Source of the DNA: Thermosynechococcaceae cyanobacterium Okahandja
Lineage (GTDB): Bacteria; Cyanobacteriota; Cyanobacteriia; Thermosynechococcales; Thermosynechococcaceae
DNA: 64,000 nucleotides
NCBI GenBank assembly: GCA_041530395.1
Contig: CP136945.1
Coordinates: 2,666,001-2,730,000 of the forward strand
Direction: 5' to 3'
The notes below the pieces were generated by a model. That model ran no database searches, was not told the origin of the DNA, and saw only the letters and a list, made by a program, of their open reading frames with translations. Shown here piece by piece: positions 1-64,000 of this stretch. Made by a program: the position numbers and the translations under genes. The first letter of the stretch is position 1. The number at the start of each line of letters is the position of its first letter.

Positions 1-1
1 T

Positions 2-502
2 TTGGTGCAACTGTGTGATCCCGCTGGCCAAGTGGCGGTCATTAAAATTCACCGTGGTCAACGGGAGGCACCGCACCTCAAGCAGCTTTTAGAGCACCCG
101 CGCATGACCAAGATTTTTCATTATGCCCGCTTTGATTTGGCCACCCTCCGCTATCACTTAGGCATCCGCGTGCAACCGGTGTTTTGCACCAAAATTGCCA
201 GTAAAATTGCCCGTACCTATTCGCCCCGCCATGGCCTTAAAGATTTGGCGCTTGATTTGCTGGGGGTGGAGTTGGATAAATCCGCCCAAAGTTCAGATTG
301 GGGGAATGCGGCTGATCTGCGGGACGATCAACTGCGCTACGCCGCCAACGATGTGCGCTACCTCATTCCCCTCAAGGAGCAACTGGTGCGCATCCTAGAG
401 CGGGAAGAGCGGCTCCCATTGGTTCAGGCTGCCTTGAATTGCTTGCCCGCAATTGTGGAACTGGATTTAGGGGGGTATGATCGCGTCTTCGAGCACGGCT
501 AA
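2..502 (+). CDS. RNase D-like 3'-5' exonuclease (DEDDy), 5' end cut by window edge
   Basis: This is the C-terminal 166 residues of a ribonuclease D-type exonuclease domain; the start lies outside the window. The visible part contains the Exo II region (FHYARFDLATL, carrying the second conserved Asp) and the Exo III region (YAANDVRYL), whose Tyr-x3-Asp arrangement marks the DEDDy subclass. Family members remove nucleotides from RNA 3' ends, for example in tRNA or small-RNA maturation. No HRDC domain follows, since the protein ends soon after Exo III, so this is the short, single-domain form common in cyanobacteria. Its 3' end overlaps the convergent nuclease gene at 467-1231 by about 36 bases. 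The fold class is secure; the exact substrate cannot be told. Confidence 0.85.
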   Translation: MVQLCDPAGQVAVIKIHRGQREAPHLKQLLEHPRMTKIFHYARFDLATLRYHLGIRVQPVFCTKIASKIARTYSPRHGLKDLALDLLGVELDKSAQSSDWGNAADLRDDQLRYAANDVRYLIPLKEQLVRILEREERLPLVQAALNCLPAIVELDLGGYDRVFEHG

Positions 503-1231
503 ATAGGGGTCTAAGGGGTTCTCTTGGCTGGGGGGGGTACGCTGGCAGCGCTGCTGAAAGGCGCAGGTGTAGCAATACTTAGGGATAAGCTCTGGGGGGA
601 CTTGGGGTAGGTCTTGGCCGTTGGCATGGTTGGCCAGCCAGGGGTGAAGTTGCTGCAACTGCTGCCTCAGGTCTTTTTCAACCTGTTGGTGCTGCAGTTG
701 ACTATACCGCACCGTGTAGAAATTGGCGGGGGGGGGCTCTTGGGCAAACCAGTAGGTCATGGAAATTTGATCTGGGCGGTAGTGGGTGGTGGCCGCCAGT
801 AGGTAGCAATACAGGCGGGTTTGCCAATGGTGGGCTAAGGTGTTCTGGGCAGGGGGCTGTGGATAGGTTTTCCAGTCGAGAATTTGCGCCCCCTCGCTGC
901 CAAAAATGACCAGATCGTAAATGCCAACAAGGGTAAAGCCCAGCAGGGCACTACTACAGCGATGCTCTGTGTAGCGGGTGCCGGTAATCATGGGCGGTGG
1001 AGTGTCTTCAAACCGCTGAAACCATTCCTGCAGGATTGGCTGAGTGTCGAGGAGAGGGTGGATATCTAGGCCGTGAAAATGCTGCTGCATCAGGCGATGG
1101 AACTCGCGGCCAAGCTGTTGAGCCGGGGTCGGGGCAAGGGGATCTGGCAAGCCTAAGCGATTTAGGTAGCGGTACTGAAAGTGGCGCGGGCAGTCCCGGA
1201 GGTGGCGCAGGTGAGCCTGGGAAATATACAT
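467..1231 (-). CDS. PD-(D/E)XK nuclease with predicted 4Fe-4S cluster (Cas4/AddB-like)
   Basis: A 254-residue protein read from the ATG at 1231; the open frame extends further upstream, but that stretch lies inside the preceding gene. In order it has Cys14 in LRDCPRHFQYRY, His45 in GREFHRLM, Asp106 in GIYDLVI, the catalytic Asp119-x-Lys121 (LDWKT), the QxxxY helix (Q137, Y141), and a terminal cysteine group C220, C223 and C229. One N-terminal plus three C-terminal cysteines around a RecB-type nuclease core is the iron-staple arrangement of Cas4 and AddB. No cas genes or helicase domains are nearby, so a repair or DNA-processing role is inferred, not shown. It starts two bases after the stop of the M48-like gene and is probably cotranscribed with it. 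Confidence 0.85.
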   Translation of the reverse strand: MYISQAHLRHLRDCPRHFQYRYLNRLGLPDPLAPTPAQQLGREFHRLMQQHFHGLDIHPLLDTQPILQEWFQRFEDTPPPMITGTRYTEHRCSSALLGFTLVGIYDLVIFGSEGAQILDWKTYPQPPAQNTLAHHWQTRLYCYLLAATTHYRPDQISMTYWFAQEPPPANFYTVRYSQLQHQQVEKDLRQQLQQLHPWLANHANGQDLPQVPPELIPKYCYTCAFQQRCQRTPPSQENPLDPYLAVLEDAIIPP

Positions 1232-1233
1232 GA

Positions 1234-3312
1234 CTAGAGCCAGCCGAGTAGGGTGAGGATGCCGTAAAGCACCCAAAGGCTGGCCACCACGATGGCCCAG
1301 TAGGGTGCCTGCCAAGACTGCGTCTGCTTGAGGTCGGGGCAGTGCCACTGGGCAACCTCCACCATGGGCACGGTACCACGGCGAAACCAACCTTCAACCG
1401 TGAGCGATCGCCCCCGCAGGGTTTCTAGGTGCTGGGGGGCAAGGATGAGCCACAGGCTTCCCCAAGGTCGATAGCAGCGCAGTAACCAAAGGCCGTTGGC
1501 TGTCTGTAACCACAGGTGCTGCCCTAAGCCATTGCGCAGGCCGGTAACCGCACACAGCCGCCCTTCTAGACGTACAGGGGTGCTGTCGAGGGGCAATGCC
1601 AAGGAACGGTGTAGGAGTTGACTGAGGGTGGCAACTTGGGGGCGATCGCCTAGGGTAGGGTAGTAAGCATTGATCCGCAGAAACAGCCCCACCCCAAGAC
1701 CGACTGCGCTCAGGCTCCGTCCGAGGGTCTGCCAATCGGTTAACCACCACAGGGCAAACCCCAACTGTCCCAACCGAAAGGCAAACTGGCCAACAGCGGT
1801 TAACAGGAGCGCCAGCAATACACCGGCGATCGCCCCCCAGAGGGGAGTCAGTTGCTGCCAGCCCCGCTGTAAGGGCCCGCTGGATTGGGGGGCAACAAGC
1901 AGTAGGCAGGGCAACTTCCAGCGACGGCTATAGGCCATCAATGCCCGCAGCCGCAGTCCCAAGGGACGATGGGAGGAGGTGCAGCGAAACCACCACCGCA
2001 GCGGATGATCCCCATCCCAACGGGCGATCGCCCCCCAGTCAATGGGTTGCTCTCCCCACAGGGCCGCTTGGGTCGGGTTCAGGGGCAGCAGCAGCCGCAG
2101 AGATTCCATGGCCGCCCCGATACTGCCTTGATGCCTGACGGTTTCCGCCGTGGCGTGCATCAGCCGCAGCCATGCCAGAACCAATGTATTGGGGTTGCCC
2201 GCCAGCACTGCCCCTTGGCGATCGCTATAGTACTGCCGCAGTTGATTGCTCCAAAACAGCAGCATCTCCAGCCCGCGAAAGAGGAGGTAACTGCCTTGGC
2301 TAAGCAGGGCGCAGGCCGTGTATAGGGTCATTGCCCCCAGCCGCCGTCCCCAATCCCGACCGTAGGGGGGGGCCCAGCGATCGCCCCAGCCACTGAAGCG
2401 GTGATAGAAGGCGTAGGGCACCTGTAACACCAGCACTAGGGGGGTTATCAGCGTATGCAAGCCCTGCCGTAGTTGTGCTAGCTCCACCGCCAGCAACGCC
2501 GCCAACTCTTGCGGGCTAAGACTGCGCAGTAGCCCCTCACTAACCACAATGCGCCGTCGCCAGCACCCATAGCTAAAAATAACCGGTGCGGCACTCATGA
2601 GGCACTGGAGTTGGGGCCGAGGTTGCCGCCACGACCAAGTCAAGCTGCCGATGAGGGTCACCGCTTCAGGACTGTAATCACTTAATTCCCCTAGGCTCAC
2701 CGGTCGCAGCCCGTAGCTATAGTGCAGCACCAGCGACCACAAACTACTGCTAAAGCCAAATAGCAGCAGTGCCACGGCACCCACCAGCGCCGCGGCGATC
2801 GCCCCTTCCCAGCCCCGCAACAGGGCCAGCATATCGTTCGGCAGCCCCGTCAGAGCCATCACTGCCACCCGTACAGCCCAATAGGCCAATCCCGCCATCA
2901 CGGCAATGGTCAACCCTTGGCTGACCCACAGGTACCAGCGAGACACCGGTCGTAGTTGCCGCAAGCGGCTAGAGGGCGGCGGTGGCATCAACAGTTGCAG
3001 ATTAGGAGCGGTAGGCTCTGCATCGCGGTGCAACTCGAGTTGGGGGAGGTACTTGCGCGCCCAAGCTTGGATGTGGGGATGCTCCACACGAGCTAGGAAT
3101 TGACACAGGGTAATGGCCTCTTGCCACTGCTGGGTTTGGGCATAGGCCTTCACAAGGTGCAGGTGCGCCTTTAACCCCTCCCGCCGCGTACCGCACTGGG
3201 CAATAACCGCCTGAAACGCTGCGATCGCCAGTAGGTAATCCCCGCGATTCAGCGCCGCTAAGCCTGCAACGAAACGAGGATCAACCCTGAAGTCGGATTC
3301 CGGGGAAGGCAT
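1234..3312 (-). CDS. M48-like membrane protein with degenerate active site and N-terminal TPR-like region
   Basis: A 692-residue protein. Residues 12-95 form TPR-like helices, and hydrophobic segments lie near 130-155, 168-200 and across the C-terminal 200 residues. Residues 245-285 resemble the M48 (HtpX/Ste24) catalytic block, including the typical IVVSEGLL lead-in. Where the zinc motif HExxH should be, however, the sequence reads VELAQ (276-280): the Glu is kept and both zinc-binding His residues are lost. It is therefore probably not an active metalloprotease. The C-terminal part (about 560-650) may be a small beta domain. Its ATG at 3312 is divergent from argG, and it leads a two-gene unit with the downstream nuclease. 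Function unknown; the M48 assignment rests on motif context only. Confidence 0.7.
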   Translation of the reverse strand: MPSPESDFRVDPRFVAGLAALNRGDYLLAIAAFQAVIAQCGTRREGLKAHLHLVKAYAQTQQWQEAITLCQFLARVEHPHIQAWARKYLPQLELHRDAEPTAPNLQLLMPPPPSSRLRQLRPVSRWYLWVSQGLTIAVMAGLAYWAVRVAVMALTGLPNDMLALLRGWEGAIAAALVGAVALLLFGFSSSLWSLVLHYSYGLRPVSLGELSDYSPEAVTLIGSLTWSWRQPRPQLQCLMSAAPVIFSYGCWRRRIVVSEGLLRSLSPQELAALLAVELAQLRQGLHTLITPLVLVLQVPYAFYHRFSGWGDRWAPPYGRDWGRRLGAMTLYTACALLSQGSYLLFRGLEMLLFWSNQLRQYYSDRQGAVLAGNPNTLVLAWLRLMHATAETVRHQGSIGAAMESLRLLLPLNPTQAALWGEQPIDWGAIARWDGDHPLRWWFRCTSSHRPLGLRLRALMAYSRRWKLPCLLLVAPQSSGPLQRGWQQLTPLWGAIAGVLLALLLTAVGQFAFRLGQLGFALWWLTDWQTLGRSLSAVGLGVGLFLRINAYYPTLGDRPQVATLSQLLHRSLALPLDSTPVRLEGRLCAVTGLRNGLGQHLWLQTANGLWLLRCYRPWGSLWLILAPQHLETLRGRSLTVEGWFRRGTVPMVEVAQWHCPDLKQTQSWQAPYWAIVVASLWVLYGILTLLGWL

Positions 3313-3468
3313 AGAAGAACATTAACCAAACCAAACTGGAGATGGGAACCACGCTGAATCGGCGAATGTTGGCAATTCCTCACACCAGTCATTTTGACGG
3401 TAGCAGATCCGGTATAGTGACGGGGAAGAATTGCCGCATCAATTTCAGGATAAAGCAGGATAGAGACT

Positions 3469-4674
3469 ATGGGTCGTGCAAAAAAAGTCGTTTTGGCCTA
3501 TTCCGGTGGCGTGGATACCTCAGTGTGTATTCCCTACCTGAAGCAGGAGTGGGGGGTGCAGGAGGTAATTACCCTAGCGGCGGATTTAGGGCAGGGGGAT
3601 GAGCTAGACCCCATTCGCCAGAAGGCGCTTGACTCGGGCGCTAGCCAATCCTTAGTTGTGGATGCCCAAGCGGCATTTATCCGCGACTATGCCTTTCCGG
3701 CGATTCAGGCCAATGCCCTCTACGAAAACCGCTACCCCCTTTCAACGGCCTTGGCACGCCCCCTCATTGCTAAGCTGCTTGTAGAAGCAGCTGCCGAGTA
3801 CGGTGCCGATGCGGTAGCCCATGGCTGCACCGGTAAAGGGAATGACCAAGTGCGCTTTGACGTGGCGATCGCCGCCCTGAACCCCAACCTGAAAGTACTT
3901 GCCCCGGCGCGGGAGTGGGGGATGAGCCGCGAAGAAACCATTGCCTACGGCGAGCGATTTGGCATTCCGGCACCCGTGAAAAAATCCTCCCCCTATAGCA
4001 TTGACCGCAACCTCCTCGGTCGTAGTATTGAAGCCGGCCCCCTCGAAGACCCATGGCAGGAACCGCTCGAAGAGATTTACCTCATGACCCGTGCCATTGA
4101 GGACACCCCCAACTCGCCCGAGTACGTTGAGATTGGCTTTGAGCAGGGGGTGCCCGTTAGCTTGGATGGTCAGCGGCTAGACCCTGTTGCCCTCGTTCGC
4201 CAACTGAATGAGCGGGTGGGGCGCCACGGCGTGGGGCGCATTGACATGATTGAAAACCGCCTGGTGGGCATTAAGTCCCGCGAAATCTATGAGGCACCTG
4301 CCCTCCTAGTACTCATTGATGCCCATCGCGACCTCGAAAGCCTCACCCTAACGGCGGATGTCACCCACTACAAGCGCGGTATTGAAGACACCTACAGCCG
4401 TCTGGTCTATAACGGCCTGTGGTATAGCCCCCTGAAGGCCGCCTTAGATGCCTTTATTCAACAAACGCAAACCCGCGTGAGCGGAACCGTACGGGTCAAG
4501 CTCTTTAAGGGCACCGCCAAGGTGGTGGGGCGGCAATCTCCCCTGTCGCTTTATACGCCTGATTTGGCTACCTATGGTGCCGACGATCAATTTGATCATA
4601 AGGCTGCGGAAGGGTTTATCTATGTGTGGGGGCTACCGACGCGGGTGTGGGCAGAAAAGCTGCGTCAAGGCTAA
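3469..4674 (+). CDS. argG: Argininosuccinate synthase
   Basis: A full-length 401-residue enzyme that joins citrulline and aspartate using ATP, the penultimate step of arginine synthesis in the cytoplasm. The PP-loop is visible at residues 10-18 (AYSGGVDTS). Further family blocks are the aspartate/citrulline-binding stretch [14 protein letters not shown] and the [18 protein letters not shown] segment. Start and length agree with the bacterial family. The gene stands alone behind a 156-base divergent spacer shared with the M48-like gene. A -10-like TATAGT occurs at 3413-3418 without a well-placed -35. Its stop overlaps the stop of the convergent YciI gene by four bases. Confidence 0.97.
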
Positions 4675-4943
4675 TCCGGTTGCTCGACAATGCACCACTC
4701 GTGCAGTTCGTACTCAACGCACTGGTGTTGCACTAGGGGGTCTGCCTCAACAATGGCTTTGGCGGCGGCCATTGAGGTGGCCTCAAACAGCATCATCCCG
4801 CCGCCCCGCTCCGCCCAGTAGCCTGTGCGAGCCTGATGACCAGCAGCGATAAGCTGGCGGACATAGGCACGATGGGCCGGTACGTACTGGTCAAAGGTGT
4901 GTTTGTCCACGATGCCCCGCTCAATTTTCACAAACCATGGCAT
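4671..4943 (-). CDS. YciI family protein
   Basis: A 90-residue single-domain protein of the YCII (dimeric alpha-beta barrel-like) superfamily. It begins [10 protein letters not shown], and the conserved His of the family probably lies in the VPAHRAYV segment, followed by [10 protein letters not shown] and a C-terminal EYELHEW strand. Family members are small, often dimeric proteins; a few are linked to dechlorination or catabolic chemistry, but most have no known reaction. The gene is monocistronic, converges on argG with a four-base overlap, and has its start about 100 bases from the divergent pentapeptide-repeat gene. The family call is good; no function is assigned. Confidence 0.8.
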
Positions 4944-5050
4944 TGGCAGCCTGCTCCTGCGGATTCAGCATTACAGCCTAGAATAGCAATAGCAACGACT
5001 TGGCTTCGCCGCCCGCCTTTGTTTTTGTTGTGCCCTTAAAGAATGCTTTC

Positions 5051-6361
5051 ATGAGTCAACCCATCACCCTTGAGACCCTACTCAGTGAATTTGCCCGCGG
5101 CGTTCGTAATTTTCGCGGTGTCAACTTGGCCGGGAGTAGCTTTCCCTTGGTGCAACTGAGCCACGTGGATTTAGCGGGCGCTAATCTGCAGGGGATTAAC
5201 TGGAGTGGCGCTGATTTAATTAAGGCCAATTTGGCCAATGCCAATCTGCGGGGGGCAAACCTGATTGGAGCAGATTTGAGTGGCGCCAATTTGACGGATG
5301 CGGATCTGCAGGAGGCGATCCTCAGCGGTGCGGTGTTGGTGGGGGCTTATCTGTCGCGGGCCAATCTGCGTCAGGCGGTGCTCAGTGGCGCGGTGCTTAA
5401 GGGGGCGGTGCTGCACGACAGCAATTTGCAAGGGGCGAATGTGGTAGGTGCTGATTTCTCGGCGGCCGATTTGACGGGGGCGATCGCCCAGCGCAAGGAC
5501 TTAGAGGAAGCCACCCTCAGTGGTGCTACGTTGCCCAATGGGGAAGTGGTCTTTGATGAGAGTGAGGTGGAGACAGTATTCCAACCCCCGGTTCAGCCGG
5601 TTGCCGAACCCATTGCCACCTCCGCCGATAGCACGATGCTGGAGTGGACCAATGAACAGGTGGTGGAGTTTTGGCTACAGCCGCAGCAGCCGCACCTCTG
5701 TACCTACCAAAGCGCTGATCTGAAGATCATTGACCTTGGCAACGACTGCTACCAACTGCGCACGGTTCACGAGCAGGCGATCGCCACCCTAGATGCCAGC
5801 GTAGAGCTACAACCCCGTATCACCCTGTTCACGGAAGCGCCATTTGCGGATTTGGTGGCCGGTGTGTTGGCGGCGCACTCGTTTTTACCCCTGCGGTACT
5901 GTGAGCAGCCCGTGCCCGCATGGGAGTACGTTCATGTTCCTATTCCGGCAGGGGCAGAGGTCCGCCAAGGGACGGCTCGCCAACTCTGGAAAACGTGGTG
6001 GTTGATGCTCAAGGCAACGCCTGATGGAGCCTCCCCGCAGCTACAACTGTTGGTGGAAACCCAATGGCAGCCCATTCATGATATTGCCTTTGCCCCCCTC
6101 GCCCTTGGCGGCTTAATCATTAAAACAGCGGCGGGCGATCGCCACTACGATGCCGATGCAGCGCTGTTGTGGTTAGAGTTCACCAACATCGGTACCATCC
6201 TCCGCCCTGAACCGACCGCAGCGCCACCCCCATGGCAGGGGATCCTCAGGGTTGAAAACGGTTGCCTTGTGATTCAAACGGCAGTGGGCACGATTGCCGT
6301 GCGCGGGGACAACCTAGAAGTTACCCTTGCCGGGCAGCCCATTGATATTCAACACCTCTAA
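5051..6361 (+). CDS. Pentapeptide-repeat protein with C-terminal unknown domain
   Basis: A 436-residue protein from the ATG at 5051; an in-frame start at 5000 would add 17 unlikely residues. Residues of about 20-170 are a run of A(D/N)LxG-type pentapeptides (for example ADLIKANLANANL and GANLIGADLSGANL), which fold as a right-handed beta-helix. The remaining 260 residues form an alpha/beta region with no repeat and no motif I recognise. Pentapeptide proteins are unusually common in cyanobacteria, and most lack a known role. There is no signal peptide, so it is probably cytoplasmic. The tRNA nucleotidyltransferase gene follows after 11 bases, suggesting cotranscription. Confidence 0.85.
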   Translation: MSQPITLETLLSEFARGVRNFRGVNLAGSSFPLVQLSHVDLAGANLQGINWSGADLIKANLANANLRGANLIGADLSGANLTDADLQEAILSGAVLVGAYLSRANLRQAVLSGAVLKGAVLHDSNLQGANVVGADFSAADLTGAIAQRKDLEEATLSGATLPNGEVVFDESEVETVFQPPVQPVAEPIATSADSTMLEWTNEQVVEFWLQPQQPHLCTYQSADLKIIDLGNDCYQLRTVHEQAIATLDASVELQPRITLFTEAPFADLVAGVLAAHSFLPLRYCEQPVPAWEYVHVPIPAGAEVRQGTARQLWKTWWLMLKATPDGASPQLQLLVETQWQPIHDIAFAPLALGGLIIKTAAGDRHYDADAALLWLEFTNIGTILRPEPTAAPPPWQGILRVENGCLVIQTAVGTIAVRGDNLEVTLAGQPIDIQHL

Positions 6362-6372
6362 AACAACTCTAA

Positions 6373-7647
6373 ATGGTTGTGATTCAGGCCTTTGATTTTA
6401 GCCGCTGGCCCATTGCGGTCAGTGATTTGCCGCCGAACACCTATCTGGTGGGGGGGGCGGTGCGGGATGCCCTCTTAGGTCGTGCCACCCTGTACCCCGA
6501 CTTAGACTTTATTGTCCCTAGGGATGCGCTACCCTTGGCGGCAACGCTGGCGCAGCGCTACGGTGCTGGCGTTGTCGTGCTGGATCGGGAGCGGCAGATT
6601 GTCCGGCTGGTGTTTGCCAATGCCACGGTGGATATTGCCCAGCAGCGGGGGGAAACCCTCCTCACGGATCTGGGCGATCGCGATTTTCGCCTCAATGCCA
6701 TTGCCTACGATATTCATCACCAGCACCTTGTGGATCCCTTGGGGGGGTTATTGGATTTACAGCAACGCCAAATTCACTACGTTGCCGTTGAGAACTTGGC
6801 GGCAGATCCGCTGCGGCTGCTGCGTGCCTATCGCCAAGCGGCGCAGTTGCAGTTTACAATTACCCCAGAGACCCGCCACGCCCTCCAAGCCTTGGCTCCC
6901 CGGCTGCGGGCAGTGGCACCTGAGCGGGTGCGGGTAGAGCTGAGTTACCTGCTGAGTGCGGTTGAAAGCGCTGCCAATATTACACTGGCCTTTCGGGATG
7001 GGGTGCTCGGGGTGTGGTTACCCTCCGTCACCGAAGAGCGGATAACCCACTACCATGCCCTAGAAACCACGCTCGCTAACTTCCCCTTCCCGGCCCTGTG
7101 GCCGAGCTTAACCACCTCCATTGCCACCACTGCCGCCCCGGGTGAGCCGCAGCGACGCACCCTTGCCGCCTTAGCGAAGCTCACCTGTTTAGTGCACCAC
7201 GACGAGCAGCGGGCGGGAGAAGAACTGACGGCTCTGACCTACACAGGGGATGAAATTAAGGCAGTTCAAGCCCTGTGCCGCCTGTTGCAAGACTGGTTAA
7301 TGCCCTTAGGGCACCCCCTCACCCGTGAACAGTCGTTCTATCTGTTTCGAGCCGCCAAGGACTACTTCCCGGCCTTTGTGGCACTGGCCTTAAGCCGCAA
7401 TATCCCAAAAGCCCACTTGGTTCCTTTGGTGAGGGCGTGGCTCGACCCCGAGGATACGGTGGCTCACCCCCCCCAGCTTTTGCGTGGCGCTGACCTAGTA
7501 CAGCAGTTTCAACTGCGCCCAGGACCTGCCATTGGCCAAATTTTACGGGCTGTTGAGGCGGCTCAAGCCCGCGGCGAGGTGAGCGATCGCCCCGGTGCCC
7601 TTGCCTTTGTTCACCAGCTTCTGCGCCAATCCACGCCCCAGTCCTAG
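6373..7647 (+). CDS. tRNA nucleotidyltransferase / poly(A) polymerase family (CCA- or A-adding)
   Basis: A 424-residue class II nucleotidyltransferase. The N-terminal block YLVGGAVRDALLG is followed by the metal-binding YPDLDFIV (DxD), then DRDFRLNAIAY and the DPLGGLLDL segment, and the neck helix around DPLRLLRAYRQAAQL. These enzymes build or repair the 3' CCA of tRNA. Several cyanobacteria are reported to split the activity into CC-adding and A-adding enzymes, and the sequence alone does not tell me which form this is. The nucleotide-selecting motif expected as EDxxR is not obvious. It follows the pentapeptide gene by 11 bases and converges on the small secreted-protein gene, six bases apart. 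Confidence 0.88.
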   Translation: MVVIQAFDFSRWPIAVSDLPPNTYLVGGAVRDALLGRATLYPDLDFIVPRDALPLAATLAQRYGAGVVVLDRERQIVRLVFANATVDIAQQRGETLLTDLGDRDFRLNAIAYDIHHQHLVDPLGGLLDLQQRQIHYVAVENLAADPLRLLRAYRQAAQLQFTITPETRHALQALAPRLRAVAPERVRVELSYLLSAVESAANITLAFRDGVLGVWLPSVTEERITHYHALETTLANFPFPALWPSLTTSIATTAAPGEPQRRTLAALAKLTCLVHHDEQRAGEELTALTYTGDEIKAVQALCRLLQDWLMPLGHPLTREQSFYLFRAAKDYFPAFVALALSRNIPKAHLVPLVRAWLDPEDTVAHPPQLLRGADLVQQFQLRPGPAIGQILRAVEAAQARGEVSDRPGALAFVHQLLRQSTPQS

Positions 7648-7653
7648 GAGGCG

Positions 7654-8082
7654 TTAGCTATTTGGGCGGCAGGCAGCCAGAATGGCGCGATCAACCGCAC
7701 TAACCTGATCAAGGCTGTAAAAGGTAAACAAGTCAATTTGTGCCGGATAGGTCTCCTCCTCGTAGGCAGGGACAACTGTGACCTCCAGTTGGCGATCGCC
7801 CACGGTTCCGGCAAAGCAATCAAAGGAGGAGTTGGGTAAGTAAAAGGCACCACGCACCTGCTGATCGGCAACTTCAAAGACAATGTAACCATGCCCCAGT
7901 TGCTGAGGCTGCGGAGACTCACCAAATACATAGATGCCATTGGCCAAGGCGGTTGGCTGGTTCTGACGCGCAATGAAGCTCACCGGCTGGGCAAGGGCCG
8001 CAGTTGTGCCCGCCAACACAGTCACCAGACCAACCAATACTGATACTGACAAGTGCCGACCAAACAAGCGTACGAAAAGCAT
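7654..8082 (-). CDS. Small secreted protein of unknown function
   Basis: A 142-residue protein from the ATG at 8082; an in-frame ATG at 8127 is possible but would bury the signal peptide. The N-terminus (MLFVRLFGRH) leads into a hydrophobic stretch ending AALAQP, a good signal peptidase I site after ALA. The mature part of about 115 residues is polar, has two cysteines (SFDCFAG and LAACRPN) that could form a disulfide, and no recognised domain. Periplasmic or extracellular location is inferred. It converges on the nucleotidyltransferase gene and lies downstream of the TSUP permease gene on the same strand, 177 bases away. It may be a cyanobacterial family protein; I do not recognise it. Confidence 0.7.
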   Translation of the reverse strand: MLFVRLFGRHLSVSVLVGLVTVLAGTTAALAQPVSFIARQNQPTALANGIYVFGESPQPQQLGHGYIVFEVADQQVRGAFYLPNSSFDCFAGTVGDRQLEVTVVPAYEEETYPAQIDLFTFYSLDQVSAVDRAILAACRPNS

Positions 8083-8259
8083 AGCTCTACCTGCCTGAGA
8101 CGCGGTAATTGAATGGTCAACGGTCATACCCGAGCGTTCGACAATGGTTGTAGCGAAGCGTGGTGTGATAGCGCTGATACTTTGATCGTGACAGATTTTA
8201 CCTCATTCCCCGAGTGAACTGTGACAGTAGTGGCACAGGCACAGATTCCCCCTTGCCAA

Positions 8260-9144
8260 CTATGACGATGGGCTAGCGGTTGAGCCTCTAGGTTCTTGGT
8301 TAAGGCTCGGCGACTGACGGCTGGGTGCTTCGGGGGGCGGTGAGAACAGCGTTTTGAGCATGACAAAACCCGCAATGGCCACCAAAAAGTAGCCAAAGGC
8401 TTTTTGCAGGTGGTGGGTGGCAACCCGCTGTCCCCAGTAACTGCCAACAACCGATCCAATAGCAGCGGCAAGGGTTAAGGTCAAGGTTAGCCGTGCATCG
8501 AGGGTCACTGTGCCCAAATAGCCCCATACCCCGGCAACGGAATTGGCGGTAATAATCAGCAGCGATGTACCGATGGCCTGCCGCATTGGCACCTTACCCA
8601 GCAATACGAGGGCGGGTACAATGGCAAAGCCGCCGCCCACCCCCACCAAACCGGTGAGGATCCCCACCCCCAGCCCTTCGGTGGGCAGCCAGAGCCAACA
8701 GTATTTGCAGGCGGGAGGGCGATAAAGCTGACTTTCAAGCGTTATTTCAGCTTCAGGGAAGGCTAGCTCTGGGGGGCGTTGCTGCCGCCGAATCATTAAC
8801 AGTGCCGCCACCAGCATTGTCGTGGCAAAGAGTAACAATTGCACCGTGTCGGTAATCCACGGCAGGGCGGCCAAGCGTGCCCCTAGGTAAGCGCCAATCA
8901 TCGTGCTGGAGCCAAAAATAAGGGCAAGGCGCACGTTCACGTAGCCGCGTCGCCACTGGGGGAGTGCCGCCAACAGGCTGACACTGCCCACAATCACGAG
9001 GGTCATGGCGATCGCCACCTTGGTGGGAATACCCATGACATACACAAGCACCGGCAGGGCAAGGACAGAGCCACCCCCCCCTAACAGCCCCAAACTCAGA
9101 CCGATGGCGATCGCTAACCCATGCCCTAGCCAGTACGCCAGCAT
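8260..9144 (-). CDS. TSUP (TauE/SafE) family sulfur-compound permease
   Basis: A 294-residue integral membrane protein with the two-repeat layout of the TauE/SafE family. Each half opens with a glycine-rich helix: GLSLGLLGGGGSVLALPVLVY near residue 15 and VGILTGLVGVGGGFAIVPALV near 155. About eight hydrophobic segments are visible. Family members export sulfite, thiosulfate or organosulfonates. It sits three bases after the rhodanese gene in an MBL hydrolase-rhodanese-permease order, the classic layout of sulfide/persulfide detoxification operons, so export of sulfite produced by the hydrolase is the likely job. The C-terminus is proline- and serine-rich. Confidence 0.88.
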   Translation of the reverse strand: MLAYWLGHGLAIAIGLSLGLLGGGGSVLALPVLVYVMGIPTKVAIAMTLVIVGSVSLLAALPQWRRGYVNVRLALIFGSSTMIGAYLGARLAALPWITDTVQLLLFATTMLVAALLMIRRQQRPPELAFPEAEITLESQLYRPPACKYCWLWLPTEGLGVGILTGLVGVGGGFAIVPALVLLGKVPMRQAIGTSLLIITANSVAGVWGYLGTVTLDARLTLTLTLAAAIGSVVGSYWGQRVATHHLQKAFGYFLVAIAGFVMLKTLFSPPPEAPSRQSPSLNQEPRGSTASPSS

Positions 9145-9147
9145 GGG

Positions 9148-9684
9148 TTACTTCACCCGCGGACGATTAAAGGGCAGCAGCGCCAAGAGCCGTGCTAAGG
9201 CACAGGTGTTGGTAATTCCGGCAAACAGCAGACCCGCCCCGACAAAACCGGATAGGAAAAAGAAGCCCGGGTTCACCGTAAAGCCAAGAATGACCCCTGT
9301 CAGAATCAAGCTGCCGGCCACAATTTGCACTTGCCGCATCAAGCTAATGGGCGCACCGCTGCCGCCGCTGAGGGGATACCCCGCCCGCTGCCACGCTTGC
9401 AGCCCCCCCTGCAACTCCTTAAGGTGGGTCAGACCTCGCCCCTGAAGGTGTTGTAACGCTAAGTGGGAGCGACGACCCGACTGACAGTAGAGAACAATGG
9501 GGATGTCACCGCTGGGCAATTGCAGACTGGGCACCTCTGCCAAGGGACAGAGTAAGGCTCCCGGAATATGGCCGCCGGTATATTCACTCGGCTCCCGCAC
9601 ATCAATGAGTAGCAGGTCTTGGGTTTGCAGCGCGGTGTTAAGTTCCGCAGCCGTCATGGCCGTCGTTGTCCGGGTGATGGTCAT
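9148..9684 (-). CDS. Rhodanese domain protein with C-terminal membrane hairpin (YgaP-like)
   Basis: A 178-residue protein. Residues 10-110 are a rhodanese domain with DVREPSEY, the HIPGALL signature and the catalytic Cys67 in the loop CQSGRRS. Residues of about 115-170 hold two hydrophobic helices ending in TNTCALARLL, as in the DUF2892 tail of YgaP. Such proteins carry persulfide sulfur at the inner face of the membrane. A Shine-Dalgarno AAGGAG lies just before the ATG at 9684. It is the middle gene of the sulfide-handling operon: 50 bases from the upstream MBL hydrolase gene and three from the downstream permease gene. The domain call is secure; substrate and direction of sulfur transfer are inferred. 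Confidence 0.92.
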   Translation of the reverse strand: MTITRTTTAMTAAELNTALQTQDLLLIDVREPSEYTGGHIPGALLCPLAEVPSLQLPSGDIPIVLYCQSGRRSHLALQHLQGRGLTHLKELQGGLQAWQRAGYPLSGGSGAPISLMRQVQIVAGSLILTGVILGFTVNPGFFFLSGFVGAGLLFAGITNTCALARLLALLPFNRPRVK

Positions 9685-9734
9685 GGTCGTCTCCTTGTTG
9701 GATGTTCAGCAAGAGCAGGGATGAAGTCAGGCCT

Positions 9735-10433
9735 CTAAACAGCCGCTACCGCTAAGCCACAGCGCTCGTTGGCGGGTACGGCTTCCATCATTTTTTGGGG
9801 GTTCGGCAGGTTCAGGTTGGCCATAAACTCAATAAACTGTTGGCGATCGCGCCCGACAAAGCGGGGATTAAACCGTTTCTCTTCCCCAATGGTCGAAACC
9901 GTATGGCCGCGATAGTCATGGCCGGGATACACTAGCGTGTCCTCGGGAAGGGTAAAGAGGCGCTGGGTTACCGCATCGTAGAGCGCCCCAGCATCCCCGC
10001 TTTGAAAATCGGTGCGCCCACAGCCGCGAATGAACAGCGAGTCCCCCGTCAGCAGATGGGTGCCGTTGACCAAAAACGCGAGGTGACTGTCGGTATGCCC
10101 CAAGGTGGCGATCGCCTGAATGGGAATAGCACCGACATAAATGGTGTCTTGATCCTTGAGAAACCCATCGGCACAGTCCGCTTTAGCCTTTTCCGGCACA
10201 AGGGTGCGACAACCCGTTTGCTGCCGCAGCTTGCCCGCACCGGTAATATGGTCGGCATGAACATGAGTTTCTAGGCAGTAGCGCAGTTTTAACCCCAACT
10301 GCTCCATCAACAGCAGGTCTCGATCCACTTGCTCGAGCACACTATCGACGAGGGCAGCCTCCCCCGTCTTTTCGTCGGCAATGAGATAGGAATAGGTCCA
10401 CGTGGCTTGGTCAAATAACTGCCGGAATAACAT
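9735..10433 (-). CDS. MBL-fold hydrolase, persulfide dioxygenase-like (ETHE1/Blh type)
   Basis: A 232-residue metallo-beta-lactamase fold protein. The metal motif HxHxDH is at residues 57-62 (THVHADHITGAG), followed by TLGHTDSH, the GDSLFIRGCGRTDF block and YPGHDY near the end. The GCGRTDFQ segment separates persulfide dioxygenases from glyoxalase II, so oxidation of glutathione persulfide to sulfite is the expected reaction. I chose the ATG at 10433 over an in-frame start at 10460 because AAGGAG stands seven bases upstream of it. It is the first gene of the MBL-rhodanese-TSUP operon and has a good promoter just upstream (10485-10515). Confidence 0.9.
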   Translation of the reverse strand: MLFRQLFDQATWTYSYLIADEKTGEAALVDSVLEQVDRDLLLMEQLGLKLRYCLETHVHADHITGAGKLRQQTGCRTLVPEKAKADCADGFLKDQDTIYVGAIPIQAIATLGHTDSHLAFLVNGTHLLTGDSLFIRGCGRTDFQSGDAGALYDAVTQRLFTLPEDTLVYPGHDYRGHTVSTIGEEKRFNPRFVGRDRQQFIEFMANLNLPNPQKMMEAVPANERCGLAVAAV

Positions 10434-10479
10434 TTGCAACTCCTTATCAACCTTTAGCAACCCGCGGCAAAAGGAACTA

Positions 10480-10515
10480 ATATGATTATATGACCAAGTA
10501 GTTAATAATTGTCAA
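10480..10515 (-). promoter_or_regulatory. Promoter and candidate operator of the sulfide-handling operon
   Basis: Reading the minus strand, TTGACA (10515-10510) and TATAAT (10490-10485) are both perfect consensus hexamers separated by 19 bases, slightly longer than usual. The imperfect palindrome ATATGATTATAT (10480-10491, 10 of 12 positions symmetric) covers the -10. Operons of this kind in proteobacteria are controlled by ArsR-type BigR/SqrR repressors that bind AT-rich palindromes; that a similar repressor acts here is inference. Confidence 0.65.
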
Positions 10516-10784
10516 GGGGACAGACAGGGTTCTGCTCACCCATTTATGGGGGAACAGGCTCGACAGGGGGGTGCACCGGTCTGAGTGTTAGCGCTGCAAC
10601 ATTGTCAGCAAACGCAAACAAAGCAACAACTCAAAAGGCTTAGCCCGATACAGCATGCGCGATCGCCCTTAAGATCAAAAGTAGTAGGGCACAATACAGG
10701 GCAATCGTTGTCCTGTCTCTGAGTGTTGAGGGTGAACGGTAGGTGTGGTAGGCCGCAAGAACCGACGCGTTACGCAGGCAAGTT
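10516..10784. other. Intergenic region without an assigned gene
   Basis: Together with the operon promoter this leaves about 350 bases free of convincing genes. It contains a HIP1-like octamer near 10660 and short G-rich runs (10550-10575). I found no tRNA, no rho-independent terminator and no ORF with a believable ribosome site. A short resemblance to a tmRNA 5' end around 10548 does not hold up. Confidence 0.4.
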
Positions 10785-10994
10785 ATGGACGTTCAGCCTT
10801 CTCCTCACCCCTTCATCGATCAAGATGTGATTCAACGCCAAGCGGTCAGTCAACTCCTGCGCGCACGCCTACGAGCTACCGCAGGGTTGGTCAGTGCCGA
10901 TTCCCCCTTGCCGATGGCAACCCCCACGGAGCTATCCCCCTTGGGGCGACATGGTGAGCAAAAACCGCCCGCTACAGACGGCCACGAGCCTTAA
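10785..10994 (+). CDS. Doubtful small hypothetical ORF
   Basis: A 69-codon frame starting MDVQPSPHPF, with a short charged segment (QLLRARLRATAG) and an otherwise low-complexity, Pro/Ala-rich composition. It has no membrane segment and no recognisable motif. There is no clear Shine-Dalgarno before the ATG. Its last 23 bases overlap the 3' end of the convergent DUF58 gene. It is listed because it fills part of a long gene-free gap; it may well be non-coding. Confidence 0.25.
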   Translation: MDVQPSPHPFIDQDVIQRQAVSQLLRARLRATAGLVSADSPLPMATPTELSPLGRHGEQKPPATDGHEP

Positions 10995-12426
10995 GCAGCA
11001 AGTAGCGATCCACCAGTAGGGTACTGATCTGATCGGCGGGCGCATCCAGCACCAGTACCCCTTGCCGTTCAATCTGGGCAAAAGCGCGTTGGCGTTGATG
11101 AATGAGATCTAGGGCAACCGCCTGTTCGTAGAGAGCGCTGATTTGATCCGGCAGGTCGATGGGTTGCGGTGCCAGCAGTTGGTGGGCGATGCCCTCGATG
11201 TGGCGATCGCGCAGCGCCACACAAAAGGGTAAAAAGCGGGGGGTGAGCCGCGCCATAGCCCCCAGCAACTCTTGGGAGGCCACCTCATCCACAATTTCGG
11301 TGAGCACCACCACAAGGGCACGGCGAGTATAGTGTCCCAAAATGGCGCTCACGGTGCCAATATAGTCAGACTCTTCTAAAACCGGTTCGCACTGATACAC
11401 TTGGCTGAGAATATGCCCTAAATGAGAATCGCCCCCTTGGGGCGCAATCCAGCGGTGCAGTTGTTGATCAAAAATACCTAGCCCCACCTTGTCGCCGCGC
11501 CGTAGCCCGGTCAAGGCCAGCGCCAAGGCCGCATTTAAGCCCCAGTCAAAGCGCTTTAAGCCTGCCACCGTCGCCGTCATTAAGCGACCGCGATCCAGCA
11601 AAATAATCAGGGGTTGATCCCGCTCTGGCTCCATTGCCCGCACAAGGGGGCGACCACGGCGGGCGGTTGCCTTCCAGTCCATCAGCCGCAGATCATCCCC
11701 TAGGTGATAGTCCCGCAGTTCGGCAAATTCGGTGCCTCCAAGGGTGTGCCGTCGTCGCCGTAGGCTGCCGCTCGACTCAAGGCTGAGGCGGATCGAAAGG
11801 GAGCGCAGTCCAATTAAGTCCGGATAGACCTCTACTTTGGTCTGAATGGGGGCAAACCACTGTCGCCACGCCAACCCCCACGGACTGCGGAGGCGCACAT
11901 CACAGCCGGTCCAAGCAAAAGCACCTCGCCGCGGTGGAAACACGTAGTACAGCAAGGCTAGCTCGCTGTTGGGCACGGCATTAAAAGCAAAGTAGGCGGC
12001 CTCACTCTGCAGGTCGGCGGGAGGGTGATCGTACAGTTCAATGCGGCTGGTGGCGGTTAAGGGCAGGATTGCGCCGGTCTGGACAATGAGGTGGATGGCA
12101 TTTTGGCGGCCAATGGAGAGTCGTGGCTCGCACTGCCGTTTCAGGTGAATCTGCCACCGCCCCGACTGGTGGTAGTCCCACAGGGTGAGCGCCCCTACCA
12201 GCAGATCGTAGAGCGCCATTAGCACTAGCCCTAACCCCAATGGCCAGTAGTTCAGCCATTGTCGTAGCGGCCCGGAGGGCAGTGAGGCTACAGGCAGTAG
12301 GTCCGGCGGTAAGAGACTGGTTAACACAGGTAAGCCCATCCCCAGCAGCAGCAGGCCATAAAACCGCTCGGTGGGAACCAACCGCGGTCGGTGGCGACCA
12401 AAACGATAGCTGGCGGCGTTACTCAT
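10972..12426 (-). CDS. DUF58 domain protein (MoxR partner)
   Basis: A 484-residue protein with two hydrophobic segments near residues 25-45 and 55-80. A beta-rich region follows, then the DUF58 core: the TEFAELRDYHLGDDLRLMDW block (about 230-255), ATARRGRPLVRAMEPER, and a von Willebrand A-like segment starting LIILLDRGRLM. DUF58 proteins are normally encoded beside MoxR AAA+ ATPases and are thought to work with them in assembling or activating other proteins or complexes. Here the start overlaps the end of the MoxR gene by four bases, indicating translational coupling. It is probably membrane-anchored with the DUF58 part in the cytoplasm. Confidence 0.9.
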   Translation of the reverse strand: MSNAASYRFGRHRPRLVPTERFYGLLLLGMGLPVLTSLLPPDLLPVASLPSGPLRQWLNYWPLGLGLVLMALYDLLVGALTLWDYHQSGRWQIHLKRQCEPRLSIGRQNAIHLIVQTGAILPLTATSRIELYDHPPADLQSEAAYFAFNAVPNSELALLYYVFPPRRGAFAWTGCDVRLRSPWGLAWRQWFAPIQTKVEVYPDLIGLRSLSIRLSLESSGSLRRRRHTLGGTEFAELRDYHLGDDLRLMDWKATARRGRPLVRAMEPERDQPLIILLDRGRLMTATVAGLKRFDWGLNAALALALTGLRRGDKVGLGIFDQQLHRWIAPQGGDSHLGHILSQVYQCEPVLEESDYIGTVSAILGHYTRRALVVVLTEIVDEVASQELLGAMARLTPRFLPFCVALRDRHIEGIAHQLLAPQPIDLPDQISALYEQAVALDLIHQRQRAFAQIERQGVLVLDAPADQISTLLVDRYLLLKARGRL

Positions 12427-13382
12427 CGGGGGACGGGCACGCTGGCCAGAATAGCTTGAATCACTTGCTCAACGGTGGTGCCATCCAGTTGAGCTTCGGG
12501 TTTCAGAATTAAGCGGTGCTGCAATAGGGGGACGGCGATCGCCTTCACGTCTTCGGGGGTCACGTACTCCCGCCCCTCTAGCCACGCTTGGGCTTGGGTG
12601 GCGCGTAACCAACCAATGGCAGAACGGGGTGATGCCCCCAGTAGCAGTTCCGGGTGTTGACGGCTGGCGTGAACCAAGGCCAGTAGGTAGTCCAGTACCG
12701 CAGGCTCCACATGGGTTTGCCGCACCTGCTGTCGCGCCGCCAGTACCTGATCTACCGTGACTAGGGGTGCCAAGTTGAGTTGATCCAAGTCCCGGGCCTC
12801 AAACCCGCCTAGGGCATTATCGAGCATTTGCCGCTCGGCGCTGGCGGCAGGGTAGGGTACCACCAGCTTAAGGAGAAAGCGATCCAGTTGGGCTTCTGGT
12901 AGGGGGTAGGTGCCCTCAAACTCGAGGGGATTTTGGGTGGCGATCGCCCAAAAGAGGCCGGACAGGGGCAGGGTTGTTCCATCTAGGGTGACTTGGCGCT
13001 CTTCCATTGCCTCTAGGAGGGCGGCTTGGGTTTTGGGCGGTGTCCGGTTAATTTCGTCCGCTAGGAGCACCTGCGTAAAAATGGGGCCTTTGCGGAGGCG
13101 AAAGGTGCGGCTGTTAAAGTCAAAAATACTGGTGCCGAGAATATCGGCGGGCAGGACATCGGGGGTGAGTTGAATGCGGCGAAATTCCGCTTGAATCAGC
13201 CGCGCCAGTAGTTTGACCAAAAGGGTTTTGGCAGTGCCGGGCACGCCTTCAAGAATCACGTGTCCCTCGGCCAACAGGGCAACGATCAGGCCGTTGGCGA
13301 TCGCCGCCTGACCCATCACAATCTCGTTAAGGCGCTGCTGGAGGGCGGTAAAAAGCTCTTTCACGCAATTGAGGCGAAACAA
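12423..13382 (-). CDS. MoxR family AAA+ ATPase
   Basis: A 319-residue AAA+ ATPase: Walker A GVPGTAKT near residue 47, Walker B LLADEINRTPPKTQAALLEAM, the sensor segment WAIATQNPLEFEGTYPLPEAQ, and the C-terminal lid with SPRSAIGWLRATQA. MoxR ATPases act as chaperone-like assembly factors with DUF58/VWA partners, and the DUF58 gene overlaps its 3' end by four bases. The start is uncertain: the longest frame uses TTG at 13382, while a GTG six codons later (13364) would remove only MFRLNC. Substrate unknown. Confidence 0.9.
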   Translation of the reverse strand: MFRLNCVKELFTALQQRLNEIVMGQAAIANGLIVALLAEGHVILEGVPGTAKTLLVKLLARLIQAEFRRIQLTPDVLPADILGTSIFDFNSRTFRLRKGPIFTQVLLADEINRTPPKTQAALLEAMEERQVTLDGTTLPLSGLFWAIATQNPLEFEGTYPLPEAQLDRFLLKLVVPYPAASAERQMLDNALGGFEARDLDQLNLAPLVTVDQVLAARQQVRQTHVEPAVLDYLLALVHASRQHPELLLGASPRSAIGWLRATQAQAWLEGREYVTPEDVKAIAVPLLQHRLILKPEAQLDGTTVEQVIQAILASVPVPR

Positions 13383-13416
13383 ACTTCATTCATCATAAAC
13401 CGCAATGCCTCACCCC

Positions 13417-13653
13417 TCAGTGTCGGTGTACTCTTGAGGGGGCGGTGGGCACCGGATCATACCCGCCAGCGGCAAAGGGGTGGCAGCGCAAAATTCGCCT
13501 CACGGCCAAATAGGTTCCCTTGAAGGCACCAAACCGGGCGATCGCCTCGAGGGCGTAGTTCGAGCAGGTGGGGGTGTAGCGACAGGTGGGTAAAAACAAC
13601 GGCGAAAGCCACCGCTGATAGCCGCGAATCAGAACGATAAGGAGATGGCTCAT
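13417..13653 (-). CDS. yidD: Membrane protein insertion efficiency factor YidD
   Basis: The 78-residue form from the internal ATG at 13653 matches the family's usual length of 70-85; the frame could also start at 13671 or 13725. It has an N-terminal amphipathic/hydrophobic helix ([16 protein letters not shown]) and the diagnostic [15 protein letters not shown] block, then [18 protein letters not shown] and the GGYDPVP tail. The protein sits on the inner face of the membrane and assists YidC-dependent insertion. It follows cobM by about 70 bases and precedes the MoxR gene on the same strand, but is not near rnpA or rpmH as it often is elsewhere. Confidence 0.92.
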
Positions 13654-13725
13654 CCAGTTGGCCAAGGGCATGGGTTTAATTTCCCCCAGAGCATCCCTTA
13701 CATTATCTGCCACATTATCCGCCAC

Positions 13726-14517
13726 TTAGCGGGGGCGAAAGAGGTGATGGTGCGCAGGGCTGTACAGGCAGGAGCGCCCCTGAAACGCACCCACCTGTTG
13801 GGCGGCCAAGGCAGGGCTAATCAAGTACAGGGTGGTGCGGGTCAGCCCTTGCTGCTGAGTGACGCTGGCCATCTCTGATAGGGGCACTAACCACAACCGC
13901 TCATCGGGCCAACCCAAGCGATAACCAATGGCGACTAGGGTATCGGCGGGATAGTGGGCCAGTAAGTCTTGCTGCGCCCGCTGCACCCGATTGGCGCTCA
14001 GGTAAAGACACAGGCTGGCTTGGTGTGCCGCCAAACTGGCTAACTCCTCCGCCGCAGGCACGCGGGTGCGACCACTCGCACGGGTAAGAATAATGGTCTG
14101 CACCAATTCCGGTAACGTTAATTCCGCCTTCAACCGCGCTGCGGCCAACTGGTAGGCACTAATGCCCGGAACCACTTCCACGGCAATATCGGCAGCGGCT
14201 AGGCGTTGAATTTGCTCATGAATAGCACTGTAGAGGCTGGGGTCACCCGACTGGAGCCGTACCACCACCTTGTCCGCTTCGACCGCACGAATCATCAAGG
14301 GTAAGATGTCCTCAAGGGTCAAGGCCGCGGTGGGAATGCAGGTGGCAGTGGGGGGGGCAAACTGCAAAATACCGCTGGGCACTAGGGAGTCGGCGTATAA
14401 AATAACATCTGCCCCTTGGATGAGGCGTTGTCCCTTCAGGGTTAACAACTCGGGATCGCCGGGGCCTGCACCCACAAAATAGACGCCTGGTTTGAACGGG
14501 GCACCCACTGTAACCAC
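13726..14517 (-). CDS. cobM: Precorrin-4 C11-methyltransferase
   Basis: About 263 residues of a tetrapyrrole methylase: the SAM-binding start VYFVGAGPGDPELLTLKG, then ADVILYADSLVP, VVRLQSGDPSLYSAIHEQ and the VVPGISAYQLAAA segment. The AxSLV block is typical of CobM/CbiF, which adds the C11 methyl in cobalamin synthesis. I set the start at the GTG at 14517; the open frame runs to 14601, but those residues look non-homologous. A GTG at 14508 is the other option. No other cobalamin gene lies beside it, which is normal for cyanobacteria, where the pathway is scattered. It diverges from the response-regulator gene. Confidence 0.92.
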   Translation of the reverse strand: MVTVGAPFKPGVYFVGAGPGDPELLTLKGQRLIQGADVILYADSLVPSGILQFAPPTATCIPTAALTLEDILPLMIRAVEADKVVVRLQSGDPSLYSAIHEQIQRLAAADIAVEVVPGISAYQLAAARLKAELTLPELVQTIILTRASGRTRVPAAEELASLAAHQASLCLYLSANRVQRAQQDLLAHYPADTLVAIGYRLGWPDERLWLVPLSEMASVTQQQGLTRTTLYLISPALAAQQVGAFQGRSCLYSPAHHHLFRPR

Positions 14518-14651
14518 CAAATCACCGCTTGAGTCACTATCTCCAAGATGCCATACTGCCGTTGCTCGCGCTGCGAGTCTAAGGCCAACCCTGCGATCCA
14601 TTCCCTCAGTAAACTGGTAGAGATTGGCCTTACCCTCAGCACCTTAAATTT

Positions 14652-15839
14652 ATGCGTGGCAATCCTCCAACGTCTTCCCAGCAGCCCTACACCATTTTGG
14701 TGATTGACGATGACCCAACCACCCGTCTCCTGTTGCGCAAAACCCTCAAGGATTTGGGCTATACCGTTGCGGTTGCCAGCCATGGTGCTGAAGGACTGGC
14801 GATCGCCGCCAGCGAGAAACCGGCCCTGATTATCTGTGATTGGATGATGCCGGGTCTCGATGGGTTAGAGGTGTGCCGCCAAATTAAACAAGACCCGGAA
14901 CTATCCCGTATCTTTTTTGTGCTCTTAACGGCCAAGGGGGAACTTGAAGATCGCATTCAGGGGCTAGATGCGGGTGCCGATGAATTTCTGGCCAAGCCCA
15001 TTGATGCCAACGAGTTACGGGCACGCATTCAGGCGGGGTTGCGTCTGTATCAACTCAATCAGGATCTGCTAAAGCAAAAGCAACTGCTAGAGGCGGAACT
15101 GCACGAAGCGGCCGCCTACGTGCGATCGCTGTTGCCTGCACCTCAGGACGGCCCGCTGAAAATTAACTATTACTTTTTACCCTCGAGCCAGTTGGGGGGT
15201 GACTGTTTTGATTTCTTTTGGGTGGGCGATCGCTACCTCGTGCTCTACATTCTGGATGTCTCCGGTCATGGCCTAGGGGCAGCCTTACCCTCAGTATCGG
15301 TCTTAAATCTCCTACGCAATACCACCAGCTCACAAGCCACCAGCGTTGACTATCGACACCCGGCAAAAGTGCTAGAGGCGCTCAATCATGGTTTTCAGAT
15401 GAGTGCCCAGCACGATAAGTACTTTACTATCTGGTACGGCATCTACGACTGCCACCGCCGCACCCTCACCTATGCCAGTGGGGGGCATCCCCCCGCCCTA
15501 CTGGTGAGCGGTTGTGGGGACACCTGCCAAGTTCAGCCGCTGAAAACCGCTGGCATTCCCATTGGGATGTTTGCCGACATGAGTTTTTGTGAAAATACGC
15601 TCGACGTGCCGGAGTCTGCCGTGCTCTACCTTTTTAGTGATGGCATTTACGAGTTTGAAACCCTCAGCAGCCCAGTGTGGGGGCTCGATGCCTTTGCAGA
15701 CCTGCTGTTTCAGGCGCATCAGCAGCAGGGGGTGCCCTCGTTGCCAGCCCTCATTCGCCAAATTCAGCAGTATGCTGCCCCTCATGCCTTTGGCAGTGAT
15801 GATGTGTCACTGGTTCAGGCGCAGTTGCAGCCGTGCTGA
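14652..15839 (+). CDS. Response regulator with SpoIIE/PP2C-type phosphatase output
   Basis: A 395-residue protein. Residues 13-125 are a receiver domain with the acidic pocket DDD (19-21), phosphoacceptor Asp63 (CDWMMPG) and Lys115 (AKPID). A coiled linker follows at about 130-155. Residues 165-390 are a PP2C-like Ser/Thr phosphatase of the RsbU/SpoIIE type, with LGGDCFDFF, ILDVSGHGLGAAL, ASGGHPPALL and the SDGIYE motif near the end. Such proteins usually dephosphorylate STAS-type anti-sigma-factor antagonists in partner-switching pathways. No histidine kinase, STAS or anti-sigma gene is adjacent, so its partners are elsewhere. Confidence 0.93.
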   Translation: MRGNPPTSSQQPYTILVIDDDPTTRLLLRKTLKDLGYTVAVASHGAEGLAIAASEKPALIICDWMMPGLDGLEVCRQIKQDPELSRIFFVLLTAKGELEDRIQGLDAGADEFLAKPIDANELRARIQAGLRLYQLNQDLLKQKQLLEAELHEAAAYVRSLLPAPQDGPLKINYYFLPSSQLGGDCFDFFWVGDRYLVLYILDVSGHGLGAALPSVSVLNLLRNTTSSQATSVDYRHPAKVLEALNHGFQMSAQHDKYFTIWYGIYDCHRRTLTYASGGHPPALLVSGCGDTCQVQPLKTAGIPIGMFADMSFCENTLDVPESAVLYLFSDGIYEFETLSSPVWGLDAFADLLFQAHQQQGVPSLPALIRQIQQYAAPHAFGSDDVSLVQAQLQPC

Positions 15840-15901
15840 AGCAATGGCACTAGAACGCTACCGGAAATTTGCAGTGGAGATTGCATAAATGGAAGCCTTC
15901 C

Positions 15902-17347
15902 ATGCAATATCGTAAGCAGTGGGAGAGTGATGGTTCAACTATGGGTGCATGGGAATTTTTATTACAAAAGGAGGGCGATCGCCAGTGGTTGCCCCTCGAG
16001 CCACCGTCGTCGGAAGTGCTAGAGGGCAGCTATCGCCTGATGGCGCGCTGTCCAATTCCCGACACCTCCGTTGAAGTTCAAATTACCCACCTCTACGACG
16101 AGCAGGGGATTCCTAAGCAACGCTATCAGCGGCGCACCCACCGCAGCAGTGCCACCGGGCTGATGGGGATTTTGCCCTTTACCTATTTACAAGCCGGGCG
16201 TTGGGAGTTTCAGTGCCGCGCCGCACAAGAGGGGGTGTTGAGCGCCGAGACCTTTACGATTGCCCTTGATGTCCTTGCCCCGGTTGAAGAGTGGGATTGT
16301 CTCCTGCCGCCGACCCCGCCAGCCCCTGAGGCCAGTCCTGTGACCGACCCTACCAGCCCCAGCGAACCTGCCTCCCCCCTGATCCAACTGCCCCAGAGTG
16401 CCTACACCATTTTTGCGGATGAAACCCTTGTGCTCTCCGGTACTCTGGCTGTGCCCGGAACGGTACTCATTCGGCTGCGCAATCCGGTTACCCGGGATGT
16501 GGTACACGAGCATACCGTAGGGGCAGTTCCCCAAGGGTCGAGCTGGCGCTTTGACTATACCTTGCCCAATTTATCCGCCTACCCGGTCATGGTCGGGGAA
16601 GCGCGGCTCATCCCCAGTGAACCTCTCGAGCGCAGCGATTTACGTCAAGTCCAAGCCTTTATGGTGACCGTACTGCCAGCACCAGAAACAACCGTGAGTC
16701 CTGCCCCTGAACCCAGCACCTGTGAACCGGCACCGGCCACCCCCTCCCTAGTGGCTCTAGGGCCGCAGCTTCCCGTTTTGACCCACATTCCCCTAGAACC
16801 GGTGCCTACGGGCAAGTTGCAACTGCCACCCCAGCTAAAACCAACTAAAGCCCCCGTAACCGTTGATCTACCCAGTTTTTGCCAACCCCTCTCGCTGATC
16901 ACGGTGCCGCCCCCTGCCCAGCTCCCCATTGATCGCCAAGAACGCTTTTGGTCTCGTCTGCAACAGTTAGCGGAGTTGGCACCCCCACCCGAGATGCCCC
17001 CTGCCGACCCGCCCGCTGCCCACGCTTACCTGCTCAAGCCGCCGGAACTGACCCTTGCTCCCGATCCTCTGGTGTCGCCGCTACATCTGAAGGTGCATCT
17101 GCCTCTTGCTCAGCGGGGCTGCTCTGTGAAAGTTTGGATTACCAATGCCGCCACTGGCGAATTAATTGCCGGACCGCGCTGGTTGGTGGAATTTGATTTT
17201 TACCGCCATGGGGATCTTTGGCAAACCGTGCTCCATATCGACGTGCCCGCGACGGTTCGTACCATTGCCCTGATGGCGATCGCCATTGATCCAATCACCG
17301 GTGCCGAAAGTTCAACCGTTGCCCTGCGGCGCGAACTCCCCTTGTGA
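15902..17347 (+). CDS. Unrecognised proline-rich multidomain protein
   Basis: About 480 residues. The N-terminal part (WEFLLQKEGDRQWLPLE, EGSYRLMARC) and a middle part (FADETLVLSGTLAVPGT) look like beta-sandwich modules with Trp and Tyr in strand-like spacing. They are joined by Pro/Thr/Glu-rich linkers (about 150-185 and 275-330), and a third beta module ends the protein. I recognise no catalytic motif and no signal peptide. It may be a cyanobacterial protein with bacterial Ig-like folds, but that is inference. The start could be 15869, 15902 or 15941. It follows the phosphatase gene by 62 bases on the same strand and may share its transcript. Confidence 0.6.
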   Translation: MQYRKQWESDGSTMGAWEFLLQKEGDRQWLPLEPPSSEVLEGSYRLMARCPIPDTSVEVQITHLYDEQGIPKQRYQRRTHRSSATGLMGILPFTYLQAGRWEFQCRAAQEGVLSAETFTIALDVLAPVEEWDCLLPPTPPAPEASPVTDPTSPSEPASPLIQLPQSAYTIFADETLVLSGTLAVPGTVLIRLRNPVTRDVVHEHTVGAVPQGSSWRFDYTLPNLSAYPVMVGEARLIPSEPLERSDLRQVQAFMVTVLPAPETTVSPAPEPSTCEPAPATPSLVALGPQLPVLTHIPLEPVPTGKLQLPPQLKPTKAPVTVDLPSFCQPLSLITVPPPAQLPIDRQERFWSRLQQLAELAPPPEMPPADPPAAHAYLLKPPELTLAPDPLVSPLHLKVHLPLAQRGCSVKVWITNAATGELIAGPRWLVEFDFYRHGDLWQTVLHIDVPATVRTIALMAIAIDPITGAESSTVALRRELPL

Positions 17348-17459
17348 TCTAAAACAACCCACCGCCGTTGGCGGAATCACCTCTGCTCTTAGGCAGGATC
17401 ACTGTTCGCAGCCGTTATTCTTGGCATCCTAAAGCTATGGATGTTTTGAGGATTCGGAT

Positions 17460-17618
17460 ATGCGTTCACGGTTGCAAGCGATTCTTGAGCAAAAACAACT
17501 CACCGGCCAAGGATTTGCCAACACCAACCACGGCTTGAGTGACCCCGTGACCGACATCGGCACATTCCGCAAGGAGAAAACCGCCATCTGGGGCAGCCGT
17601 GATTGTTACTTTAGCTAG
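17460..17618 (+). CDS. Small 52-residue protein, unrecognised
   Basis: An ATG at 17460 opens a 52-codon frame that ends with TAG at 17618. A good ribosome site, GAGG at 17448-17451, stands eight bases upstream. Codon use (GCC, ACC, GGC and GAC) is like neighbouring genes. The product starts MRSRLQAILEQKQLTGQG, has a polar Gly/Asn/Asp middle and ends in GSRDCYFS; it has one Cys, no membrane helix and no signal peptide. It sits in the only gap between the beta-module protein and the convergent ilvB, ending five bases from the ilvB stop. I do not recognise the family. It could be a small regulator or peptide precursor; nothing proves either. Confidence 0.55.
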   Translation: MRSRLQAILEQKQLTGQGFANTNHGLSDPVTDIGTFRKEKTAIWGSRDCYFS

Positions 17619-17623
17619 AGGGG

Positions 17624-19432
17624 CTAGAGCTTACTGCCGCACTCGGGGCAAAAGCGATGGGTGGAAATGGTTTTGGCACCGCAGTTTGTACAGTACACAA
17701 GCTCCGCGGCCTTCTCTAGGGTCGCCTGCTCCGGCAGCCCCAGCATTTGGGCATTGCTTTTACCAGGTGCCACCATCGGATAGCAGTTTTCATCCCGGGT
17801 CACGTGGGCATCCAAAAGTACCGGACCATCGTACGCCAGAACCTCCTGCACAATTTCATCCAGATTGTGGCGATCGCTCACCCGTAGGCCCTTAACGCCG
17901 TAGGCATCCGCCAACTTCATAAAATCAGGCATACCGTTGGCCATGTTGGAGTGGGAATAGCGCTCCTCATAGAAGGCCTGCTGCCACTGACGTACCATGC
18001 CCTGCCAAAAATTATTAATAATAACGGTTTTTACCGCGATACCGTACTGGGCAAGGGTTGCTAGCTCTTGGGAATTCATTTGAAAGCTGGCATCACCACT
18101 AATGCAGATGACCTGTTGATCCGGCAGCGCCACTTTCACCCCCATGGCGGCGGGCATACCAAACCCCATCGTGCCCAACCCCGCACTGGAGATCCAACGC
18201 CGCGGGCCATTTTTCAAAAACTGGGCGGCCCACATCTGGTGCTGACCCACATCGGTGGTGTAGTAGGCATCCGGCGCATGGCAGCCAAAGGCCACAATGA
18301 CCTCCTGAGGCGAGAGCTCGCCACTGGGCTGCGGCACCACCAGCGGATAATCCTTTTTCCAAGTATTAATGCGGGTGAGCCATGCATGGGTGAGGGGTTC
18401 GGCTGGGCGGCCACTCTCCTGAATATGGCTGAGGATCTGTTGCAGCACTGGTTTGACACTGCCAACAATGGGCACCTCGGGCACACGGTTTTTACCCACT
18501 TCCGCCGGGTCAATATCAATGTGAATCACCTTGGCCCGGGAGGCAAATTCATCCAGTTTGCCGGTGACGCGATCGTCAAAGCGAGCACCAACGGCAATGA
18601 GTAAATCGCACTCACTCACGGCAAAGTTGGCATAGGCCGTGCCGTGCATCCCCAGCATCCCTAGGGAAAGGGGGTGGGATTCTGGAAAGGCCCCTTTGCC
18701 CATGAGGGTGGTGGTCACCGGAATCTGAAACAGTTCCGCCAGTTGGTAAATTTCATCGTGGGCAGCGGCGGTAATGGCACCACCGCCAACGTACAGCAGC
18801 GGGCGCTTGGCTTCGCGGATGAGTTGCACGGCTTGGGCAATTTGGCGGACATTGCCGCGAATCGTGGGGCGATAGCCCGGCAGCTTCACCTGCCCCGGCT
18901 CCACCGGTTCGTAGTCGCAGACCTCTAAGCCCACATCCTTAGGAATATCGACGAGAACAGGCCCCGGGCGACCGGTTGTGGCAATGTAGATGGCTTCGGC
19001 AATGATGCGCGCCATATCCTTGGCATTGCGCACCACGTAGGAGTGCTTGACAATCGGGAGGGTAATGCCAAAAATATCTGTTTCCTGAAACGCATCGGTA
19101 CCAATGGCGGAGCGGGGAACTTGGCCAGTGATCACCAAGAGGGGAATGGAGTCCATATGAGCGGTGGCAATCCCGGTCACGAGGTTGGTGGCGCCGGGGC
19201 CAGAGGTGCCAAAACATACCCCCACTTGGCCTGTGGCTCGGGCGTAGCCATCGGCGGCATGGGCGGCTCCCTGCTCATGACGGACGAGAATGTGCTGAAT
19301 GACACCGCGAGCTTCGGCGCGGTACAGTTCGTCGTAAATCGGTAGAATTGCCCCACCCGGATAGCCAAAAATATGCTTAACGCCATGACGGCACAAGGCG
19401 TCTATTAAGATATAGGCTCCAGTTGCTTGCAC
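17624..19432 (-). CDS. ilvB: Acetolactate synthase large subunit with C-terminal zinc ribbon
   Basis: A 602-residue ThDP enzyme that makes acetolactate or acetohydroxybutyrate, the first common step of branched-chain amino acid synthesis. Seen in order: [15 protein letters not shown], the ThDP-activating Glu in [17 protein letters not shown], the [13 protein letters not shown] block, the FAD-binding middle, and the ThDP motif GDASFQMN...NNFWQGMV. The tail beyond the usual enzyme end has four cysteines (C581, C584, C595 and C598) spaced CxxC-x10-CxxC, a zinc-ribbon pattern. The small subunit ilvN is 4 kb away at 23697 on the other strand. A strong promoter lies about 36 bases upstream of the start (19468-19496). 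Confidence 0.96.
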
Positions 19433-19467
19433 AGGCCAACCTCGTCAGGCATTGATGGTGTTTCTAA

Positions 19468-19496
19468 ATTGTAATTTTCCATACTATCCCTGTCGA
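19468..19496 (-). promoter_or_regulatory. Promoter of ilvB
   Basis: On the minus strand TCGACA (19496-19491) and TACAAT (19473-19468) each match five of six consensus positions and are exactly 17 bases apart. Transcription would start near 19461, giving a leader of about 30 bases before the ilvB ATG at 19432. No attenuator or leader peptide fits in that space. Confidence 0.6.
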
Positions 19497-19533
19497 GATT
19501 TGTGTGAGTAAGACTAAACTTTATTACAAAATG

Positions 19534-20616
19534 TTACTCAGTTGCCGGAGGGGCGGTCTCACTGGTCTCTGGGGGTGGCTCGCTGGCGGGTGCGGGCGGT
19601 TCTGGCTCGGCGGTTGCCGCGGGTGGCTCGTTGGGAGGGAGCGGCTCGGGAGCGGGTGCTGTTGTGGGGGCAGGGGGTGCTGTGGGACGGGTTGCAGGGG
19701 GGGCTGCTCTACAGACCTCTGGACGGTACTGGAAGTCAAAAGTGATGGCGAGGGCTTGATATTGACCGGTGGCCGCAAAGGTTTGCTGTTGCACCGTGGC
19801 GATCGCCGCCTGATCGAGGAGATCTGAGCCACTGGTGCGAATAATCTGTGGGTTTTGGGTAAGCAGTCCGGTCTCTGGTGCGGCATTGGCGGCCAATAGT
19901 TGGCCATCGGGCCTAATGACGGCGGCGACGGTGGTTTGCCCTTCGAGGCGATCGCCACAGGCCTCACGGGGATAGAGGTCAGTGACGCGCTGACTAAGAT
20001 TCACCGCAATATCCGTGGTATTGAGGGTCAGGCGGGTTTGGTTAAACCAGCGGGACAGGGCAGCCGCCGCTTCGCTTGCTGTGGTGGCAAGTGGCTCTGA
20101 GGTCGGGGCTTGGGGGGTAGGGGCTAATTCTGGTGCAACGGCTACCTCGTCTTCAGGGGTGGTACGCGGTGGCAGGGGCCGAGCCGGCGGTGGGAGTTGC
20201 CAAGGGGCGGGCAAGGGTTGGAACGTCAAAGGGGGTGGCGGCGGTGGTAACTCTGCCAAGGGGGGTAAGGGGGTGAGGGGGCTAAAGCTGAGGGGTGGCG
20301 GCTCAATGCCGGTAAAGGGGAGGGGCGGCGGAGCGCTATCGAAGCTGGGCAACTCCGTGGGTAAGAGGGGTTCGATTGAGGGCAGATCCGCCTCAAGCTC
20401 TGCGGGGATGCTCATTAACGCCACGGTTTCATCGCGGTCAATGGGGGGTGGGGTGGCATCAGGCAGCCGCACAAAAGCAAGAATAATGCCGTGGAGCACA
20501 ATTGAGCCAGCGATCGCCATGCGACCGGGTTGCCAGAGGGGTAACCCAGACAGGCGTTGCCAAAGCGGTTGCAGTGGGACGGGGAGCACGGGCATGGGGA
20601 TAGGGTTTTTAGTCAT
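19534..20616 (-). CDS. TonB-like proline-rich membrane protein
   Basis: A 360-residue protein from the ATG at 20616; a TTG two codons upstream is also open. A short cytoplasmic part precedes one hydrophobic segment (MAIAGSIVLHGIILAFV, about residues 33-50). Next comes a long Pro-rich periplasmic spacer (about 55-180) and a compact domain (about 190-310, DLYPREACGDRLEGQTTVAAVI...PDGQLL) resembling the TonB C-terminal fold. A second Pro/Glu/Ala-rich tail ends it. TonB couples inner-membrane energy to outer-membrane receptors, normally with ExbB and ExbD, but neither they nor a receptor gene are in the window. The tail after the TonB-like domain is atypical, so the exact role is uncertain. Confidence 0.7.
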   Translation of the reverse strand: MTKNPIPMPVLPVPLQPLWQRLSGLPLWQPGRMAIAGSIVLHGIILAFVRLPDATPPPIDRDETVALMSIPAELEADLPSIEPLLPTELPSFDSAPPPLPFTGIEPPPLSFSPLTPLPPLAELPPPPPPLTFQPLPAPWQLPPPARPLPPRTTPEDEVAVAPELAPTPQAPTSEPLATTASEAAAALSRWFNQTRLTLNTTDIAVNLSQRVTDLYPREACGDRLEGQTTVAAVIRPDGQLLAANAAPETGLLTQNPQIIRTSGSDLLDQAAIATVQQQTFAATGQYQALAITFDFQYRPEVCRAAPPATRPTAPPAPTTAPAPEPLPPNEPPAATAEPEPPAPASEPPPETSETAPPATE

Positions 20617-20622
20617 GGCCAA

Positions 20623-20799
20623 GTAGCCAACCTAACTACAAAGAGTAACGCGTAGGCTTCTCTAATCTAATCTAATTGGCATATGCCCTTGTCTCCTTGT
20701 CAAGGATAAAGACTGCATGGCCATATGGTTCCCCTCGTTGTCTGCCCTACAGTCCTCCCAACGCTCAATCGAAGATGCGATTGTGGCACGCCTGCTGGT
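20623..20799. other. Intergenic spacer with short repeat and palindromes
   Basis: The stretch between the TonB-like and His-rich protein genes holds three copies of TCTAA (20661-20675), the perfect palindrome GGCATATGCC (20678-20687) and a short inverted repeat TCCTTG/CAAGGA near 20693. It probably carries the TonB-like gene's promoter on the minus strand. I see no clear -35/-10 pair and no RNA gene. Confidence 0.35.
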
Positions 20800-21681
20800 T
20801 TAGTTGACCGTCACCCAAAACGGAGCCGTTACAATTGTTTGGCCTCGCTGGAACTGTGCCCACAGTTTGTAGCGTCCTGCTTTTGGAAATTGCGTAGCGA
20901 AGCGAACGGTATCGGTTGGTCGAGTATCCAGCGCATGGGCATGGAGATAATCCGCCTCCTGTAACGGTGTCGTGGCACGTAAAATCACTAGGTGTCCGGC
21001 TTCCCCAAGATAGGGTTGTAAATCCTTCAGGGGTTCGTTTGTTCCCGCATCTCGTAGCTGAAAGCGAAGCTCTACAGTTGCACCTGTGCTGAGGGGTTGC
21101 GGCAGTTCAAGGGTCACTAGCGTATTGGCCACCGTTTGCTGCAACTGTGGCGTGAAGGGTGCAGGTGTTGGGGGTGCCCCCATGAGTTGCAAGGGCATTG
21201 TTGATACTGTTTCTGACTCTCCCGCTGGCTTATAGTCCGCAATGAGCGTGTAGCCACCTCCTTGGGGCAAAGTAGTCGTGACTTGGAACTGCCCTTGACC
21301 CTGATAGGTGGGGTGGAGGTGCTGAAACACTTGCAGATCATCACTGACAATGATTAAGTGCATTAGCGCTTCTTGGAAGCGCTCAAAGTCCTTCACCGGT
21401 TGACCCGCAGCGTTACGAATGCCAAGGGTTAGGGTGATAGACTGGTTCGGGCTAAGGTCAGTTGCCTTCAGAAGTTGAGCACGGCTAGTCGATGTACTAC
21501 TGTGATGAGGAGGCTCCGTGCCCCCATGGCCATGCCCATCGTGGTGTGGTGTATGAGCGTCAGGGGTGTGGTGCGGGGTCATCATTTGCCTCTGTTGGGC
21601 AACGCTAAGGGCGGCGATCGTCCCCCCGACTAATACGCCTAGCCCGAGAAGTAGGGGTTTGGTCAAACGCAGCTTAAGCAT
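20800..21681 (-). CDS. Secreted histidine-rich protein, possible metal binding
   Basis: A 293-residue protein with an N-terminal signal/anchor segment (LLLGLGVLVGGTIAALSVAQ). A histidine-rich stretch follows at about residues 36-60 (PHHTPDAHTPHHDGHGHGG and nearby His pairs). Two beta-sandwich-like halves come next, each with a similar strand: HLIIVSDDLQVFQHLHP near 108 and HLVILRATTPLQEADYLHAHA near 235. The duplicated HLhhh...HhH pattern suggests related modules that bind metal or interact at the cell surface, as in FixH/YtkA-like proteins. AAGGAG precedes the ATG. A role in copper or another divalent-metal trafficking is inference. No transporter or metalloregulator is adjacent. Confidence 0.65.
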   Translation of the reverse strand: MLKLRLTKPLLLGLGVLVGGTIAALSVAQQRQMMTPHHTPDAHTPHHDGHGHGGTEPPHHSSTSTSRAQLLKATDLSPNQSITLTLGIRNAAGQPVKDFERFQEALMHLIIVSDDLQVFQHLHPTYQGQGQFQVTTTLPQGGGYTLIADYKPAGESETVSTMPLQLMGAPPTPAPFTPQLQQTVANTLVTLELPQPLSTGATVELRFQLRDAGTNEPLKDLQPYLGEAGHLVILRATTPLQEADYLHAHALDTRPTDTVRFATQFPKAGRYKLWAQFQRGQTIVTAPFWVTVN

Positions 21682-21792
21682 AGCAGTTATACTCCTTTTA
21701 GCCTTTTTCTTTCAGCTCTTCGTGGTATTGTCCTGACCGGCGTACCGTTGCCCCTTGGGACATATAGCCCCGCACCCCCACAAGTTAAAGGC

Positions 21793-22341
21793 TTACCGAC
21801 GGGGACGGCGGTGCTGTTGTTGCTGCCGCCAGTCTTTAGCGCTGCGCACCACCAGCCATAGCAATAGTAGGGCAATGAGACCGCCTTGGGTCGGCGCTTT
21901 CAGGGCAAATAGAATTAACAGAATACAGAGAATATCTTGCCCCACCACAATCCAGCGGGGTAGCTTACCAAGGCGATAGAACCACCCCACCTGCACCAGT
22001 TGCACCACAAAGGCAAAAAGACCACTCAGGCTACCCACCAACCACGGCGGGGTCGCGGTGGCCGCGGCTACCGTCATGCCCAAGAGGGCACCCACAAGAG
22101 GACTAAAGCAGAGTTGGACTAAGACAATGAGGCGGTACCCCCAAGGATTGCCCGTCAAAAACAGTTCCAGAAACGACCAACTGGTTAAAATGCCGACAAC
22201 CCAGTAGGGGGACAGATGCCGTAGCAATGGCACCGCCGACCACAGTTGTGGCCCTTGCAGCAAACCAATCAGCAGCAGGGGTAAGGCGAGGCGTAACCCT
22301 CCGGCAGCGGCAGCAGCAAGAATGGCAAGAAGTTCTAGCAT
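21793..22341 (-). CDS. DUF4126-like integral membrane protein
   Basis: A 182-residue hydrophobic protein from the ATG at 22341; the frame is open to 22413, but that part lies within aroK. It opens with MLELLAILAAAAAGGLRLALPLLLIGL, then has about five membrane segments and a short basic Gln/Arg tail. The pattern, with an early Gly-rich helix followed by WVVGILTSWSFLELF, fits the DUF4126 group. No function is known. Its start overlaps the end of aroK by seven bases, so the two are translated from one mRNA. Confidence 0.7.
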   Translation of the reverse strand: MLELLAILAAAAAGGLRLALPLLLIGLLQGPQLWSAVPLLRHLSPYWVVGILTSWSFLELFLTGNPWGYRLIVLVQLCFSPLVGALLGMTVAAATATPPWLVGSLSGLFAFVVQLVQVGWFYRLGKLPRWIVVGQDILCILLILFALKAPTQGGLIALLLLWLVVRSAKDWRQQQQHRRPRR

Positions 22342-22907
22342 GGCTCTGGGGGGAGGGCATCCGAGACTGTCGGCTTGAGAATGGTCGGCAACGCTTGCCA
22401 GAGGCGATCGCACACGGTCGCAGGCGTATCGGTTGCGGAGATCAGTAGTTCTAGGTCTGCTTGGGCGTATAGGGGCTGGCGCTCGGCCATGAGCTGCCCC
22501 AAGCGCTCGGCCAAGGACTGCTCCTGTAGTAGGGGGCGTTGATCATCGGTGGCTAAGCGCTGGCATAATACCGGAATAGGCACATTTAACCACACTACAA
22601 TGCCATGACGCAGATAGCTCCAGTTCATCGACTGCAGGACAATACCGCCGCCGGTGGCCACGACGAGGTGGTGATAGCTCGAGACTTGGGCCAGCACCTC
22701 CTGTTCTAACTGGCGGAAGTAGGCTTCGCCGTCAGTGGCAAAAATCTCCCGTATCGACTGCTGCCGAATCTCCGTAATGACAGCATCAGTATCCACAAAG
22801 CCATAGCCCAGTTGCTGTGCTAACACTTTCCCCGTCGTTGTCTTGCCAGACCCCATCATTCCTACAAGATAGATGTTGACTCCCCCAAGGCGGTCTTGCA
22901 GTTCCAT
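22335..22907 (-). CDS. aroK: Shikimate kinase
   Basis: A 190-residue P-loop kinase that phosphorylates shikimate in aromatic amino acid synthesis. Walker A GMMGSGKTT is at about residues 16-24, followed by the shikimate-binding DTDAVI (Asp-x-Asp), the Arg/Phe region EAYFRQLEQEVL, the ATGGGIV Walker B-like loop and the lid around RPLL. Length and order are standard. It is divergent from the J-domain gene (68 bases between starts), and a DUF4126-like gene overlaps its 3' end by seven bases. Confidence 0.95.
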   Translation of the reverse strand: MELQDRLGGVNIYLVGMMGSGKTTTGKVLAQQLGYGFVDTDAVITEIRQQSIREIFATDGEAYFRQLEQEVLAQVSSYHHLVVATGGGIVLQSMNWSYLRHGIVVWLNVPIPVLCQRLATDDQRPLLQEQSLAERLGQLMAERQPLYAQADLELLISATDTPATVCDRLWQALPTILKPTVSDALPPEPC

Positions 22908-22975
22908 AGAACACCGTTTATCGACAGAACCAAGCCAGCACTTTACCCTAAAGGATAGGCATTTTTGAAGCCCTG

Positions 22976-23620
22976 ATGTTTCAACCCAATCACTACCGCA
23001 CGCTTGAGGTTGCCGTTACCGCCAGTCAGGCGGACATTAAAGCGGCCTATCGTCGTTTGGTCAAACAGTACCATCCCGACTACCATCCCCAAGATCAGCA
23101 AAAGCACGAACGGATGGTAGCCATCAATGCCGCCTACGAAGTGCTGGGGGATGTGCAGTGCCGACAGGCCTATGATGCCCAGCACCGTCTGCACCATCCC
23201 GCCGCTGCATCGCCGGTGTATCGCTCTCAGAGTGCCGATCTGGAGCTTGAGCAATGGCTCACCTTAACCTATCAGCCGGTGAGTCGCATTATCCAATCGG
23301 TGTTGCGATCGCACCGTAGGCAAATTGAGGCCCTAGCAGCAGATCCCTTTGACGATGAGTTGATGGCACAGTTTCTCGCCTATCTAGGGGACTGTCGGCG
23401 TGCCCTCAGCCGTGCCCGCTGCACATTCTACGCCCAGCCCAATCCAGCGGCAGCAGCCAACGTTGCCGCCCATCTATACTACTGCCTCAACCAGTTAATG
23501 GATGGGCTAGATGAGTTTGAGCAGTTTAGCCACAGCTACGACGAACACTATTTGCACACCGGCCAAGAGTTGTTTCGCATTGCCGATCGCCTCTTCGCAG
23601 AGTGCCGCGTTGTCCGTTAG
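22976..23620 (+). CDS. J-domain (DnaJ-like) protein
   Basis: A 214-residue protein whose first 65 residues are a J-domain: YRTLEVAVTASQADIKAAYRRLV, the Hsp70-stimulating HPD tripeptide in QYHPDYHP, and MVAINAAYEVLGD. The rest is helical, with no Gly/Phe stretch and no zinc-finger domain, so it is a type III J-protein that recruits DnaK to a particular client. It is divergent from aroK and precedes ilvN by 76 bases, with no functional link apparent. Cyanobacteria typically encode several such proteins; the client cannot be told from sequence. Confidence 0.88.
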   Translation: MFQPNHYRTLEVAVTASQADIKAAYRRLVKQYHPDYHPQDQQKHERMVAINAAYEVLGDVQCRQAYDAQHRLHHPAAASPVYRSQSADLELEQWLTLTYQPVSRIIQSVLRSHRRQIEALAADPFDDELMAQFLAYLGDCRRALSRARCTFYAQPNPAAAANVAAHLYYCLNQLMDGLDEFEQFSHSYDEHYLHTGQELFRIADRLFAECRVVR

Positions 23621-23696
23621 ACTTAAGCAATAGAGACTGTGCCATACATCAGGGTCAACAGGCTCAAGAGCCGGAGAGACTGCACACCACATCACC

Positions 23697-24215
23697 ATGA
23701 AACATACGCTGTCGGTACTAGTAGAAGACGAGGCGGGGGTTCTCACCCGCATTGCTGGCCTATTTGCCCGGCGGGGCTTTAATATCGAGAGCCTTGCGGT
23801 CGGACCCGCCGAGCAGTTGGGGGTTTCCCGCATTACCATGGTGGTGCCCGGCGATGATGCCATTATTGAGCAGCTTACCAAGCAGCTTTACAAACTCATC
23901 AACGTCCTCAAAGTACAGGACATTACAACCATCCCCTGCGTTGAACGGGAACTGATGCTTCTGAAGGTGAATGCAACCGCCAGTACCCGCTCCGAAATTC
24001 TCGAGCTGGTACAAATTTTTCGCGCCAAGGTGGTGGATGTGGCCGATGACTCGCTGATTGTGGAAGTCTCTGGTGATCCGGGTAAGATGGTGGCCATCAT
24101 TCAAATGCTCAACAAGTTTGGCATTCGTGAAATTGCCCGCACCGGTAAGATTGCCCTTGTGCGGGAGTCGGGGGTGAATACTGAGTACCTGAAATCCTTG
24201 GAGGCACGGGTTTAA
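23697..24215 (+). CDS. ilvN: Acetolactate synthase small (regulatory) subunit
   Basis: A 172-residue protein with an N-terminal ACT domain ([35 protein letters not shown]) and a C-terminal IlvN domain ([10 protein letters not shown]..., ending YLKSLE). It binds the IlvB catalytic subunit, raises its activity and gives valine feedback inhibition. Length fits the family. The spacer before it has a small GGCTC/GAGCC hairpin (about 23665), but I see no leader peptide. The TTG start of the next gene follows its stop directly, which points to cotranscription with the periplasmic binding protein gene. Confidence 0.96.
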
Positions 24216-25427
24216 TTGGGCTGGGTGCGTCAGTGGTTAGGGTGGGGCATGGGGGGGATCGCCCTCGCCTTAAGTAGCTGTACCGTGGCGGATACGCCAA
24301 CCATTAGCGATGATACCCTTCCTTTGGGGGTGGCCTTTGCCCAAACGGGCAATGCGGCTCTCTACGGCCAAGAGTCGCTACAGGGGGCACAGGTGGCTGC
24401 TGTGTTTTTTAATGACCAGGGTAGCCTTGGCAGCTATCGCCTCCGCCTTGTTCTCCAGGATACGGGCAGTGATGAAGCGGGTGCCGTCAATGCCTTTCAA
24501 GCCCTGATCAATCGCGATCGCGTCGTGGGGATTGTTGGCCCGACCCTCTCGCAGCAAGCCTTTAGTGCCGACCCCATCGCCGAGCAAGCAGGCGTACCGG
24601 TAGTGGCCGCCTCAAATACGGCGCGGGGCATTCCCCAATTGGGGGCATTTATTAGTCGTGTCTCCGCTGGGGTGGAAGCGGTAGCCCCCACAGCCATTGC
24701 CGCCGCCTTAGCCATTGACCCCAAGATTCGCCGTGTGGCCGTCTTCTTTGCTCAGGATGATGCCTTTAGCCGCTCGGAAACGGAGATTTTTCAGCAGGCA
24801 ATTCGTGAGAATCCCGCCTTCGAACTCATTACTGTACAGCAAACCCAAACTACCGATACGAACTTTCAAGCCCAGATTAATGCCACCCTGAGCCTTAACC
24901 CTGACCTCATTGTTATTTCTGGTCTTGCGGCGGATGGTGGTAACCTGATTCGTCAGTTGCGGGAACTGGGCTATCAAGGCTTAATTTTAGGGGGCAACGG
25001 TGTGAATACGGTCAATGTGTTTCCTGTCTGTCGCCGCTTCTGCAATGGTGTTTTGGTGGCTCAGGCCTACAATCCCGAGAATCCAGCCCCCATGAATGTG
25101 AAGTTTCGGGATGCCTTTGAAGCCCAGTACCGCCAAATGCCCTCCCAATTTAGTGCCCAAGCCTTTACTGCCGTGCAGGTCTTTGCCGAGTCGTTGGCCA
25201 AGCTCTCCCAAACCCGTGACCTCCGGCAATTATCCTTGGCGGAGTTGCGCCAAGCCTTAAATGATCAACTCCTAGGGGGCACCTATGATACGCCCCTTGG
25301 GGAACTGCGTTTTACGCCAGAGGGTGAAGTGCTCCAGCGGTACTTCTATGTTGGGCAAATTGAAATGAGTGACGACGGCCAAACCGGCAAATTCCGTCTT
25401 GTGAAACAAGTTGAGCGGCAGCAGTGA
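24216..25427 (+). CDS. ABC transporter substrate-binding lipoprotein (amino-acid type, PBP1 fold)
   Basis: A 403-residue protein. Its signal peptide ends in the lipobox LSSC (Cys at about residue 22), so it is a lipoprotein. The mature part follows the periplasmic binding protein type 1 pattern of LivJ/UrtA-like receptors: LPLGVAFAQTGNAALYGQESLQGAQVA, the GIVGPTLSQQ loop and VPVVAASNTARG. The likely ligands are branched-chain amino acids or similar compounds. The longest frame starts with TTG directly after the ilvN stop; a GTG three codons later is also possible, and GGAGG precedes both. No permease or ATPase gene is adjacent, so the rest of the transporter is elsewhere. Cotranscription with ilvN fits an amino acid role. 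Confidence 0.88.
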   Translation: MGWVRQWLGWGMGGIALALSSCTVADTPTISDDTLPLGVAFAQTGNAALYGQESLQGAQVAAVFFNDQGSLGSYRLRLVLQDTGSDEAGAVNAFQALINRDRVVGIVGPTLSQQAFSADPIAEQAGVPVVAASNTARGIPQLGAFISRVSAGVEAVAPTAIAAALAIDPKIRRVAVFFAQDDAFSRSETEIFQQAIRENPAFELITVQQTQTTDTNFQAQINATLSLNPDLIVISGLAADGGNLIRQLRELGYQGLILGGNGVNTVNVFPVCRRFCNGVLVAQAYNPENPAPMNVKFRDAFEAQYRQMPSQFSAQAFTAVQVFAESLAKLSQTRDLRQLSLAELRQALNDQLLGGTYDTPLGELRFTPEGEVLQRYFYVGQIEMSDDGQTGKFRLVKQVERQQ

Positions 25428-25471
25428 TTGCTTACACCGCGATCAGTCGGCAGCATCAGACAAATAAGCCC

Positions 25472-25831
25472 TTAAGAGTGGAGAGAACCAACGGCACGCT
25501 CATAGCGGAGGAGTTCTAGGCTGCGCTCACCGTAGATGTCGCTAATGTGTTCGCAACAGCAGGCAATGGCAAACTCATCGAGTTCCTCAGCCGTAATGCC
25601 GTACAGGTCGTTAAAGACTTCGGGTGTGACTCGACAAAATCGCGGTCGCTGCTCATAAATTTGACAGCGGCAAGTCAGCGGCTCAAAGTGAATGCACCAG
25701 CCATCTTCGCCAATGAGGGATTGGTAGTGGGCAAATTCCGCCTCGTCAAGAATGGTGGCCACCTCCGGGCGATCGCCCAAGTCTAGGTAGCAGCAGGCAC
25801 CACAGCCTTCGATACACTGCCATGTTGCCAT
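25472..25831 (-). CDS. YkgJ-like cysteine cluster protein
   Basis: A 119-residue protein from the ATG at 25831; upstream in-frame codons run over psb30 on the other strand and are not believable. It has a dense set of cysteines: CIEGCGACC at the N-terminus, CIHFEPLTCRCQIYEQRPRFCR in the middle and CCC near residue 91. The CGACC...C..Y..RP..CR layout is typical of the YkgJ (CxxCxxCC) zinc- or iron-binding family, whose function is unsettled. It is divergent from psb30 across 69 bases and converges on the substrate-binding protein gene. Confidence 0.85.
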   Translation of the reverse strand: MATWQCIEGCGACCYLDLGDRPEVATILDEAEFAHYQSLIGEDGWCIHFEPLTCRCQIYEQRPRFCRVTPEVFNDLYGITAEELDEFAIACCCEHISDIYGERSLELLRYERAVGSLHS

Positions 25832-25900
25832 GCTTAGAGTGCCCCCACCTGCCGTAAAATAGAACCACGATGACCTACTGCTGATTGCTCGGGAGAACCT

Positions 25901-26041
25901 ATGGGACTCTTCAACGGAATTATTGATTTTATTGCCAACATTAACTTTGAAGTCATTGCCCAACTGACGATGATTAGCATGATTGGGATTGCAGGGCCGG
26001 TGGTGGTCTTCCTCTTGGCGGTGCGCCGCGGTAACCTGTAA
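25901..26041 (+). CDS. psb30: Photosystem II subunit Psb30 (Ycf12)
   Basis: A 46-residue protein: MGLFNGIIDFIANINF leads into one membrane helix (LTMISMIGIAGPVVVFLLAV) and ends RRGNL. This is essentially the known Psb30/Ycf12 of thermophilic cyanobacteria and plastids, a single-helix subunit at the edge of photosystem II that helps stabilise the complex. GGGAG lies just before the ATG. It is alone, divergent from the YkgJ-like gene and ending 13 bases from the convergent ispH. A possible -10 (TAAAAT, 25855-25860) precedes it. Confidence 0.95.
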   Translation: MGLFNGIIDFIANINFEVIAQLTMISMIGIAGPVVVFLLAVRRGNL

Positions 26042-26054
26042 GCCTGCAATTGCC

Positions 26055-27260
26055 CTAGACCAGACAGGGTGCCTTGAGGGCAAAAATCTTTTCGAGAACG
26101 TCCTCTACCACTTTATCGGGGGTTGAGGCACCCGAGGTTACACCAATGGTTACCGGACGATCGGGGAGCCAGTTCTCCACAATGGTCAGTTCCTGATGGA
26201 GGGGCTTGTGCTGAATGCGATTGCCCGGACCGATGCGATCGGCGGCATCAATGTGGTAGGAAGGAATGCCGTGCTCAATGGCAATTTCCTGTAGGTGGGT
26301 GGTATTAGAGGAATTGTAGCCCCCAATAACCACCATCAGGTCTAGGGGTTCCTCTACCAGAGCTAGCATCGCATCCTGCCGCTCTTGGGTGGCATCGCAA
26401 ATCGTGTTAAAGCTTTGGAAGTGATTGTTAAGCTGATCGGGGCCGTACTTTTGCATCATCGTCCGCTCAAACAGCTTACCAATTTGCTCCGTTTCGCCCT
26501 TGAGCATGGTGGTTTGGTTGGCAATGCCTACCCGCACCAAATCCCGATCCGGGTCAAAACCAGCGGAGGTTGCTTTGGCAAACTTTGCCATAAAGGCGTG
26601 GCGATCGCCCCCGTGCAGAATATAGTCGCAGACGTAGCGCGCCTCCTCAAGGTTGAGCACAATCAAGTAGGTACCGGCAAAGGAACTGGTGGCAATGGTC
26701 TCTTCGTGGTTGTACTTACCGTGAATAATCGAGGTAAAGTTCACCTTTTTGTGCTTTTCAACGCTGTGCCACACTTTCGAGACCCACGGGCAGGTGGTAT
26801 CCACAATGGTGCAGCCCCGCTCATTCAGTAACTGCATCTCCTGTACACTTGCCCCAAAGGCCGGCAAAATCACCACATCTCCTTGGCTAACATTGCTAAA
26901 GTCCTTGACCCCGTTGACAACGGGAATAAATTCCACCTGCATCTGCCGCAACCGCTCATTGACGGAAGGATTGTGAATAATTTCGTTCGTAATCCAAATC
27001 CGTTCCGTGGGGAAATGGGTGCGGGTTTCGTAGGCAAGAGCCACCGCCCGCTCAACCCCCCAACAAAAGCCAAAGGCTTCCGCCAAGCGAATGGTGACAT
27101 CCCCCTGCTGCCATCGGTAGCCATTGGCACGGATTTGCTGAATGAGGGAACTTTGATACTCTCCCTGGAGTTGTTCGTTGACCGCCTCGCCGTGGCCAAA
27201 CCCTTTGCGGTGATAGTTTCCAGAACTGTGTAGCGATCGCTTAAAGGCGCGGGTATCCAT
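26055..27260 (-). CDS. ispH: 4-hydroxy-3-methylbut-2-enyl diphosphate reductase
   Basis: A 401-residue Fe-S enzyme that performs the last step of the MEP isoprenoid pathway, giving IPP and DMAPP. The three cluster cysteines are in [22 protein letters not shown] and [13 protein letters not shown]. The length (about 400 rather than 310) and the N-terminal extension are those of the cyanobacterial/plant type. I take the ATG at 27260 because GAGGAG lies just upstream; the frame also opens at 27272. In cyanobacteria this form receives electrons from ferredoxin. It ends 13 bases from psb30 (convergent). Confidence 0.97.
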
Positions 27261-27317
27261 AGGTCTCCTCATGCAGCAACCTAAGGGTATTGTGACACAC
27301 TCGCCCCTCTTCAGAAG

Positions 27318-27842
27318 CTAGCTCCCTTGAACTTGCGCTTGCCAGTAGCGGTCAAAGGCCATTAACTCATCGCGATGCCCCGTTAAGGTCACCTGGGTCT
27401 GCTCCGCCTGCAACTCTAAGCACAGTTGCACCGTTTCGGGTCGCTGCGCCCCCCGCCAGTAAAACCACGGTGCCACGGGCGCTAAGCCCACCAAGCCAAA
27501 GGCCAAAATGCCCCCCTTGGGGAACAAAACCGTGAGTGCTAGGGCAATACAGGTAGCCGCCGCCACCGCTAGGCCAAAGAGCAGCGCTGCCACAAAACGA
27601 CTGGCGGCCACCGTGCCCCGAAACGTGACCTGCCGTCCATCCCCACTCACCGAGTGAATTTGATAACCCCGCTGCTGAAAATACTGCTTCAACAGAGCCG
27701 CCACTGCCGCCACCGGTTGGGCGATCGCCCACGTTTTGGTTTCTAAACGCTCCTTGGTGGAAGCCCGCACAAAAAACACAAAACCAATGGCCAATAAGCT
27801 GGTAAGCAACAGCGTCGAGGGATAAACCAAATCCGTGGGCAT
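27318..27842 (-). CDS. Cofactor assembly of complex C subunit B (CCB-like) membrane protein
   Basis: A 174-residue protein from the ATG at 27842; the open frame to 27965 adds residues unlike the family. It opens MPTDLVYPSTLLLTSLLAIGF (first membrane helix), then VRASTKERLE, a soluble stretch, a second membrane region near 100-140 (AALLFGLAVAAATCIALALTVLF) and a C-terminal hydrophilic domain. This matches the cyanobacterial/plastid CCB2/CCB4-type family that attaches the covalent heme of cytochrome b6. The name rests on recognition of the N-terminal block. It is encoded downstream of ispH's promoter region on the same strand and is probably monocistronic. Confidence 0.7.
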   Translation of the reverse strand: MPTDLVYPSTLLLTSLLAIGFVFFVRASTKERLETKTWAIAQPVAAVAALLKQYFQQRGYQIHSVSGDGRQVTFRGTVAASRFVAALLFGLAVAAATCIALALTVLFPKGGILAFGLVGLAPVAPWFYWRGAQRPETVQLCLELQAEQTQVTLTGHRDELMAFDRYWQAQVQGS

Positions 27843-27948
27843 CGTTGTTGTCCGAGCAGTTCTGTCCCATTCTTGACTATTCTCAAGGATCTGGGGTGGC
27901 AGCGTCACCACCCCCGCCGAGGCAATTGGCGCATCTTCTTGCAAATTA

Positions 27949-27977
27949 TTGACATTTTTTCTCATCTGACCTAGAGT
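27949..27977 (+). promoter_or_regulatory. Plus-strand promoter of candidate small RNA
   Basis: TTGACA (27949-27954), a 17-base spacer and TAGAGT (27972-27977, four of six). The promoter points away from both neighbouring minus-strand genes and directly into the hairpin-plus-T-run at 28015-28043. Confidence 0.5.
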
Positions 27978-27984
27978 AAACCTT

Positions 27985-28043
27985 AGTGTTCTCCTCTCTG
28001 AGGAATCGGCAGGCGGGGTCAGTCATTGCGACGACCCCTTTTT
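27985..28043 (+). ncRNA. Candidate small non-coding RNA (about 59 nt)
   Basis: Between the CCB-like and CHAT genes, both on the minus strand, the plus strand has a promoter (27949-27977), a small hairpin (TCCTC/GAGGA, 27992-28004) and then a strong terminator hairpin followed by TTTTT. The predicted transcript is about 59 nt and has no ORF. It is the right size for a Yfr-type cyanobacterial sRNA, but it lacks the Yfr1 core motif and I cannot assign it to a family. A minus-strand reading is less likely because no T-run follows the hairpin in that direction. Confidence 0.45.
28015..28043 (+). terminator. Rho-independent terminator
   Basis: GGGGTC, a bulged A, then GTC pairs through the loop ATTGC with GAC and GACCCC. 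The nine-base-pair stem is followed by TTTTTCTTCT. It has no plus-strand protein gene upstream, which supports a separate small transcript. Confidence 0.65.
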
Positions 28044-28098
28044 CTTCTCTAGGTGGCTTCTTGATTTACCGCCTAGAGCCGTAAGATATTGCCTCAAC

Positions 28099-30504
28099 TT
28101 ATTGAAATTCTTTTGCAATTTCCGTAGCGGGTAAATGCCCGGTGCAGTACCAGAGAATCGTATGGGGAGCTTCGAGGTAGGGTTCTTGACGTGCCTGCAT
28201 CACGTTAATCTCCTCCCGCATCCAGCGCACAACCGCCGCATCAAGATAGGGGCTAATGGGAATATCGAAGGCCTTCATGAGGGCAAGCCCGCGGTAAAAA
28301 TCGACGGCATCCTTTTCAGCCTGAGCCTTTGCCACTAGCTCTTTCAGGATTTGCACCGGTAAGGGATGTTTAGGGGCAATCCGGTGCAAGGCTTCTACTG
28401 CTGACAGTAAGGTATCCGTATCGTAAATCTGGTGTTGAATGAGGGTTTCTAGGGTGTGAATGGCACTTGGGTGACCGGGATGGACTAAGCCAAGGGTACG
28501 GCAGACCGCTACCCGATGGGAATGGATTGTTGCCCAGTCTAGGAAGCGCAGGAGTCGCGCCTCCACCTCCCACAGGCGAGCCTCTAGGTAGCACAGACAA
28601 CGGCTAGCCGCAATGACATCCTCCAGTGACGAGGAGCCTTGCAGGATGCCCAGGGCAATGTTGGTTGCCCGTTGAGTGAAGGGTTCTCCCGCTAACCCTA
28701 AAGCAGTTGCCGCCACAAGGCGGAGGCGATTGACCTCCTGCGTGTTGTTGGCCAGTCTATCTAGGTATTGCCTGAGGGTGTCCCCCTCGGTACTGCTCCA
28801 AGCAAGGTCTAACAGGGGGGGTGACACCTGTGCAAGGAACTGGTGTAGTTGTTCTAGGAATTTTTGCTTTAGTTCGCTGTCCAGCTTCTTGGACGATAAT
28901 GCCTGTACAAAGGCTTCTAAGGCTTGTTGCAGGTGAGCTTCGCTGGGCTGCTGCTGCATGATTAGCATCGCGGCATGGGTACTGTGCAGTCCCTGCCGTT
29001 GATTAACCAAGGCTTGGAGGAACGGGATCAGCCGCTGCGCGGGCACGTTCGTTAAGGCTGCTTCAGCATCCAGTTGCAAAGCGGCAAAGAAAAACGGCAA
29101 CTGCGGTGTCTCTTCAAAGCCACCAAAGGTGCGAAGCACACCACAGGCCCAGTGGACAATATTTTTCAGGGACTGTTGGTACTGCTCGAGTTCAACAGGC
29201 CTTCTCCTGGCAAGAAAAAGAATTAAATCCCGTTGTAAGGGTGGAGCCGTTGGGTAGTCAAAGGGATGACGTTCGGTGACTGAGAATTCTTGTTGTGCTT
29301 GCTCAAGTTGTAATCGGCACCAGAACAGGAGTTGGGGAAGTGGCGGCGGTGGTGTCTCCTGTTGCAGAACAGTTGGGGCTGTACGATTGGCCTTTTTGAG
29401 GTATTCCCACGTCAGCGGTCGAGCTTGGGGATGGCGACAAATTAAGGGCAACGAAGCGGCGCCGGGTAAGTGTTCCTCAACGTGAAAGAGTTCCCGCAAC
29501 TGCGATCGCGCCCGGGCTACCGCCGTATAGAGATCTGCGCCCCCATGGAAATTGCGCAGAAAATACTGCAAAAACTGTTGAGCGACACAGTCAGGAATAA
29601 CCTGCCTCATGCCGATAACGTAGGGAACCCCCAGTTGCACCAACTGTTGCGCAATGCCAATACTCTCACAGGAGTTAAAAATGGCTAACTGTAATCCCCG
29701 CTGGGCGGCGTACTGAAGCGTGCTACGGATCTGGTGAATCCCTAGGGGGCAGTTCACGTCAATGGTGCCCTCTTTGCTGTGGCCGGCATAGAACAAGATG
29801 TCCCATGGTTCCTGCCACAGGGCAATCAATTCTTCGGGGGTGGGGGCACTCAAGCAGTGGAGTTCTACGTCGGGTAACGCCTGCAACGCCGCGAAATCAG
29901 CATTGAGATTGAGTCCGCGCTCTTGCCCCAAAATGGCTAAGATGCGGATAGCTGAGTTCGGGCGACTGGGACTGTGTAGCGGGTGATAGAAGCGGGGCAT
30001 GAACACCACCTCAAGATCAAGGTGACGGCGAAAGCCCAGCCACTCGTGCCATGGGTAATACCACAGTTCAATCGTGGGGGTTTGGAGAAACAGATGCCGT
30101 GACTCGCCAAAGGGATTAAACACATAGTTGCCTAGGCCAAAGCACGAGGAATTGGCATCCCCATGGTTTGACAGGTCATTGACCCGGGTCTGGTTAAGCC
30201 AGTTTTGCAGACTCTCGACAAATGTCTGGTACTTTGCTCTTAACTCTTTCAGAAGGTGCGGTGGTGGACTGGAAATATTGGTAATTTGTTGACCCACCGA
30301 TCCCAAGCGGGGGGTTTGGGTGCACTCCCGATAGGCACTTACCCATGCGTCATAGGTTGCCTGTACCCTCTCAAGGGGCTGGAAGACCACCGGAAACACG
30401 CCTTGGGCATCCGGTTGATGGTCTAAACCCAGCAGTAGGCGGCCTTCAAAACTCTGGTGAAGTGGCGGGAGGGCACCGAGTTCCAGACAGACTTGCTGCA
30501 TCAT
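28099..30504 (-). CDS. CHAT-domain (caspase-like) protein with C-terminal helical repeats
   Basis: An 801-residue protein. Residues of about 185-370 form a CHAT protease domain of the caspase/HetF class, with His242 (FYAGHS) and Cys279 (FNSCES) as the catalytic pair. LPGAASLPLICRHP follows near its end. Residues 1-180 are an alpha/beta region without a known match. Residues 390-800 are almost entirely helical and look like HEAT/ARM- or TPR-like repeats, a platform for sensing or substrate binding. The start (ATG 30504) is 38 bases from the DUF1822 gene, so both lie on one transcript, headed by the sigma-factor gene. CHAT proteases cut specific protein partners; a target inside this cluster is a reasonable guess only. 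Confidence 0.85.
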   Translation of the reverse strand: MMQQVCLELGALPPLHQSFEGRLLLGLDHQPDAQGVFPVVFQPLERVQATYDAWVSAYRECTQTPRLGSVGQQITNISSPPPHLLKELRAKYQTFVESLQNWLNQTRVNDLSNHGDANSSCFGLGNYVFNPFGESRHLFLQTPTIELWYYPWHEWLGFRRHLDLEVVFMPRFYHPLHSPSRPNSAIRILAILGQERGLNLNADFAALQALPDVELHCLSAPTPEELIALWQEPWDILFYAGHSKEGTIDVNCPLGIHQIRSTLQYAAQRGLQLAIFNSCESIGIAQQLVQLGVPYVIGMRQVIPDCVAQQFLQYFLRNFHGGADLYTAVARARSQLRELFHVEEHLPGAASLPLICRHPQARPLTWEYLKKANRTAPTVLQQETPPPPLPQLLFWCRLQLEQAQQEFSVTERHPFDYPTAPPLQRDLILFLARRRPVELEQYQQSLKNIVHWACGVLRTFGGFEETPQLPFFFAALQLDAEAALTNVPAQRLIPFLQALVNQRQGLHSTHAAMLIMQQQPSEAHLQQALEAFVQALSSKKLDSELKQKFLEQLHQFLAQVSPPLLDLAWSSTEGDTLRQYLDRLANNTQEVNRLRLVAATALGLAGEPFTQRATNIALGILQGSSSLEDVIAASRCLCYLEARLWEVEARLLRFLDWATIHSHRVAVCRTLGLVHPGHPSAIHTLETLIQHQIYDTDTLLSAVEALHRIAPKHPLPVQILKELVAKAQAEKDAVDFYRGLALMKAFDIPISPYLDAAVVRWMREEINVMQARQEPYLEAPHTILWYCTGHLPATEIAKEFQ

Positions 30505-30542
30505 GGCGATCGCAGGGAGAGTAAACAGGGGGAAGCGTGTTG

Positions 30543-31949
30543 TTACACAACAAAACTCTCTGCAATTTTAGCACTGCCATACTCAAGGACGATGCCAAAG
30601 CTTTCGCCGATGTCTCCCCAGAATTTGTACTGCACAACCTGATCTTCAGCACGGCTGGTTAAGCGGGCAAAACAATCCCCCGTTTCGGTCACAATACTTA
30701 AATTCAAGCCCGCAGGCAGAAACGTATCGGGACTAAAGGGGGTAACCCGCACAAAGAGGTGGGCTGTGGTGGCATCCCGCGGTAGGATTGCCATCGTCAG
30801 CGCCAGAGGGATGCCGGCCATCTCCACCCCCAGATCAACTTTGCGCACTTTCCACGCCCCCGCGCTGGGATCCGTGTCATTGATCTCGTGCAGTAACTCA
30901 GCGGCTTGCCAACGAATATCTTCATTGGGTGGCTGGCTGATCAAGGATTTGAGAATGGCTTGCCTTTCGGCAGCGTTAGGCATTGCCCGAATCTGCCGCA
31001 ACTGCTCAACGGCGGCGATCGCCTCACGGACACTCGGGTCAACACTATCACCGTTTTTGAGCTGCGGATCTGCCGATCGCACGTATCCCCACCACCCCTT
31101 GGGGCACAGGGCCGCCGTTAACTCCTGCCAGAGGGGCGTTAACTCCTGCCAGAGGGGTTGGAGGCTATCGCGGATGGCGTATTCGCGTGCCCGTAACCAC
31201 AATCCCAGCCGGTGCGGATGACAGGCCAAGAAAAGGGTTAGGCGGTGTTGGGGCTGACTCATCAACTGTGCCCACTCGTCAAGGGGCAGCACCAAGCGCG
31301 GCAAAAGGATCTCACCGCTGGCAATGCGTTGGATGACCTCTGCCGAGACCAACTTCGGTTCTGCTAGGGGTAAAGACTGCGGTTGCCGCTCTGGCAAGAC
31401 TAGCAGTAGCCCCACATCTTCCACCATTTGGTCGCGCTCAATCGTGTAGGTGCGCAGGAGCGGGTCGTAGGTGTCCCGGGCAACCTCCCTAGCACAGGCA
31501 TAGCCCCAGAGCTTGATCTCAAGTGACTCTTCGTGGGGCAACACCTGCACACCCATGAAATAATCTGGCCGCCATGCTGGAATATCCACCCATTCGCGCG
31601 GCACCAGCCATTCCTCTAAGCTGGCAACCTCTTCCGGCAAAATGACCAGCCGACCAAAGGGAGTATCAAGGGCGGTACCGTTGATAAATTCCCAAAAGAG
31701 GGGCAGTTCTAGCTCATCGACCGGAGTGATTGGCCGTGCCTCGAGGCCCATGTCCCGTAGCCACTGTTTGGCCGCAATGTAGGCCAAGGCATTGAGGTGT
31801 ACCCGACCCCGACAGTGGGGACGCGCGGCGGCACTGACCCGCTCAATCCACCGGCGATCGCCTGCATCGCACGCTGAAAGGTCTATTTCGACGTGTTCTA
31901 TCAACGGCACGTTTGGCAAAAAGCGGAATGAAGTCGATTGGAATGTCAT
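30543..31949 (-). CDS. DUF1822 family protein
   Basis: A 468-residue soluble protein of the cyanobacterial DUF1822 family. Recognised parts are the N-terminal HLNALAYIAAKQWLRDMGLEA block and the C-terminal segment running from MAGIPLALTMAILPRDA to FWGDIGESFGIVLEYG. Between these are an alpha/beta middle and a helical part (about 255-330). An exact 21-base tandem duplication (31117-31157) doubles the seven residues LTPLWQE. No function is known for the family; members are often found next to CHAT proteins and sigma-like factors. That context, repeated here, suggests a regulatory or substrate role. The start is 29 bases from the 9-bp repeat cluster. Confidence 0.8.
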   Translation of the reverse strand: MTFQSTSFRFLPNVPLIEHVEIDLSACDAGDRRWIERVSAAARPHCRGRVHLNALAYIAAKQWLRDMGLEARPITPVDELELPLFWEFINGTALDTPFGRLVILPEEVASLEEWLVPREWVDIPAWRPDYFMGVQVLPHEESLEIKLWGYACAREVARDTYDPLLRTYTIERDQMVEDVGLLLVLPERQPQSLPLAEPKLVSAEVIQRIASGEILLPRLVLPLDEWAQLMSQPQHRLTLFLACHPHRLGLWLRAREYAIRDSLQPLWQELTPLWQELTAALCPKGWWGYVRSADPQLKNGDSVDPSVREAIAAVEQLRQIRAMPNAAERQAILKSLISQPPNEDIRWQAAELLHEINDTDPSAGAWKVRKVDLGVEMAGIPLALTMAILPRDATTAHLFVRVTPFSPDTFLPAGLNLSIVTETGDCFARLTSRAEDQVVQYKFWGDIGESFGIVLEYGSAKIAESFVV

Positions 31950-31977
31950 GGTCTGTCACCTAAAATCAGTGTTTGCA

Positions 31978-32032
31978 GTGTCAAGTGTCAATAGTGTCAA
32001 TAGTGTCAATGGTGTCAATGGTGTCAATGGTG
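31978..32032. repeat. 9-bp tandem direct repeats between sigma-factor and DUF1822 genes
   Basis: Five full copies of GTGTCAAT(A/G) run from 31985 to 32029, flanked by partial copies (GTGTCAA at 31978 and GTGT at 32030). On the coding (minus) strand each unit contains TTGACA, the sigma-70 -35 consensus, at a 9-base period, immediately upstream of the DUF1822 start. No good -10 is at the proper distance. It may be a regulator-binding array, or simply a slippage product. Confidence 0.85.
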
Positions 32033-32050
32033 TATTCAGCAAGAGGCCTC

Positions 32051-33214
32051 TTAGGAACGCAACGGTGCGAACTGACAACAGGATGAAGGGGGGTGCTGGT
32101 TGGGGAAAGAGCCATAGTACTCCTGTAACCATAAATGGACGAAGGCACCCATCTCCTTAAGGGATGCACGATCGGGATATTGCTGCCCAAAGCCGTCCAA
32201 CAATGCCCGCACAAGGGAGGCTCGCATCTTTGTAAGAGTACGGGACACCTTAGTTTGGCTCAGTCCAAGCTGTTTGGCAATAACTTTGTGGCTCACATGC
32301 TCGCAATAGTGCAGGCAGACAATGCGGCGGCTGGTGTCATTAAGGTTAGACAGGGCCGCGGCAAGAAGGCTGTTAAGCTGCTGCGACTGCGCCCATTCCT
32401 CTTCGGCTAGCAACGCTTCCCACGGCGTTGGCATTGAACCGGCAACTTCTTCGATATCTTTATCTTCTGGATTTGGGAAGTGCACCACCTCTGGGGAATT
32501 GTACTGCCGCAGGGCTTGAATGGCCACATTGAGGTATTCCTCAATATCATCTGTCGTCAGCGGCGGCGATTGGGGGTGGCACTGGCGATAGGTGCGGCTC
32601 AACTGAGCGAATGTGTGGACATCCGGTGCTGTGGAGCCAGTGGTGAGGTCTTGCCAGCACTTGACCAGAAAGCGAATTAGCGTTGATTCCCTCTGGGCGT
32701 AACCAGAATAGGCCAAGGCTTCCCGCAGTCGTTTCTGGCTAGCGCTACGCAATAGTCCCCAATCCGATTGGCGTGCACCATAGCAAACCTCGTACACACG
32801 GTCGTAGAGCCGCATGTAACAAAAGCCTGAGAGGTTGCATTTTTGCGGGTCGAACCTGCTGAGTGTCTTAGGCAAGTCCGACATCAGGATGTTGCAGGCG
32901 GTTTGGAAAAAATCCTGCTGGTTGTAAACAGAACTAAAGCGAGTATGAGTTAGTTTCTGTGCCACCTGCCACAGACTCTCTTGCAGGTAGCAGCAGAGCG
33001 CCCGCTGCCAGTACTGGTTGTCGGGATACTGCTGGGGGTTGGTTTGTAACTGGCGCACCAACTTCAGTGCCGTTGTATGGGGACAACTGAAGTCATATTC
33101 CTTGTACTGTAGATAGCGTTTGATCTCGAGATCGCGATACCAGCGGGGGCGATCGTTGTCGCCAAACAGAATCATCGTAAATAGTTGCTCATCGTCAGAA
33201 CGTCTTGGATGCAT
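32051..33214 (-). CDS. Sigma-70 family RNA polymerase sigma factor (atypical)
   Basis: A 387-residue protein from the ATG at 33214, chosen for its upstream AAGGGGG; the longer frame starts at 33283. The C-terminal part holds a clear region 4 helix-turn-helix (LNDTSRRIVCLHYCEHVSHKVIAKQLGLSQTKVSRTLTKM). The region-2-like part is at about residues 85-150 (YNQQDFFQTACNILMSDLPKTLSRFDPQ...FCYMRLYDRVYEV). A long linker separates them. It is longer and more divergent than ordinary ECF factors, resembling the sigma-like proteins encoded with CHAT/DUF1822 genes in cyanobacteria. First gene of the cluster; an exact 14-bp tandem repeat lies 48-75 bases upstream. Confidence 0.85.
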   Translation of the reverse strand: MHPRRSDDEQLFTMILFGDNDRPRWYRDLEIKRYLQYKEYDFSCPHTTALKLVRQLQTNPQQYPDNQYWQRALCCYLQESLWQVAQKLTHTRFSSVYNQQDFFQTACNILMSDLPKTLSRFDPQKCNLSGFCYMRLYDRVYEVCYGARQSDWGLLRSASQKRLREALAYSGYAQRESTLIRFLVKCWQDLTTGSTAPDVHTFAQLSRTYRQCHPQSPPLTTDDIEEYLNVAIQALRQYNSPEVVHFPNPEDKDIEEVAGSMPTPWEALLAEEEWAQSQQLNSLLAAALSNLNDTSRRIVCLHYCEHVSHKVIAKQLGLSQTKVSRTLTKMRASLVRALLDGFGQQYPDRASLKEMGAFVHLWLQEYYGSFPNQHPPSSCCQFAPLRS

Positions 33215-33261
33215 GAACTGCCCCCTTTCCTCATTGTTCAAGACTTGAATCAGCGAAACCA

Positions 33262-33289
33262 CCGTACAATTTAGACCGTACAATTTAGA
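33262..33289. repeat. Exact 14-bp tandem repeat upstream of the sigma-factor gene
   Basis: CCGTACAATTTAGA occurs twice, perfectly and head to tail (33262-33275 and 33276-33289). On the coding strand each copy reads TCTAAATTGTACGG. The pair lies in the divergent spacer between the sigma-factor and M16-like genes, where an operator or promoter would sit. Confidence 0.9.
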
Positions 33290-33487
33290 TGGCGTTAGAT
33301 AGCGCCCATACGTTTTCCCTCACGACTGTCCTCTAATAGGTACTCCAAGGCACTTGCTACGCCTATGCGCGTTTTTTAGGACAAAAACAGAATTTTGCAA
33401 TAAAACTTTACATTTGGCATCGCGAGTACAATGGGGCAGAGGAACCTTGAGGTTGCAACACGGAGGCCGTTTGGAGGTGTGCTCGAG

Positions 33488-34912
33488 GTGAGGCGTTGGC
33501 GAGGACTCTGCCTAGCGTTTATGATGATGGCGCTGCTAGTTTTGGGGGCTGGGGCGGCGAACGCAATGACCGCTAAACACTACACGGAATTAACATTTCC
33601 GCCCCTGCCGGAGGTGCAGCTACCCACCACTGAGCGGTTCCGGCTTCGGAATGGCATGGTGGTCTATCTGCTAGAGGATCACGAATGGCCACTGGTGCGG
33701 GGCAGTGTCCTGTTTCGGGCGGGGAGTCGTTGGGATCCGCCCCATCAAGTTGGCTTAGCAGAAATCAGCGGCGATCTATTGCGCACTGGGGGAACCCGCC
33801 GTCATCGAGCAGCGGAGATTGATCAGTGGCTGGAGGAGCGGGCAGCCTCCATTGAAGCGGGGGTAGGCAAAAGTATCGGTCGTCTGAGTTTTAGTAGTTT
33901 GCGGGAGCACAGCGATCGCGTTTTAGCGCTAGTGGCGGAGATGCTGCAAATGCCCGCGGTGGAGCCGGAGCGATTCCAGTTAGCCATCCGTCGCCGCCAA
34001 GGGGTCATTGAGCGGCGCGATGATCAACCCAATGCCCAAGCAGAGCGGGAATTTTACAAGCTGATTTATGGAGCGGAAAGTCCCTATGCCCGCACGCAGG
34101 AGCTAGAGACCTTGGCCGCTATTACCCCTGAGGATGTGCAACAGTTTTATCAGACCTATCTGGCACCGAGTCGCTGCATTCTTGGTATTGCGGGCGATTT
34201 TGATGCGGCTCAGATGCGGCAGCAATTAGAGCGTGTGTTTGGGGCTTGGCAGGACCCACCGCAGTTACCGCCACTGCCTCCGGTACCGAGCGTCACCATT
34301 GATCGCACTCCCACCACTGTGGTAATTGATCGTCCTCATCTCTCCCAAAGTTATATTTACACCGGCCAGTTGGGGGGCACGCTGCGCGACCCGGATGTGT
34401 TCCACCTTTACGTGCTGAATGGGGTTCTCAATGGCTTTGGCGGGCGGCTGTTTAGGGAACTGCGATCGCGCCAAGGGTTGGCCTACAGTGTCTATGCTGC
34501 TTGGAGTCCGGAATTTGATTATGACGGCGTGTTCTATGGGGTGGGTCAAACCCAGACTGCGGCAACGGCCACCTTTTTAGCGGCGCTGCAACAGGAAATT
34601 GAGCGCCTGCGGCAGGAACCGGTGACGGACGCAGAGTTAGCCTATGCCAAGGAATCCATCCTTAACTCGTTTGTATTTAACTTTCGCGACAGTAGCCAAA
34701 TTCTCAACCGCCTCATGCGCTACGACTACTACGGGTTTCCCAAGGATTTTATTTTTCGCTATCAGCGAGCCGTAAAAACCACAACCGCCGCCGATGTGCA
34801 ACGGGTGGCACAAAAACACTTAACCCCCCAGACATGGCGCACGCTGATTGTGGGGAACGGTCGCGATTTACAGGCTCAGGCGCTGCCCCATGCTAAGTTT
34901 CGGGCGCTGTAG
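33488..34912 (+). CDS. M16 (insulinase-like) peptidase homologue lacking the zinc motif
   Basis: About 474 residues. I prefer the GTG start at 33488, which gives a compact signal peptide (RRWRGLCLAFMMMALLVLGAGAANA) and has GGAGG ten bases upstream; an ATG at 33431 is also open. It has the M16 fold: TERFRLRNGMVVYLLEDHEWPLV, the FRAGSRWDPPHQVGLAEI helix, and a second half with RELRSRQGLAYSVYA. The canonical HxxEH of active M16 proteins is absent (the helix reads VGLAEISGDLL). It is therefore probably the inactive partner of a two-subunit periplasmic protease. No active partner gene is adjacent. It converges on radA with a 20-base overlap. Confidence 0.85.
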   Translation: MRRWRGLCLAFMMMALLVLGAGAANAMTAKHYTELTFPPLPEVQLPTTERFRLRNGMVVYLLEDHEWPLVRGSVLFRAGSRWDPPHQVGLAEISGDLLRTGGTRRHRAAEIDQWLEERAASIEAGVGKSIGRLSFSSLREHSDRVLALVAEMLQMPAVEPERFQLAIRRRQGVIERRDDQPNAQAEREFYKLIYGAESPYARTQELETLAAITPEDVQQFYQTYLAPSRCILGIAGDFDAAQMRQQLERVFGAWQDPPQLPPLPPVPSVTIDRTPTTVVIDRPHLSQSYIYTGQLGGTLRDPDVFHLYVLNGVLNGFGGRLFRELRSRQGLAYSVYAAWSPEFDYDGVFYGVGQTQTAATATFLAALQQEIERLRQEPVTDAELAYAKESILNSFVFNFRDSSQILNRLMRYDYYGFPKDFIFRYQRAVKTTTAADVQRVAQKHLTPQTWRTLIVGNGRDLQAQALPHAKFRAL

Positions 34913-36281
34913 GTGCCAAGGCCGCCACAATGGCATCGGCTACGCGCTGCACCGGAATGACCTCTAGCCCCCCCACCGGACACTCTTGGCTCTGGGGAAT
35001 AATGGCACGGCGAAAGCCGAGTTTCATGGCTTCCCGTAAGCGCAAGTCCAGTTGAGAGACCGCCCGCACTTGGCCGCCTAACCCCACTTCCCCAAGGATG
35101 ACGGTGTGGGGCTGCACCCAACGATCGCGAAAGCTGGCGACAACAGCAACGGCAACTCCTAAGTCTGCGGCTGGCTCAGCCACCGTTAAGCCACCGGCGG
35201 TGGCCACATAGGCATCCAGCTTAGACAGGGGAATACCAAGGCGTTTTTCCAGCACCGCCAGAATTTGCAAAAAGCGATTGTACTCAATGCCGGTGGTGGT
35301 GCGCCGCGGCGAGGGGTAACTGGTGGGACTCACTAAGCTTTGTAACTCTACCACTAACGGACGGGTGCCTTCGCAGGCCACAATGGTGGCGGTGCCCGGG
35401 GCGGGGTCGCGATCGCCCAAAAATAAGGCTGAGGGGTTGCTCACTTCCGCTAACCCATGGGCACCCATTTCAAACACGCCGATTTCCTGACTGGCACCAA
35501 AACGATTTTTTACGGCTCGCACCAAGCGGTGACTGGCAAAGCGATCGCCCTCAAAGTACAGCACCGTATCCACCAAATGCTCTAGAACCTTTGGTCCGGC
35601 AATAGCGCCCTCTTTGGTGACGTGACCCACAATAAATACGCTCATGTGCTGCTGCTTGGCCAAACGCATCAACGCGGTGGTGCCCTCGCGCACCTGCGAT
35701 ACTGACCCCGGGGCAGCGGTCAGTTGGGGTAAATAGACCGCTTGAATACTGTCAATGATCAAAAGCTGCGGCTGAAGATGAGCCAGTTCTTGCAGGATCA
35801 GCTCCAGATCCGTCTCCGCCAGTAAATAAAGGGACTCGGAGGCGGGTAGGGCTAAGCGCTGGGAGCGCAGCTTGACCTGCTCGGCTGACTCCTCGGCACA
35901 GACGTAGAGCACCCGCTGCTGCGTGGCCAACCGAGCCGCCATCTGGAGCAAGAGGGTGGATTTGCCAATGCCCGGCTCGCCCGCCACCAACACTAAGGAG
36001 CCAGCAACAATGCCGCCACCCAAGACGCGATCCAGTTCGCCAAAGCCGCAGGGAAAGCGCAGGTGTGCCTGTTCGGCAATAGCCGCCAGTACCTGAGCGG
36101 CAAGGGGCTGCGGAGCCGATGGCCGCCGGGGCGATCGCCGACCGGTAGGAGCCGCCATGGCGGTTGAGCTCAGGTGCTCATCGAGGGTGTTCCACTGGCC
36201 ACAACTGGGGCAGCGGCCAAAGTATTGCAGCGACTCGGCACCGCACTCACGACAGATGTACAGTACCTTCGCTTTGGGCAT
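34893..36281 (-). CDS. radA: DNA repair protein RadA
   Basis: A 462-residue recombination helicase that drives branch migration of RecA-made intermediates. The N-terminal four-cysteine zinc finger (CRECGAESLQYFGRCPSCG) is followed by Walker A GEPGIGKST, the RadA-specific VKNRFGAS motif and a C-terminal Lon-like domain (GLTVAEPAADLGVAVAV). Length and order match the family. It overlaps the convergent M16-like gene by 20 bases and heads toward it from the FKBP side, with only 13 bases to the FKBP stop. Confidence 0.96.
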   Translation of the reverse strand: MPKAKVLYICRECGAESLQYFGRCPSCGQWNTLDEHLSSTAMAAPTGRRSPRRPSAPQPLAAQVLAAIAEQAHLRFPCGFGELDRVLGGGIVAGSLVLVAGEPGIGKSTLLLQMAARLATQQRVLYVCAEESAEQVKLRSQRLALPASESLYLLAETDLELILQELAHLQPQLLIIDSIQAVYLPQLTAAPGSVSQVREGTTALMRLAKQQHMSVFIVGHVTKEGAIAGPKVLEHLVDTVLYFEGDRFASHRLVRAVKNRFGASQEIGVFEMGAHGLAEVSNPSALFLGDRDPAPGTATIVACEGTRPLVVELQSLVSPTSYPSPRRTTTGIEYNRFLQILAVLEKRLGIPLSKLDAYVATAGGLTVAEPAADLGVAVAVVASFRDRWVQPHTVILGEVGLGGQVRAVSQLDLRLREAMKLGFRRAIIPQSQECPVGGLEVIPVQRVADAIVAALAPTAPET

Positions 36282-36294
36282 GGGGGCAGGGCGG

Positions 36295-36789
36295 CTATTT
36301 CACGTCCAGCAATTCCACGTCAAAGATGAGGGTGGCATTGGGGGGAATCACACCACCTGCGCCGCGGGCACCATAGCCGAGGTTGGGGGGAATAATCAGG
36401 CGGCGGCGACCACCCACTTGCATCGAGCCGACCCCTTCATCCCAGCCTTTAATGACTTGACCCACGCCAATCTGAAACTGAAAGGGCTGGCCGCGATCGC
36501 GGGAACTATCAAAAACTCGCCCATCGGTGAGGGTGCCGGTATAGTGAACCGTGACACGGTTACCCACTTGGGGTTGCGCCCCCGACCCCACCACTAAATC
36601 TTCGTACTGTAGCCCCGAGGGGGTGGTGATGACCGTCGAATCGCTCATGAGTCCAGCAGCCTCCGTTGATGCCTCCAGCGGCACACTGGCGATCGCTGGT
36701 AGCGCGGTCACCATCCATACCACTACTAGGACAATACCACAGAGCAGTAGGCGCAAGTAACGATGGAACTGGACTGAATGTTCTACCAT
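36295..36789 (-). CDS. FKBP-type peptidyl-prolyl isomerase, exported
   Basis: A 164-residue protein with a signal/anchor segment (LLLCGIVLVVVWMVTALPAIASV, about residues 14-36) and a full FKBP domain: VTVHYTGTLTDGRVFDSSRDRG, QVIKGWDEGV, YGARGAGGVIPPNATLIFDVELLDV. It catalyses proline isomerisation, probably in the periplasm or thylakoid lumen. Its start overlaps the end of the phasin-like gene by seven bases. The domain call is secure; the client is unknown. Confidence 0.93.
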   Translation of the reverse strand: MVEHSVQFHRYLRLLLCGIVLVVVWMVTALPAIASVPLEASTEAAGLMSDSTVITTPSGLQYEDLVVGSGAQPQVGNRVTVHYTGTLTDGRVFDSSRDRGQPFQFQIGVGQVIKGWDEGVGSMQVGGRRRLIIPPNLGYGARGAGGVIPPNATLIFDVELLDVK

Positions 36790-37103
36790 GAGCGATTTTT
36801 TAACTCCCTAACATCCCGTTCGAGGCGATCAATGCGTCCCCGCAGTTCATCGAGTTCCGACTGCTGGGGTACCCCCAAATTTTCAAGAAACTGGCGGGTT
36901 TGGCGTTGCACTGCTTCATCGAGGGTGGCGGCATCCTCCTTCAGGTGTGCTAGCACCTCATCCACCATGGCCTTGGCCTGCTCGGCATTCAGCCGCCCTT
37001 CTTTAACCCACTGGTCACTGACCTGACGTAACTTTTCGGCCACCAAGGAGGTGGTACCAACACCAATCAGCAGCAATTGCTCAAGTAAGTTGTGTTGATT
37101 CAT
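36783..37103 (-). CDS. Phasin-like helical protein
   Basis: A 106-residue protein from the ATG at 37103 (a TTG at 37118 is open). It is almost wholly helical. A first amphipathic part (NLLEQLLLIGVGTTSLVAEKLRQV) is followed by a C-terminal coiled coil with heptad spacing (LDELRGRIDRLERDVRELK). This looks like the small phasin-family proteins of cyanobacteria, which coat hydrophobic bodies or act as small scaffolds. The assignment is by general pattern and is not certain. It is translationally coupled to the FKBP gene by a seven-base overlap. Confidence 0.65.
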   Translation of the reverse strand: MNQHNLLEQLLLIGVGTTSLVAEKLRQVSDQWVKEGRLNAEQAKAMVDEVLAHLKEDAATLDEAVQRQTRQFLENLGVPQQSELDELRGRIDRLERDVRELKNRSW

Positions 37104-37145
37104 GGGAGCCGCAGACAACGCCTATTTTGTATTGTGCCACTCCCT

Positions 37146-38549
37146 CTACAGAAATTGGCGCACATCGGTCACTTCGCCGGTAATGGCGGCGGCGGCCACC
37201 ATGGCCGGACTCATCAGCAGCGTGCGTCCTGCCGCAGATCCCTGCCGCCCTTTGAAGTTACGGTTCGAGGAGGAGGCGCTAATCTGCCGCCCCTGAAGCT
37301 TATCGGGGTTCATGGCAAGGCACATCGAGCAGCCCGGATTGCGCCATTCAAACCCTGCCGCCTCGAAAATGGTATCTAGCCCTTCTGCTTCTGCTTGGGC
37401 TTTCACGCGCTCGGAGCCGGGCACAACGAAGGCTTTGACACCCGGTCTCACCTTGCGACCTTCCACGACTTTGGCCGCTTCCCGCAGATCACTGAGGCGA
37501 CCATTGGTGCAACTGCCGATAAAGCAAACATCCACTTTGGTGCCTTGGATGGGTTGGCCGGGCTGCAACCCCATGTAGGCATAGGCTTCTTGGGCAATGG
37601 CGCGCTCTGACTCTGGCAGGGTCTCAAGACGCGGGAGAGTCTCGTCCACCGCTACCCCTTGGCCGGGGGTAATGCCCCACGTTACGGTGGGGGCAATCGT
37701 GGCTGCATCAAATACAACCACGTCATCGTACTCCGCATCCACCTCACTACGCAGCGATCGCCACCAAGCTACCGCCCGCTCCCAAGCTTCCCCTTGGGGA
37801 GCAAAGGGACGACCCTTGAGGTAAGCAAACGTTGTTTCATCGGGGTTCACGTAGCCGCAGCGCGCTCCCCCCTCAATCGCCATATTGCAGACGGTCATCC
37901 GCTCTTCCATCGACATCTGGGCAAACGTGGTACCGGCAAACTCGTAGGCGTAGCCGACACCGCCTTTGACCCCAAGGTGCCGAATCAGGTGCAAAATCAC
38001 ATCTTTGGCATAGACCCCGGGCGCTAGGGTGCCATTCACTTCTACTTTGCGCACCTTCAGCTTGTTGAGAGCTAGGGTTTGAGTTGCTAAAACATCCCGC
38101 ACTTGGCTGGTGCCAATCCCGAAGGCGATCGCTCCAAAGGCACCGTGGGTTGAGGTATGGCTATCGCCACAGGCAATGGTTAGCCCCGGCTGCGTGAGTC
38201 CCTGCTCGGGCGCAATCACGTGCACAATCCCCTGCCGCCCAGAGCCGATGCCAAAAAAGGGAATGTTGTGCTCGCGGCAGTTGGCCTCAAGAGCCTGGAG
38301 CATCTCTTCGGCCAAGGCATCCTGAAGGGGGCGCGCAAGACTATCGGTGGGCACAATATGATCCACCGTTGCCACCGTGCGATTGGGGTACAGCACCTTT
38401 AGCCCCCGCTCCCGCAGCATAGCAAAGGCTTGGGGACTGGTCACCTCGTGAATCAGGTGCAGGCCAATAAATAATTGGGTTTGTCCCGAGGGTAAGGTGC
38501 CAACCGTGTGCTGCTGCCAAACTTTATCGAAGAGGGTGCCGCGACTCAT
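37146..38549 (-). CDS. leuC: 3-isopropylmalate dehydratase large subunit
   Basis: A 467-residue aconitase-family enzyme of leucine synthesis. It shows [23 protein letters not shown], the cluster ligands in [13 protein letters not shown] and [13 protein letters not shown], and the C-terminal [12 protein letters not shown]. The first [12 protein letters not shown] block and the length are standard for the bacterial LeuC. It works with LeuD, which is not in the window. It is alone on its strand and divergent from the transaldolase gene. Confidence 0.97.
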
Positions 38550-38672
38550 AGAGGAAGGACAAAAACGTGAGTCACTCCATTATACTGCCCCGTTCCCACC
38601 ACCCCATAGGCGCGGCGGCGGCAGCGAACGGCACACTAAGATGAAGAGGACACGTTTGGGAGACCTGTCTCT

Positions 38673-39845
38673 ATGAACCTGCTAGAACAGTTGCGCAACA
38701 TGACGGTCGTGGTTGCCGATACGGGAGACATTCTGGCGATTGAAAAATTTACCCCCCGTGATGCCACCACTAATCCCTCCTTAATTACGGCTGCTGCTCA
38801 GATGGCCGAATACCAACCGATTGTTGACGAGACCCTACTCAAAGCCAAGGCTGACTTGGGGTCTGCCGCTAGCGAAAAGGCAGTGGTCTCCCTTGCCTTC
38901 GATCGGTTAGCCGTGGCCTTTGGTCTGAAAATCCTCAACATTATCCCCGGCCGGGTCTCGACGGAGGTGGATGCCCGGTTGTCCTACGATACCGCCGGAA
39001 CAGTGGCCAAAGCGCGGGAACTCATTGCTCAGTACGAAGCGGCGGGCATGGGGCGCGATCGCGTCCTCATTAAAATAGCCTCCACGTGGGAGGGCATCCG
39101 CGCCGCCGAAATTCTTGAAAAAGAGGGCATTCACTGTAACCTCACACTGCTGTTTGGGCTGCATCAGGCGGTGGCCTGTGCCGAAGCGGGCGTAACCCTA
39201 ATTTCCCCCTTTGTCGGTCGCATTCTCGACTGGTATAAGAAAACCACCGGCAAGGAGTACGCTCCCCATGAGGATCCGGGTGTGATTTCCGTAACTCAGA
39301 TTTATAATTACTACAAAAAGTTTGGCTATCCTACCGAAGTGATGGGGGCAAGCTTCCGCAACATTGGTGAAATTACCGAGTTGGCTGGCTGTGATTTACT
39401 CACCATTTCGCCTGCGCTGCTCCAAGAGTTGCAAAATACCACTGGCGAGTTGACCCGCAAGCTGGATCCTGCGAATGCGGCAACGTTGGCGATCGAAAAA
39501 CTCACCATGGATGAGGCAACGTTTCGCCAAATGCACGCCGCTGATCCCATGGCCAGCGAAAAACTGGATGAGGGCATCAAGGGCTTTACGAAGGCACTCG
39601 AAACCCTCGAAGCGTTTCTGGCCAAACGCCTTGCCCATCTGACCGGCGAACTGAGCCTGACCCATGCCGCTGAGGAACTGTTTCACATTTACGATTTAGA
39701 TGGGGATGGCATTATTACCCGCGAAGAGTGGCTCGGCACCGATGCCGTCTTTGATGCCCTAGATGCCAATCATGACGGCAAGGTCACGCCTGAAGATATG
39801 GGGGCGGGTTTAGGGGTAGTGCTGCACTTGGCCAAGGCGCACTAG
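38673..39845 (+). CDS. tal: Transaldolase with C-terminal EF-hand pair
   Basis: A 390-residue protein. Residues 1-320 are a type 1 transaldolase: [26 protein letters not shown], the Schiff-base Lys within [13 protein letters not shown], and [18 protein letters not shown]. The last 65 residues hold two EF hands, [12 protein letters not shown] and [12 protein letters not shown], both with full calcium-binding loops. Transaldolase moves a dihydroxyacetone unit in the pentose phosphate pathway. The EF-hand tail is known from cyanobacterial transaldolases and implies calcium-linked regulation. A strong hairpin follows the gene. Confidence 0.95.
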
Positions 39846-39870
39846 CTCGCTGAGGTTACCGATGCTGCCA

Positions 39871-39902
39871 CGATACTCCTCTGGCGGATCAGGGGAGTAT
39901 CG
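39871..39902 (+). terminator. Strong hairpin after tal
   Basis: CGATACTCCTCT (39871-39882) pairs with AGGGGAGTATCG (39891-39902), giving 12 base pairs including one G-U, around an eight-base loop. No T-run follows, so it is either a factor-assisted terminator or an RNA-stabilising 3' structure. Confidence 0.5.
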
Positions 39903-39967
39903 GCTCAAGATATTCTGGATAGTCTGTGGAGGCATATCCCGCTAAGAGTTATCAACAGTTAATTTTT

Positions 39968-40813
39968 ATGTCTGGAAGCTTAGAAACGGTTGAACGGGAG
40001 GTATTGGCGCTGCAAGGGCTGCTCATGGGGGCACTCCAAGAGATGCGGCAACTCTATGATGCCTACCTTGAGGTGCTCGCTCCCATTGCCCGGCAGCAAT
40101 TGATTACGGTTAGCTATCAAGTGTGCACCCAAGTGTTCCCGGAGCAGTTCCTCACCCTTGAGGAGGGCGATCGCCAACGGCTACAGCAACAGATTCACCG
40201 TCTTGCTCTCCAGCTCGAAGCTGCCATTTTGCGACTCCAACCGCGACGACAAGAATCCGAGCCAGTACCAACTGATGACCCCCTTGCCGCAGAGGAGCCT
40301 GAGGCAACGGATAGTAATGGGGAGCAGGAGGAAAACGACCCCGCAACAGAGGAGAACGATTCACTGCAGGAAAAGCTGAGTAAAACCCTCTACCGCTGTT
40401 CCCTCAAAATTAATCACCTCCTACAACGCGCCGCGATTCTGCCCCCCGCTCCAATTGGGGTCATTTTAGAGATTGCCAGTAAAGCGGAAAATCCTCCCCT
40501 TGGACGCATTCCCCACCTGCTCACCATGATGATGGACGAGCAAAAAAGTGAGGAGCAGGGGGAAGCCAACGCCAGCCCTCTCAGCCATCAGCCCATGGCC
40601 GCCATCTATCTACAACTAGAGGAACTGGAGTTTCAGCACCCACCGCTGGCCAATCACCGCAGTCAAATTCGGCAACTGGAATCCCGTTTGGCCAGTCTGC
40701 AACAGCAGCTTCACAAAAAGCAGCGCCAGTACCTTGTGCTCAAGGCGAGCCGGGCTTGGTGGCAAACTTGGAAGGCGAATGAGGCCAGTCAGGAACAGGT
40801 GGCCAGCGATTAG
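39968..40813 (+). CDS. Unrecognised helical protein encoded before recG
   Basis: About 281 residues from the ATG at 39968; a GTG at 39926 adds 14 residues. Residues 1-90 are helical (LETVEREVLALQGLLMGALQEM). The middle (about 105-140) is a very acidic Glu/Asp-rich linker, a second helical block follows at about 150-220, and a coiled coil ends the protein (RQLESRLASLQQQLHKKQRQYL). No membrane segment or catalytic motif is visible. It ends 15 bases before the recG start and is surely cotranscribed. Probably a cyanobacterial conserved unknown with a structural or adaptor character. Confidence 0.65.
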   Translation: MSGSLETVEREVLALQGLLMGALQEMRQLYDAYLEVLAPIARQQLITVSYQVCTQVFPEQFLTLEEGDRQRLQQQIHRLALQLEAAILRLQPRRQESEPVPTDDPLAAEEPEATDSNGEQEENDPATEENDSLQEKLSKTLYRCSLKINHLLQRAAILPPAPIGVILEIASKAENPPLGRIPHLLTMMMDEQKSEEQGEANASPLSHQPMAAIYLQLEELEFQHPPLANHRSQIRQLESRLASLQQQLHKKQRQYLVLKASRAWWQTWKANEASQEQVASD

Positions 40814-40828
40814 GGCGAGGAGGGAACG

Positions 40829-43225
40829 GTGTCACTGGATTGGCCACGCCTACAGCGCGCCCTTGCGGTTGAAACAGAGCGGGGGTTTTGCAACTTGCAA
40901 GGTAATGCCTATCGCTTTAGTGAGTATTTACACAAAGAACTCAGTGGGGCACCCCTGCACGCTCTACCCAGCCATGTGCGCGATCGCTGGCAAGAGACGG
41001 CTGCCGCCTATGCCGATTATGCCAGCCTTTCCCCCCCCGAGCGGCAGCACCTTGTGGTAAAAACCCGCCAACTGCTGCACGATGTCCACAAACAATTAAA
41101 TAAGCCGTTAAACGCCGCACCCCGACTGAAGGACTGGCAGCAGCCCCTCAAACGCATCTCCGGCATTGGCGATCGCACCGCAGAGCGCTTGGCCAAGCTC
41201 GGCCTCTATACCCTTGCGGATCTCATTTACTACTTTCCCCGCGACTACCTTGACTATGCCCGTCAGGTGGCCATTCACGAGCTAGTGCCCGGCGAAACCG
41301 TGACCCTTGTGGGCAAGGTGCGCCGCTGCAACTGTTTTACCAGCCCCCGCAATGCTAAGCTCACCATCCTTGAGATTGTGCTGCAAGATGGTAGTGGCCA
41401 AATTCGCCTCAGTCGCTTTTATGCGGGTTCCCGCTATGCCCAACGGGGCTGGCAAGAGCAGCAAAAACGGCTGTACGCCCCCCAAACTATTGTGGCAGCC
41501 TCCGGCTTGGTGAAAGCCAGCAAATACGGCTTAACCCTCGAAGATCCAGACTTAGAAGTACTCGAACACGCAGGTGCGGAGATGGCGTCGCTAACGGTGG
41601 GGCGGATTGTCCCGGTGTATCCCCTCACCGAGGGCATCTCCCCCGGCCTGATGCGGCAAGCGGTGGATCGGGTGCTGCCGCTCCTTGCCGGGTACCCGGA
41701 TCCCATGCCTGCCGACATCATCCGTGCCTATGGCTTAATTGACCTAGAAACGGCGCTGCGGCAGATTCATTTCCCCCAAGATCGCGACTGCTTAGCGCAG
41801 GCTCGGCGCCGCTTAATTTTTGATGAATTCTTTTACTTGCAGCTAAGCCTACTGCAACGCCGCCGCCAACACCAGCAGCGACCCAGTGTCCCCCTCAGAT
41901 CCCAAGGGGAACTCATTGACCGCTTTTACCGGCAATTGCCCTTTCAACTCACCGGCGCTCAGCAGCGGGTTGTGGCCGAAATCCTCGCAGATCTCGAGCA
42001 GCCCATTCCCATGAACCGCCTTGTTCAAGGGGATGTCGGTTCCGGCAAAACCGTCGTAGCTGTCATTGCCCTGTTGGCGGCACTTCAGTCCGGCTATCAG
42101 GCGGCGCTAATGGCTCCCACCGAGGTGCTGGCCGAGCAGCACTACCGCAAACTCCTCGAATGGCTGACCCCCCTGCACCTGCCCGTGGAATTGCTGACGG
42201 GGTCGGTGCGCGCGGCCAAACGGCGGCAGATTCTCGCCCAGTTGGCCACGGGAGAGTTACCCCTGCTGGTGGGCACCCATGCCCTGATTCAAGAGGGCGT
42301 GACCTTTGCCCACCTAGGGCTGGTGGTGATTGATGAGCAGCATCGCTTTGGTGTGGCTCAGCGGGCCAAACTGCAAGCTAAGGGAGTTCTCCCCCACGTA
42401 TTGACAATGACGGCGACTCCTATTCCCCGCACCTTGGCCTTGACCCTCCACGGTGATCTGGAGGTGAGCCAAATTGATGAGTTGCCCCCGGGTCGCCAAC
42501 CCATTCAAACCACGGTTCTCGGACGGGGCGATCGCCCCCATGCCTACGATCTCATCCGGCGCGAAGTCGCCCAAGGCCGCCAAGCCTACATTATTTTGCC
42601 CCTTGTGGAAGAATCCGAAAAACTGGATCTCAAATCCGCGATCGCCGAGCACGAACGGCTCCAGAACGACATTTTCCCCAACTTTCGGGTGGGACTGCTC
42701 CATGGCCGCATGGGTGCCGCGGAAAAAGATACCGCCATTCAAGCCTTTGCCCAAGGTCAACTGGATATTCTGGTGGCCACCACCGTTGTGGAAGTGGGCG
42801 TGGATGTTCCCAATGCCACCGTGATGCTGATTGAGCACGCCGAACGCTTTGGCCTCTCGCAACTCCATCAACTGCGGGGGCGGGTGGGACGCGGGCAACA
42901 TCAATCCTTCTGTATCCTGCTCAACAGTTCCCGCAGCGATGCCGCTAAACAACGCTTAAGTGTCTTGGCCCAGTCCCAAGATGGCTTTTTTATTGCCGAG
43001 ATGGATCTGCGGCTGCGGGGTCCCGGTGAGGTACTCGGCACCCGTCAATCAGGCCTGCCAGATTTTGCCCTCGCCAGTTTAGTGGAAGACCAAGACTGCT
43101 TAGAACAGGCACGACAGGCGGCGGCAGACCTCCTTGCTAAAGATCCCGATTTGCAGGCGTACCCCCTCCTGCAGACCACCCTCCAACAGCGGCGCGATCG
43201 CCTCCTAGGTGACATCATGAATTAA
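40829..43225 (+). CDS. recG: ATP-dependent DNA helicase RecG
   Basis: A 798-residue helicase that remodels stalled forks and branched DNA. It starts at GTG 40829 with GAGGAGGG just upstream. In order: a cyanobacterial N-terminal extension of about 100 residues, the wedge/OB domain with ISGIGDRTAERLAKLGLYTLADL and YYFPRDYLDY, Walker A GDVGSGKTVVA, the DEQHRFG box, MTATPIPRT, and motifs IV-VI ending RLRGRVGRG (in QLRGRVGRGQHQSFC). The C-terminal FALASLVED segment is typical. Linked to the preceding unknown helical gene by 15 bases. Confidence 0.96.
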   Translation: MSLDWPRLQRALAVETERGFCNLQGNAYRFSEYLHKELSGAPLHALPSHVRDRWQETAAAYADYASLSPPERQHLVVKTRQLLHDVHKQLNKPLNAAPRLKDWQQPLKRISGIGDRTAERLAKLGLYTLADLIYYFPRDYLDYARQVAIHELVPGETVTLVGKVRRCNCFTSPRNAKLTILEIVLQDGSGQIRLSRFYAGSRYAQRGWQEQQKRLYAPQTIVAASGLVKASKYGLTLEDPDLEVLEHAGAEMASLTVGRIVPVYPLTEGISPGLMRQAVDRVLPLLAGYPDPMPADIIRAYGLIDLETALRQIHFPQDRDCLAQARRRLIFDEFFYLQLSLLQRRRQHQQRPSVPLRSQGELIDRFYRQLPFQLTGAQQRVVAEILADLEQPIPMNRLVQGDVGSGKTVVAVIALLAALQSGYQAALMAPTEVLAEQHYRKLLEWLTPLHLPVELLTGSVRAAKRRQILAQLATGELPLLVGTHALIQEGVTFAHLGLVVIDEQHRFGVAQRAKLQAKGVLPHVLTMTATPIPRTLALTLHGDLEVSQIDELPPGRQPIQTTVLGRGDRPHAYDLIRREVAQGRQAYIILPLVEESEKLDLKSAIAEHERLQNDIFPNFRVGLLHGRMGAAEKDTAIQAFAQGQLDILVATTVVEVGVDVPNATVMLIEHAERFGLSQLHQLRGRVGRGQHQSFCILLNSSRSDAAKQRLSVLAQSQDGFFIAEMDLRLRGPGEVLGTRQSGLPDFALASLVEDQDCLEQARQAAADLLAKDPDLQAYPLLQTTLQQRRDRLLGDIMN

Positions 43226-43290
43226 AGGTTCCCCCGTCAAGGGTTCCGTATGTTAAATTTAGTTAAGAATCTGAATAATAAGTGCCGCCC

Positions 43291-45186
43291 ATGAAAGTCT
43301 CTTGGAAAACCATTCTTCTTTGGTCAATCCCACTGCTCTTGGTGGGCATATTGATTTGGCAGGGGGCTAGCAGCGTTATGCTCAGCCAAAGCCAGCCACC
43401 CCTGAACACCGCCAGCACCCGCATGAGCTATGGTCGGTTTCTCAGCTATCTGGAGGCGGGTCGCATTAGCCGCGTCGATATTTTTGATAATGGCCGCACG
43501 GCCATCGTCGATGTCTCAGATCCAGAACTCGTGAATGGGCGACCCTTACGGGTTCGTGTTGATATGCCCGGCACCTCGCCTGAAATCATTAGCAAACTCA
43601 GGGAGCAGCACGTTGAGTTAGATGTGCATCCCGCCCGTAACGACGGTGCCATTTGGGGGCTACTGGGCAATCTGCTGTTTCCCGTCCTGCTCATTGGCGG
43701 CCTCTTTTTCCTCTTCCGCCGCTCCAGCAATGTTCCAGGCGGCCCGGGGCAGGCTATGAACTTTGGCAAATCCCGGGCACGGTTTCAGATGGAAGCCAAA
43801 ACTGGCGTAATGTTTGACGATGTGGCGGGGGTGGATGAAGCAAAAGAAGAACTCCAAGAAGTGGTCACCTTCCTCAAAAAACCGGAAAAATTTACCGCCG
43901 TGGGGGCGCGCATTCCCAAGGGGGTGCTGTTGGTAGGCCCCCCAGGAACCGGCAAAACGATGCTGGCCAAAGCCATTGCCGGCGAAGCGGGCGTACCTTT
44001 CTTCTCAATCTCCGGCTCCGAGTTTGTGGAGATGTTTGTTGGGGTGGGAGCCTCGCGGGTGCGGGACCTCTTTAAGAAAGCCAAAGAAAATGCGCCCTGC
44101 CTCATTTTTATTGATGAGATTGATGCTGTGGGTCGCCAGCGCGGTGCCGGGATTGGTGGCGGCAACGACGAGCGGGAGCAAACCCTCAACCAACTACTTA
44201 CGGAAATGGATGGCTTTGAGGGCAACACGGGCATCATCATTATTGCGGCCACCAACCGTCCCGATGTCTTGGATGCGGCGCTGCTACGACCCGGGCGTTT
44301 TGATCGTCAGGTGATTGTGGATGCCCCCGACATCAAAGGCCGTCTCTCGATTCTTAAGGTGCACGCCCGCAACAAAAAACTGGCACCGGAAGTATCCCTT
44401 GAAACCATTGCCCGTCGCACCCCCGGCTTTACCGGAGCCGACTTGGCCAACCTGCTCAACGAAGCTGCCATCCTGACGGCGCGCCGTCGTAAACCCGCCA
44501 TCACCATGCTGGAAATTGACGATGCGGTGGATCGGGTCGTGGCCGGGATGGAAGGCACCCCCCTCATTGACGGCAAAAGTAAGCGCCTAATTGCCTACCA
44601 CGAGGTGGGGCACGCCATTGTGGGCACCCTACTCAAAGATCACGATCCGGTGCAGAAGGTGACGCTTGTGCCTCGGGGTCAAGCCCGTGGTCTGACGTGG
44701 TTCATGCCCTCGGAAGATTCCGGCCTAATTTCGCGATCGCAACTGATGGCGCGCATGGCCGGTGCTCTGGGGGGGCGTGCCGCTGAATACGTGGTCTTTG
44801 GCGATGCGGAAGTTACCACCGGTGCCAGCAACGATCTGCAACAGGTGACGGCGATGGCACGGCAGATGGTCACCCGCTTTGGCATGTCTGATCTGGGGCC
44901 ACTGTCTCTTGAAACCCAAAACGGCGAAGTCTTTCTGGGGCGGGACTTGGTTTCCCGCTCGGAATACTCCGAAGAAATTGCCGCGCGTATTGATGCTCAG
45001 GTGCGCGAACTGGTGCAGCACAGCTACGAGTTAGCCATCAAGCTGATCCGTGAGCATCGGGTGGTCATTGATCGGCTGGTGGATTTACTAGTGGAAAAAG
45101 AAACCATTGACGGTGAAGAGTTCCGGCAAATTGTTGCTGAGTACACCGTCGTTCCCGATAAGGAACGCTTTGTTCCCCAGCTTTAG
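43291..45186 (+). CDS. ftsH: ATP-dependent zinc metalloprotease FtsH
   Basis: About 631 residues from the ATG at 43291; the GTG at 43282 is less likely. Two membrane segments (about residues 9-26 and 122-143) flank a periplasmic/lumenal part. The AAA+ module follows, with Walker A GPPGTGKT (216-223), Walker [12 protein letters not shown] and the SRH (RPGRFDRQ). The protease zinc motif is HEVGH (437-441). It degrades membrane proteins; cyanobacterial FtsH homologues remove photodamaged D1 from photosystem II or act in other stress roles. Which of the usual four paralogues this is cannot be told without alignment. A terminator follows. Confidence 0.96.
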
Positions 45187-45226
45187 GTCAGTGCTGCCTA
45201 ATGTAAGGGAATACTAATGGGGTGTG

Positions 45227-45250
45227 GGGGTGAACCTGCACCCTATTTTT
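45227..45250 (+). terminator. Terminator after ftsH
   Basis: GGGTG (45228-45232) pairs with CACCC (45239-45243) around the loop AACCTG, followed by TATTTTTGTATTTTT. The stem is short, but the placement after ftsH and the T-rich tail support a rho-independent terminator. Confidence 0.55.
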
Positions 45251-45305
45251 GTATTTTTGCCGCTCGATACCCCTATGATTCAATGGAGCCTTCCCCCCTA
45301 AACCT

Positions 45306-46163
45306 ATGGCTTGCTGGCAAGTTGACTTCTATCGCCGCCCGCTGCAAACGCCGACCGGGATTCCCCTGTGGGAGTTAGTGATCTGTGATCCAGAGCAGCA
45401 ATTTTACTACACTACTTTTTGCCCCGAGCCGTTGGCCACCGCTTCGTGGCTGAGCCAAGCCTTAGCCAATTGCGGCCAGCCCTTGCCGGATCGGGTGCAG
45501 GTGTTTCGGCCTCAAAGTTTGGGATTGCTGGAGGTTGCGTGTCAGTCCTTAAATGTCCCCCTAGAAGCCACCCGCCGCACCCGTGCCCTGAAGGAATTTT
45601 TGCGCCAGCGAGCCGCCATCTACCCCACCCTCGAAACCTACACTGGTGCCGCTTACGATCCCTTGGTAATTGAGCAACCACCACCGCTGCCCCTGCCGGA
45701 TGATATTTGGGGAGATTACTGGCAATTTGCCGCCATTACCCCCGGCGAGCTGAGCCAACTCATGCAGTACCCACTGCGCATTCTCTCCTTTGAGATGGAT
45801 ATGCTGCCGGAGGCGCTCGGTCTAAGTACGAACTGCCCCATTCCCGGCATCATTCTTTACGGTGGTCGCAAGTCGCTGAAGTTGGCGCGGTGGTTTCAGG
45901 AGCAATCTCCCTATCGGCTGGAGTTCATTCGCGGTGAACCCTGCGGTGTTATCCTCCACAGTGGCCTGCGCGATCGCTGGGTCTTTTTAACCTTTGTTAA
46001 CGCCGAAATTGCGGCGGCGGGCGATGTTTTTCGGGAACGCCTAACCCAGAGTCAAGGCTTGCACTTTTTGCTCATCCAGCCGGCTGAAAACGATACCACC
46101 TATACGGCGCTCTGGCTGCTGCATCCCCTTGAGGGTTACACTGAAGGGTTACGGGGAGGGTGA
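45306..46163 (+). CDS. Tab2/Atab2 family RNA-binding protein
   Basis: A 285-residue protein of the Tab2/Atab2 group. The N-terminal WQVDFYRRPLQTPTGIPLWELVICDP is followed by FRPQSLGLLEVACQSL, an interior LPDDIWGDYWQFAAI segment and the end block with LRDRWVFLTFVNAEIAAAGDVF. In plants and algae the homologue binds mRNAs for photosystem I and II proteins and promotes their translation; the cyanobacterial protein is thought to have a related role in photosystem assembly. Alone after the ftsH terminator. Its end overlaps the convergent NYN gene by 28 bases. Confidence 0.88.
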   Translation: MACWQVDFYRRPLQTPTGIPLWELVICDPEQQFYYTTFCPEPLATASWLSQALANCGQPLPDRVQVFRPQSLGLLEVACQSLNVPLEATRRTRALKEFLRQRAAIYPTLETYTGAAYDPLVIEQPPPLPLPDDIWGDYWQFAAITPGELSQLMQYPLRILSFEMDMLPEALGLSTNCPIPGIILYGGRKSLKLARWFQEQSPYRLEFIRGEPCGVILHSGLRDRWVFLTFVNAEIAAAGDVFRERLTQSQGLHFLLIQPAENDTTYTALWLLHPLEGYTEGLRGG

Positions 46164-47824
46164 TTGTTGCTTTGTGGCGGCAAGCCCATGCCAAAGGGCA
46201 CCGCTTTGACAAAGACGGCTTCATCAATCACTTCCCCCAAAGTTGCAAGGCGCTCCTGAACCACCTGCCGAAAACTCGCTTGAGTCATTGTCACCAAATC
46301 AGCCATGGTCTTGATCTGCGAATTTAAGGACAGTGTACAACCATTTGGATTTTGTTTTTTAGCTAAAACGTTCACTTTAACATAGTTTGCCAATGCTCGC
46401 TTTACCCCATTTCTATTCGATGGGAATTGCTCATTTTTAAAATATTCGACAATGAGATTAATCGCTTTGTTAAGGGATATATGATGTGGTTTATTGGCAA
46501 TTAACCACTGCCCCACATAATTTAGAAGTGGATCACCAGCTAACTCATCCGCAAAAATGCCACGATACACGGCAACGGTGTGAATGGGCTTAGGTTCATA
46601 GGAGCGAACGATTGAATTTTCTGGCAGGTTATCGCGCCAGCATAAAATTATCTTGTGCTGGGAGTTATCCACTGCTAAACAAAGGGGTAAATTATTCTGT
46701 TCTGTAATATAGCCAATTAGCTCAGAAGGCTTGCAAAATCCAAAACGTAAGGGATCAAGTTTAGGAATTACTTGTTTGAGCTCGTTGAAAAATTTAATAA
46801 AATCTATTCCTTGCTTAAGCTGCTTTTGCTTTGTAGCATCAGATGTATAGTAGTTAATTAGCTCAAGAATTTTAGCCAATTCCAAATTTTTAATTTCTGT
46901 AAAATCAGCATCTTTTGGATAAGTGATCTGAGAAATCCGTGGTGGGCGAATTTTTATGGGGACTTGAAGGGACTTTTGACTACTTGTATTTGTTATGTTT
47001 GGCGGACTAGTACCATTTTGAATCAGGGGATTGTCTAATAAAATAAAGTTGTGGCACACCCGTTGAAGGCTGTCACTGGCGGAGCCACGGTAGGCACAGC
47101 CAATCACTGTTTTGCCGTAGTCCCTAAGTTTGAGGGCAATCGAGCCAAAGCCGCCATCCCCAGAGACCAGCACAAACGTATTAATGTCTGGATGCTGATG
47201 AATAATATCAATGGCATCCACAGCAAGTTGAATATCGGCAGCATTCCGTTGATCGCGATTACGGCCATAGACTGCCACCCGCTCAATCTGTAACTGATCT
47301 AACTGTGGACTAAGGTTTTGCAAAACTTGGTTCATCCAGTTGCCGTAGGCACGCTGAACCTGCACCTCCCCCACCTGAACACTATGCTTGATGGCATCCA
47401 AGATGTTCGGGATTGATACCAACTCACTCACTTTGGTGGGGTCAAGGCGCTGACCCTGCACGAATACTAAATTTTCAATGTCGTATAGAATGGCAGTGCG
47501 AGGCGGGTGGTGCTCAGGGGCGGGTGGTGATTGTAGCGCTGTTTTTAGCAGCGCTAGCTCCCTAGATTGGGTCTCTAAAATAGTGTGTAGGGTTTCGACC
47601 GATTCTAGGATTTTCTGAGTATCCGGAGTGCTGGTGCTGCTAACCGGTTGCTGCCAAGCGTCTCTGGGTGGGTGTTCTTTGCGACTGAGTAGTGGTGCGG
47701 CGGCTAAGGCTCCGAGGCTACTGCCAATCAGCGGCGCAAAACGCTGGTTGGGCTGTAAAACCATTGCAATGCTACCTGCAACAATCGCGCTTAGAGGCGT
47801 AATGAACCAAACGTCTGGCTTCAT
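46136..47824 (-). CDS. Membrane-anchored NYN-domain (LabA/DUF88-like) protein
   Basis: A 562-residue protein. It begins with one or two hydrophobic helices (ITPLSAIVAGSIAMVL and IGSSLGALAAAPLL, residues 8-46), then a helical linker and an NYN domain of the PIN-like nuclease superfamily (about 109-260). The acidic residues are at Asp115 (ILYDIENL), Asp197/Asp203 (NAADIQLAVDAI) and Asp223 (VSGDGGFG). The C-terminal 290 residues contain OST-HTH/LOTUS-like helical units (RFGFCKPSELIGYI), with low confidence. NYN proteins cleave or bind RNA. The DNA from about 46340 to 47050 is clearly AT-richer than its surroundings. It has its own promoter (47867-47895) and overlaps tab2 at the 3' end. Confidence 0.82.
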   Translation of the reverse strand: MKPDVWFITPLSAIVAGSIAMVLQPNQRFAPLIGSSLGALAAAPLLSRKEHPPRDAWQQPVSSTSTPDTQKILESVETLHTILETQSRELALLKTALQSPPAPEHHPPRTAILYDIENLVFVQGQRLDPTKVSELVSIPNILDAIKHSVQVGEVQVQRAYGNWMNQVLQNLSPQLDQLQIERVAVYGRNRDQRNAADIQLAVDAIDIIHQHPDINTFVLVSGDGGFGSIALKLRDYGKTVIGCAYRGSASDSLQRVCHNFILLDNPLIQNGTSPPNITNTSSQKSLQVPIKIRPPRISQITYPKDADFTEIKNLELAKILELINYYTSDATKQKQLKQGIDFIKFFNELKQVIPKLDPLRFGFCKPSELIGYITEQNNLPLCLAVDNSQHKIILCWRDNLPENSIVRSYEPKPIHTVAVYRGIFADELAGDPLLNYVGQWLIANKPHHISLNKAINLIVEYFKNEQFPSNRNGVKRALANYVKVNVLAKKQNPNGCTLSLNSQIKTMADLVTMTQASFRQVVQERLATLGEVIDEAVFVKAVPFGMGLPPQSNNHPPRNPSV

Positions 47825-47866
47825 GCAGCGGTCAACGTTACCTAGATCACACTAAATTAGCCCATG

Positions 47867-47895
47867 ATTATACCAAAAAATGTTTAAATTGTCTG
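47867..47895 (-). promoter_or_regulatory. Promoter of the NYN-domain gene
   Basis: On the minus strand CAGACA (47895-47890, four of six) lies 17 bases before a perfect TATAAT (47872-47867). The spacer is AT-rich. Transcription would start near 47860, about 36 bases before the NYN gene's ATG at 47824. Confidence 0.6.
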
Positions 47896-47922
47896 ATGCT
47901 GAATAGGCCATGCCCCAACTGT

Positions 47923-49029
47923 CTAAAAGCCCATGACGTTTGCCACGGTCTGTTCGCTGGGGTCAATGTGACGATGGAAGCGATCGCTGTGCTGCTGTAG
48001 GGCAGTTTCCGGATCTTTCAGACCATTGCCGGTAAGGACACAGACGACCGTGGCACCCGTGGGAACCTGATCCGCTAGCTTCAGCAGGCCAGCCACGGAG
48101 GCGGCACTGGCGGGTTCACAGAAAATCCCTTCCTCCGAGGCCAGCAAACAGTAAGCATGGAGGATTTCGGCATCACTGACGGCGTTAAAGGCACCTTGGC
48201 TGGCATCTTTGACGGCGATCGCCCGCTGCCAGTTGGCCGGATTGCCAATCCGAATGGCGGTCGCAACCGTTTCCGGATGTGTCACAACAGCCCCATTCAC
48301 TAGGGGAGCCGAGCCTGCGGCTTGAAACCCCATCATCCGTGGTAGGCGATCGCAGCGGTTTTGTTCGCGATACTGACAAAAGCCCATCCAGTAGGCGGTA
48401 ATATTGCCCGCATTCCCCATAGGGATACACAGCCAGTCCGGGGCATTGCCCAAGCTATCTACCACCTCAAAGGCGGCTGTTTTTTGCCCCTCCAGTCGGT
48501 AGGGATTCACAGAGTTGACCAAGGTAATGGGGTAGGTATCTGCCATCACCCGCACAATTTCGAGGGCTTGGTCAAAATTCCCTTCAATGGCAATCACTTC
48601 CGCACCGTAGAGCAGCGCTTGCGCCAGCTTCCCTTGGGCAACATAGCCTTCCGGCACCAACACGTAGGCCCGCAGACCCGCACGGCGGGCGTAGGCGGCG
48701 GCAGCGGCGGAGGTATTGCCCGTACTGGCGCAGATGACCGCCTCTGCCCCGGCTTCCTTGGCTTTCGAGATGGCCATGGTCATGCCGCGATCTTTGAAAC
48801 TGCCGGTCGGGTTAAGGCCGTCGTACTTGACATAGACCGACACATTGCGACCAATGCGCTCCGCAATGCGAGGCACCGGAATCAACGGGGTATTTCCTTC
48901 GTAAAGGGTCACAATAGGGGTGCGATCGCTCACCGGCAAAAAGTCACCGTAGGCATGAATTAAGCCATGCCAAGCCGGACGAATAGGAGGGGCAGAAAGG
49001 GTTACAGGCACAGGTACGCAGTCAGTCAA
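47923..49029 (-). CDS. thrC: Threonine synthase
   Basis: A 368-residue PLP enzyme that turns O-phosphohomoserine into threonine. It shows [20 protein letters not shown], the PLP Lys in [11 protein letters not shown], the phosphate cradle [14 protein letters not shown] and, near the C-terminus, [13 protein letters not shown]. The length is that of the short (class I plant-unlike) bacterial form. The longest frame starts at TTG 49029; GTG at 49011 is the other choice. It is alone, divergent from the phosphatase gene. Confidence 0.95.
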
Positions 49030-49169
49030 TGATGGATAAATATAGATGAATCAGCGGCAGGCTAACGATAGGGCGCAGCCACTCAGTACGATAATTCTAC
49101 CGAGGAGTGCAGCAATTGCCAATTTTGTGTCTTCGCAACGAGCCAAGTATTGTGCCAAAGGGGGGCAGC

Positions 49170-49802
49170 ATGCGATTAATTTTGGTGCGCCACGGGGAAG
49201 CGGAGGGGAATGCAGCGGGGGTGATGCTCGGTCGGCAGGATGTGCCCCTAACGGAACGGGGACAGCGGCAGGCGCTGACCCTAGGCCGGGTGCTCCCCCA
49301 GCCTGATTTTATCTACACCAGTCCGCTGCAACGCTGTGTGCAAACTGCCATACTCATGAACCCTGTTCCCCATCTCAAGATTCAGGAGTTGGCCGAACTC
49401 ATTGAAATTGATCAGGGGATTTTTACGGGGTTGACGTGGTCTCAAGCTTGGGAGCAACAGCCCGACTTATGTGAGGAGCTAGAGGAAAATGACTGCCTAG
49501 TACCCATTCCCGAGGCGGAGTCCTTGGCAGTGGCATGGCAGCGAGCCAAGCAAGCCTGGAAGCGCCTGCGTCGCCATGGGGATGAACACTGCGTTTGGTG
49601 TATTTCCCACGGCGGTTTTTTGCAGTGTTTAGTGAGTGTTGTCTTGGGCAGCGATCGCCTCTGGGGCATTAACATCCCACCAGCGGCATGGTTTGACTTT
49701 GACCTACGAGTTGATCTGGAGGGTCGCTTTGAGGCCGAGAATTTACATTGGTGGCAAATTAATAACTTTAATGCCACGGTTAGTGCTGAGGAGCAGGCTT
49801 AA
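49170..49802 (+). CDS. Histidine phosphatase (phosphoglycerate mutase-like) family protein
   Basis: A 210-residue protein from the ATG at 49170 with GGGGG upstream; the frame opens at 49107. The catalytic RHGEAEGN block is in residues 6-15 (LVRHGEAEG), the second Arg is in SPLQRCVQTA, and the second catalytic His is in CISHGGFLQCL. The members are phosphatases or mutases that act on small phospho-compounds; the absence of mutase-specific insertions makes a phosphatase more likely. Substrate unknown. It is divergent from thrC and stops 17 bases before the tRNA-Leu gene on the opposite strand. Confidence 0.88.
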   Translation: MRLILVRHGEAEGNAAGVMLGRQDVPLTERGQRQALTLGRVLPQPDFIYTSPLQRCVQTAILMNPVPHLKIQELAELIEIDQGIFTGLTWSQAWEQQPDLCEELEENDCLVPIPEAESLAVAWQRAKQAWKRLRRHGDEHCVWCISHGGFLQCLVSVVLGSDRLWGINIPPAAWFDFDLRVDLEGRFEAENLHWWQINNFNATVSAEEQA

Positions 49803-49818
49803 TTGCACTGTGCATCAA

Positions 49819-49900
49819 TGGGCGAGGTCAGACTCGAACTGACATGGGGAAACCCCGCTACATTTTGAGTGTAGTGCGTCTACCATTTCGCCACTCGCCC
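49819..49900 (-). tRNA. tRNA-Leu (anticodon CAA)
   Basis: On the minus strand, the acceptor stem GGGCGAG/CTCGCCC is followed by the D arm GCGAAATGGTAGACGC and the anticodon stem CTACA/TGTAG with loop CTCAAAA. This gives anticodon CAA, which reads UUG. The long variable arm (GGGGTTTCCCC) is typical of tRNA-Leu. The T arm is GTCAG TTCGAGT CTGAC, and the discriminator is A. CCA is not encoded. Confidence 0.96.
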
Positions 49901-49956
49901 TCAGACTTACTACTATACCACGATTGGCTGGCGGGTCCACCGGTCATTGTTGCCAC

Positions 49957-51630
49957 CTAGGGGGTTGATTCCAACGGCGGCACGGCGGAGAGCTTAGCAA
50001 GGGCGCAGTGCACCAAGAATTGTAGGCTAGGCAGTTGCCGGATATGGGGCGAGTAGTACAGGTTAGCGTTGCCGCGATCGGTGTCTTCCCAGAATTTGGG
50101 TTGCGCCTGCTCCAGACGGGCGCAATTTTGTAAGAACGCTCGCTCAAAGGTTGCCGTTCCCAACACTGTGGCATCCTCGACAATATCGGCAACAATGCGC
50201 TCGGCCAAAGGTTGCTGCTGTCGCTCGAGGTAAAATAAGGCCAAGCCCATTTGCAGTAGGCGCACCCCTGTACTTTTACTGCTGGGGCGATCGCCATTTT
50301 GGGGCTGGCTGAGATCCGGTGGATTGTCAAGGCGCAGCATCTCCTCAAGCAGTTCCAGTTGTATTGCGTCCTCCCACTGGGCTTCGTTCACCAGAATCAA
50401 GATTTTTTTTAGCTCCGCCGCAAACACATCCACAATAAAGTACAGAGCCGGGCTTTGCTGCGCCAGTTGATAAATTTCATTGCCATAGCGGCGCAGATAA
50501 TTTACACTTTTTTGGGCAATGCGGCAGTGGCGGTAATGCACCAGACTTTCAATAAAGCGGCGATAGTGAAAGGCCAGATTGTAGAGATTACGCGCCTCGT
50601 TATGGCGGCTGCCGTGCTTGATGGCAAACCGCAGCATTGTATTAAACCGAATAACAATTAACTCCAGCAGATCCTCATCCCCTGAACTAAGGATGGCGTG
50701 GGCGATCGCGCACATTTCCGAGCCACAGAGGGAGGCTAAATTAAACTCATTTTCCTCTAAAAAACGGACGTAGGCATTGCCCAAAAGGCGAAAACATTTT
50801 TGTTCATAAAAGCTCCGCTGCTGCTCAATTTGCTCAAACTGATCAAACATGGTTTTGAAGGAAATATCCGCCGTCACCGCGCTACTCAGGCGGAAAAGAT
50901 AGGGCGAGTAGTTCCGCTTCAGGGCAATATAGTGCTGTAGTAAGCCACTCATGGCTTCAATAATGGCGGCCTGTGGCTCCCGAAACGCAACATAAGTGAG
51001 CAGATCATCCAGTTGGTTTAGCCCGGCAATGAGGTATGCTTGGCTCCGTCGCACCAGTCGCGGCTGATACCCCTGCCCCCGCTGCAAACCGCCCATAAAG
51101 GAGCGCTGGCGCTGATAAATTTGCTGCACTACACTTTCCGGTTGAATGGCGTTCAAAATGTAAAAAATATAGGGGAGCGCCGTAATAATCGCGAGGGGCA
51201 GTAAGCCGTACAGGTTCAGCAGCGTGCTGCCCACCGGATGCAAACCCAGATCCGCCAAAACTTTAACGTAGAGAATGTGGGCACCACCCAGCACTAAGCA
51301 CCAGACGTAAATAAGACTGATCCAGTCATGCATGTATAGCTCAGTAATTTTGGGAATATTCTGAGCGGCAATGGAAATCACAATAATCAGGGTGCCCAAG
51401 GTTAGGCCAATAACCGCCAGCCAGACCTCGGGTGCAAAGCCAACGTCAATGTCAAGGCTAGGGCTGCTCAGGAGTTGCGCAAGGGCAGGACTATGGGAGC
51501 CAAGCTGACCTAGGAGGAGATTTACGGCTCCATCAAGGGTGGCGATCGCCCCAAGGCTAATCACAAACGCAATCAAGGAACGCGGTAGGCCATCCATGGC
51601 ATAGCTGAAGATCCACTGGTGCAGGCCCAT
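49957..51630 (-). CDS. Large membrane protein of unknown function
   Basis: A 557-residue protein. The N-terminal 160 residues hold four membrane helices (SLIAFVISLGAIATL, VWLAVIGLTLGTLIIVISIAA, WISLIYVWCLVLGGAHILYV and YGLLPLAIITALPYIFYIL). The remaining 400 residues are helical and cytoplasmic, rich in aromatic and Leu residues (EQIEQQRSFYEQKCFRLLGNAYVRF). The layout, a four-helix membrane part followed by a long helical soluble part, recalls DUF2254-type proteins, but I do not claim the family. It lies between the tRNA gene and apcC, on the apc operon's strand but behind a likely terminator. Confidence 0.65.
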   Translation of the reverse strand: MGLHQWIFSYAMDGLPRSLIAFVISLGAIATLDGAVNLLLGQLGSHSPALAQLLSSPSLDIDVGFAPEVWLAVIGLTLGTLIIVISIAAQNIPKITELYMHDWISLIYVWCLVLGGAHILYVKVLADLGLHPVGSTLLNLYGLLPLAIITALPYIFYILNAIQPESVVQQIYQRQRSFMGGLQRGQGYQPRLVRRSQAYLIAGLNQLDDLLTYVAFREPQAAIIEAMSGLLQHYIALKRNYSPYLFRLSSAVTADISFKTMFDQFEQIEQQRSFYEQKCFRLLGNAYVRFLEENEFNLASLCGSEMCAIAHAILSSGDEDLLELIVIRFNTMLRFAIKHGSRHNEARNLYNLAFHYRRFIESLVHYRHCRIAQKSVNYLRRYGNEIYQLAQQSPALYFIVDVFAAELKKILILVNEAQWEDAIQLELLEEMLRLDNPPDLSQPQNGDRPSSKSTGVRLLQMGLALFYLERQQQPLAERIVADIVEDATVLGTATFERAFLQNCARLEQAQPKFWEDTDRGNANLYYSPHIRQLPSLQFLVHCALAKLSAVPPLESTP

Positions 51631-51662
51631 GACATCGTTCTCGGTAGGCGGAAGGAACCATC

Positions 51663-51731
51663 AAAACCAAAAACTCCACCGCCGTGATTATCGTCAAAGT
51701 CACAGAGTCTCAAACGATGATCCTAGCGGTG
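51663..51731 (-). terminator. Possible terminator of the apc operon
   Basis: Downstream of apcC on the minus strand, CACCGC pairs with GCGGTG about 37 bases on, with a second inner pairing (ATCGT/ACGAT). The outer arm is followed by GAGTTTTTGGTTTTG. The structure is long and imperfect, but the T-rich tail in the right orientation supports it. Confidence 0.45.
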
Positions 51732-51769
51732 AAGTCTCTACCCATTGGGGAGGCGTGGCCAGCAGCAAC

Positions 51770-51973
51770 CTAGGCCAGACCCGTATTTACACCCGGTTTA
51801 CCGGTGGAAAGCTCAACCTTGACAATTTTGCCCCCCATTTTCTGGATGCGCTGCTGCTCGCGAAACCAGTTTTCGTAGGGCACCAACTTAGTGAAGTAGG
51901 TATTTTGTAATTCGCGCTGCGTACGAATGCGAGTCTGGCTCGGAACGCAGGCGGTAATTTTGAACATGCGCAT
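51770..51973 (-). CDS. apcC: Allophycocyanin core linker L(C) 7.8
   Basis: A 67-residue linker, MRMFKITACVPSQTRIRTQREL at the start and LSTGKPGVNTGLA at the end, nearly identical to the known thermophilic ApcC proteins. It inserts into the hole of the allophycocyanin trimers that end the phycobilisome core and tunes their absorption. It follows apcB by about 144 bases; that spacer has a long-range inverted repeat, consistent with the low apcC mRNA level relative to apcAB seen in other cyanobacteria. Confidence 0.97.
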   Translation of the reverse strand: MRMFKITACVPSQTRIRTQRELQNTYFTKLVPYENWFREQQRIQKMGGKIVKVELSTGKPGVNTGLA

Positions 51974-52011
51974 GGGATCAGTGACTCCAAATCTGCGTAG
52001 GGTGATTACAC

Positions 52012-52093
52012 GTCTGGGAGCTAAAGGCCAGAATCAGACTGTTTAAGCAGAATTGCCATGACAGGCTGACATCCTAACCCCTAACTCCCAGAC
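52012..52093 (-). repeat. Inverted repeat in the apcB-apcC spacer
   Basis: GTCTGGGAG (52012-52020) and CTCCCAGAC (52085-52093) form a perfect nine-base-pair stem enclosing 64 bases. The flanks are partly complementary too (CACGT outside). It may be an RNA processing or attenuating structure that sets the ratio of apcAB to apcC transcripts. Confidence 0.6.
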
Positions 52094-52117
52094 CGACGTG
52101 CTACTGGAGAGCCGTAA

Positions 52118-52603
52118 TTAGCTTAAGCCAGAGCAGATGTAGTCGAAGTAGATGCCCATTTCTTTACCGGCATCGGCACCCACCAAGCTGGCGGTGACTT
52201 CTTTCATGGCTTGGATGGCTTGCACGGTGGCGGCAATGGGCACACCCAAGGAGTTGTAGGTCTCCTTCAAGCCGTTCAGCACCCGCTCATCGAGGATGGA
52301 GGGGTCACCCGCCAACATGGCATAGGTGGCATAGCGGAGGTAGTAGTCGAGGTCGCGGATACAGGCGGCATAGCGACGGGTGGTGTACATGTTTCCACCG
52401 GGACGGGTGATGTCCGAGTACAGCAGCGACTTGGCCACGGCTTCTTTGACGATACCGGCAGCGTTGGCACTGATCACGGTAGCGGCACGAACGCGCAGTT
52501 CACCGGTGGCAAAGTAGGCTTTCAGCTTTTCTAGGGCAGCGGTATCGAGGTATTTGCCCTGAACGTCGGACGAGTTGATGACAGCGGTAATCGCGTCTTG
52601 CAT
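52118..52603 (-). CDS. apcB: Allophycocyanin beta subunit
   Basis: A 161-residue phycobiliprotein with the phycocyanobilin-binding Cys81 ([20 protein letters not shown]) and Asn71 in GGNMY, the residue methylated in beta subunits. It begins [20 protein letters not shown] and ends [10 protein letters not shown]. It pairs with ApcA in the disc trimers of the phycobilisome core that pass energy to photosystem II. Second gene of the apc operon, 56 bases after apcA. Confidence 0.98.
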
Positions 52604-52659
52604 GGTTCGTTTTCCTCAGAAGATTTTCTAGTGATGGATACAGTTCAAGCGCACGAGAC

Positions 52660-53145
52660 CTACTGCATGGCCCCAATGACGAAGTCAAAGTAAGAACCCG
52701 CTTCGGCAGCATCTTCCGCCGAGAGCAAGGAAGCGGCAACGTTCTTCATTGCCCGCACCCCTTCTGCCACCGCCGGAATGGGAGTGCCCAGGGAGTTGTA
52801 CATTTCCCGTACGCCCACCAAGCCGATTTCTTCGATGGGGGTGACATCGCCAGCGACGATACCGTAGGTGACTAACCGCAGGTAGTAGTCAAGGTCGCGC
52901 AGGCAGGTGGCGGTCATTTCTTCACCGTAGGCATTGCCACCGGGGGAGACCACATCAGGGCGCTTTTGGAACAGTTGATCGCCAGCTTGCTTAACAATCC
53001 GCTCGCGGTTTTCCGTCAGGGTTTGGGCAATGCGCAGACGACGCTCGCCAGTGCTGACAAAGCTTTTAATGCGATCCAATTCGCCGGGGCTGAGGTAACG
53101 GGCCTCGGCATCAGCATTCACGATCGATTTCGTGACGACGCTCAT
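52660..53145 (-). CDS. apcA: Allophycocyanin alpha subunit
   Basis: A 161-residue phycobiliprotein; Cys81 ([19 protein letters not shown]) binds phycocyanobilin. Starts [22 protein letters not shown], ends [10 protein letters not shown]. It is the first gene of apcA-apcB-apcC. GGAGG stands just before the ATG. apcE, the core-membrane linker gene that heads the operon in some cyanobacteria, is not upstream here: a DUF3067 gene is. The long leader region (53146-53377) holds a pair of TTAACATT repeats. Confidence 0.98.
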
Positions 53146-53332
53146 TGAGTTCCTCCAAAGTTGGAATTGTAAAACAAGGGGCTTGATAATGTGGCATCTG
53201 CCATCGGAATGCTACGGTGCGCACTCACCCCCCAGTGGAGGTGAACGGCAGGACGACCCCTAGGGCTGACGTAACCTTCCGCAAACATTCTCAGGCATAG
53301 CGGGGACATGTCTCACACCATCGCAATCCTTT

Positions 53333-53349
53333 TTAACATTCTTAACATT
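53333..53349 (-). promoter_or_regulatory. Direct repeat upstream of apcA
   Basis: TTAACATT occurs twice (53333-53340 and 53342-53349) at a nine-base period, about 190 bases upstream of the apcA ATG, in an AT-rich patch. It resembles, but does not match, the HLR1 element (two TTACAWW units at ten-base period) bound by RpaB at high-light genes. A role in light control of the apc operon is inference. Confidence 0.35.
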
Positions 53350-53377
53350 TTTTCAAACTCAAGGGGGTATCAGGTGC

Positions 53378-53695
53378 TCACTCGAGCCATTCAATGATGC
53401 GGCTGCCCAGTTCAAGGGGGATGTTCACGGCTTTGCCGAGGCGGGGCTTTTCGCGGGTGGTTTCGATATGGGCGCACACTTGGGCGGCGCAGCCCCAGTC
53501 GTTGAGGTGTTGGGCGATCGCCGTTAAATGGGCAGCATAATCGTCGGGGCTATCGGGGTAGGAGGCTTGTTCGAGGTAGCGCCACATGACTTGCAGAAAA
53601 ATGCGATCGCCCACGCGGCGGAACTGTAGATCAAACGATCGCCCCCATTTGCGTAACAGAAGAGCGTGAAGTGCTTCACCGGTGAGGGGAGTCAT
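53378..53695 (-). CDS. DUF3067 family protein
   Basis: A 105-residue protein matching the cyanobacterial/plant DUF3067 family: LTGEALHALLLRKWGRSFDLQFRRVGDRIFLQVMWRYLEQASYP near the N-terminus and REKPRLGKAVNIPLELG near the end. Small, soluble, function unknown; plant homologues are plastid-targeted. It is divergent from petC (127 bases between starts) and upstream of the apc operon on the same strand, 232 bases from apcA. The conservation beside photosynthesis genes suggests a link to them, which is inference. Confidence 0.85.
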   Translation of the reverse strand: MTPLTGEALHALLLRKWGRSFDLQFRRVGDRIFLQVMWRYLEQASYPDSPDDYAAHLTAIAQHLNDWGCAAQVCAHIETTREKPRLGKAVNIPLELGSRIIEWLE

Positions 53696-53822
53696 AGTCA
53701 GCCGCCAAAACTCTAGAGGGGGACTCGTTGCGAAAATTAGTCGGCAGAAGTGTGATAATAGTTAACAAACGTAATTATTTTACGGCTGTCTGTTTCGATT
53801 CCTTAGTAAATAAGCGTAAACC

Positions 53823-54365
53823 ATGGCTCAAGTTTCTGGAATGTCTGATGTGCCCGATATGGGGCGGCGACAGTTTATGAACCTCCTGACCTTTGGTACC
53901 ATCACCGGTACGGCGTTAGGGGCGTTGTATCCGGTTGTGAAGTACTTCATTCCGCCCTCGAGTGGCGGCACAGGGGGTGGTGTTGTCGCCAAGGATGCCT
54001 TGGGCAACGATATTAAGGTTTCCGACTATCTGAGTAAACACCTGCCGGGCGATCGCTCCCTCGCCCAAGGGATTAAAGGGGATCCCACCTACGTGATTGT
54101 GACCGAGGATCACCAGATTGCCAACTACGGCCTGAACGCGGTGTGTACTCACCTCGGTTGCGTGGTGCCGTGGAACGTCAGTGAAAATAAATTCATTTGC
54201 CCCTGCCATGGTTCCCAGTACGACAACACCGGAAAAGTGGTGCGCGGTCCGGCTCCCCTGTCGTTGGCGTTGGTGAATACCAGCGTCACCGACGACGATA
54301 AACTGGTCTTCTCAACGTGGACGGACACGGACTTTCGCACCGGCAAAGAACCGTGGTGGACTTAA
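53823..54365 (+). CDS. petC: Cytochrome b6f Rieske iron-sulfur protein
   Basis: A 180-residue protein. The N-terminus has a twin-Arg motif (RRQFMNLL, R15-R16) and one membrane helix (about 19-44), then a Gly-rich hinge ([11 protein letters not shown]). The lumenal domain has the Rieske ligands Cys108 and His110 (CTHLGC with Cys113) and Cys126, His129 (CPCHG with Cys128). It accepts electrons from plastoquinol and passes them to cytochrome f. Followed after 17 bases by petA, as in all cyanobacteria. Confidence 0.98.
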
Positions 54366-54382
54366 AACGCAAAGGGAGTGGT

Positions 54383-55318
54383 ATGAAACATTTCTTGAAG
54401 TCTTGGACGCTGGCGATCGCCCTTGCGGCCAGTGTATTGTTGTGGGCACCCCATGCTCAGGCCTACCCGTTCTATGCGCAGCAGGGGTATGACAGCCCCC
54501 GCGAAGCCACCGGTCGGATTGTATGCGCCAACTGCCACCTCGCGGCCAAGCCCATCAGCGTGGAAGTCCCCCAGGCGGTAACCCCGGATTCTGTCTTTGA
54601 AGCGGTGGTAAAAATTCCCTACGATACCAGCGTGCAGCAGGTTCTAGGGGATGGCTCCAAAGGGGGCTTAAACGTTGGCGCGGTGTTAATGCTGCCCGAA
54701 GGCTTTACGATTGCACCGCCGGATCGGGTTCCTGAAGAGTTGCAAGCCAAAACCAGCGGTGTCTTCTATCAGCCCTACAGCGACGATAAGCAGAACATTG
54801 TCCTAGTGGGGCCGCTACCGGGTGAGCAGTACCAAGAAATTGTCTTTCCGGTGCTTGCCCCCAACCCCGCCAACAACAAATCGATTCACTTTGGCAAGTA
54901 CTCGGTACACGCTGGCGGCAACCGCGGTCGCGGCCAAGTGTATCCCACCGGTGAAAAAAGCAATAACAACGTCTTTACCGCCCCCATTGCCGGCACTATT
55001 ACCAGCCTGACCGCCAATGAGGATGGCAGCACGGCGGTGGTGATTACGGCGGACACTGGTGAAACGGCCACCGAAGTTGTACCCGCAGGTCCTGAGCTAA
55101 TTGTGGCGGAAGGGCAAGTTGTGGCAGCCGGGGAGGCCCTCACCACCAACCCCAACGTGGGGGGCTTTGGCCAAAAAGATACCGAAATTGTTCTGCAAGA
55201 CCCGAACCGCATTAAGTGGTTACTGGTGTTCTTTGCCGCCATTACCCTTTCGCAAATCCTGTTGGTGCTGAAGAAGAAACAGGTGGAAAAAGTACAGGCG
55301 GCAGAAATGAACTTCTAG
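54383..55318 (+). CDS. petA: Cytochrome f
   Basis: A 311-residue precursor. The signal peptide ends AQA before Tyr28 (YPFYAQQGY), and that Tyr's amino group is the expected axial heme ligand. The heme site is CANCH (Cys48, Cys51, His52). A lumenal beta domain and a small domain follow, then a C-terminal membrane helix ([18 protein letters not shown]) and a short basic tail. AAAGGGAG is the ribosome site. Operon with petC; mnmE begins 21 bases after its stop, so readthrough into that gene is likely. Confidence 0.98.
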
Positions 55319-55339
55319 GAGTCTGATTGCACCCTTTTT

Positions 55340-56749
55340 GTGCTGTCTCTTCATGACACTATTGCGGCGATCGCCACGGCCATTGTGCCCCAGCAGGGAA
55401 GTATCGGCATTGTCCGTCTCTCGGGAGCCAAGGCGGTTGCGATCGCTCAGTCCTTATTTGTGGCCGCGGGCAAACAACCGTGGGAGTCCCATCGCATTCT
55501 CTACGGCCATGTCCGTGACCCCATCACCCAAGAACGAGTGGACGAAGCCCTGCTGCTGTTAATGCGAGCGCCGCGTTCCTACACCCGCGAAGATGTGGTG
55601 GAGTTCCACTGCCATGGTGGCCTGATTCCGGTACAGCGGGTTTTGCAGCTTTGCATTGGGGCAGGGGCACGCTTGGCCGAGCCGGGTGAGTTTACCCTGA
55701 GAGCCTTCCTCAACGGTCGCCTTGACCTCACCCAAGCGGAAAGTGTGGCGGAACTGGTGGCGGCTCAGTCCACAGCAGCGGCTCAGGTTGCCCTAGCGGG
55801 CTTAGAAGGCAAGCTGGCGCGTCCCCTCAAACACATTCGCCAAACCTGTCTCTCCCTTTTAGCGGAGATTGAAGCCCGCCTTGACTTTGCCGATGAGCTA
55901 CCCCCCTTGGATGCAGGGGCGATCGCCGACCAAATTCGCGGCCTCCAAACCCAAGTCAGCCAGTTTTTGGCCACCGCAGAGCGGGGGCAGCTTCTGCGCA
56001 CGGGGTTAAAAGTGGCCATTGTTGGCCGCCCTAATGTTGGTAAATCCAGCCTGCTGAATGCTTGGAGTCGCTGCGATCGCGCCATTGTCACCGACCTGCC
56101 GGGGACGACCCGCGATATTATTGAGTCGCAACTGGTGGTGGGGGGCATTCCGGTGCAGGTACTGGATACAGCGGGGATTCGCGACACCGAAAACATCGTC
56201 GAGCAAATTGGGGTGGCGCGATCGCGCCAAGCGGCCCTCAGCGCTGACCTTATCCTGTTTGTGATGGATGCTAGCCAAGGCTGGACCGCCGCCGATCAAG
56301 CGATTTACGATCAGTTGGCTCTGTCAGAGCGCCGTCAACAGGCTCCCAACGCCATCCTGGTGGTGGCCAATAAAGAGGATTTGCTTCCCGCCCCCATCGA
56401 GACGGCTGACCTCCACCTACCCATGGCTCCCATTCCCACCGTTGTTCTCTCCGCCTTAACCCAAAAGGGCATTCAGCAGCTAGAGACTGCCATCCTTGAG
56501 TTAGTGCAGTGCCATGGCCTGAGTGCCGCCAACCTAGAATTTGCCCTCAACCAACGCCAAGCGGCACTGTTGCAGCAGGTACACCACGCCCTGAGCCACG
56601 TCCTAGAAGCCATCGAGGCACAACTGCCCCTTGATTTTTGGACCATTGATCTGCATACCGCTGCCCGAGCACTGGGCACCCTCACAGGCGAAGATGTCAC
56701 AGAATCCGTGTTAGAACAAATTTTTAGCCGTTTTTGCATTGGAAAATAA
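55340..56749 (+). CDS. mnmE: tRNA modification GTPase MnmE
   Basis: A 469-residue protein from a GTG start. The N-terminal tetrahydrofolate-binding domain begins [24 protein letters not shown]. The inserted G domain has [14 protein letters not shown] (G1), LPGTTRD (G2), DTAGIRDT (G3) and NKEDL (G4). The usual C-terminal Cys occurs in FSRFCIGK. With MnmG it modifies the wobble uridine of certain tRNAs. Close after petA; the ABC exporter gene follows with a five-base gap (ATG 56754). Confidence 0.97.
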
Positions 56750-56753
56750 CCCC

Positions 56754-58484
56754 ATGCTCTGGAATGCCAGCTACCGCCCGTTGTTTCCCTACATCCTCCC
56801 CCATCGGCAACGGTTGGCAGTGGCCTTCCTCTGTACCGTGGGCTATGTTTCCACCATGCCGGCGATCGCCTACCTGATTGGCCAAGCCGCGAAGCTGATT
56901 GGCGCAGGGGATCTGCGCGGACTTATTCAGTGGTGTGCGGCCTCCTCATTGTTGTTTGTGGGGCGTAGCCTCTGCCAGTTTGGCCAAGATGTCCTCATGG
57001 CGGATATTTCCCTGCGGATTGTCTATGACATTCGGGTGCGCCTTTACCGCCACCTGCATCGCCTAGGGGTGGACTACTTTGAAACCGCTGCCACGGGCGA
57101 CCTTACCTATCGGCTCACCGAAGATGTGGATCGCATTGGTGAGGTCATTAACCGCAGCTTTCATCGGCTGCTGCCCTCCGCCTTGACCACCATTGCCGTC
57201 ATTGGCTACATGTTTTTCCTCAACTGGCAACTGACGTTGGGCACAATGATCATTGCGCCGCTGATGACCTTCCTGATTGGTTGGTTTGGCAATCGCCTGA
57301 TGCGGCAGTCGCGCCTGAGTCAAGATCGCATTGCCAGTTTGGCCTCCCACCTAACCGAGGTGTTTTCCGGTATTCGTCTCATTAAAGCCTTTGCCGCCGA
57401 AGACTACGCCGTAGAACAGTTTCAACAGCAGGCGGACAACAACCGGCGTGCCCGCTACCGCGCCGATCGCATCAAAGCCATGCAGTATCCCGTTATTGGC
57501 TTTTTAGAAGCCCTGAGCATCATGCTGCTGTTTATTCTTGGGGCATGGCAAATTAACGCCGGACATCTCACCGGCCCCGAGTTCCTCAGTTTTGTGGCAG
57601 CAGTGGCTCTGCTGATGGAGCCGATCAATATGGTTTCCACCGACTACAACGAACTCAAGGTAGCCCAAGCATCCGTGGATCGCAGTTTTGGCCTGTTGGC
57701 GATCGCCCCCAGCATCCAAGAAGCCGTTGATGCCCAGCCCCTGCCCCCCATTTCCGGCAAGGTCGAGTACCGCGATGTCAGCTTTGCCTACAAACCTGAA
57801 CAGCCCGTTCTGCGGCACTTTAACCTTATTGCCTTACCCGGCGAGGTCATTGCCTTGGTCGGGCACTCCGGCGCTGGCAAATCTACAATTGTCAACCTGT
57901 TACCCCGCTTTTACGATCCGCAAGCGGGTGCCGTGCTGGTGGATGGCATTGATGTTAAAACCGTCACGCTGAGCAGTTTGCGGCAGCAAATTGGCATTGT
58001 GCCCCAAGAAACCATTCTGTTTTCGGGAACCATTGCCCAAAATATTGCCTTTGGGCATCACCAAACCGATACCGACCTATTAATTGAGGCGGCTAAAATT
58101 GCCAATGCCCATGAGTTTATTTCAAAGCTGCCCGATGGCTACCACACGTGGGTTGGGGAGCGCGGCATCAACTTGTCGGGGGGGCAGCGACAGCGCTTGG
58201 CGATCGCCCGTGCCGTTTATGCGGATCCGCGCATCTTAATTTTGGACGAAGCCACCTCTGCCCTTGACTCCGAATCCGAAGCCCTAGTCCAAGAAGCGCT
58301 TGAGCGGGCCATGAAAGGGCGCACCGTCTTTATTATTGCCCACCGCCTTGCCACCGTCCGCCGCGCCGATCGCATCCTTGTGATTGAGCAGGGGCGCGTC
58401 ATTGAATCGGGCAGCCACCACGAACTGATGGCCATCCCCTCCCGGTACGCCCAGTTTTATGCTCAGCAGTATTTTCACGAATAA
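56754..58484 (+). CDS. ABC exporter (half-transporter, MsbA-like)
   Basis: A 576-residue protein from the ATG at 56754; a TTG at 56739 is possible. The N-terminal six-helix membrane domain includes ETAATGDLTYRLTEDVDRI and RLIKAFAAEDYAVEQF. The ATPase part has Walker A GHSGAGKST, Q-loop, signature LSGGQRQRLAIARAV, Walker B ILILDEATSALD and the H-loop IIAHRLAT. It probably dimerises to export a lipid, a peptide or a drug. Substrate unknown. It lies behind mnmE in what looks like one transcript with petC-petA. Confidence 0.92.
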   Translation: MLWNASYRPLFPYILPHRQRLAVAFLCTVGYVSTMPAIAYLIGQAAKLIGAGDLRGLIQWCAASSLLFVGRSLCQFGQDVLMADISLRIVYDIRVRLYRHLHRLGVDYFETAATGDLTYRLTEDVDRIGEVINRSFHRLLPSALTTIAVIGYMFFLNWQLTLGTMIIAPLMTFLIGWFGNRLMRQSRLSQDRIASLASHLTEVFSGIRLIKAFAAEDYAVEQFQQQADNNRRARYRADRIKAMQYPVIGFLEALSIMLLFILGAWQINAGHLTGPEFLSFVAAVALLMEPINMVSTDYNELKVAQASVDRSFGLLAIAPSIQEAVDAQPLPPISGKVEYRDVSFAYKPEQPVLRHFNLIALPGEVIALVGHSGAGKSTIVNLLPRFYDPQAGAVLVDGIDVKTVTLSSLRQQIGIVPQETILFSGTIAQNIAFGHHQTDTDLLIEAAKIANAHEFISKLPDGYHTWVGERGINLSGGQRQRLAIARAVYADPRILILDEATSALDSESEALVQEALERAMKGRTVFIIAHRLATVRRADRILVIEQGRVIESGSHHELMAIPSRYAQFYAQQYFHE

Positions 58485-58606
58485 TTCAGGCAGCAATTCA
58501 GGACGCAGGGGCAACACCATAAGACAACAGCACTCCCCTTGGGTTCGGTTAACCCGCTGCAACTTTCTAAACAAAACGTACTACAATCTTGCCATTACGA
58601 TTTTGA

Positions 58607-58622
58607 GTAACAACACTGTTAC
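58607..58622. promoter_or_regulatory. Perfect palindrome overlapping a -10 upstream of mreB
   Basis: GTAACA, four bases, TGTTAC is a perfect inverted repeat; its right arm overlaps TACAAT (58620-58625), a -10-like hexamer 31 bases before the mreB GTG. This is the position of a repressor operator. The spacing (GTA-N10-TAC) differs from the NtcA consensus (GTA-N8-TAC). Confidence 0.45.
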
Positions 58623-58655
58623 AATTAGCGCGTTCAACAGAAGGGGTGCACCATT

Positions 58656-59696
58656 GTGGGACTATTTAGTCGGCTATCGCGGGATATTGGCATTGATCTA
58701 GGGACAGCGAATACGCTGGTTTATGTCTCGGGTCGTGGCGTGGTCTTAGAAGAGCCATCGGTGGTGGCCATTGACCAAAACAGTAAGCAAGCCTTAGCGG
58801 TGGGTGCCGAAGCAAAACGGATGCTAGGGCGCACCCCCGGCAATGTGGTGGCAGTACGCCCGTTGCGGGATGGGGTCATCGCCGACTTTGAACGCGCCGA
58901 GCTTATGCTCAAACACTTTATGCGCCAAGTTCACGGCGGCAAGAACCTCTTTGCGCCGCGGGTGGTCATTGGCATTCCCAGTGGTGTCACCGGTGTTGAG
59001 CGGCGTGCCATTGAAGATGCCGCCCGGGGAGCCGGTGCCCGCGAAGTTTACCTGATTGATGAACCCGTGGCGGCGGCCTTTGGCGCAGGCTTGCCCGTTG
59101 AGGAACCCACCGGCAACATGATTGTGGATATTGGCGGCGGTACCACTGAAGTGGCGGTTCTCAGCTTACAGGGCACGGTACTGAGCGAATCGGTGCGTGT
59201 GGCTGGGGATGAAATTTCCGACTCCATTGTCCAGTACCTAAAAAAAGTGCACAACCTCATCATTGGTGAGCGCACTGCCGAAGAGATTAAAATTCGCATT
59301 GGCTCTGCCTACCCCAACGACAGTTACGACTCCGAATCGATGGAAGTGCGTGGCCTACACCAACTCTCGGGACTGCCCCGCACCGTGGTGGTCAAATCCG
59401 AAGAAATCCGCGAAAGCATGGCAGAGCCATTACTGGTCATTATTGAAGCCATTAAGCGCACCCTTGAGCGCACGCCGCCAGAGCTGGCCGCCGATATTGT
59501 GGATCGGGGCATTATGCTGGCCGGTGGTGGTGCCCTGCTGCGGGGACTCGATACCCTCATCAGCCACGAAACGGGCATTGTGGTGCACGTTGCTGCGGAT
59601 CCCCTGCGTTGTGTGGTTATGGGCACAGGTCGCGTCCTCGAAAACTTTAAGGACCTCGAGCGCGTTTTTGCCACTCAACCCGCCATTATTGGTTAA
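58656..59696 (+). CDS. mreB: Rod shape-determining protein MreB
   Basis: A 346-residue actin homologue from a GTG start. Actin-fold motifs are visible: DIGIDLGTANTLVYVSGRGVV, the phosphate-2 block MIVDIGGGTTEVAVLSL and the adenosine block MLAGGGALLRGL. It forms membrane-bound filaments that guide cell-wall synthesis. First gene of mreB-mreC-mreD, with mreC starting 14 bases after its stop. A palindrome covers its likely promoter. Confidence 0.97.
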   Translation: MGLFSRLSRDIGIDLGTANTLVYVSGRGVVLEEPSVVAIDQNSKQALAVGAEAKRMLGRTPGNVVAVRPLRDGVIADFERAELMLKHFMRQVHGGKNLFAPRVVIGIPSGVTGVERRAIEDAARGAGAREVYLIDEPVAAAFGAGLPVEEPTGNMIVDIGGGTTEVAVLSLQGTVLSESVRVAGDEISDSIVQYLKKVHNLIIGERTAEEIKIRIGSAYPNDSYDSESMEVRGLHQLSGLPRTVVVKSEEIRESMAEPLLVIIEAIKRTLERTPPELAADIVDRGIMLAGGGALLRGLDTLISHETGIVVHVAADPLRCVVMGTGRVLENFKDLERVFATQPAIIG

Positions 59697-59710
59697 GGAT
59701 TGAGGTGATC

Positions 59711-60475
59711 ATGGCGGTGTTGTTGCGCTGGTGGGGGCGATACGCAGGCGGACTGTTATTGACGCTGCTGGTGTTGGGGGGCGCATGGATTCTGCGGGAA
59801 ACCAACGGAGCTGCCATTCGTGAAGTTTACCGCCTGCTCAATTTACCGTTTCAGCAGGGAATAGAAGAGCAACAGTCCCTCATTCAAGCCCGCACTTGGC
59901 AGTTAGAGCAGCAATTGGCAGAAGTGCAGGCAGAAAATGAGCGGCTGCGCCAGCTTTTAAGTGTGCCGATGCTCCCCAACCTCAAGGGTCGAATTGTGCC
60001 GGTCATTGGCCGCAGTTCCGATCAGTGGTGGCGATCGCTCCTGTTGGGGGAGGGCAGCCGTCAGGGACTAAGTATTGGCGATGTGGTGATCGGCAATGGC
60101 GGGCTAGTGGGTCGCATTACCAGTATTACCCCCAATACCAGCCGTGTGATGTTACTCACGGATCCGGCCAGTCGCATTGGGGTGGTGGTGGGGCGCACCC
60201 GCCAGATGGGTATTCTGCGCGGCCAACTGAATCAGCAGGTGATTGTGGAATTTTTAGAGAAGGATCCCAAGGTGCAGCCCAAGGATACCCTCTATACCTC
60301 CGCCCTGAGTAGCTTGTTTCCGGCGGGTATTCCGGTGGGGGAAGTGCAGTCAGTGGAGCTAGACGATCCCACCCGTCCCCACGCCACGGTCATTTTAGGT
60401 GCGCCACTGGATCGGTTGGAATGGGTCAGTGTGATTCCCTATGCTGAATCGACAAAAGTTGTGGCACCGCAGTAG
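59711..60475 (+). CDS. mreC: Rod shape-determining protein MreC
   Basis: About 254 residues from the ATG at 59711 (a GTG at 59705 is open). One N-terminal membrane helix (GGLLLTLLVLGGAWIL), a coiled coil (about 55-90), and a periplasmic double beta-barrel with LLLGEGSRQGLSIGDVVI and GLVGRITSITPNTSRVMLLTDP. It links the MreB filament to the periplasmic wall enzymes. It overlaps mreD by 35 bases, so translation of the two is coupled. Confidence 0.94.
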   Translation: MAVLLRWWGRYAGGLLLTLLVLGGAWILRETNGAAIREVYRLLNLPFQQGIEEQQSLIQARTWQLEQQLAEVQAENERLRQLLSVPMLPNLKGRIVPVIGRSSDQWWRSLLLGEGSRQGLSIGDVVIGNGGLVGRITSITPNTSRVMLLTDPASRIGVVVGRTRQMGILRGQLNQQVIVEFLEKDPKVQPKDTLYTSALSSLFPAGIPVGEVQSVELDDPTRPHATVILGAPLDRLEWVSVIPYAESTKVVAPQ

Positions 60476-60968
60476 CCTGAACTGGCTGGTAATTGCCGGG
60501 TCGGTGGCGGTGTGCGCCCTGCTGAGCTTGGTTCACCTGCCGTTCCTAAAGCTGCTGGTACCGGACTGGTTTTTAATTTGGGTCGTGGTCTGGAGTGTTA
60601 AGCGCACGTTTTGGCAGGGGGTCATGGCCGGGGTTGCCCTTGGCTGGATTCAAGATGGGCTGACGCACCCCCACCCGAGTCATGCGGTTGCCTTGGCCCT
60701 AGTGGGTGGGCTGACGGCACTGATGCAGAAACAGCGGTTTGTTTCGGAAGATTTTATTTCTGTTGCCCTGATTACCTTTGCCATGGCAATGATTAACCAG
60801 ACGGTGATTGCGCTGCAAATGAGTTTTAGCACCGACTTGCCCCTACAGGAGATTTGGCACCACCATCGCCAAGTCACGCTGAGTTCGGCGATTATGAGTA
60901 GCCTGTGGGCGCCTTTGGTGTATGCCCCCCTAAACCGCTGGTGGTCGTGGCTGCAGGCAGAGGAGTAA
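60441..60968 (+). CDS. mreD: Rod shape-determining protein MreD
   Basis: A 175-residue integral membrane protein with about five hydrophobic segments (WLVIAGSVAVCALLSLVHL, WFLIWVVVWSV, GVMAGVALGWIQDGL, ISVALITFAMAMINQTVIAL and others). The first 35 bases lie inside mreC. Its position after mreC and membrane pattern identify it, since MreD proteins are poorly conserved in sequence. It ends two bases before the convergent smc gene. Confidence 0.9.
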   Translation: MLNRQKLWHRSSLNWLVIAGSVAVCALLSLVHLPFLKLLVPDWFLIWVVVWSVKRTFWQGVMAGVALGWIQDGLTHPHPSHAVALALVGGLTALMQKQRFVSEDFISVALITFAMAMINQTVIALQMSFSTDLPLQEIWHHHRQVTLSSAIMSSLWAPLVYAPLNRWWSWLQAEE

Positions 60969-60970
60969 CG

Positions 60971-63900
60971 CTAGTGGGATGCGCTCAGATCCAAGCCAAT
61001 CACTTGGGTGTGCTGGCCGCGGGCTTGGGTTACCCCAATGGTGCGCTGCGCGGCTTCAATCATCGGTCGCCGCAGGCTGACGACAATAAACTGGGCGGCT
61101 TGGCTTTGCTGCTGAATCATCTTGGCTAGGCGCTCAACGTTGGCACCATCCAAAAACATATCCACTTCGTCAAAGGCATAAAAGGGGGAGGGGCGGTAGC
61201 GTTGCAGGGCAAAGATAAAACTGAGGGCGGTGAGGGATTTTTCGCCCCCAGACATCGAGGCCAGCCGCTGTACCGGTTTGCCCTTGGGATGCGCGACGAG
61301 GTTTAAGCCGCCGGCAAAGGGATCCTCCGGTGTTTCGAGTTGCAGGTAGCCGTCGCCATCGGAGAGGGTGGCAAAAATCGTTTGAAAGTTGGCATTGACG
61401 GCATCAAAGGCTTCGCGGAAGGACTGATGGCGCAGGGTGGTAAAGTTCTCAATCCGCAGCAAAATTTCGGTGCGCTCGGCATCTAAAACCGCCAGTTTCT
61501 CTTGCAGTTCGTCAAGGCGTGCTTGGGTGGCCTCAAATTCGCTAATGGCCAACATGTTCACCGGCTCCATGGCGCGCAGGCGTTTCTCAAGGGTGTGGCA
61601 CTCCTGTTGAATGTCCGCAAGGGTGAGGTCAGCGGGCACGTCGGGCAGTGGCTCTGGCAGGTTGGGTTGTTCAAGGGTGGCCAGTTCTGTATATTGGCGC
61701 TGCAGCATGGCAAGGGTCTCTGCGGCTTTTTGATGTTGCCACTCCAGTTGTTGGTAGGTTTGCTGTAGCTGCCGTAGTTGATAGTCTTGGCGATCGCGAT
61801 CGCCTTTGAGGCTACCCAGTTGCGCTTCAAGGTGGCTGAGGGTCTGCTGGTGCGCCTGCGCTTGGGCTGTTAAATCTGCAAGGGTCTGATCAAGGCGCTG
61901 TTGCTGCGCTAGGGTGTCCTGCTGCCGTTGACGCAGGCGCTCAATCTCCGCCATGGTTTGGGCGTGCTGGCGCTCGAGTTGCTCTAGGTGCCGTTGATGC
62001 TGCCCCAAGGCCTGATCAAACTCTTGCAGAGCCGCCACCGCGGCAGCATGATCGGTTTCGCACGCTTGCAGTTGGCGTTGCAGGTGCTGCCAGTGTTGGT
62101 GACTGGGGTTGGCCTCGAGGGTGCTGAGGGCAAGTCGTTCTGCCGCCAAGTCCGCCTCCAATTCCGGTAGCCGTGTTTGCAGCGCGGTCAGTTCGGCTTG
62201 GCTGGCGTGCAATGCCTGCGCGACCTGTTGCTGCTGCTGTGCCAAGTCCTGCTGTTGGCGTTCAAGTTGTTGCTGTTGCTGTTGCAGTTGCTGCCAGTGG
62301 CGGTGGCGATCGCGCTGGGTTTGGCGGGCTTCCGCTAGGGCGGCGCTTAGCTCGCTGACGGCTGTTTGCTGCTGGTGACGCTCTTGCAACAGGCGGGTGA
62401 GTAGGCGCTCAATTTCACTGAGGCGATCGCGCAGGTGGCGCAGTTCCGCCGACTCGTGGGGTGGGGTACTCTGACCAAAGTGCAACGTTTGGGTGCGACT
62501 CTGAGTGCCTCCGGTCATGGCCCCCGAAGGCTCAAGGAGTTCCCCCTCTAGGGTGACCATCCGGTACTGACCCAAGTAGCGGCGGGCGGCCTCAAGGGTT
62601 TCAAAGACAACGGTACTGCCAAAAACGTAGGCAAAAATAGGGGCATACTCCGGCGCAAAGGTCACGAGGTTTAAGGCGTAGTCAAGGGCACCCCCTGCGG
62701 CTAGGGGGGGCAAGGGTTTGGGGCGCGCTATTTTATTTAGGGGTAAAAAGGTGGCCCGCCCCGCTCGCTCCCGCTTCAGGATGGCGATCGCGGCGGCGGC
62801 CACGCTATCATCAGCCACGACAATGTTGCCAAGGCGTGCCCCTGCGGCCACTTCTAGGGCCAGTTGGTACTCGGGGGCAACCTGTCCCAGTTGCGCCACC
62901 GTACCCAAAACGCCGGGCAACTCAGCCGTTAAGATGAGGCGTACGGCGTAGCTGCCTTGGGTTTCCTGCACGGCCTGTTGGCGGGCTTCCAGTTGATCCA
63001 GTTCCCGCTGTTTTTGGCGTTGCTCCCGCTCCAGCCGCTGGTAGGTTTCCTCACTCAGACTCAGGTGTTGCTGGGCGGCGGCCAGTTGCTGCGCAAGGGT
63101 CTGCACCTCCTGCTCACTGGTGGCCATTGCCGTGGCTGCTGTGGCAAGGGCAGTGGTTACCTCTTGCTGCTGGGCGCTCAGGGTGGTAGCCGCCTGCTCT
63201 AGCTCGCCGTGGCGACGGCTCAGTTGTTGCGATCGCTCTAGCAAGCGCGACAGTTCACTGCGACCCGGCTCTAACTCGTGAATCAATTGATCAATCCGTT
63301 GCCGCCGTTGCTGATGCTCCGCAAACCATGCTTGAGCCGCCGTACTCAGGGTCTGAGCTTCTTGGCGCAGTTGTTGCAGCGTTGCCTCGGCGGTGGTCAC
63401 AGCCTCCACAAGGGACTGCCGTTGCTGCTGTTGCTGCGCCACCTCTGTGACCAGTTGCTGCTGCTGGGTCTGCTGGACTTGCCGTTGGGCTTGTAGCGCC
63501 CGTACCTGCTCCCCCAAGGACTGGTGCTGCTGTTGTAAATCCGCCTGCTGCCGTTGGCATTCCCGCTGTTGGGCGTGCAGCGCCGCCAATTGCGCCTGTA
63601 GCTGTAGGTACTCTTGTTCGCCGAGGGCTTTCACCTGCTGGTTAAGCTCCTCAAGCTGGATGGTGGCGGCGGCAATTTGCTCTTGGCATTGCTCTAGTTG
63701 CTGTTGGCGCGCAAGCTGCTCCTGCTCTAACTGCTGCCGTTGCGCGACCAGTGCCGCCTTTTGTTGTTCGTGGGCTTGCCACTGCCGCACCAATAACCAC
63801 TGTTCCCGTTCCTGTAGCTGCTCCCGCAGCGCTTGGTATTTTTGAGCTTGGAGGCGATCGCGATCGAGGCGATCCCGCTGCTGAATCAGTTCATTTTCAA

Positions 63901-64000
63901 CAATCCGAAAGCGCTCTTCCCGCTCCTTGACGGTATCCAGTTTTTCCCGCGCTTGGGCAATTTTGCGATCAAAGTCTGCCACCCCCGCCAGTTCATCAAT
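60971..64000 (-). CDS. smc: Chromosome segregation protein SMC, N-terminus beyond window edge
   Basis: At least 1009 C-terminal residues of an SMC ATPase; the frame is open at the window end ([14 protein letters not shown]), so the Walker A head is missing. Present are a long coiled coil very rich in Gln, Leu and Ala, the hinge domain ([26 protein letters not shown]...), a second coiled coil, and the C-terminal head with signature [19 protein letters not shown] and Walker [15 protein letters not shown]. With ScpA and ScpB it compacts and segregates chromosomes. The reverse strand of the Gln-rich coils looks repetitive, but this is only codon bias. Confidence 0.96.

What the first reader, a model, noticed from the sequence alone, without database searches (positions are those of the whole stretch)
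28099..33214. Sigma factor - DUF1822 - CHAT protease cluster: possible protease-controlled transcription module
Three same-strand genes in close order encode an atypical sigma-70-like factor, a DUF1822 protein and an 801-residue CHAT protein with an intact His242/Cys279 pair and a long helical-repeat C-terminus. In the type III-E CRISPR system a CHAT protease (Csx29) cleaves an adaptor (Csx30) that otherwise holds an RpoE-like sigma factor. The three parts here match that logic (protease, candidate adaptor/anti-sigma, sigma) without any CRISPR. My proposal is that the helical repeats sense a signal, the CHAT domain cuts DUF1822, and the freed sigma factor acts on its own promoters. The family neighbourhood is, as far as I recall, recurrent in cyanobacteria; the mechanism is not established.
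Basis: partly seen in the sequence, partly recalled or inferred. Interest (0 to 1): 0.85.

Follow-up and report, generated by a model that had tools for sequence, protein, structure and literature searches.

The report
Sensor-protease operon controlling a sigma factor
Three neighbouring cyanobacterial genes (a sigma factor, a DUF1822 protein and a CHAT protease with a helical-repeat sensor) belong to a widespread signalling unit in which the protease probably switches on the sigma factor by acting on DUF1822; the gene set had already been noticed in print, but how it works is untested.

Summary
On the minus strand the window carries a sigma-70-type factor, a DUF1822 protein and a CHAT protease (H242/C279 present, HEAT-like C-terminus). 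The unit is real: in 103 cyanobacterial loci, 101 of 107 DUF1822 frames have a sigma gene close upstream and 56 of 107 the same CHAT type close downstream (same strand, within 1.5 kb); from the CHAT side 26 of 30, from the sigma side 19 of 20 are next to DUF1822. DUF1822 and its sigma co-diverge. CHAT is the changeable part: its catalytic half is constant while its C-terminus is CHASE2, a ligand-binding domain, TPR, WD40, nSTAND or (window) HEAT-like, as in a receptor-protease. New here: one Arg is conserved in 93 of 103 DUF1822 proteins inside an otherwise variable hinge, a candidate cleavage site. The triad itself was reported in 2021 (Kaur et al., EACC2-caspase / ECF sigma / DUF1822), with a different mechanism proposed. 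The sigma-DUF1822 link is well supported; cleavage of DUF1822 by CHAT is plausible but unproved. Against it: a DUF1822 clade without neighbouring CHAT keeps the Arg, and two genomes have sigma-DUF1822 but no such CHAT was found.

The parts
32051..33214 (-). long sigma-70-type factor (start ATG 33214; frame open to TTG 33283)
   Evidence: TIGR02937 5.6e-19; 26 of 26 rows of alignment A2, window included, match TIGR02937; family profile matches SigA region 2 and SigF/FliA region 4 in solved structures
32789..32995 (-). sigma region 2 (approximate)
   Evidence: start of the TIGR02937 match; profile positions 82-148 match SigA/RpoS region 2
32219..32365 (-). sigma region 4 helix-turn-helix
   Evidence: Pfam Sigma70_r4_2, residues 307-355 of P0003
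30543..31949 (-). DUF1822 protein, 468 aa
   Evidence: PF08852 5.9e-62
31107..31949 (-). DUF1822 N-terminal part (residues 1-281), proposed sigma-facing part
   Evidence: on the tree of the part before the last 125 residues the sigma class changes once; boundary from the alignment and a low-confidence model
30834..31106 (-). DUF1822 hinge (residues 282-372), variable length in the family
   Evidence: 32-129 aa between W267 and L384 in 104 proteins
31077..31079 (-). Arg291 (YVR-S), the window's likely form of the conserved hinge Arg; the automatic alignment placed Lys298 there
   Evidence: column: R 93, K 5 of 103; the assignment to Arg291 is by eye
30546..30833 (-). DUF1822 C-terminal beta-rich domain (residues 373-468), proposed CHAT-facing part
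   Evidence: two types; type A 0 of 30 next to CHAT, type B 54 of 75, one change on the tree; strands in a low-confidence model
28099..30504 (-). CHAT protease, 801 aa
   Evidence: PF12770 1.9e-12; 26 of 30 loci found with its N-terminal profile, window included, have DUF1822 just upstream
29779..29781 (-). catalytic His242
   Evidence: conserved in 52 of 52 testable linked CHATs
29668..29670 (-). catalytic Cys279
   Evidence: conserved in 52 of 52 testable linked CHATs
28102..29175 (-). helical (HEAT-like) repeat C-terminus of the CHAT protein, residues 444-801, likely sensor
   Evidence: HEAT_2, below cut-off, in the same-genus relative
31984..32033 (-). 9-bp tandem repeat (TTGACACTA-like) between sigma and DUF1822 genes
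33261..33289 (-). two tandem 14-bp copies just before the sigma gene, the only two in the genome at up to one mismatch; possible operator

Best explanation
The three genes are one signalling operon. DUF1822 is the dedicated partner of the sigma factor and keeps it inactive (anti-sigma or adaptor). The CHAT protein is a receptor-protease: its C-terminal part (HEAT-like repeats here, CHASE2 or a ligand-binding domain elsewhere) senses a signal and its CHAT domain then cuts DUF1822, most likely at the conserved Arg in the hinge between its N-terminal and C-terminal domains, so that the sigma factor is set free and starts transcription. Shown by computation: the unit, its conservation, sigma-DUF1822 co-divergence, the kept dyad, the swapped sensor domains, the isolated conserved hinge Arg. 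Inferred: contact, inhibition, cleavage, cleavage site, signal and target genes. My own step-wise odds: functional unit 0.97; DUF1822 acts directly on the sigma factor 0.75; CHAT cleaves DUF1822 0.5; at the hinge Arg 0.35.
For: Sigma gene upstream of DUF1822 within 1.5 kb in 101 of 107 cases (median gap 26 bp), CHAT downstream in 56 of 107 (median 33 bp); from the sigma side 19 of 20 family members have DUF1822 next door, from the CHAT side 26 of 30. In the genus, sigma and DUF1822 are found in the same 6 of 11 genomes. SIGL and DUF1822 distances correlate at r 0.903 in 64 of the 67 pairs (3 short ones dropped); swapping partners within genomes lowers it (mean 0.726, max 0.887, 0 of 1000). On the tree of the DUF1822 N-terminal part (104 of 107 proteins) sigma class changes once, CHAT adjacency 14 times. 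CHAT dyad kept in 52 of 52. Of 55 linked CHATs 30 carry CHASE2 and 11 Peripla_BP_6. The hinge Arg (R 93, K 5 of 103) is the only column with 80% or more identity between W267 and L384; in six re-alignments of shuffled hinges the best column reached 40% and was Leu each time. In four loci the gene after sigma-DUF1822 is another peptidase: caspase C14 (L071), TPR-CHAT (L063, L119), trypsin-like (L104). Precedents in other systems: Csx29 cuts Csx30, an inhibitor of CASP-sigma (PMC10028731, passages); HetF can cleave PatU3 (PMC12288457, passages).
Against: Linkage and co-divergence do not prove contact: genes inherited as one operon co-diverge anyway. 48 of 107 DUF1822 genes have a sigma (42 long, 6 short) but no CHAT of this type close by, and of 20 genomes of the class with a sigma match two, G054 and G078, showed no CHAT of this type (G054 none at 1e-10; G078 best 8e-25). 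In most CHAT-less loci the next gene is unrelated. The hinge Arg is also kept in 28 of 30 DUF1822 proteins of the CHAT-less clade, G054 and G078 included, so it may be structural. A second hinge column holds Arg in 64 of 104. In the window itself the aligner put Lys298 in the main column; Arg291 is my reading. The long sigma also has a conserved Arg (R259, 58 of 64) between regions 2 and 4. CHAT-DUF1822 co-divergence is weaker overall (r 0.622 in 52 of 56 pairs, 34 of 1000 shuffles as high); in the 22 long-sigma CHAT pairs r is 0.909 but the swap test has almost nothing to swap (4 members; 482 of 1000). Csx29 does not cut after Arg (recalled). The DUF1822 model is too poor (pLDDT 41) to test an interface.
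Confidence: 0.5

Rival explanations
1. The published reading (Kaur et al. 2021): the EACC2-caspase/CHAT protein activates itself by autoproteolysis when its variable C-terminus senses a stimulus; the sigma factor gives a transcriptional response. In my extension of it DUF1822 is a scaffold that is not cut.
For: Section 9 of PMC8195603, read whole; variable C-termini confirmed here; DUF1822 not always beside CHAT.
Against: It leaves unexplained why DUF1822, not CHAT, is the sigma's constant partner and why one Arg is held in a variable hinge of DUF1822.
Confidence: 0.2
2. CHAT acts on the sigma factor itself (pro-sigma processing), with DUF1822 presenting it; or DUF1822 is a positive cofactor needed by the sigma factor.
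For: The long sigma has about 70 residues before region 2 (counted from ATG) and a long region 2-4 spacer with conserved R259 (58 of 64); DUF1822 nearly always accompanies the sigma factor.
Against: R259 lies among other conserved positions (P220, Y232), unlike the isolated hinge Arg of DUF1822; a gene directly downstream of a sigma gene is the usual place of an anti-sigma gene (general knowledge).
Confidence: 0.15
3. Switching by binding only: DUF1822 is an anti-sigma factor, the CHAT protein binds it away without cutting, or cuts unrelated proteins.
For: Sigma-DUF1822 units without this CHAT close by are common (48 of 107).
Against: The catalytic dyad is kept in 52 of 52 linked CHATs.
Confidence: 0.12
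4. Chance neighbours or housekeeping genes without joint function.
For: The system is absent or broken in 7 of 11 species of the genus.
Against: Reciprocal adjacency over 69 genomes; all three genes present or absent together in the genus apart from CHAT remnants, and two or three of them damaged together in G309 and G314.
Confidence: 0.02

Closest known systems
EACC2-caspase / ECF sigma / DUF1822 neighbourhoods (Kaur et al. 2021, eLife 10:e70394, PMC8195603)
   Same: Same three components, constant N-terminal peptidase module and variable C-terminus.
   Different: Known only from gene neighbourhoods; that paper proposes autopeptidase activation and calls DUF1822 a TPR protein, whereas the fold of the window's DUF1822 was not resolved here (low-confidence model: mixed helix and strand with a beta-rich C-terminus). 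HEAT-like sensor in the window.
Type III-E CRISPR CASP: Csx29 - Csx30 - CASP-sigma (PMC10028731)
   Same: CHAT protease, third protein, sigma factor; proteolysis of a sigma inhibitor.
   Different: No CRISPR array in window 20000-42000; DUF1822 profile finds no solved chain up to E 5; here the CHAT domain is N-terminal with the repeats C-terminal, in Csx29 the TPR part comes first (recalled).
HetF - PatU3 - HetZ in Anabaena (PMC8406250, PMC12288457)
   Same: Cyanobacterial CHAT protease that can remove an inhibitor of a transcription regulator.
   Different: No sigma factor or DUF1822 in that pathway as described in the passages seen; window CHAT scores 33.2 bits against the HetF cut-off of 1200.
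RseA/DegS and RsiW regulated proteolysis of anti-sigma factors
   Same: Protease relieves a sigma factor of its inhibitor.
   Different: Unrelated protease and inhibitor families; here the sensor is commonly fused to the protease (comparison partly recalled, partly).

Membership tests
EACC2-caspase / ECF sigma / DUF1822 system | ECF-type sigma and DUF1822 genes beside the peptidase gene | tested here: met
EACC2-caspase / ECF sigma / DUF1822 system | caspase-fold peptidase domain with His-Cys dyad | tested here: met
   PF12770 1.9e-12; dyad 52 of 52
EACC2-caspase / ECF sigma / DUF1822 system | constant N-terminal alpha+beta EACC2 domain | tested here: inconclusive
   about 185 residues before the CHAT core align across 55 proteins with W102, P151, W152 nearly invariant, but no EACC2 profile was at hand to name the domain
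EACC2-caspase / ECF sigma / DUF1822 system | highly variable C-terminus | tested here: met
   CHASE2 30, Peripla_BP_6 11, TPR_2 5, WD40 2, nSTAND1 2 of 55; HEAT-like in the window
Type III-E CRISPR CASP | CRISPR array and Cas7-11 next to the protease | tested here: not met
   no spaced direct repeats in window 20000-42000; the four flanking proteins scanned are ispH, CCB1, M16 peptidase and a CxxCxxCC protein; no Cas7-11 profile was run over the window
Type III-E CRISPR CASP | third protein is Csx30 | tested here: inconclusive
   DUF1822 profile matches no PDB chain up to E 5; sequence comparison only
HetF | score above the NCBIfam HetF cut-off | tested here: not met
   33.2 bits against 1200
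Sigma-70 factor | regions 2 and 4 | tested here: met
   TIGR02937 above cut-off; profile matches to both regions
Anti-sigma factor (DUF1822) | binds and inhibits its sigma factor | not testable with these tools
   position downstream of sigma, 101 of 107, is suggestive only

The most novel reading that the evidence does not exclude
Cyanobacteria use a large family of one-step receptor-proteases: a ligand-binding, membrane or repeat sensor fused to a CHAT protease cuts a universal adaptor, DUF1822, after one conserved hinge Arg, and so frees a dedicated sigma factor; sensors are exchanged while the DUF1822-sigma core stays fixed in two ancient lineages.
Probability: 0.38. Interest if true: 0.85.

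Novelty: new member of a known kind. Interest (0 to 1): 0.6.

Why it matters
If right, this would be a widespread route from an outside signal to transcription in cyanobacteria that uses neither kinases nor the usual membrane anti-sigma factors, and a CRISPR-free counterpart of the type III-E protease pathway. It would give a role to DUF1822, a family of unknown function, and to many CHASE2-CHAT proteins. The hinge Arg and the CHAT dyad make the idea directly testable by single substitutions.

Tried and rejected
Structure models: DUF1822 (three-sequence alignment) reached only pLDDT 41 and was not searched against fold libraries; CHAT (no alignment) reached 44, so only its helical C-terminus was read. 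The VIA list shows only chains that match the repeat part; no CHAT or Csx29 row is among the 50 shown, which says nothing about the N-terminal half. The genome-contig scan with the single DUF1822 sequence gave two loci only; a viral-contig scan gave no relative. I considered that the tandem 14-mer before the sigma gene marks a regulon: it occurs nowhere else in the genome at up to one mismatch, and it is not seen in the upstream stretches of five relatives aligned. I considered the in-frame sigma-DUF1822 fusion of G309 as a natural fusion that would hint at contact; rejected, because it lacks the DUF1822 N-terminal half and part of the sigma, and its CHAT is broken too, so it looks like a decaying copy. 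Fisher p 7e-13 for C-domain type against CHAT is not counted as strong evidence, since type A is one clade. DNA between sigma and DUF1822 was not tested for function. Residue-level covariation between sigma and DUF1822 was not tried: too few pairs.

Bias to keep in mind: the 107 DUF1822 frames come from 60 regions mostly from the upper half of the list and 40 chosen for genus spread (69 genomes in all with the window and the two loci); one search lists only its best matches, and weaker ones were fetched only as short loci. Some frames are split or partial and are counted as found. The list holds two or more copies from many genomes. The 20 members on the sigma side are those of the 30 fetched loci that match the long-sigma profile at 1e-30 or better, my cut; the other 10 match it at 4e-21 or weaker, mainly at the region-4 end, and none of them has DUF1822 next door. 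The short sigma class is called sigma from its profile (RpoE 1.5e-4), from 10 of 31 members matching TIGR02937 and from one NCBI annotation; it is less certain than the long class. The three counts of adjacency share loci and are not independent.
Full report
What is there. The window lies in a single-contig cyanobacterial genome of 2.82 Mb. The nearest named sign is a small plasmid record of Thermosynechococcus sp. PP45 with a DUF1822 gene 48% identical over about half of the query, and same-genus genomes are 2.1-2.7 Mb, so a Thermosynechococcus-like organism is likely; this is inference. On the minus strand a sigma-type gene (ATG 33214 to 32051), a DUF1822 gene (31949-30543) and a CHAT gene (30504-28099) follow each other with gaps of 101 and 38 bp. 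Family searches confirm all three; PADLOC shows only weak helix-turn-helix-type matches for the sigma and none for the other two. Neighbours are an M16-type peptidase gene on the other strand, CCB1, ispH and a CxxCxxCC protein. The genome has one DUF1822 and six CHAT proteins, of which this one is the weakest Pfam match.

Is the grouping real? DUF1822 was matched in 188 of 292 genomes of the phylum (E up to 0.001; 177 over the family's cut-off). I fetched 100 regions around DUF1822 matches and, with the window and two loci, searched 103 loci from 69 genomes with profiles grown from the window proteins (for the number of genomes). They hold 107 DUF1822 frames, a few of them split or partial. 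101 of 107 have a sigma gene upstream on the same strand within 1.5 kb: 67 of the window's long class and 34 of a short class of mostly about 215-265 aa. 56 of 107 have a CHAT protein of the window's type downstream within 1.5 kb: 25 with the long sigma, 28 with the short, 3 with none. 42 have the long sigma only, 6 the short only, 3 neither. Gaps are small: 80 of 101 sigma gaps and 40 of 56 CHAT gaps are 100 bp or less, medians 26 and 33 bp; 18 and 4 overlap by the frames as called. Seen from the other sides: of the 30 loci fetched by a long-sigma search in 117 genomes, 20 match the long-sigma profile at 1e-30 or better and 19 of these 20 have DUF1822 next door (not L188); the other 10 match weakly, mainly at the region-4 end, and have none. 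Of 30 loci fetched by a search with the CHAT N-terminal profile, best match of each genome, 26 have DUF1822 directly upstream (without: L211, L214, L215, L222). Both lists include the window, and many loci are the same ones seen from another gene, so the three counts are not independent samples.

The sigma factor. All 26 long sigmas in the alignment match TIGR02937; their profile matches SigF and FliA region 4 and SigA/RpoS region 2 in solved structures. NCBI leaves such a gene as hypothetical in Anabaena cylindrica pANACY.04 (ANACY_RS29980; long-sigma profile 8.9e-69), where it precedes DUF1822 and a CHASE2-CHAT gene. The short class is less sure: its profile matches RpoE of 2q1z at 1.5e-4, 10 of 31 members match TIGR02937, two of three members scanned against Pfam gave nothing, and one, upstream of DUF1822 in Planktothrix pseudagardhii, is annotated as a sigma-70 factor.

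The protease. H242 and C279 are kept in 52 of 52 linked CHATs that have the region; 3 of 55 are split frames. The N-terminal half is constant (W102, P151, W152 nearly invariant over 55). Of 55, 51 match the Pfam CHAT model; the C-terminus changes: CHASE2 in 30, Peripla_BP_6 in 11, TPR_2 in 5, WD40 in 2, nSTAND1 in 2. In the window it is a helical repeat: the model is poor overall (pLDDT 44), best over residues 681-750 (73-83), and residues 444-801 align with PP2A scaffold, alphaRep and other HEAT/ARM proteins at Z 9-12; such Z values are common for repeats, so this says HEAT-like and no more. Receptor domains fused to a protease are what a sensor should look like. In four loci without this CHAT type the next gene is another peptidase: caspase C14 with nSTAND1 (L071), TPR-CHAT (L063, L119), trypsin-like (L104); L054 and L062 look like L063 by eye. 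In most such loci it is unrelated.

DUF1822 as the sigma's partner. In 64 of the 67 long-sigma pairs (short frames dropped) the protein distances of sigma and DUF1822 correlate at 0.903; swapping partners among paralogues of one genome (13 genomes, 31 members) gives mean 0.726 and never reaches it in 1000 trials. For 32 of 34 short-sigma pairs r is 0.649 (2 of 1000). For 52 of 56 CHAT pairs it is 0.622 (34 of 1000); within the 22 long-sigma CHAT pairs r is 0.909, but only 4 members can be swapped and the test has no power (482 of 1000). On a quick tree of DUF1822 without its last 125 residues (104 of 107 proteins, 258 columns) the sigma class changes once, CHAT adjacency 14 times, and the C-domain type once. 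So the core is DUF1822 plus sigma; CHAT comes and goes beside it. The C-domain comes in two types: type A (30 proteins, one clade, support 99) never lies beside this CHAT, type B does in 54 of 75 (two short frames not typed). That fits a CHAT-facing C-domain, but it is a single event.

A candidate cut site. Between W267 (104 of 104) and conserved L384 lies a hinge of 32-129 residues. In an alignment of 104 DUF1822 proteins only one column there reaches 80% identity: Arg in 93 and Lys in 5 of 103. Before the 93 Arg stand Phe 39, Ala 18, Met 14; after it Ser 53, Gly 13. When the hinges are shuffled and re-aligned six times, the best column reaches 40% at most and is Leu each time; in the real set the second-best column is also Arg, at 64 of 104. 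Caspase-fold proteases such as metacaspases and separase cut after basic residues (recalled). Against a simple reading: type A proteins keep the Arg in 28 of 30, including those of G054 and G078, the two of 20 class genomes with a sigma match in which no CHAT of this type was found; so it is either cut by other proteases or structural. In the window the aligner placed Lys298 in the column; the neighbouring YVR-S (Arg291) looks like the motif by eye. The sigma factor has a conserved Arg of its own (R259, 58 of 64) between regions 2 and 4.

Within the genus. Of 11 genomes the same 6 have DUF1822 and sigma matches. The triad appears whole in four (window, G089, G247, G310; open frames), and is damaged in two: G309, with sigma joined in frame to the DUF1822 C-terminal half and a CHAT frame that ends after 443 codons with a further in-frame stop beyond; and G314, with CHAT in pieces and DUF1822 cut short. 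CHAT scraps remain in G315 and G313, marginal traces in G312 and G179, none in G311. The three genes are 38-46% identical between the window and G247, where neighbours CCB1 and the M16-type peptidase are 73-76%, and in the other species they lie away from CCB1. So the unit is dispensable, fast-changing and kept or lost together.

What is known. In the held library DUF1822 appears in two papers and EACC2 in one relevant paper of three. Kaur et al. 2021 (section 9 read whole; other passages) already report EACC2-caspase genes with an ECF sigma and a DUF1822 neighbour in the majority of TRADD-N-independent cases, and propose autopeptidase activation and transcription regulation through the sigma factor. 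The triad is therefore not new. Searches for CHAT domain with sigma factor and cyanobacteria (one paper, unrelated by its passages), CHASE2 with CHAT domain and cyanobacteria (15 of 21 listed) and CHAT, caspase, ECF sigma factor and cyanobacteria (15 of 42 listed) showed no listed paper that by title or start of abstract tests it; the library lacks most subscription papers and bioRxiv. The type III-E case (PMC10028731, passages) shows that a CHAT protease can cut an inhibitor of a sigma factor, and that the inhibitor's N-terminal domain binds the sigma while the cut lies in its C-terminal domain; HetF, which can cleave PatU3 (PMC12288457, passages), shows similar logic in cyanobacteria. The window protein is not HetF (33.2 against a cut-off of 1200 bits), and the DUF1822 profile matches no solved chain up to E 5.

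Verdict. The locus is a HEAT-sensor member of a published, untested kind. The new points are the reciprocal counts, the sigma-DUF1822 co-divergence, the tally of swapped sensors, the repeated loss in the genus and the isolated hinge Arg.

Noticed in passing
window 31984-32033: Nine-bp tandem repeat with TTGACAC in each unit, 5.6 copies, between sigma and DUF1822 genes.
   Followed up: no
window 33261-33289: Two tandem copies of a 14-mer just upstream of the sigma start; the only two in the genome at up to one mismatch.
   Followed up: partly
window 31116-31157: Perfect 21-bp tandem duplication inside the DUF1822 gene, doubling seven residues (PLWQELT) near W267.
   Followed up: no
L142, L144-L150, L152-L159, L162 (family f31 genomes): In 17 genomes of about 1.7-2.3 Mb of another class the DUF1822 model matches by its N-terminal part; in the three frames printed (L147, L153, L162) a long acidic repetitive tail follows, and no sigma or CHAT of this kind was found in these short loci. 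An older use of the domain?
   Followed up: partly
L264 7237-8724 (G309): Sigma gene joined in frame to the C-terminal half of DUF1822, beside a broken CHAT gene: a decaying copy.
   Followed up: partly
L232 (NZ_CP130345.1): A 2333-bp circular record called a plasmid of Thermosynechococcus sp. PP45 holds a shortened DUF1822 gene as its only listed gene.
   Followed up: no
L165 (G179), L168 (G247): A second, weak DUF1822-like match below the cut-off in 268-aa frames of two same-genus genomes, elsewhere than the triad; perhaps a distant relative.
   Followed up: no
L071, L104, L119, L063: The gene after sigma-DUF1822 is another peptidase type (caspase C14-nSTAND1, trypsin-like, TPR-CHAT): protease replacement would fit the cleavage idea, but most CHAT-less loci have unrelated genes there.
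   Followed up: partly
L042, L043, L044, L048, L049, L052, L065: In the CHAT-less type A clade the gene after DUF1822 is often one conserved Gfo/Idh-like oxidoreductase (by eye).
   Followed up: no
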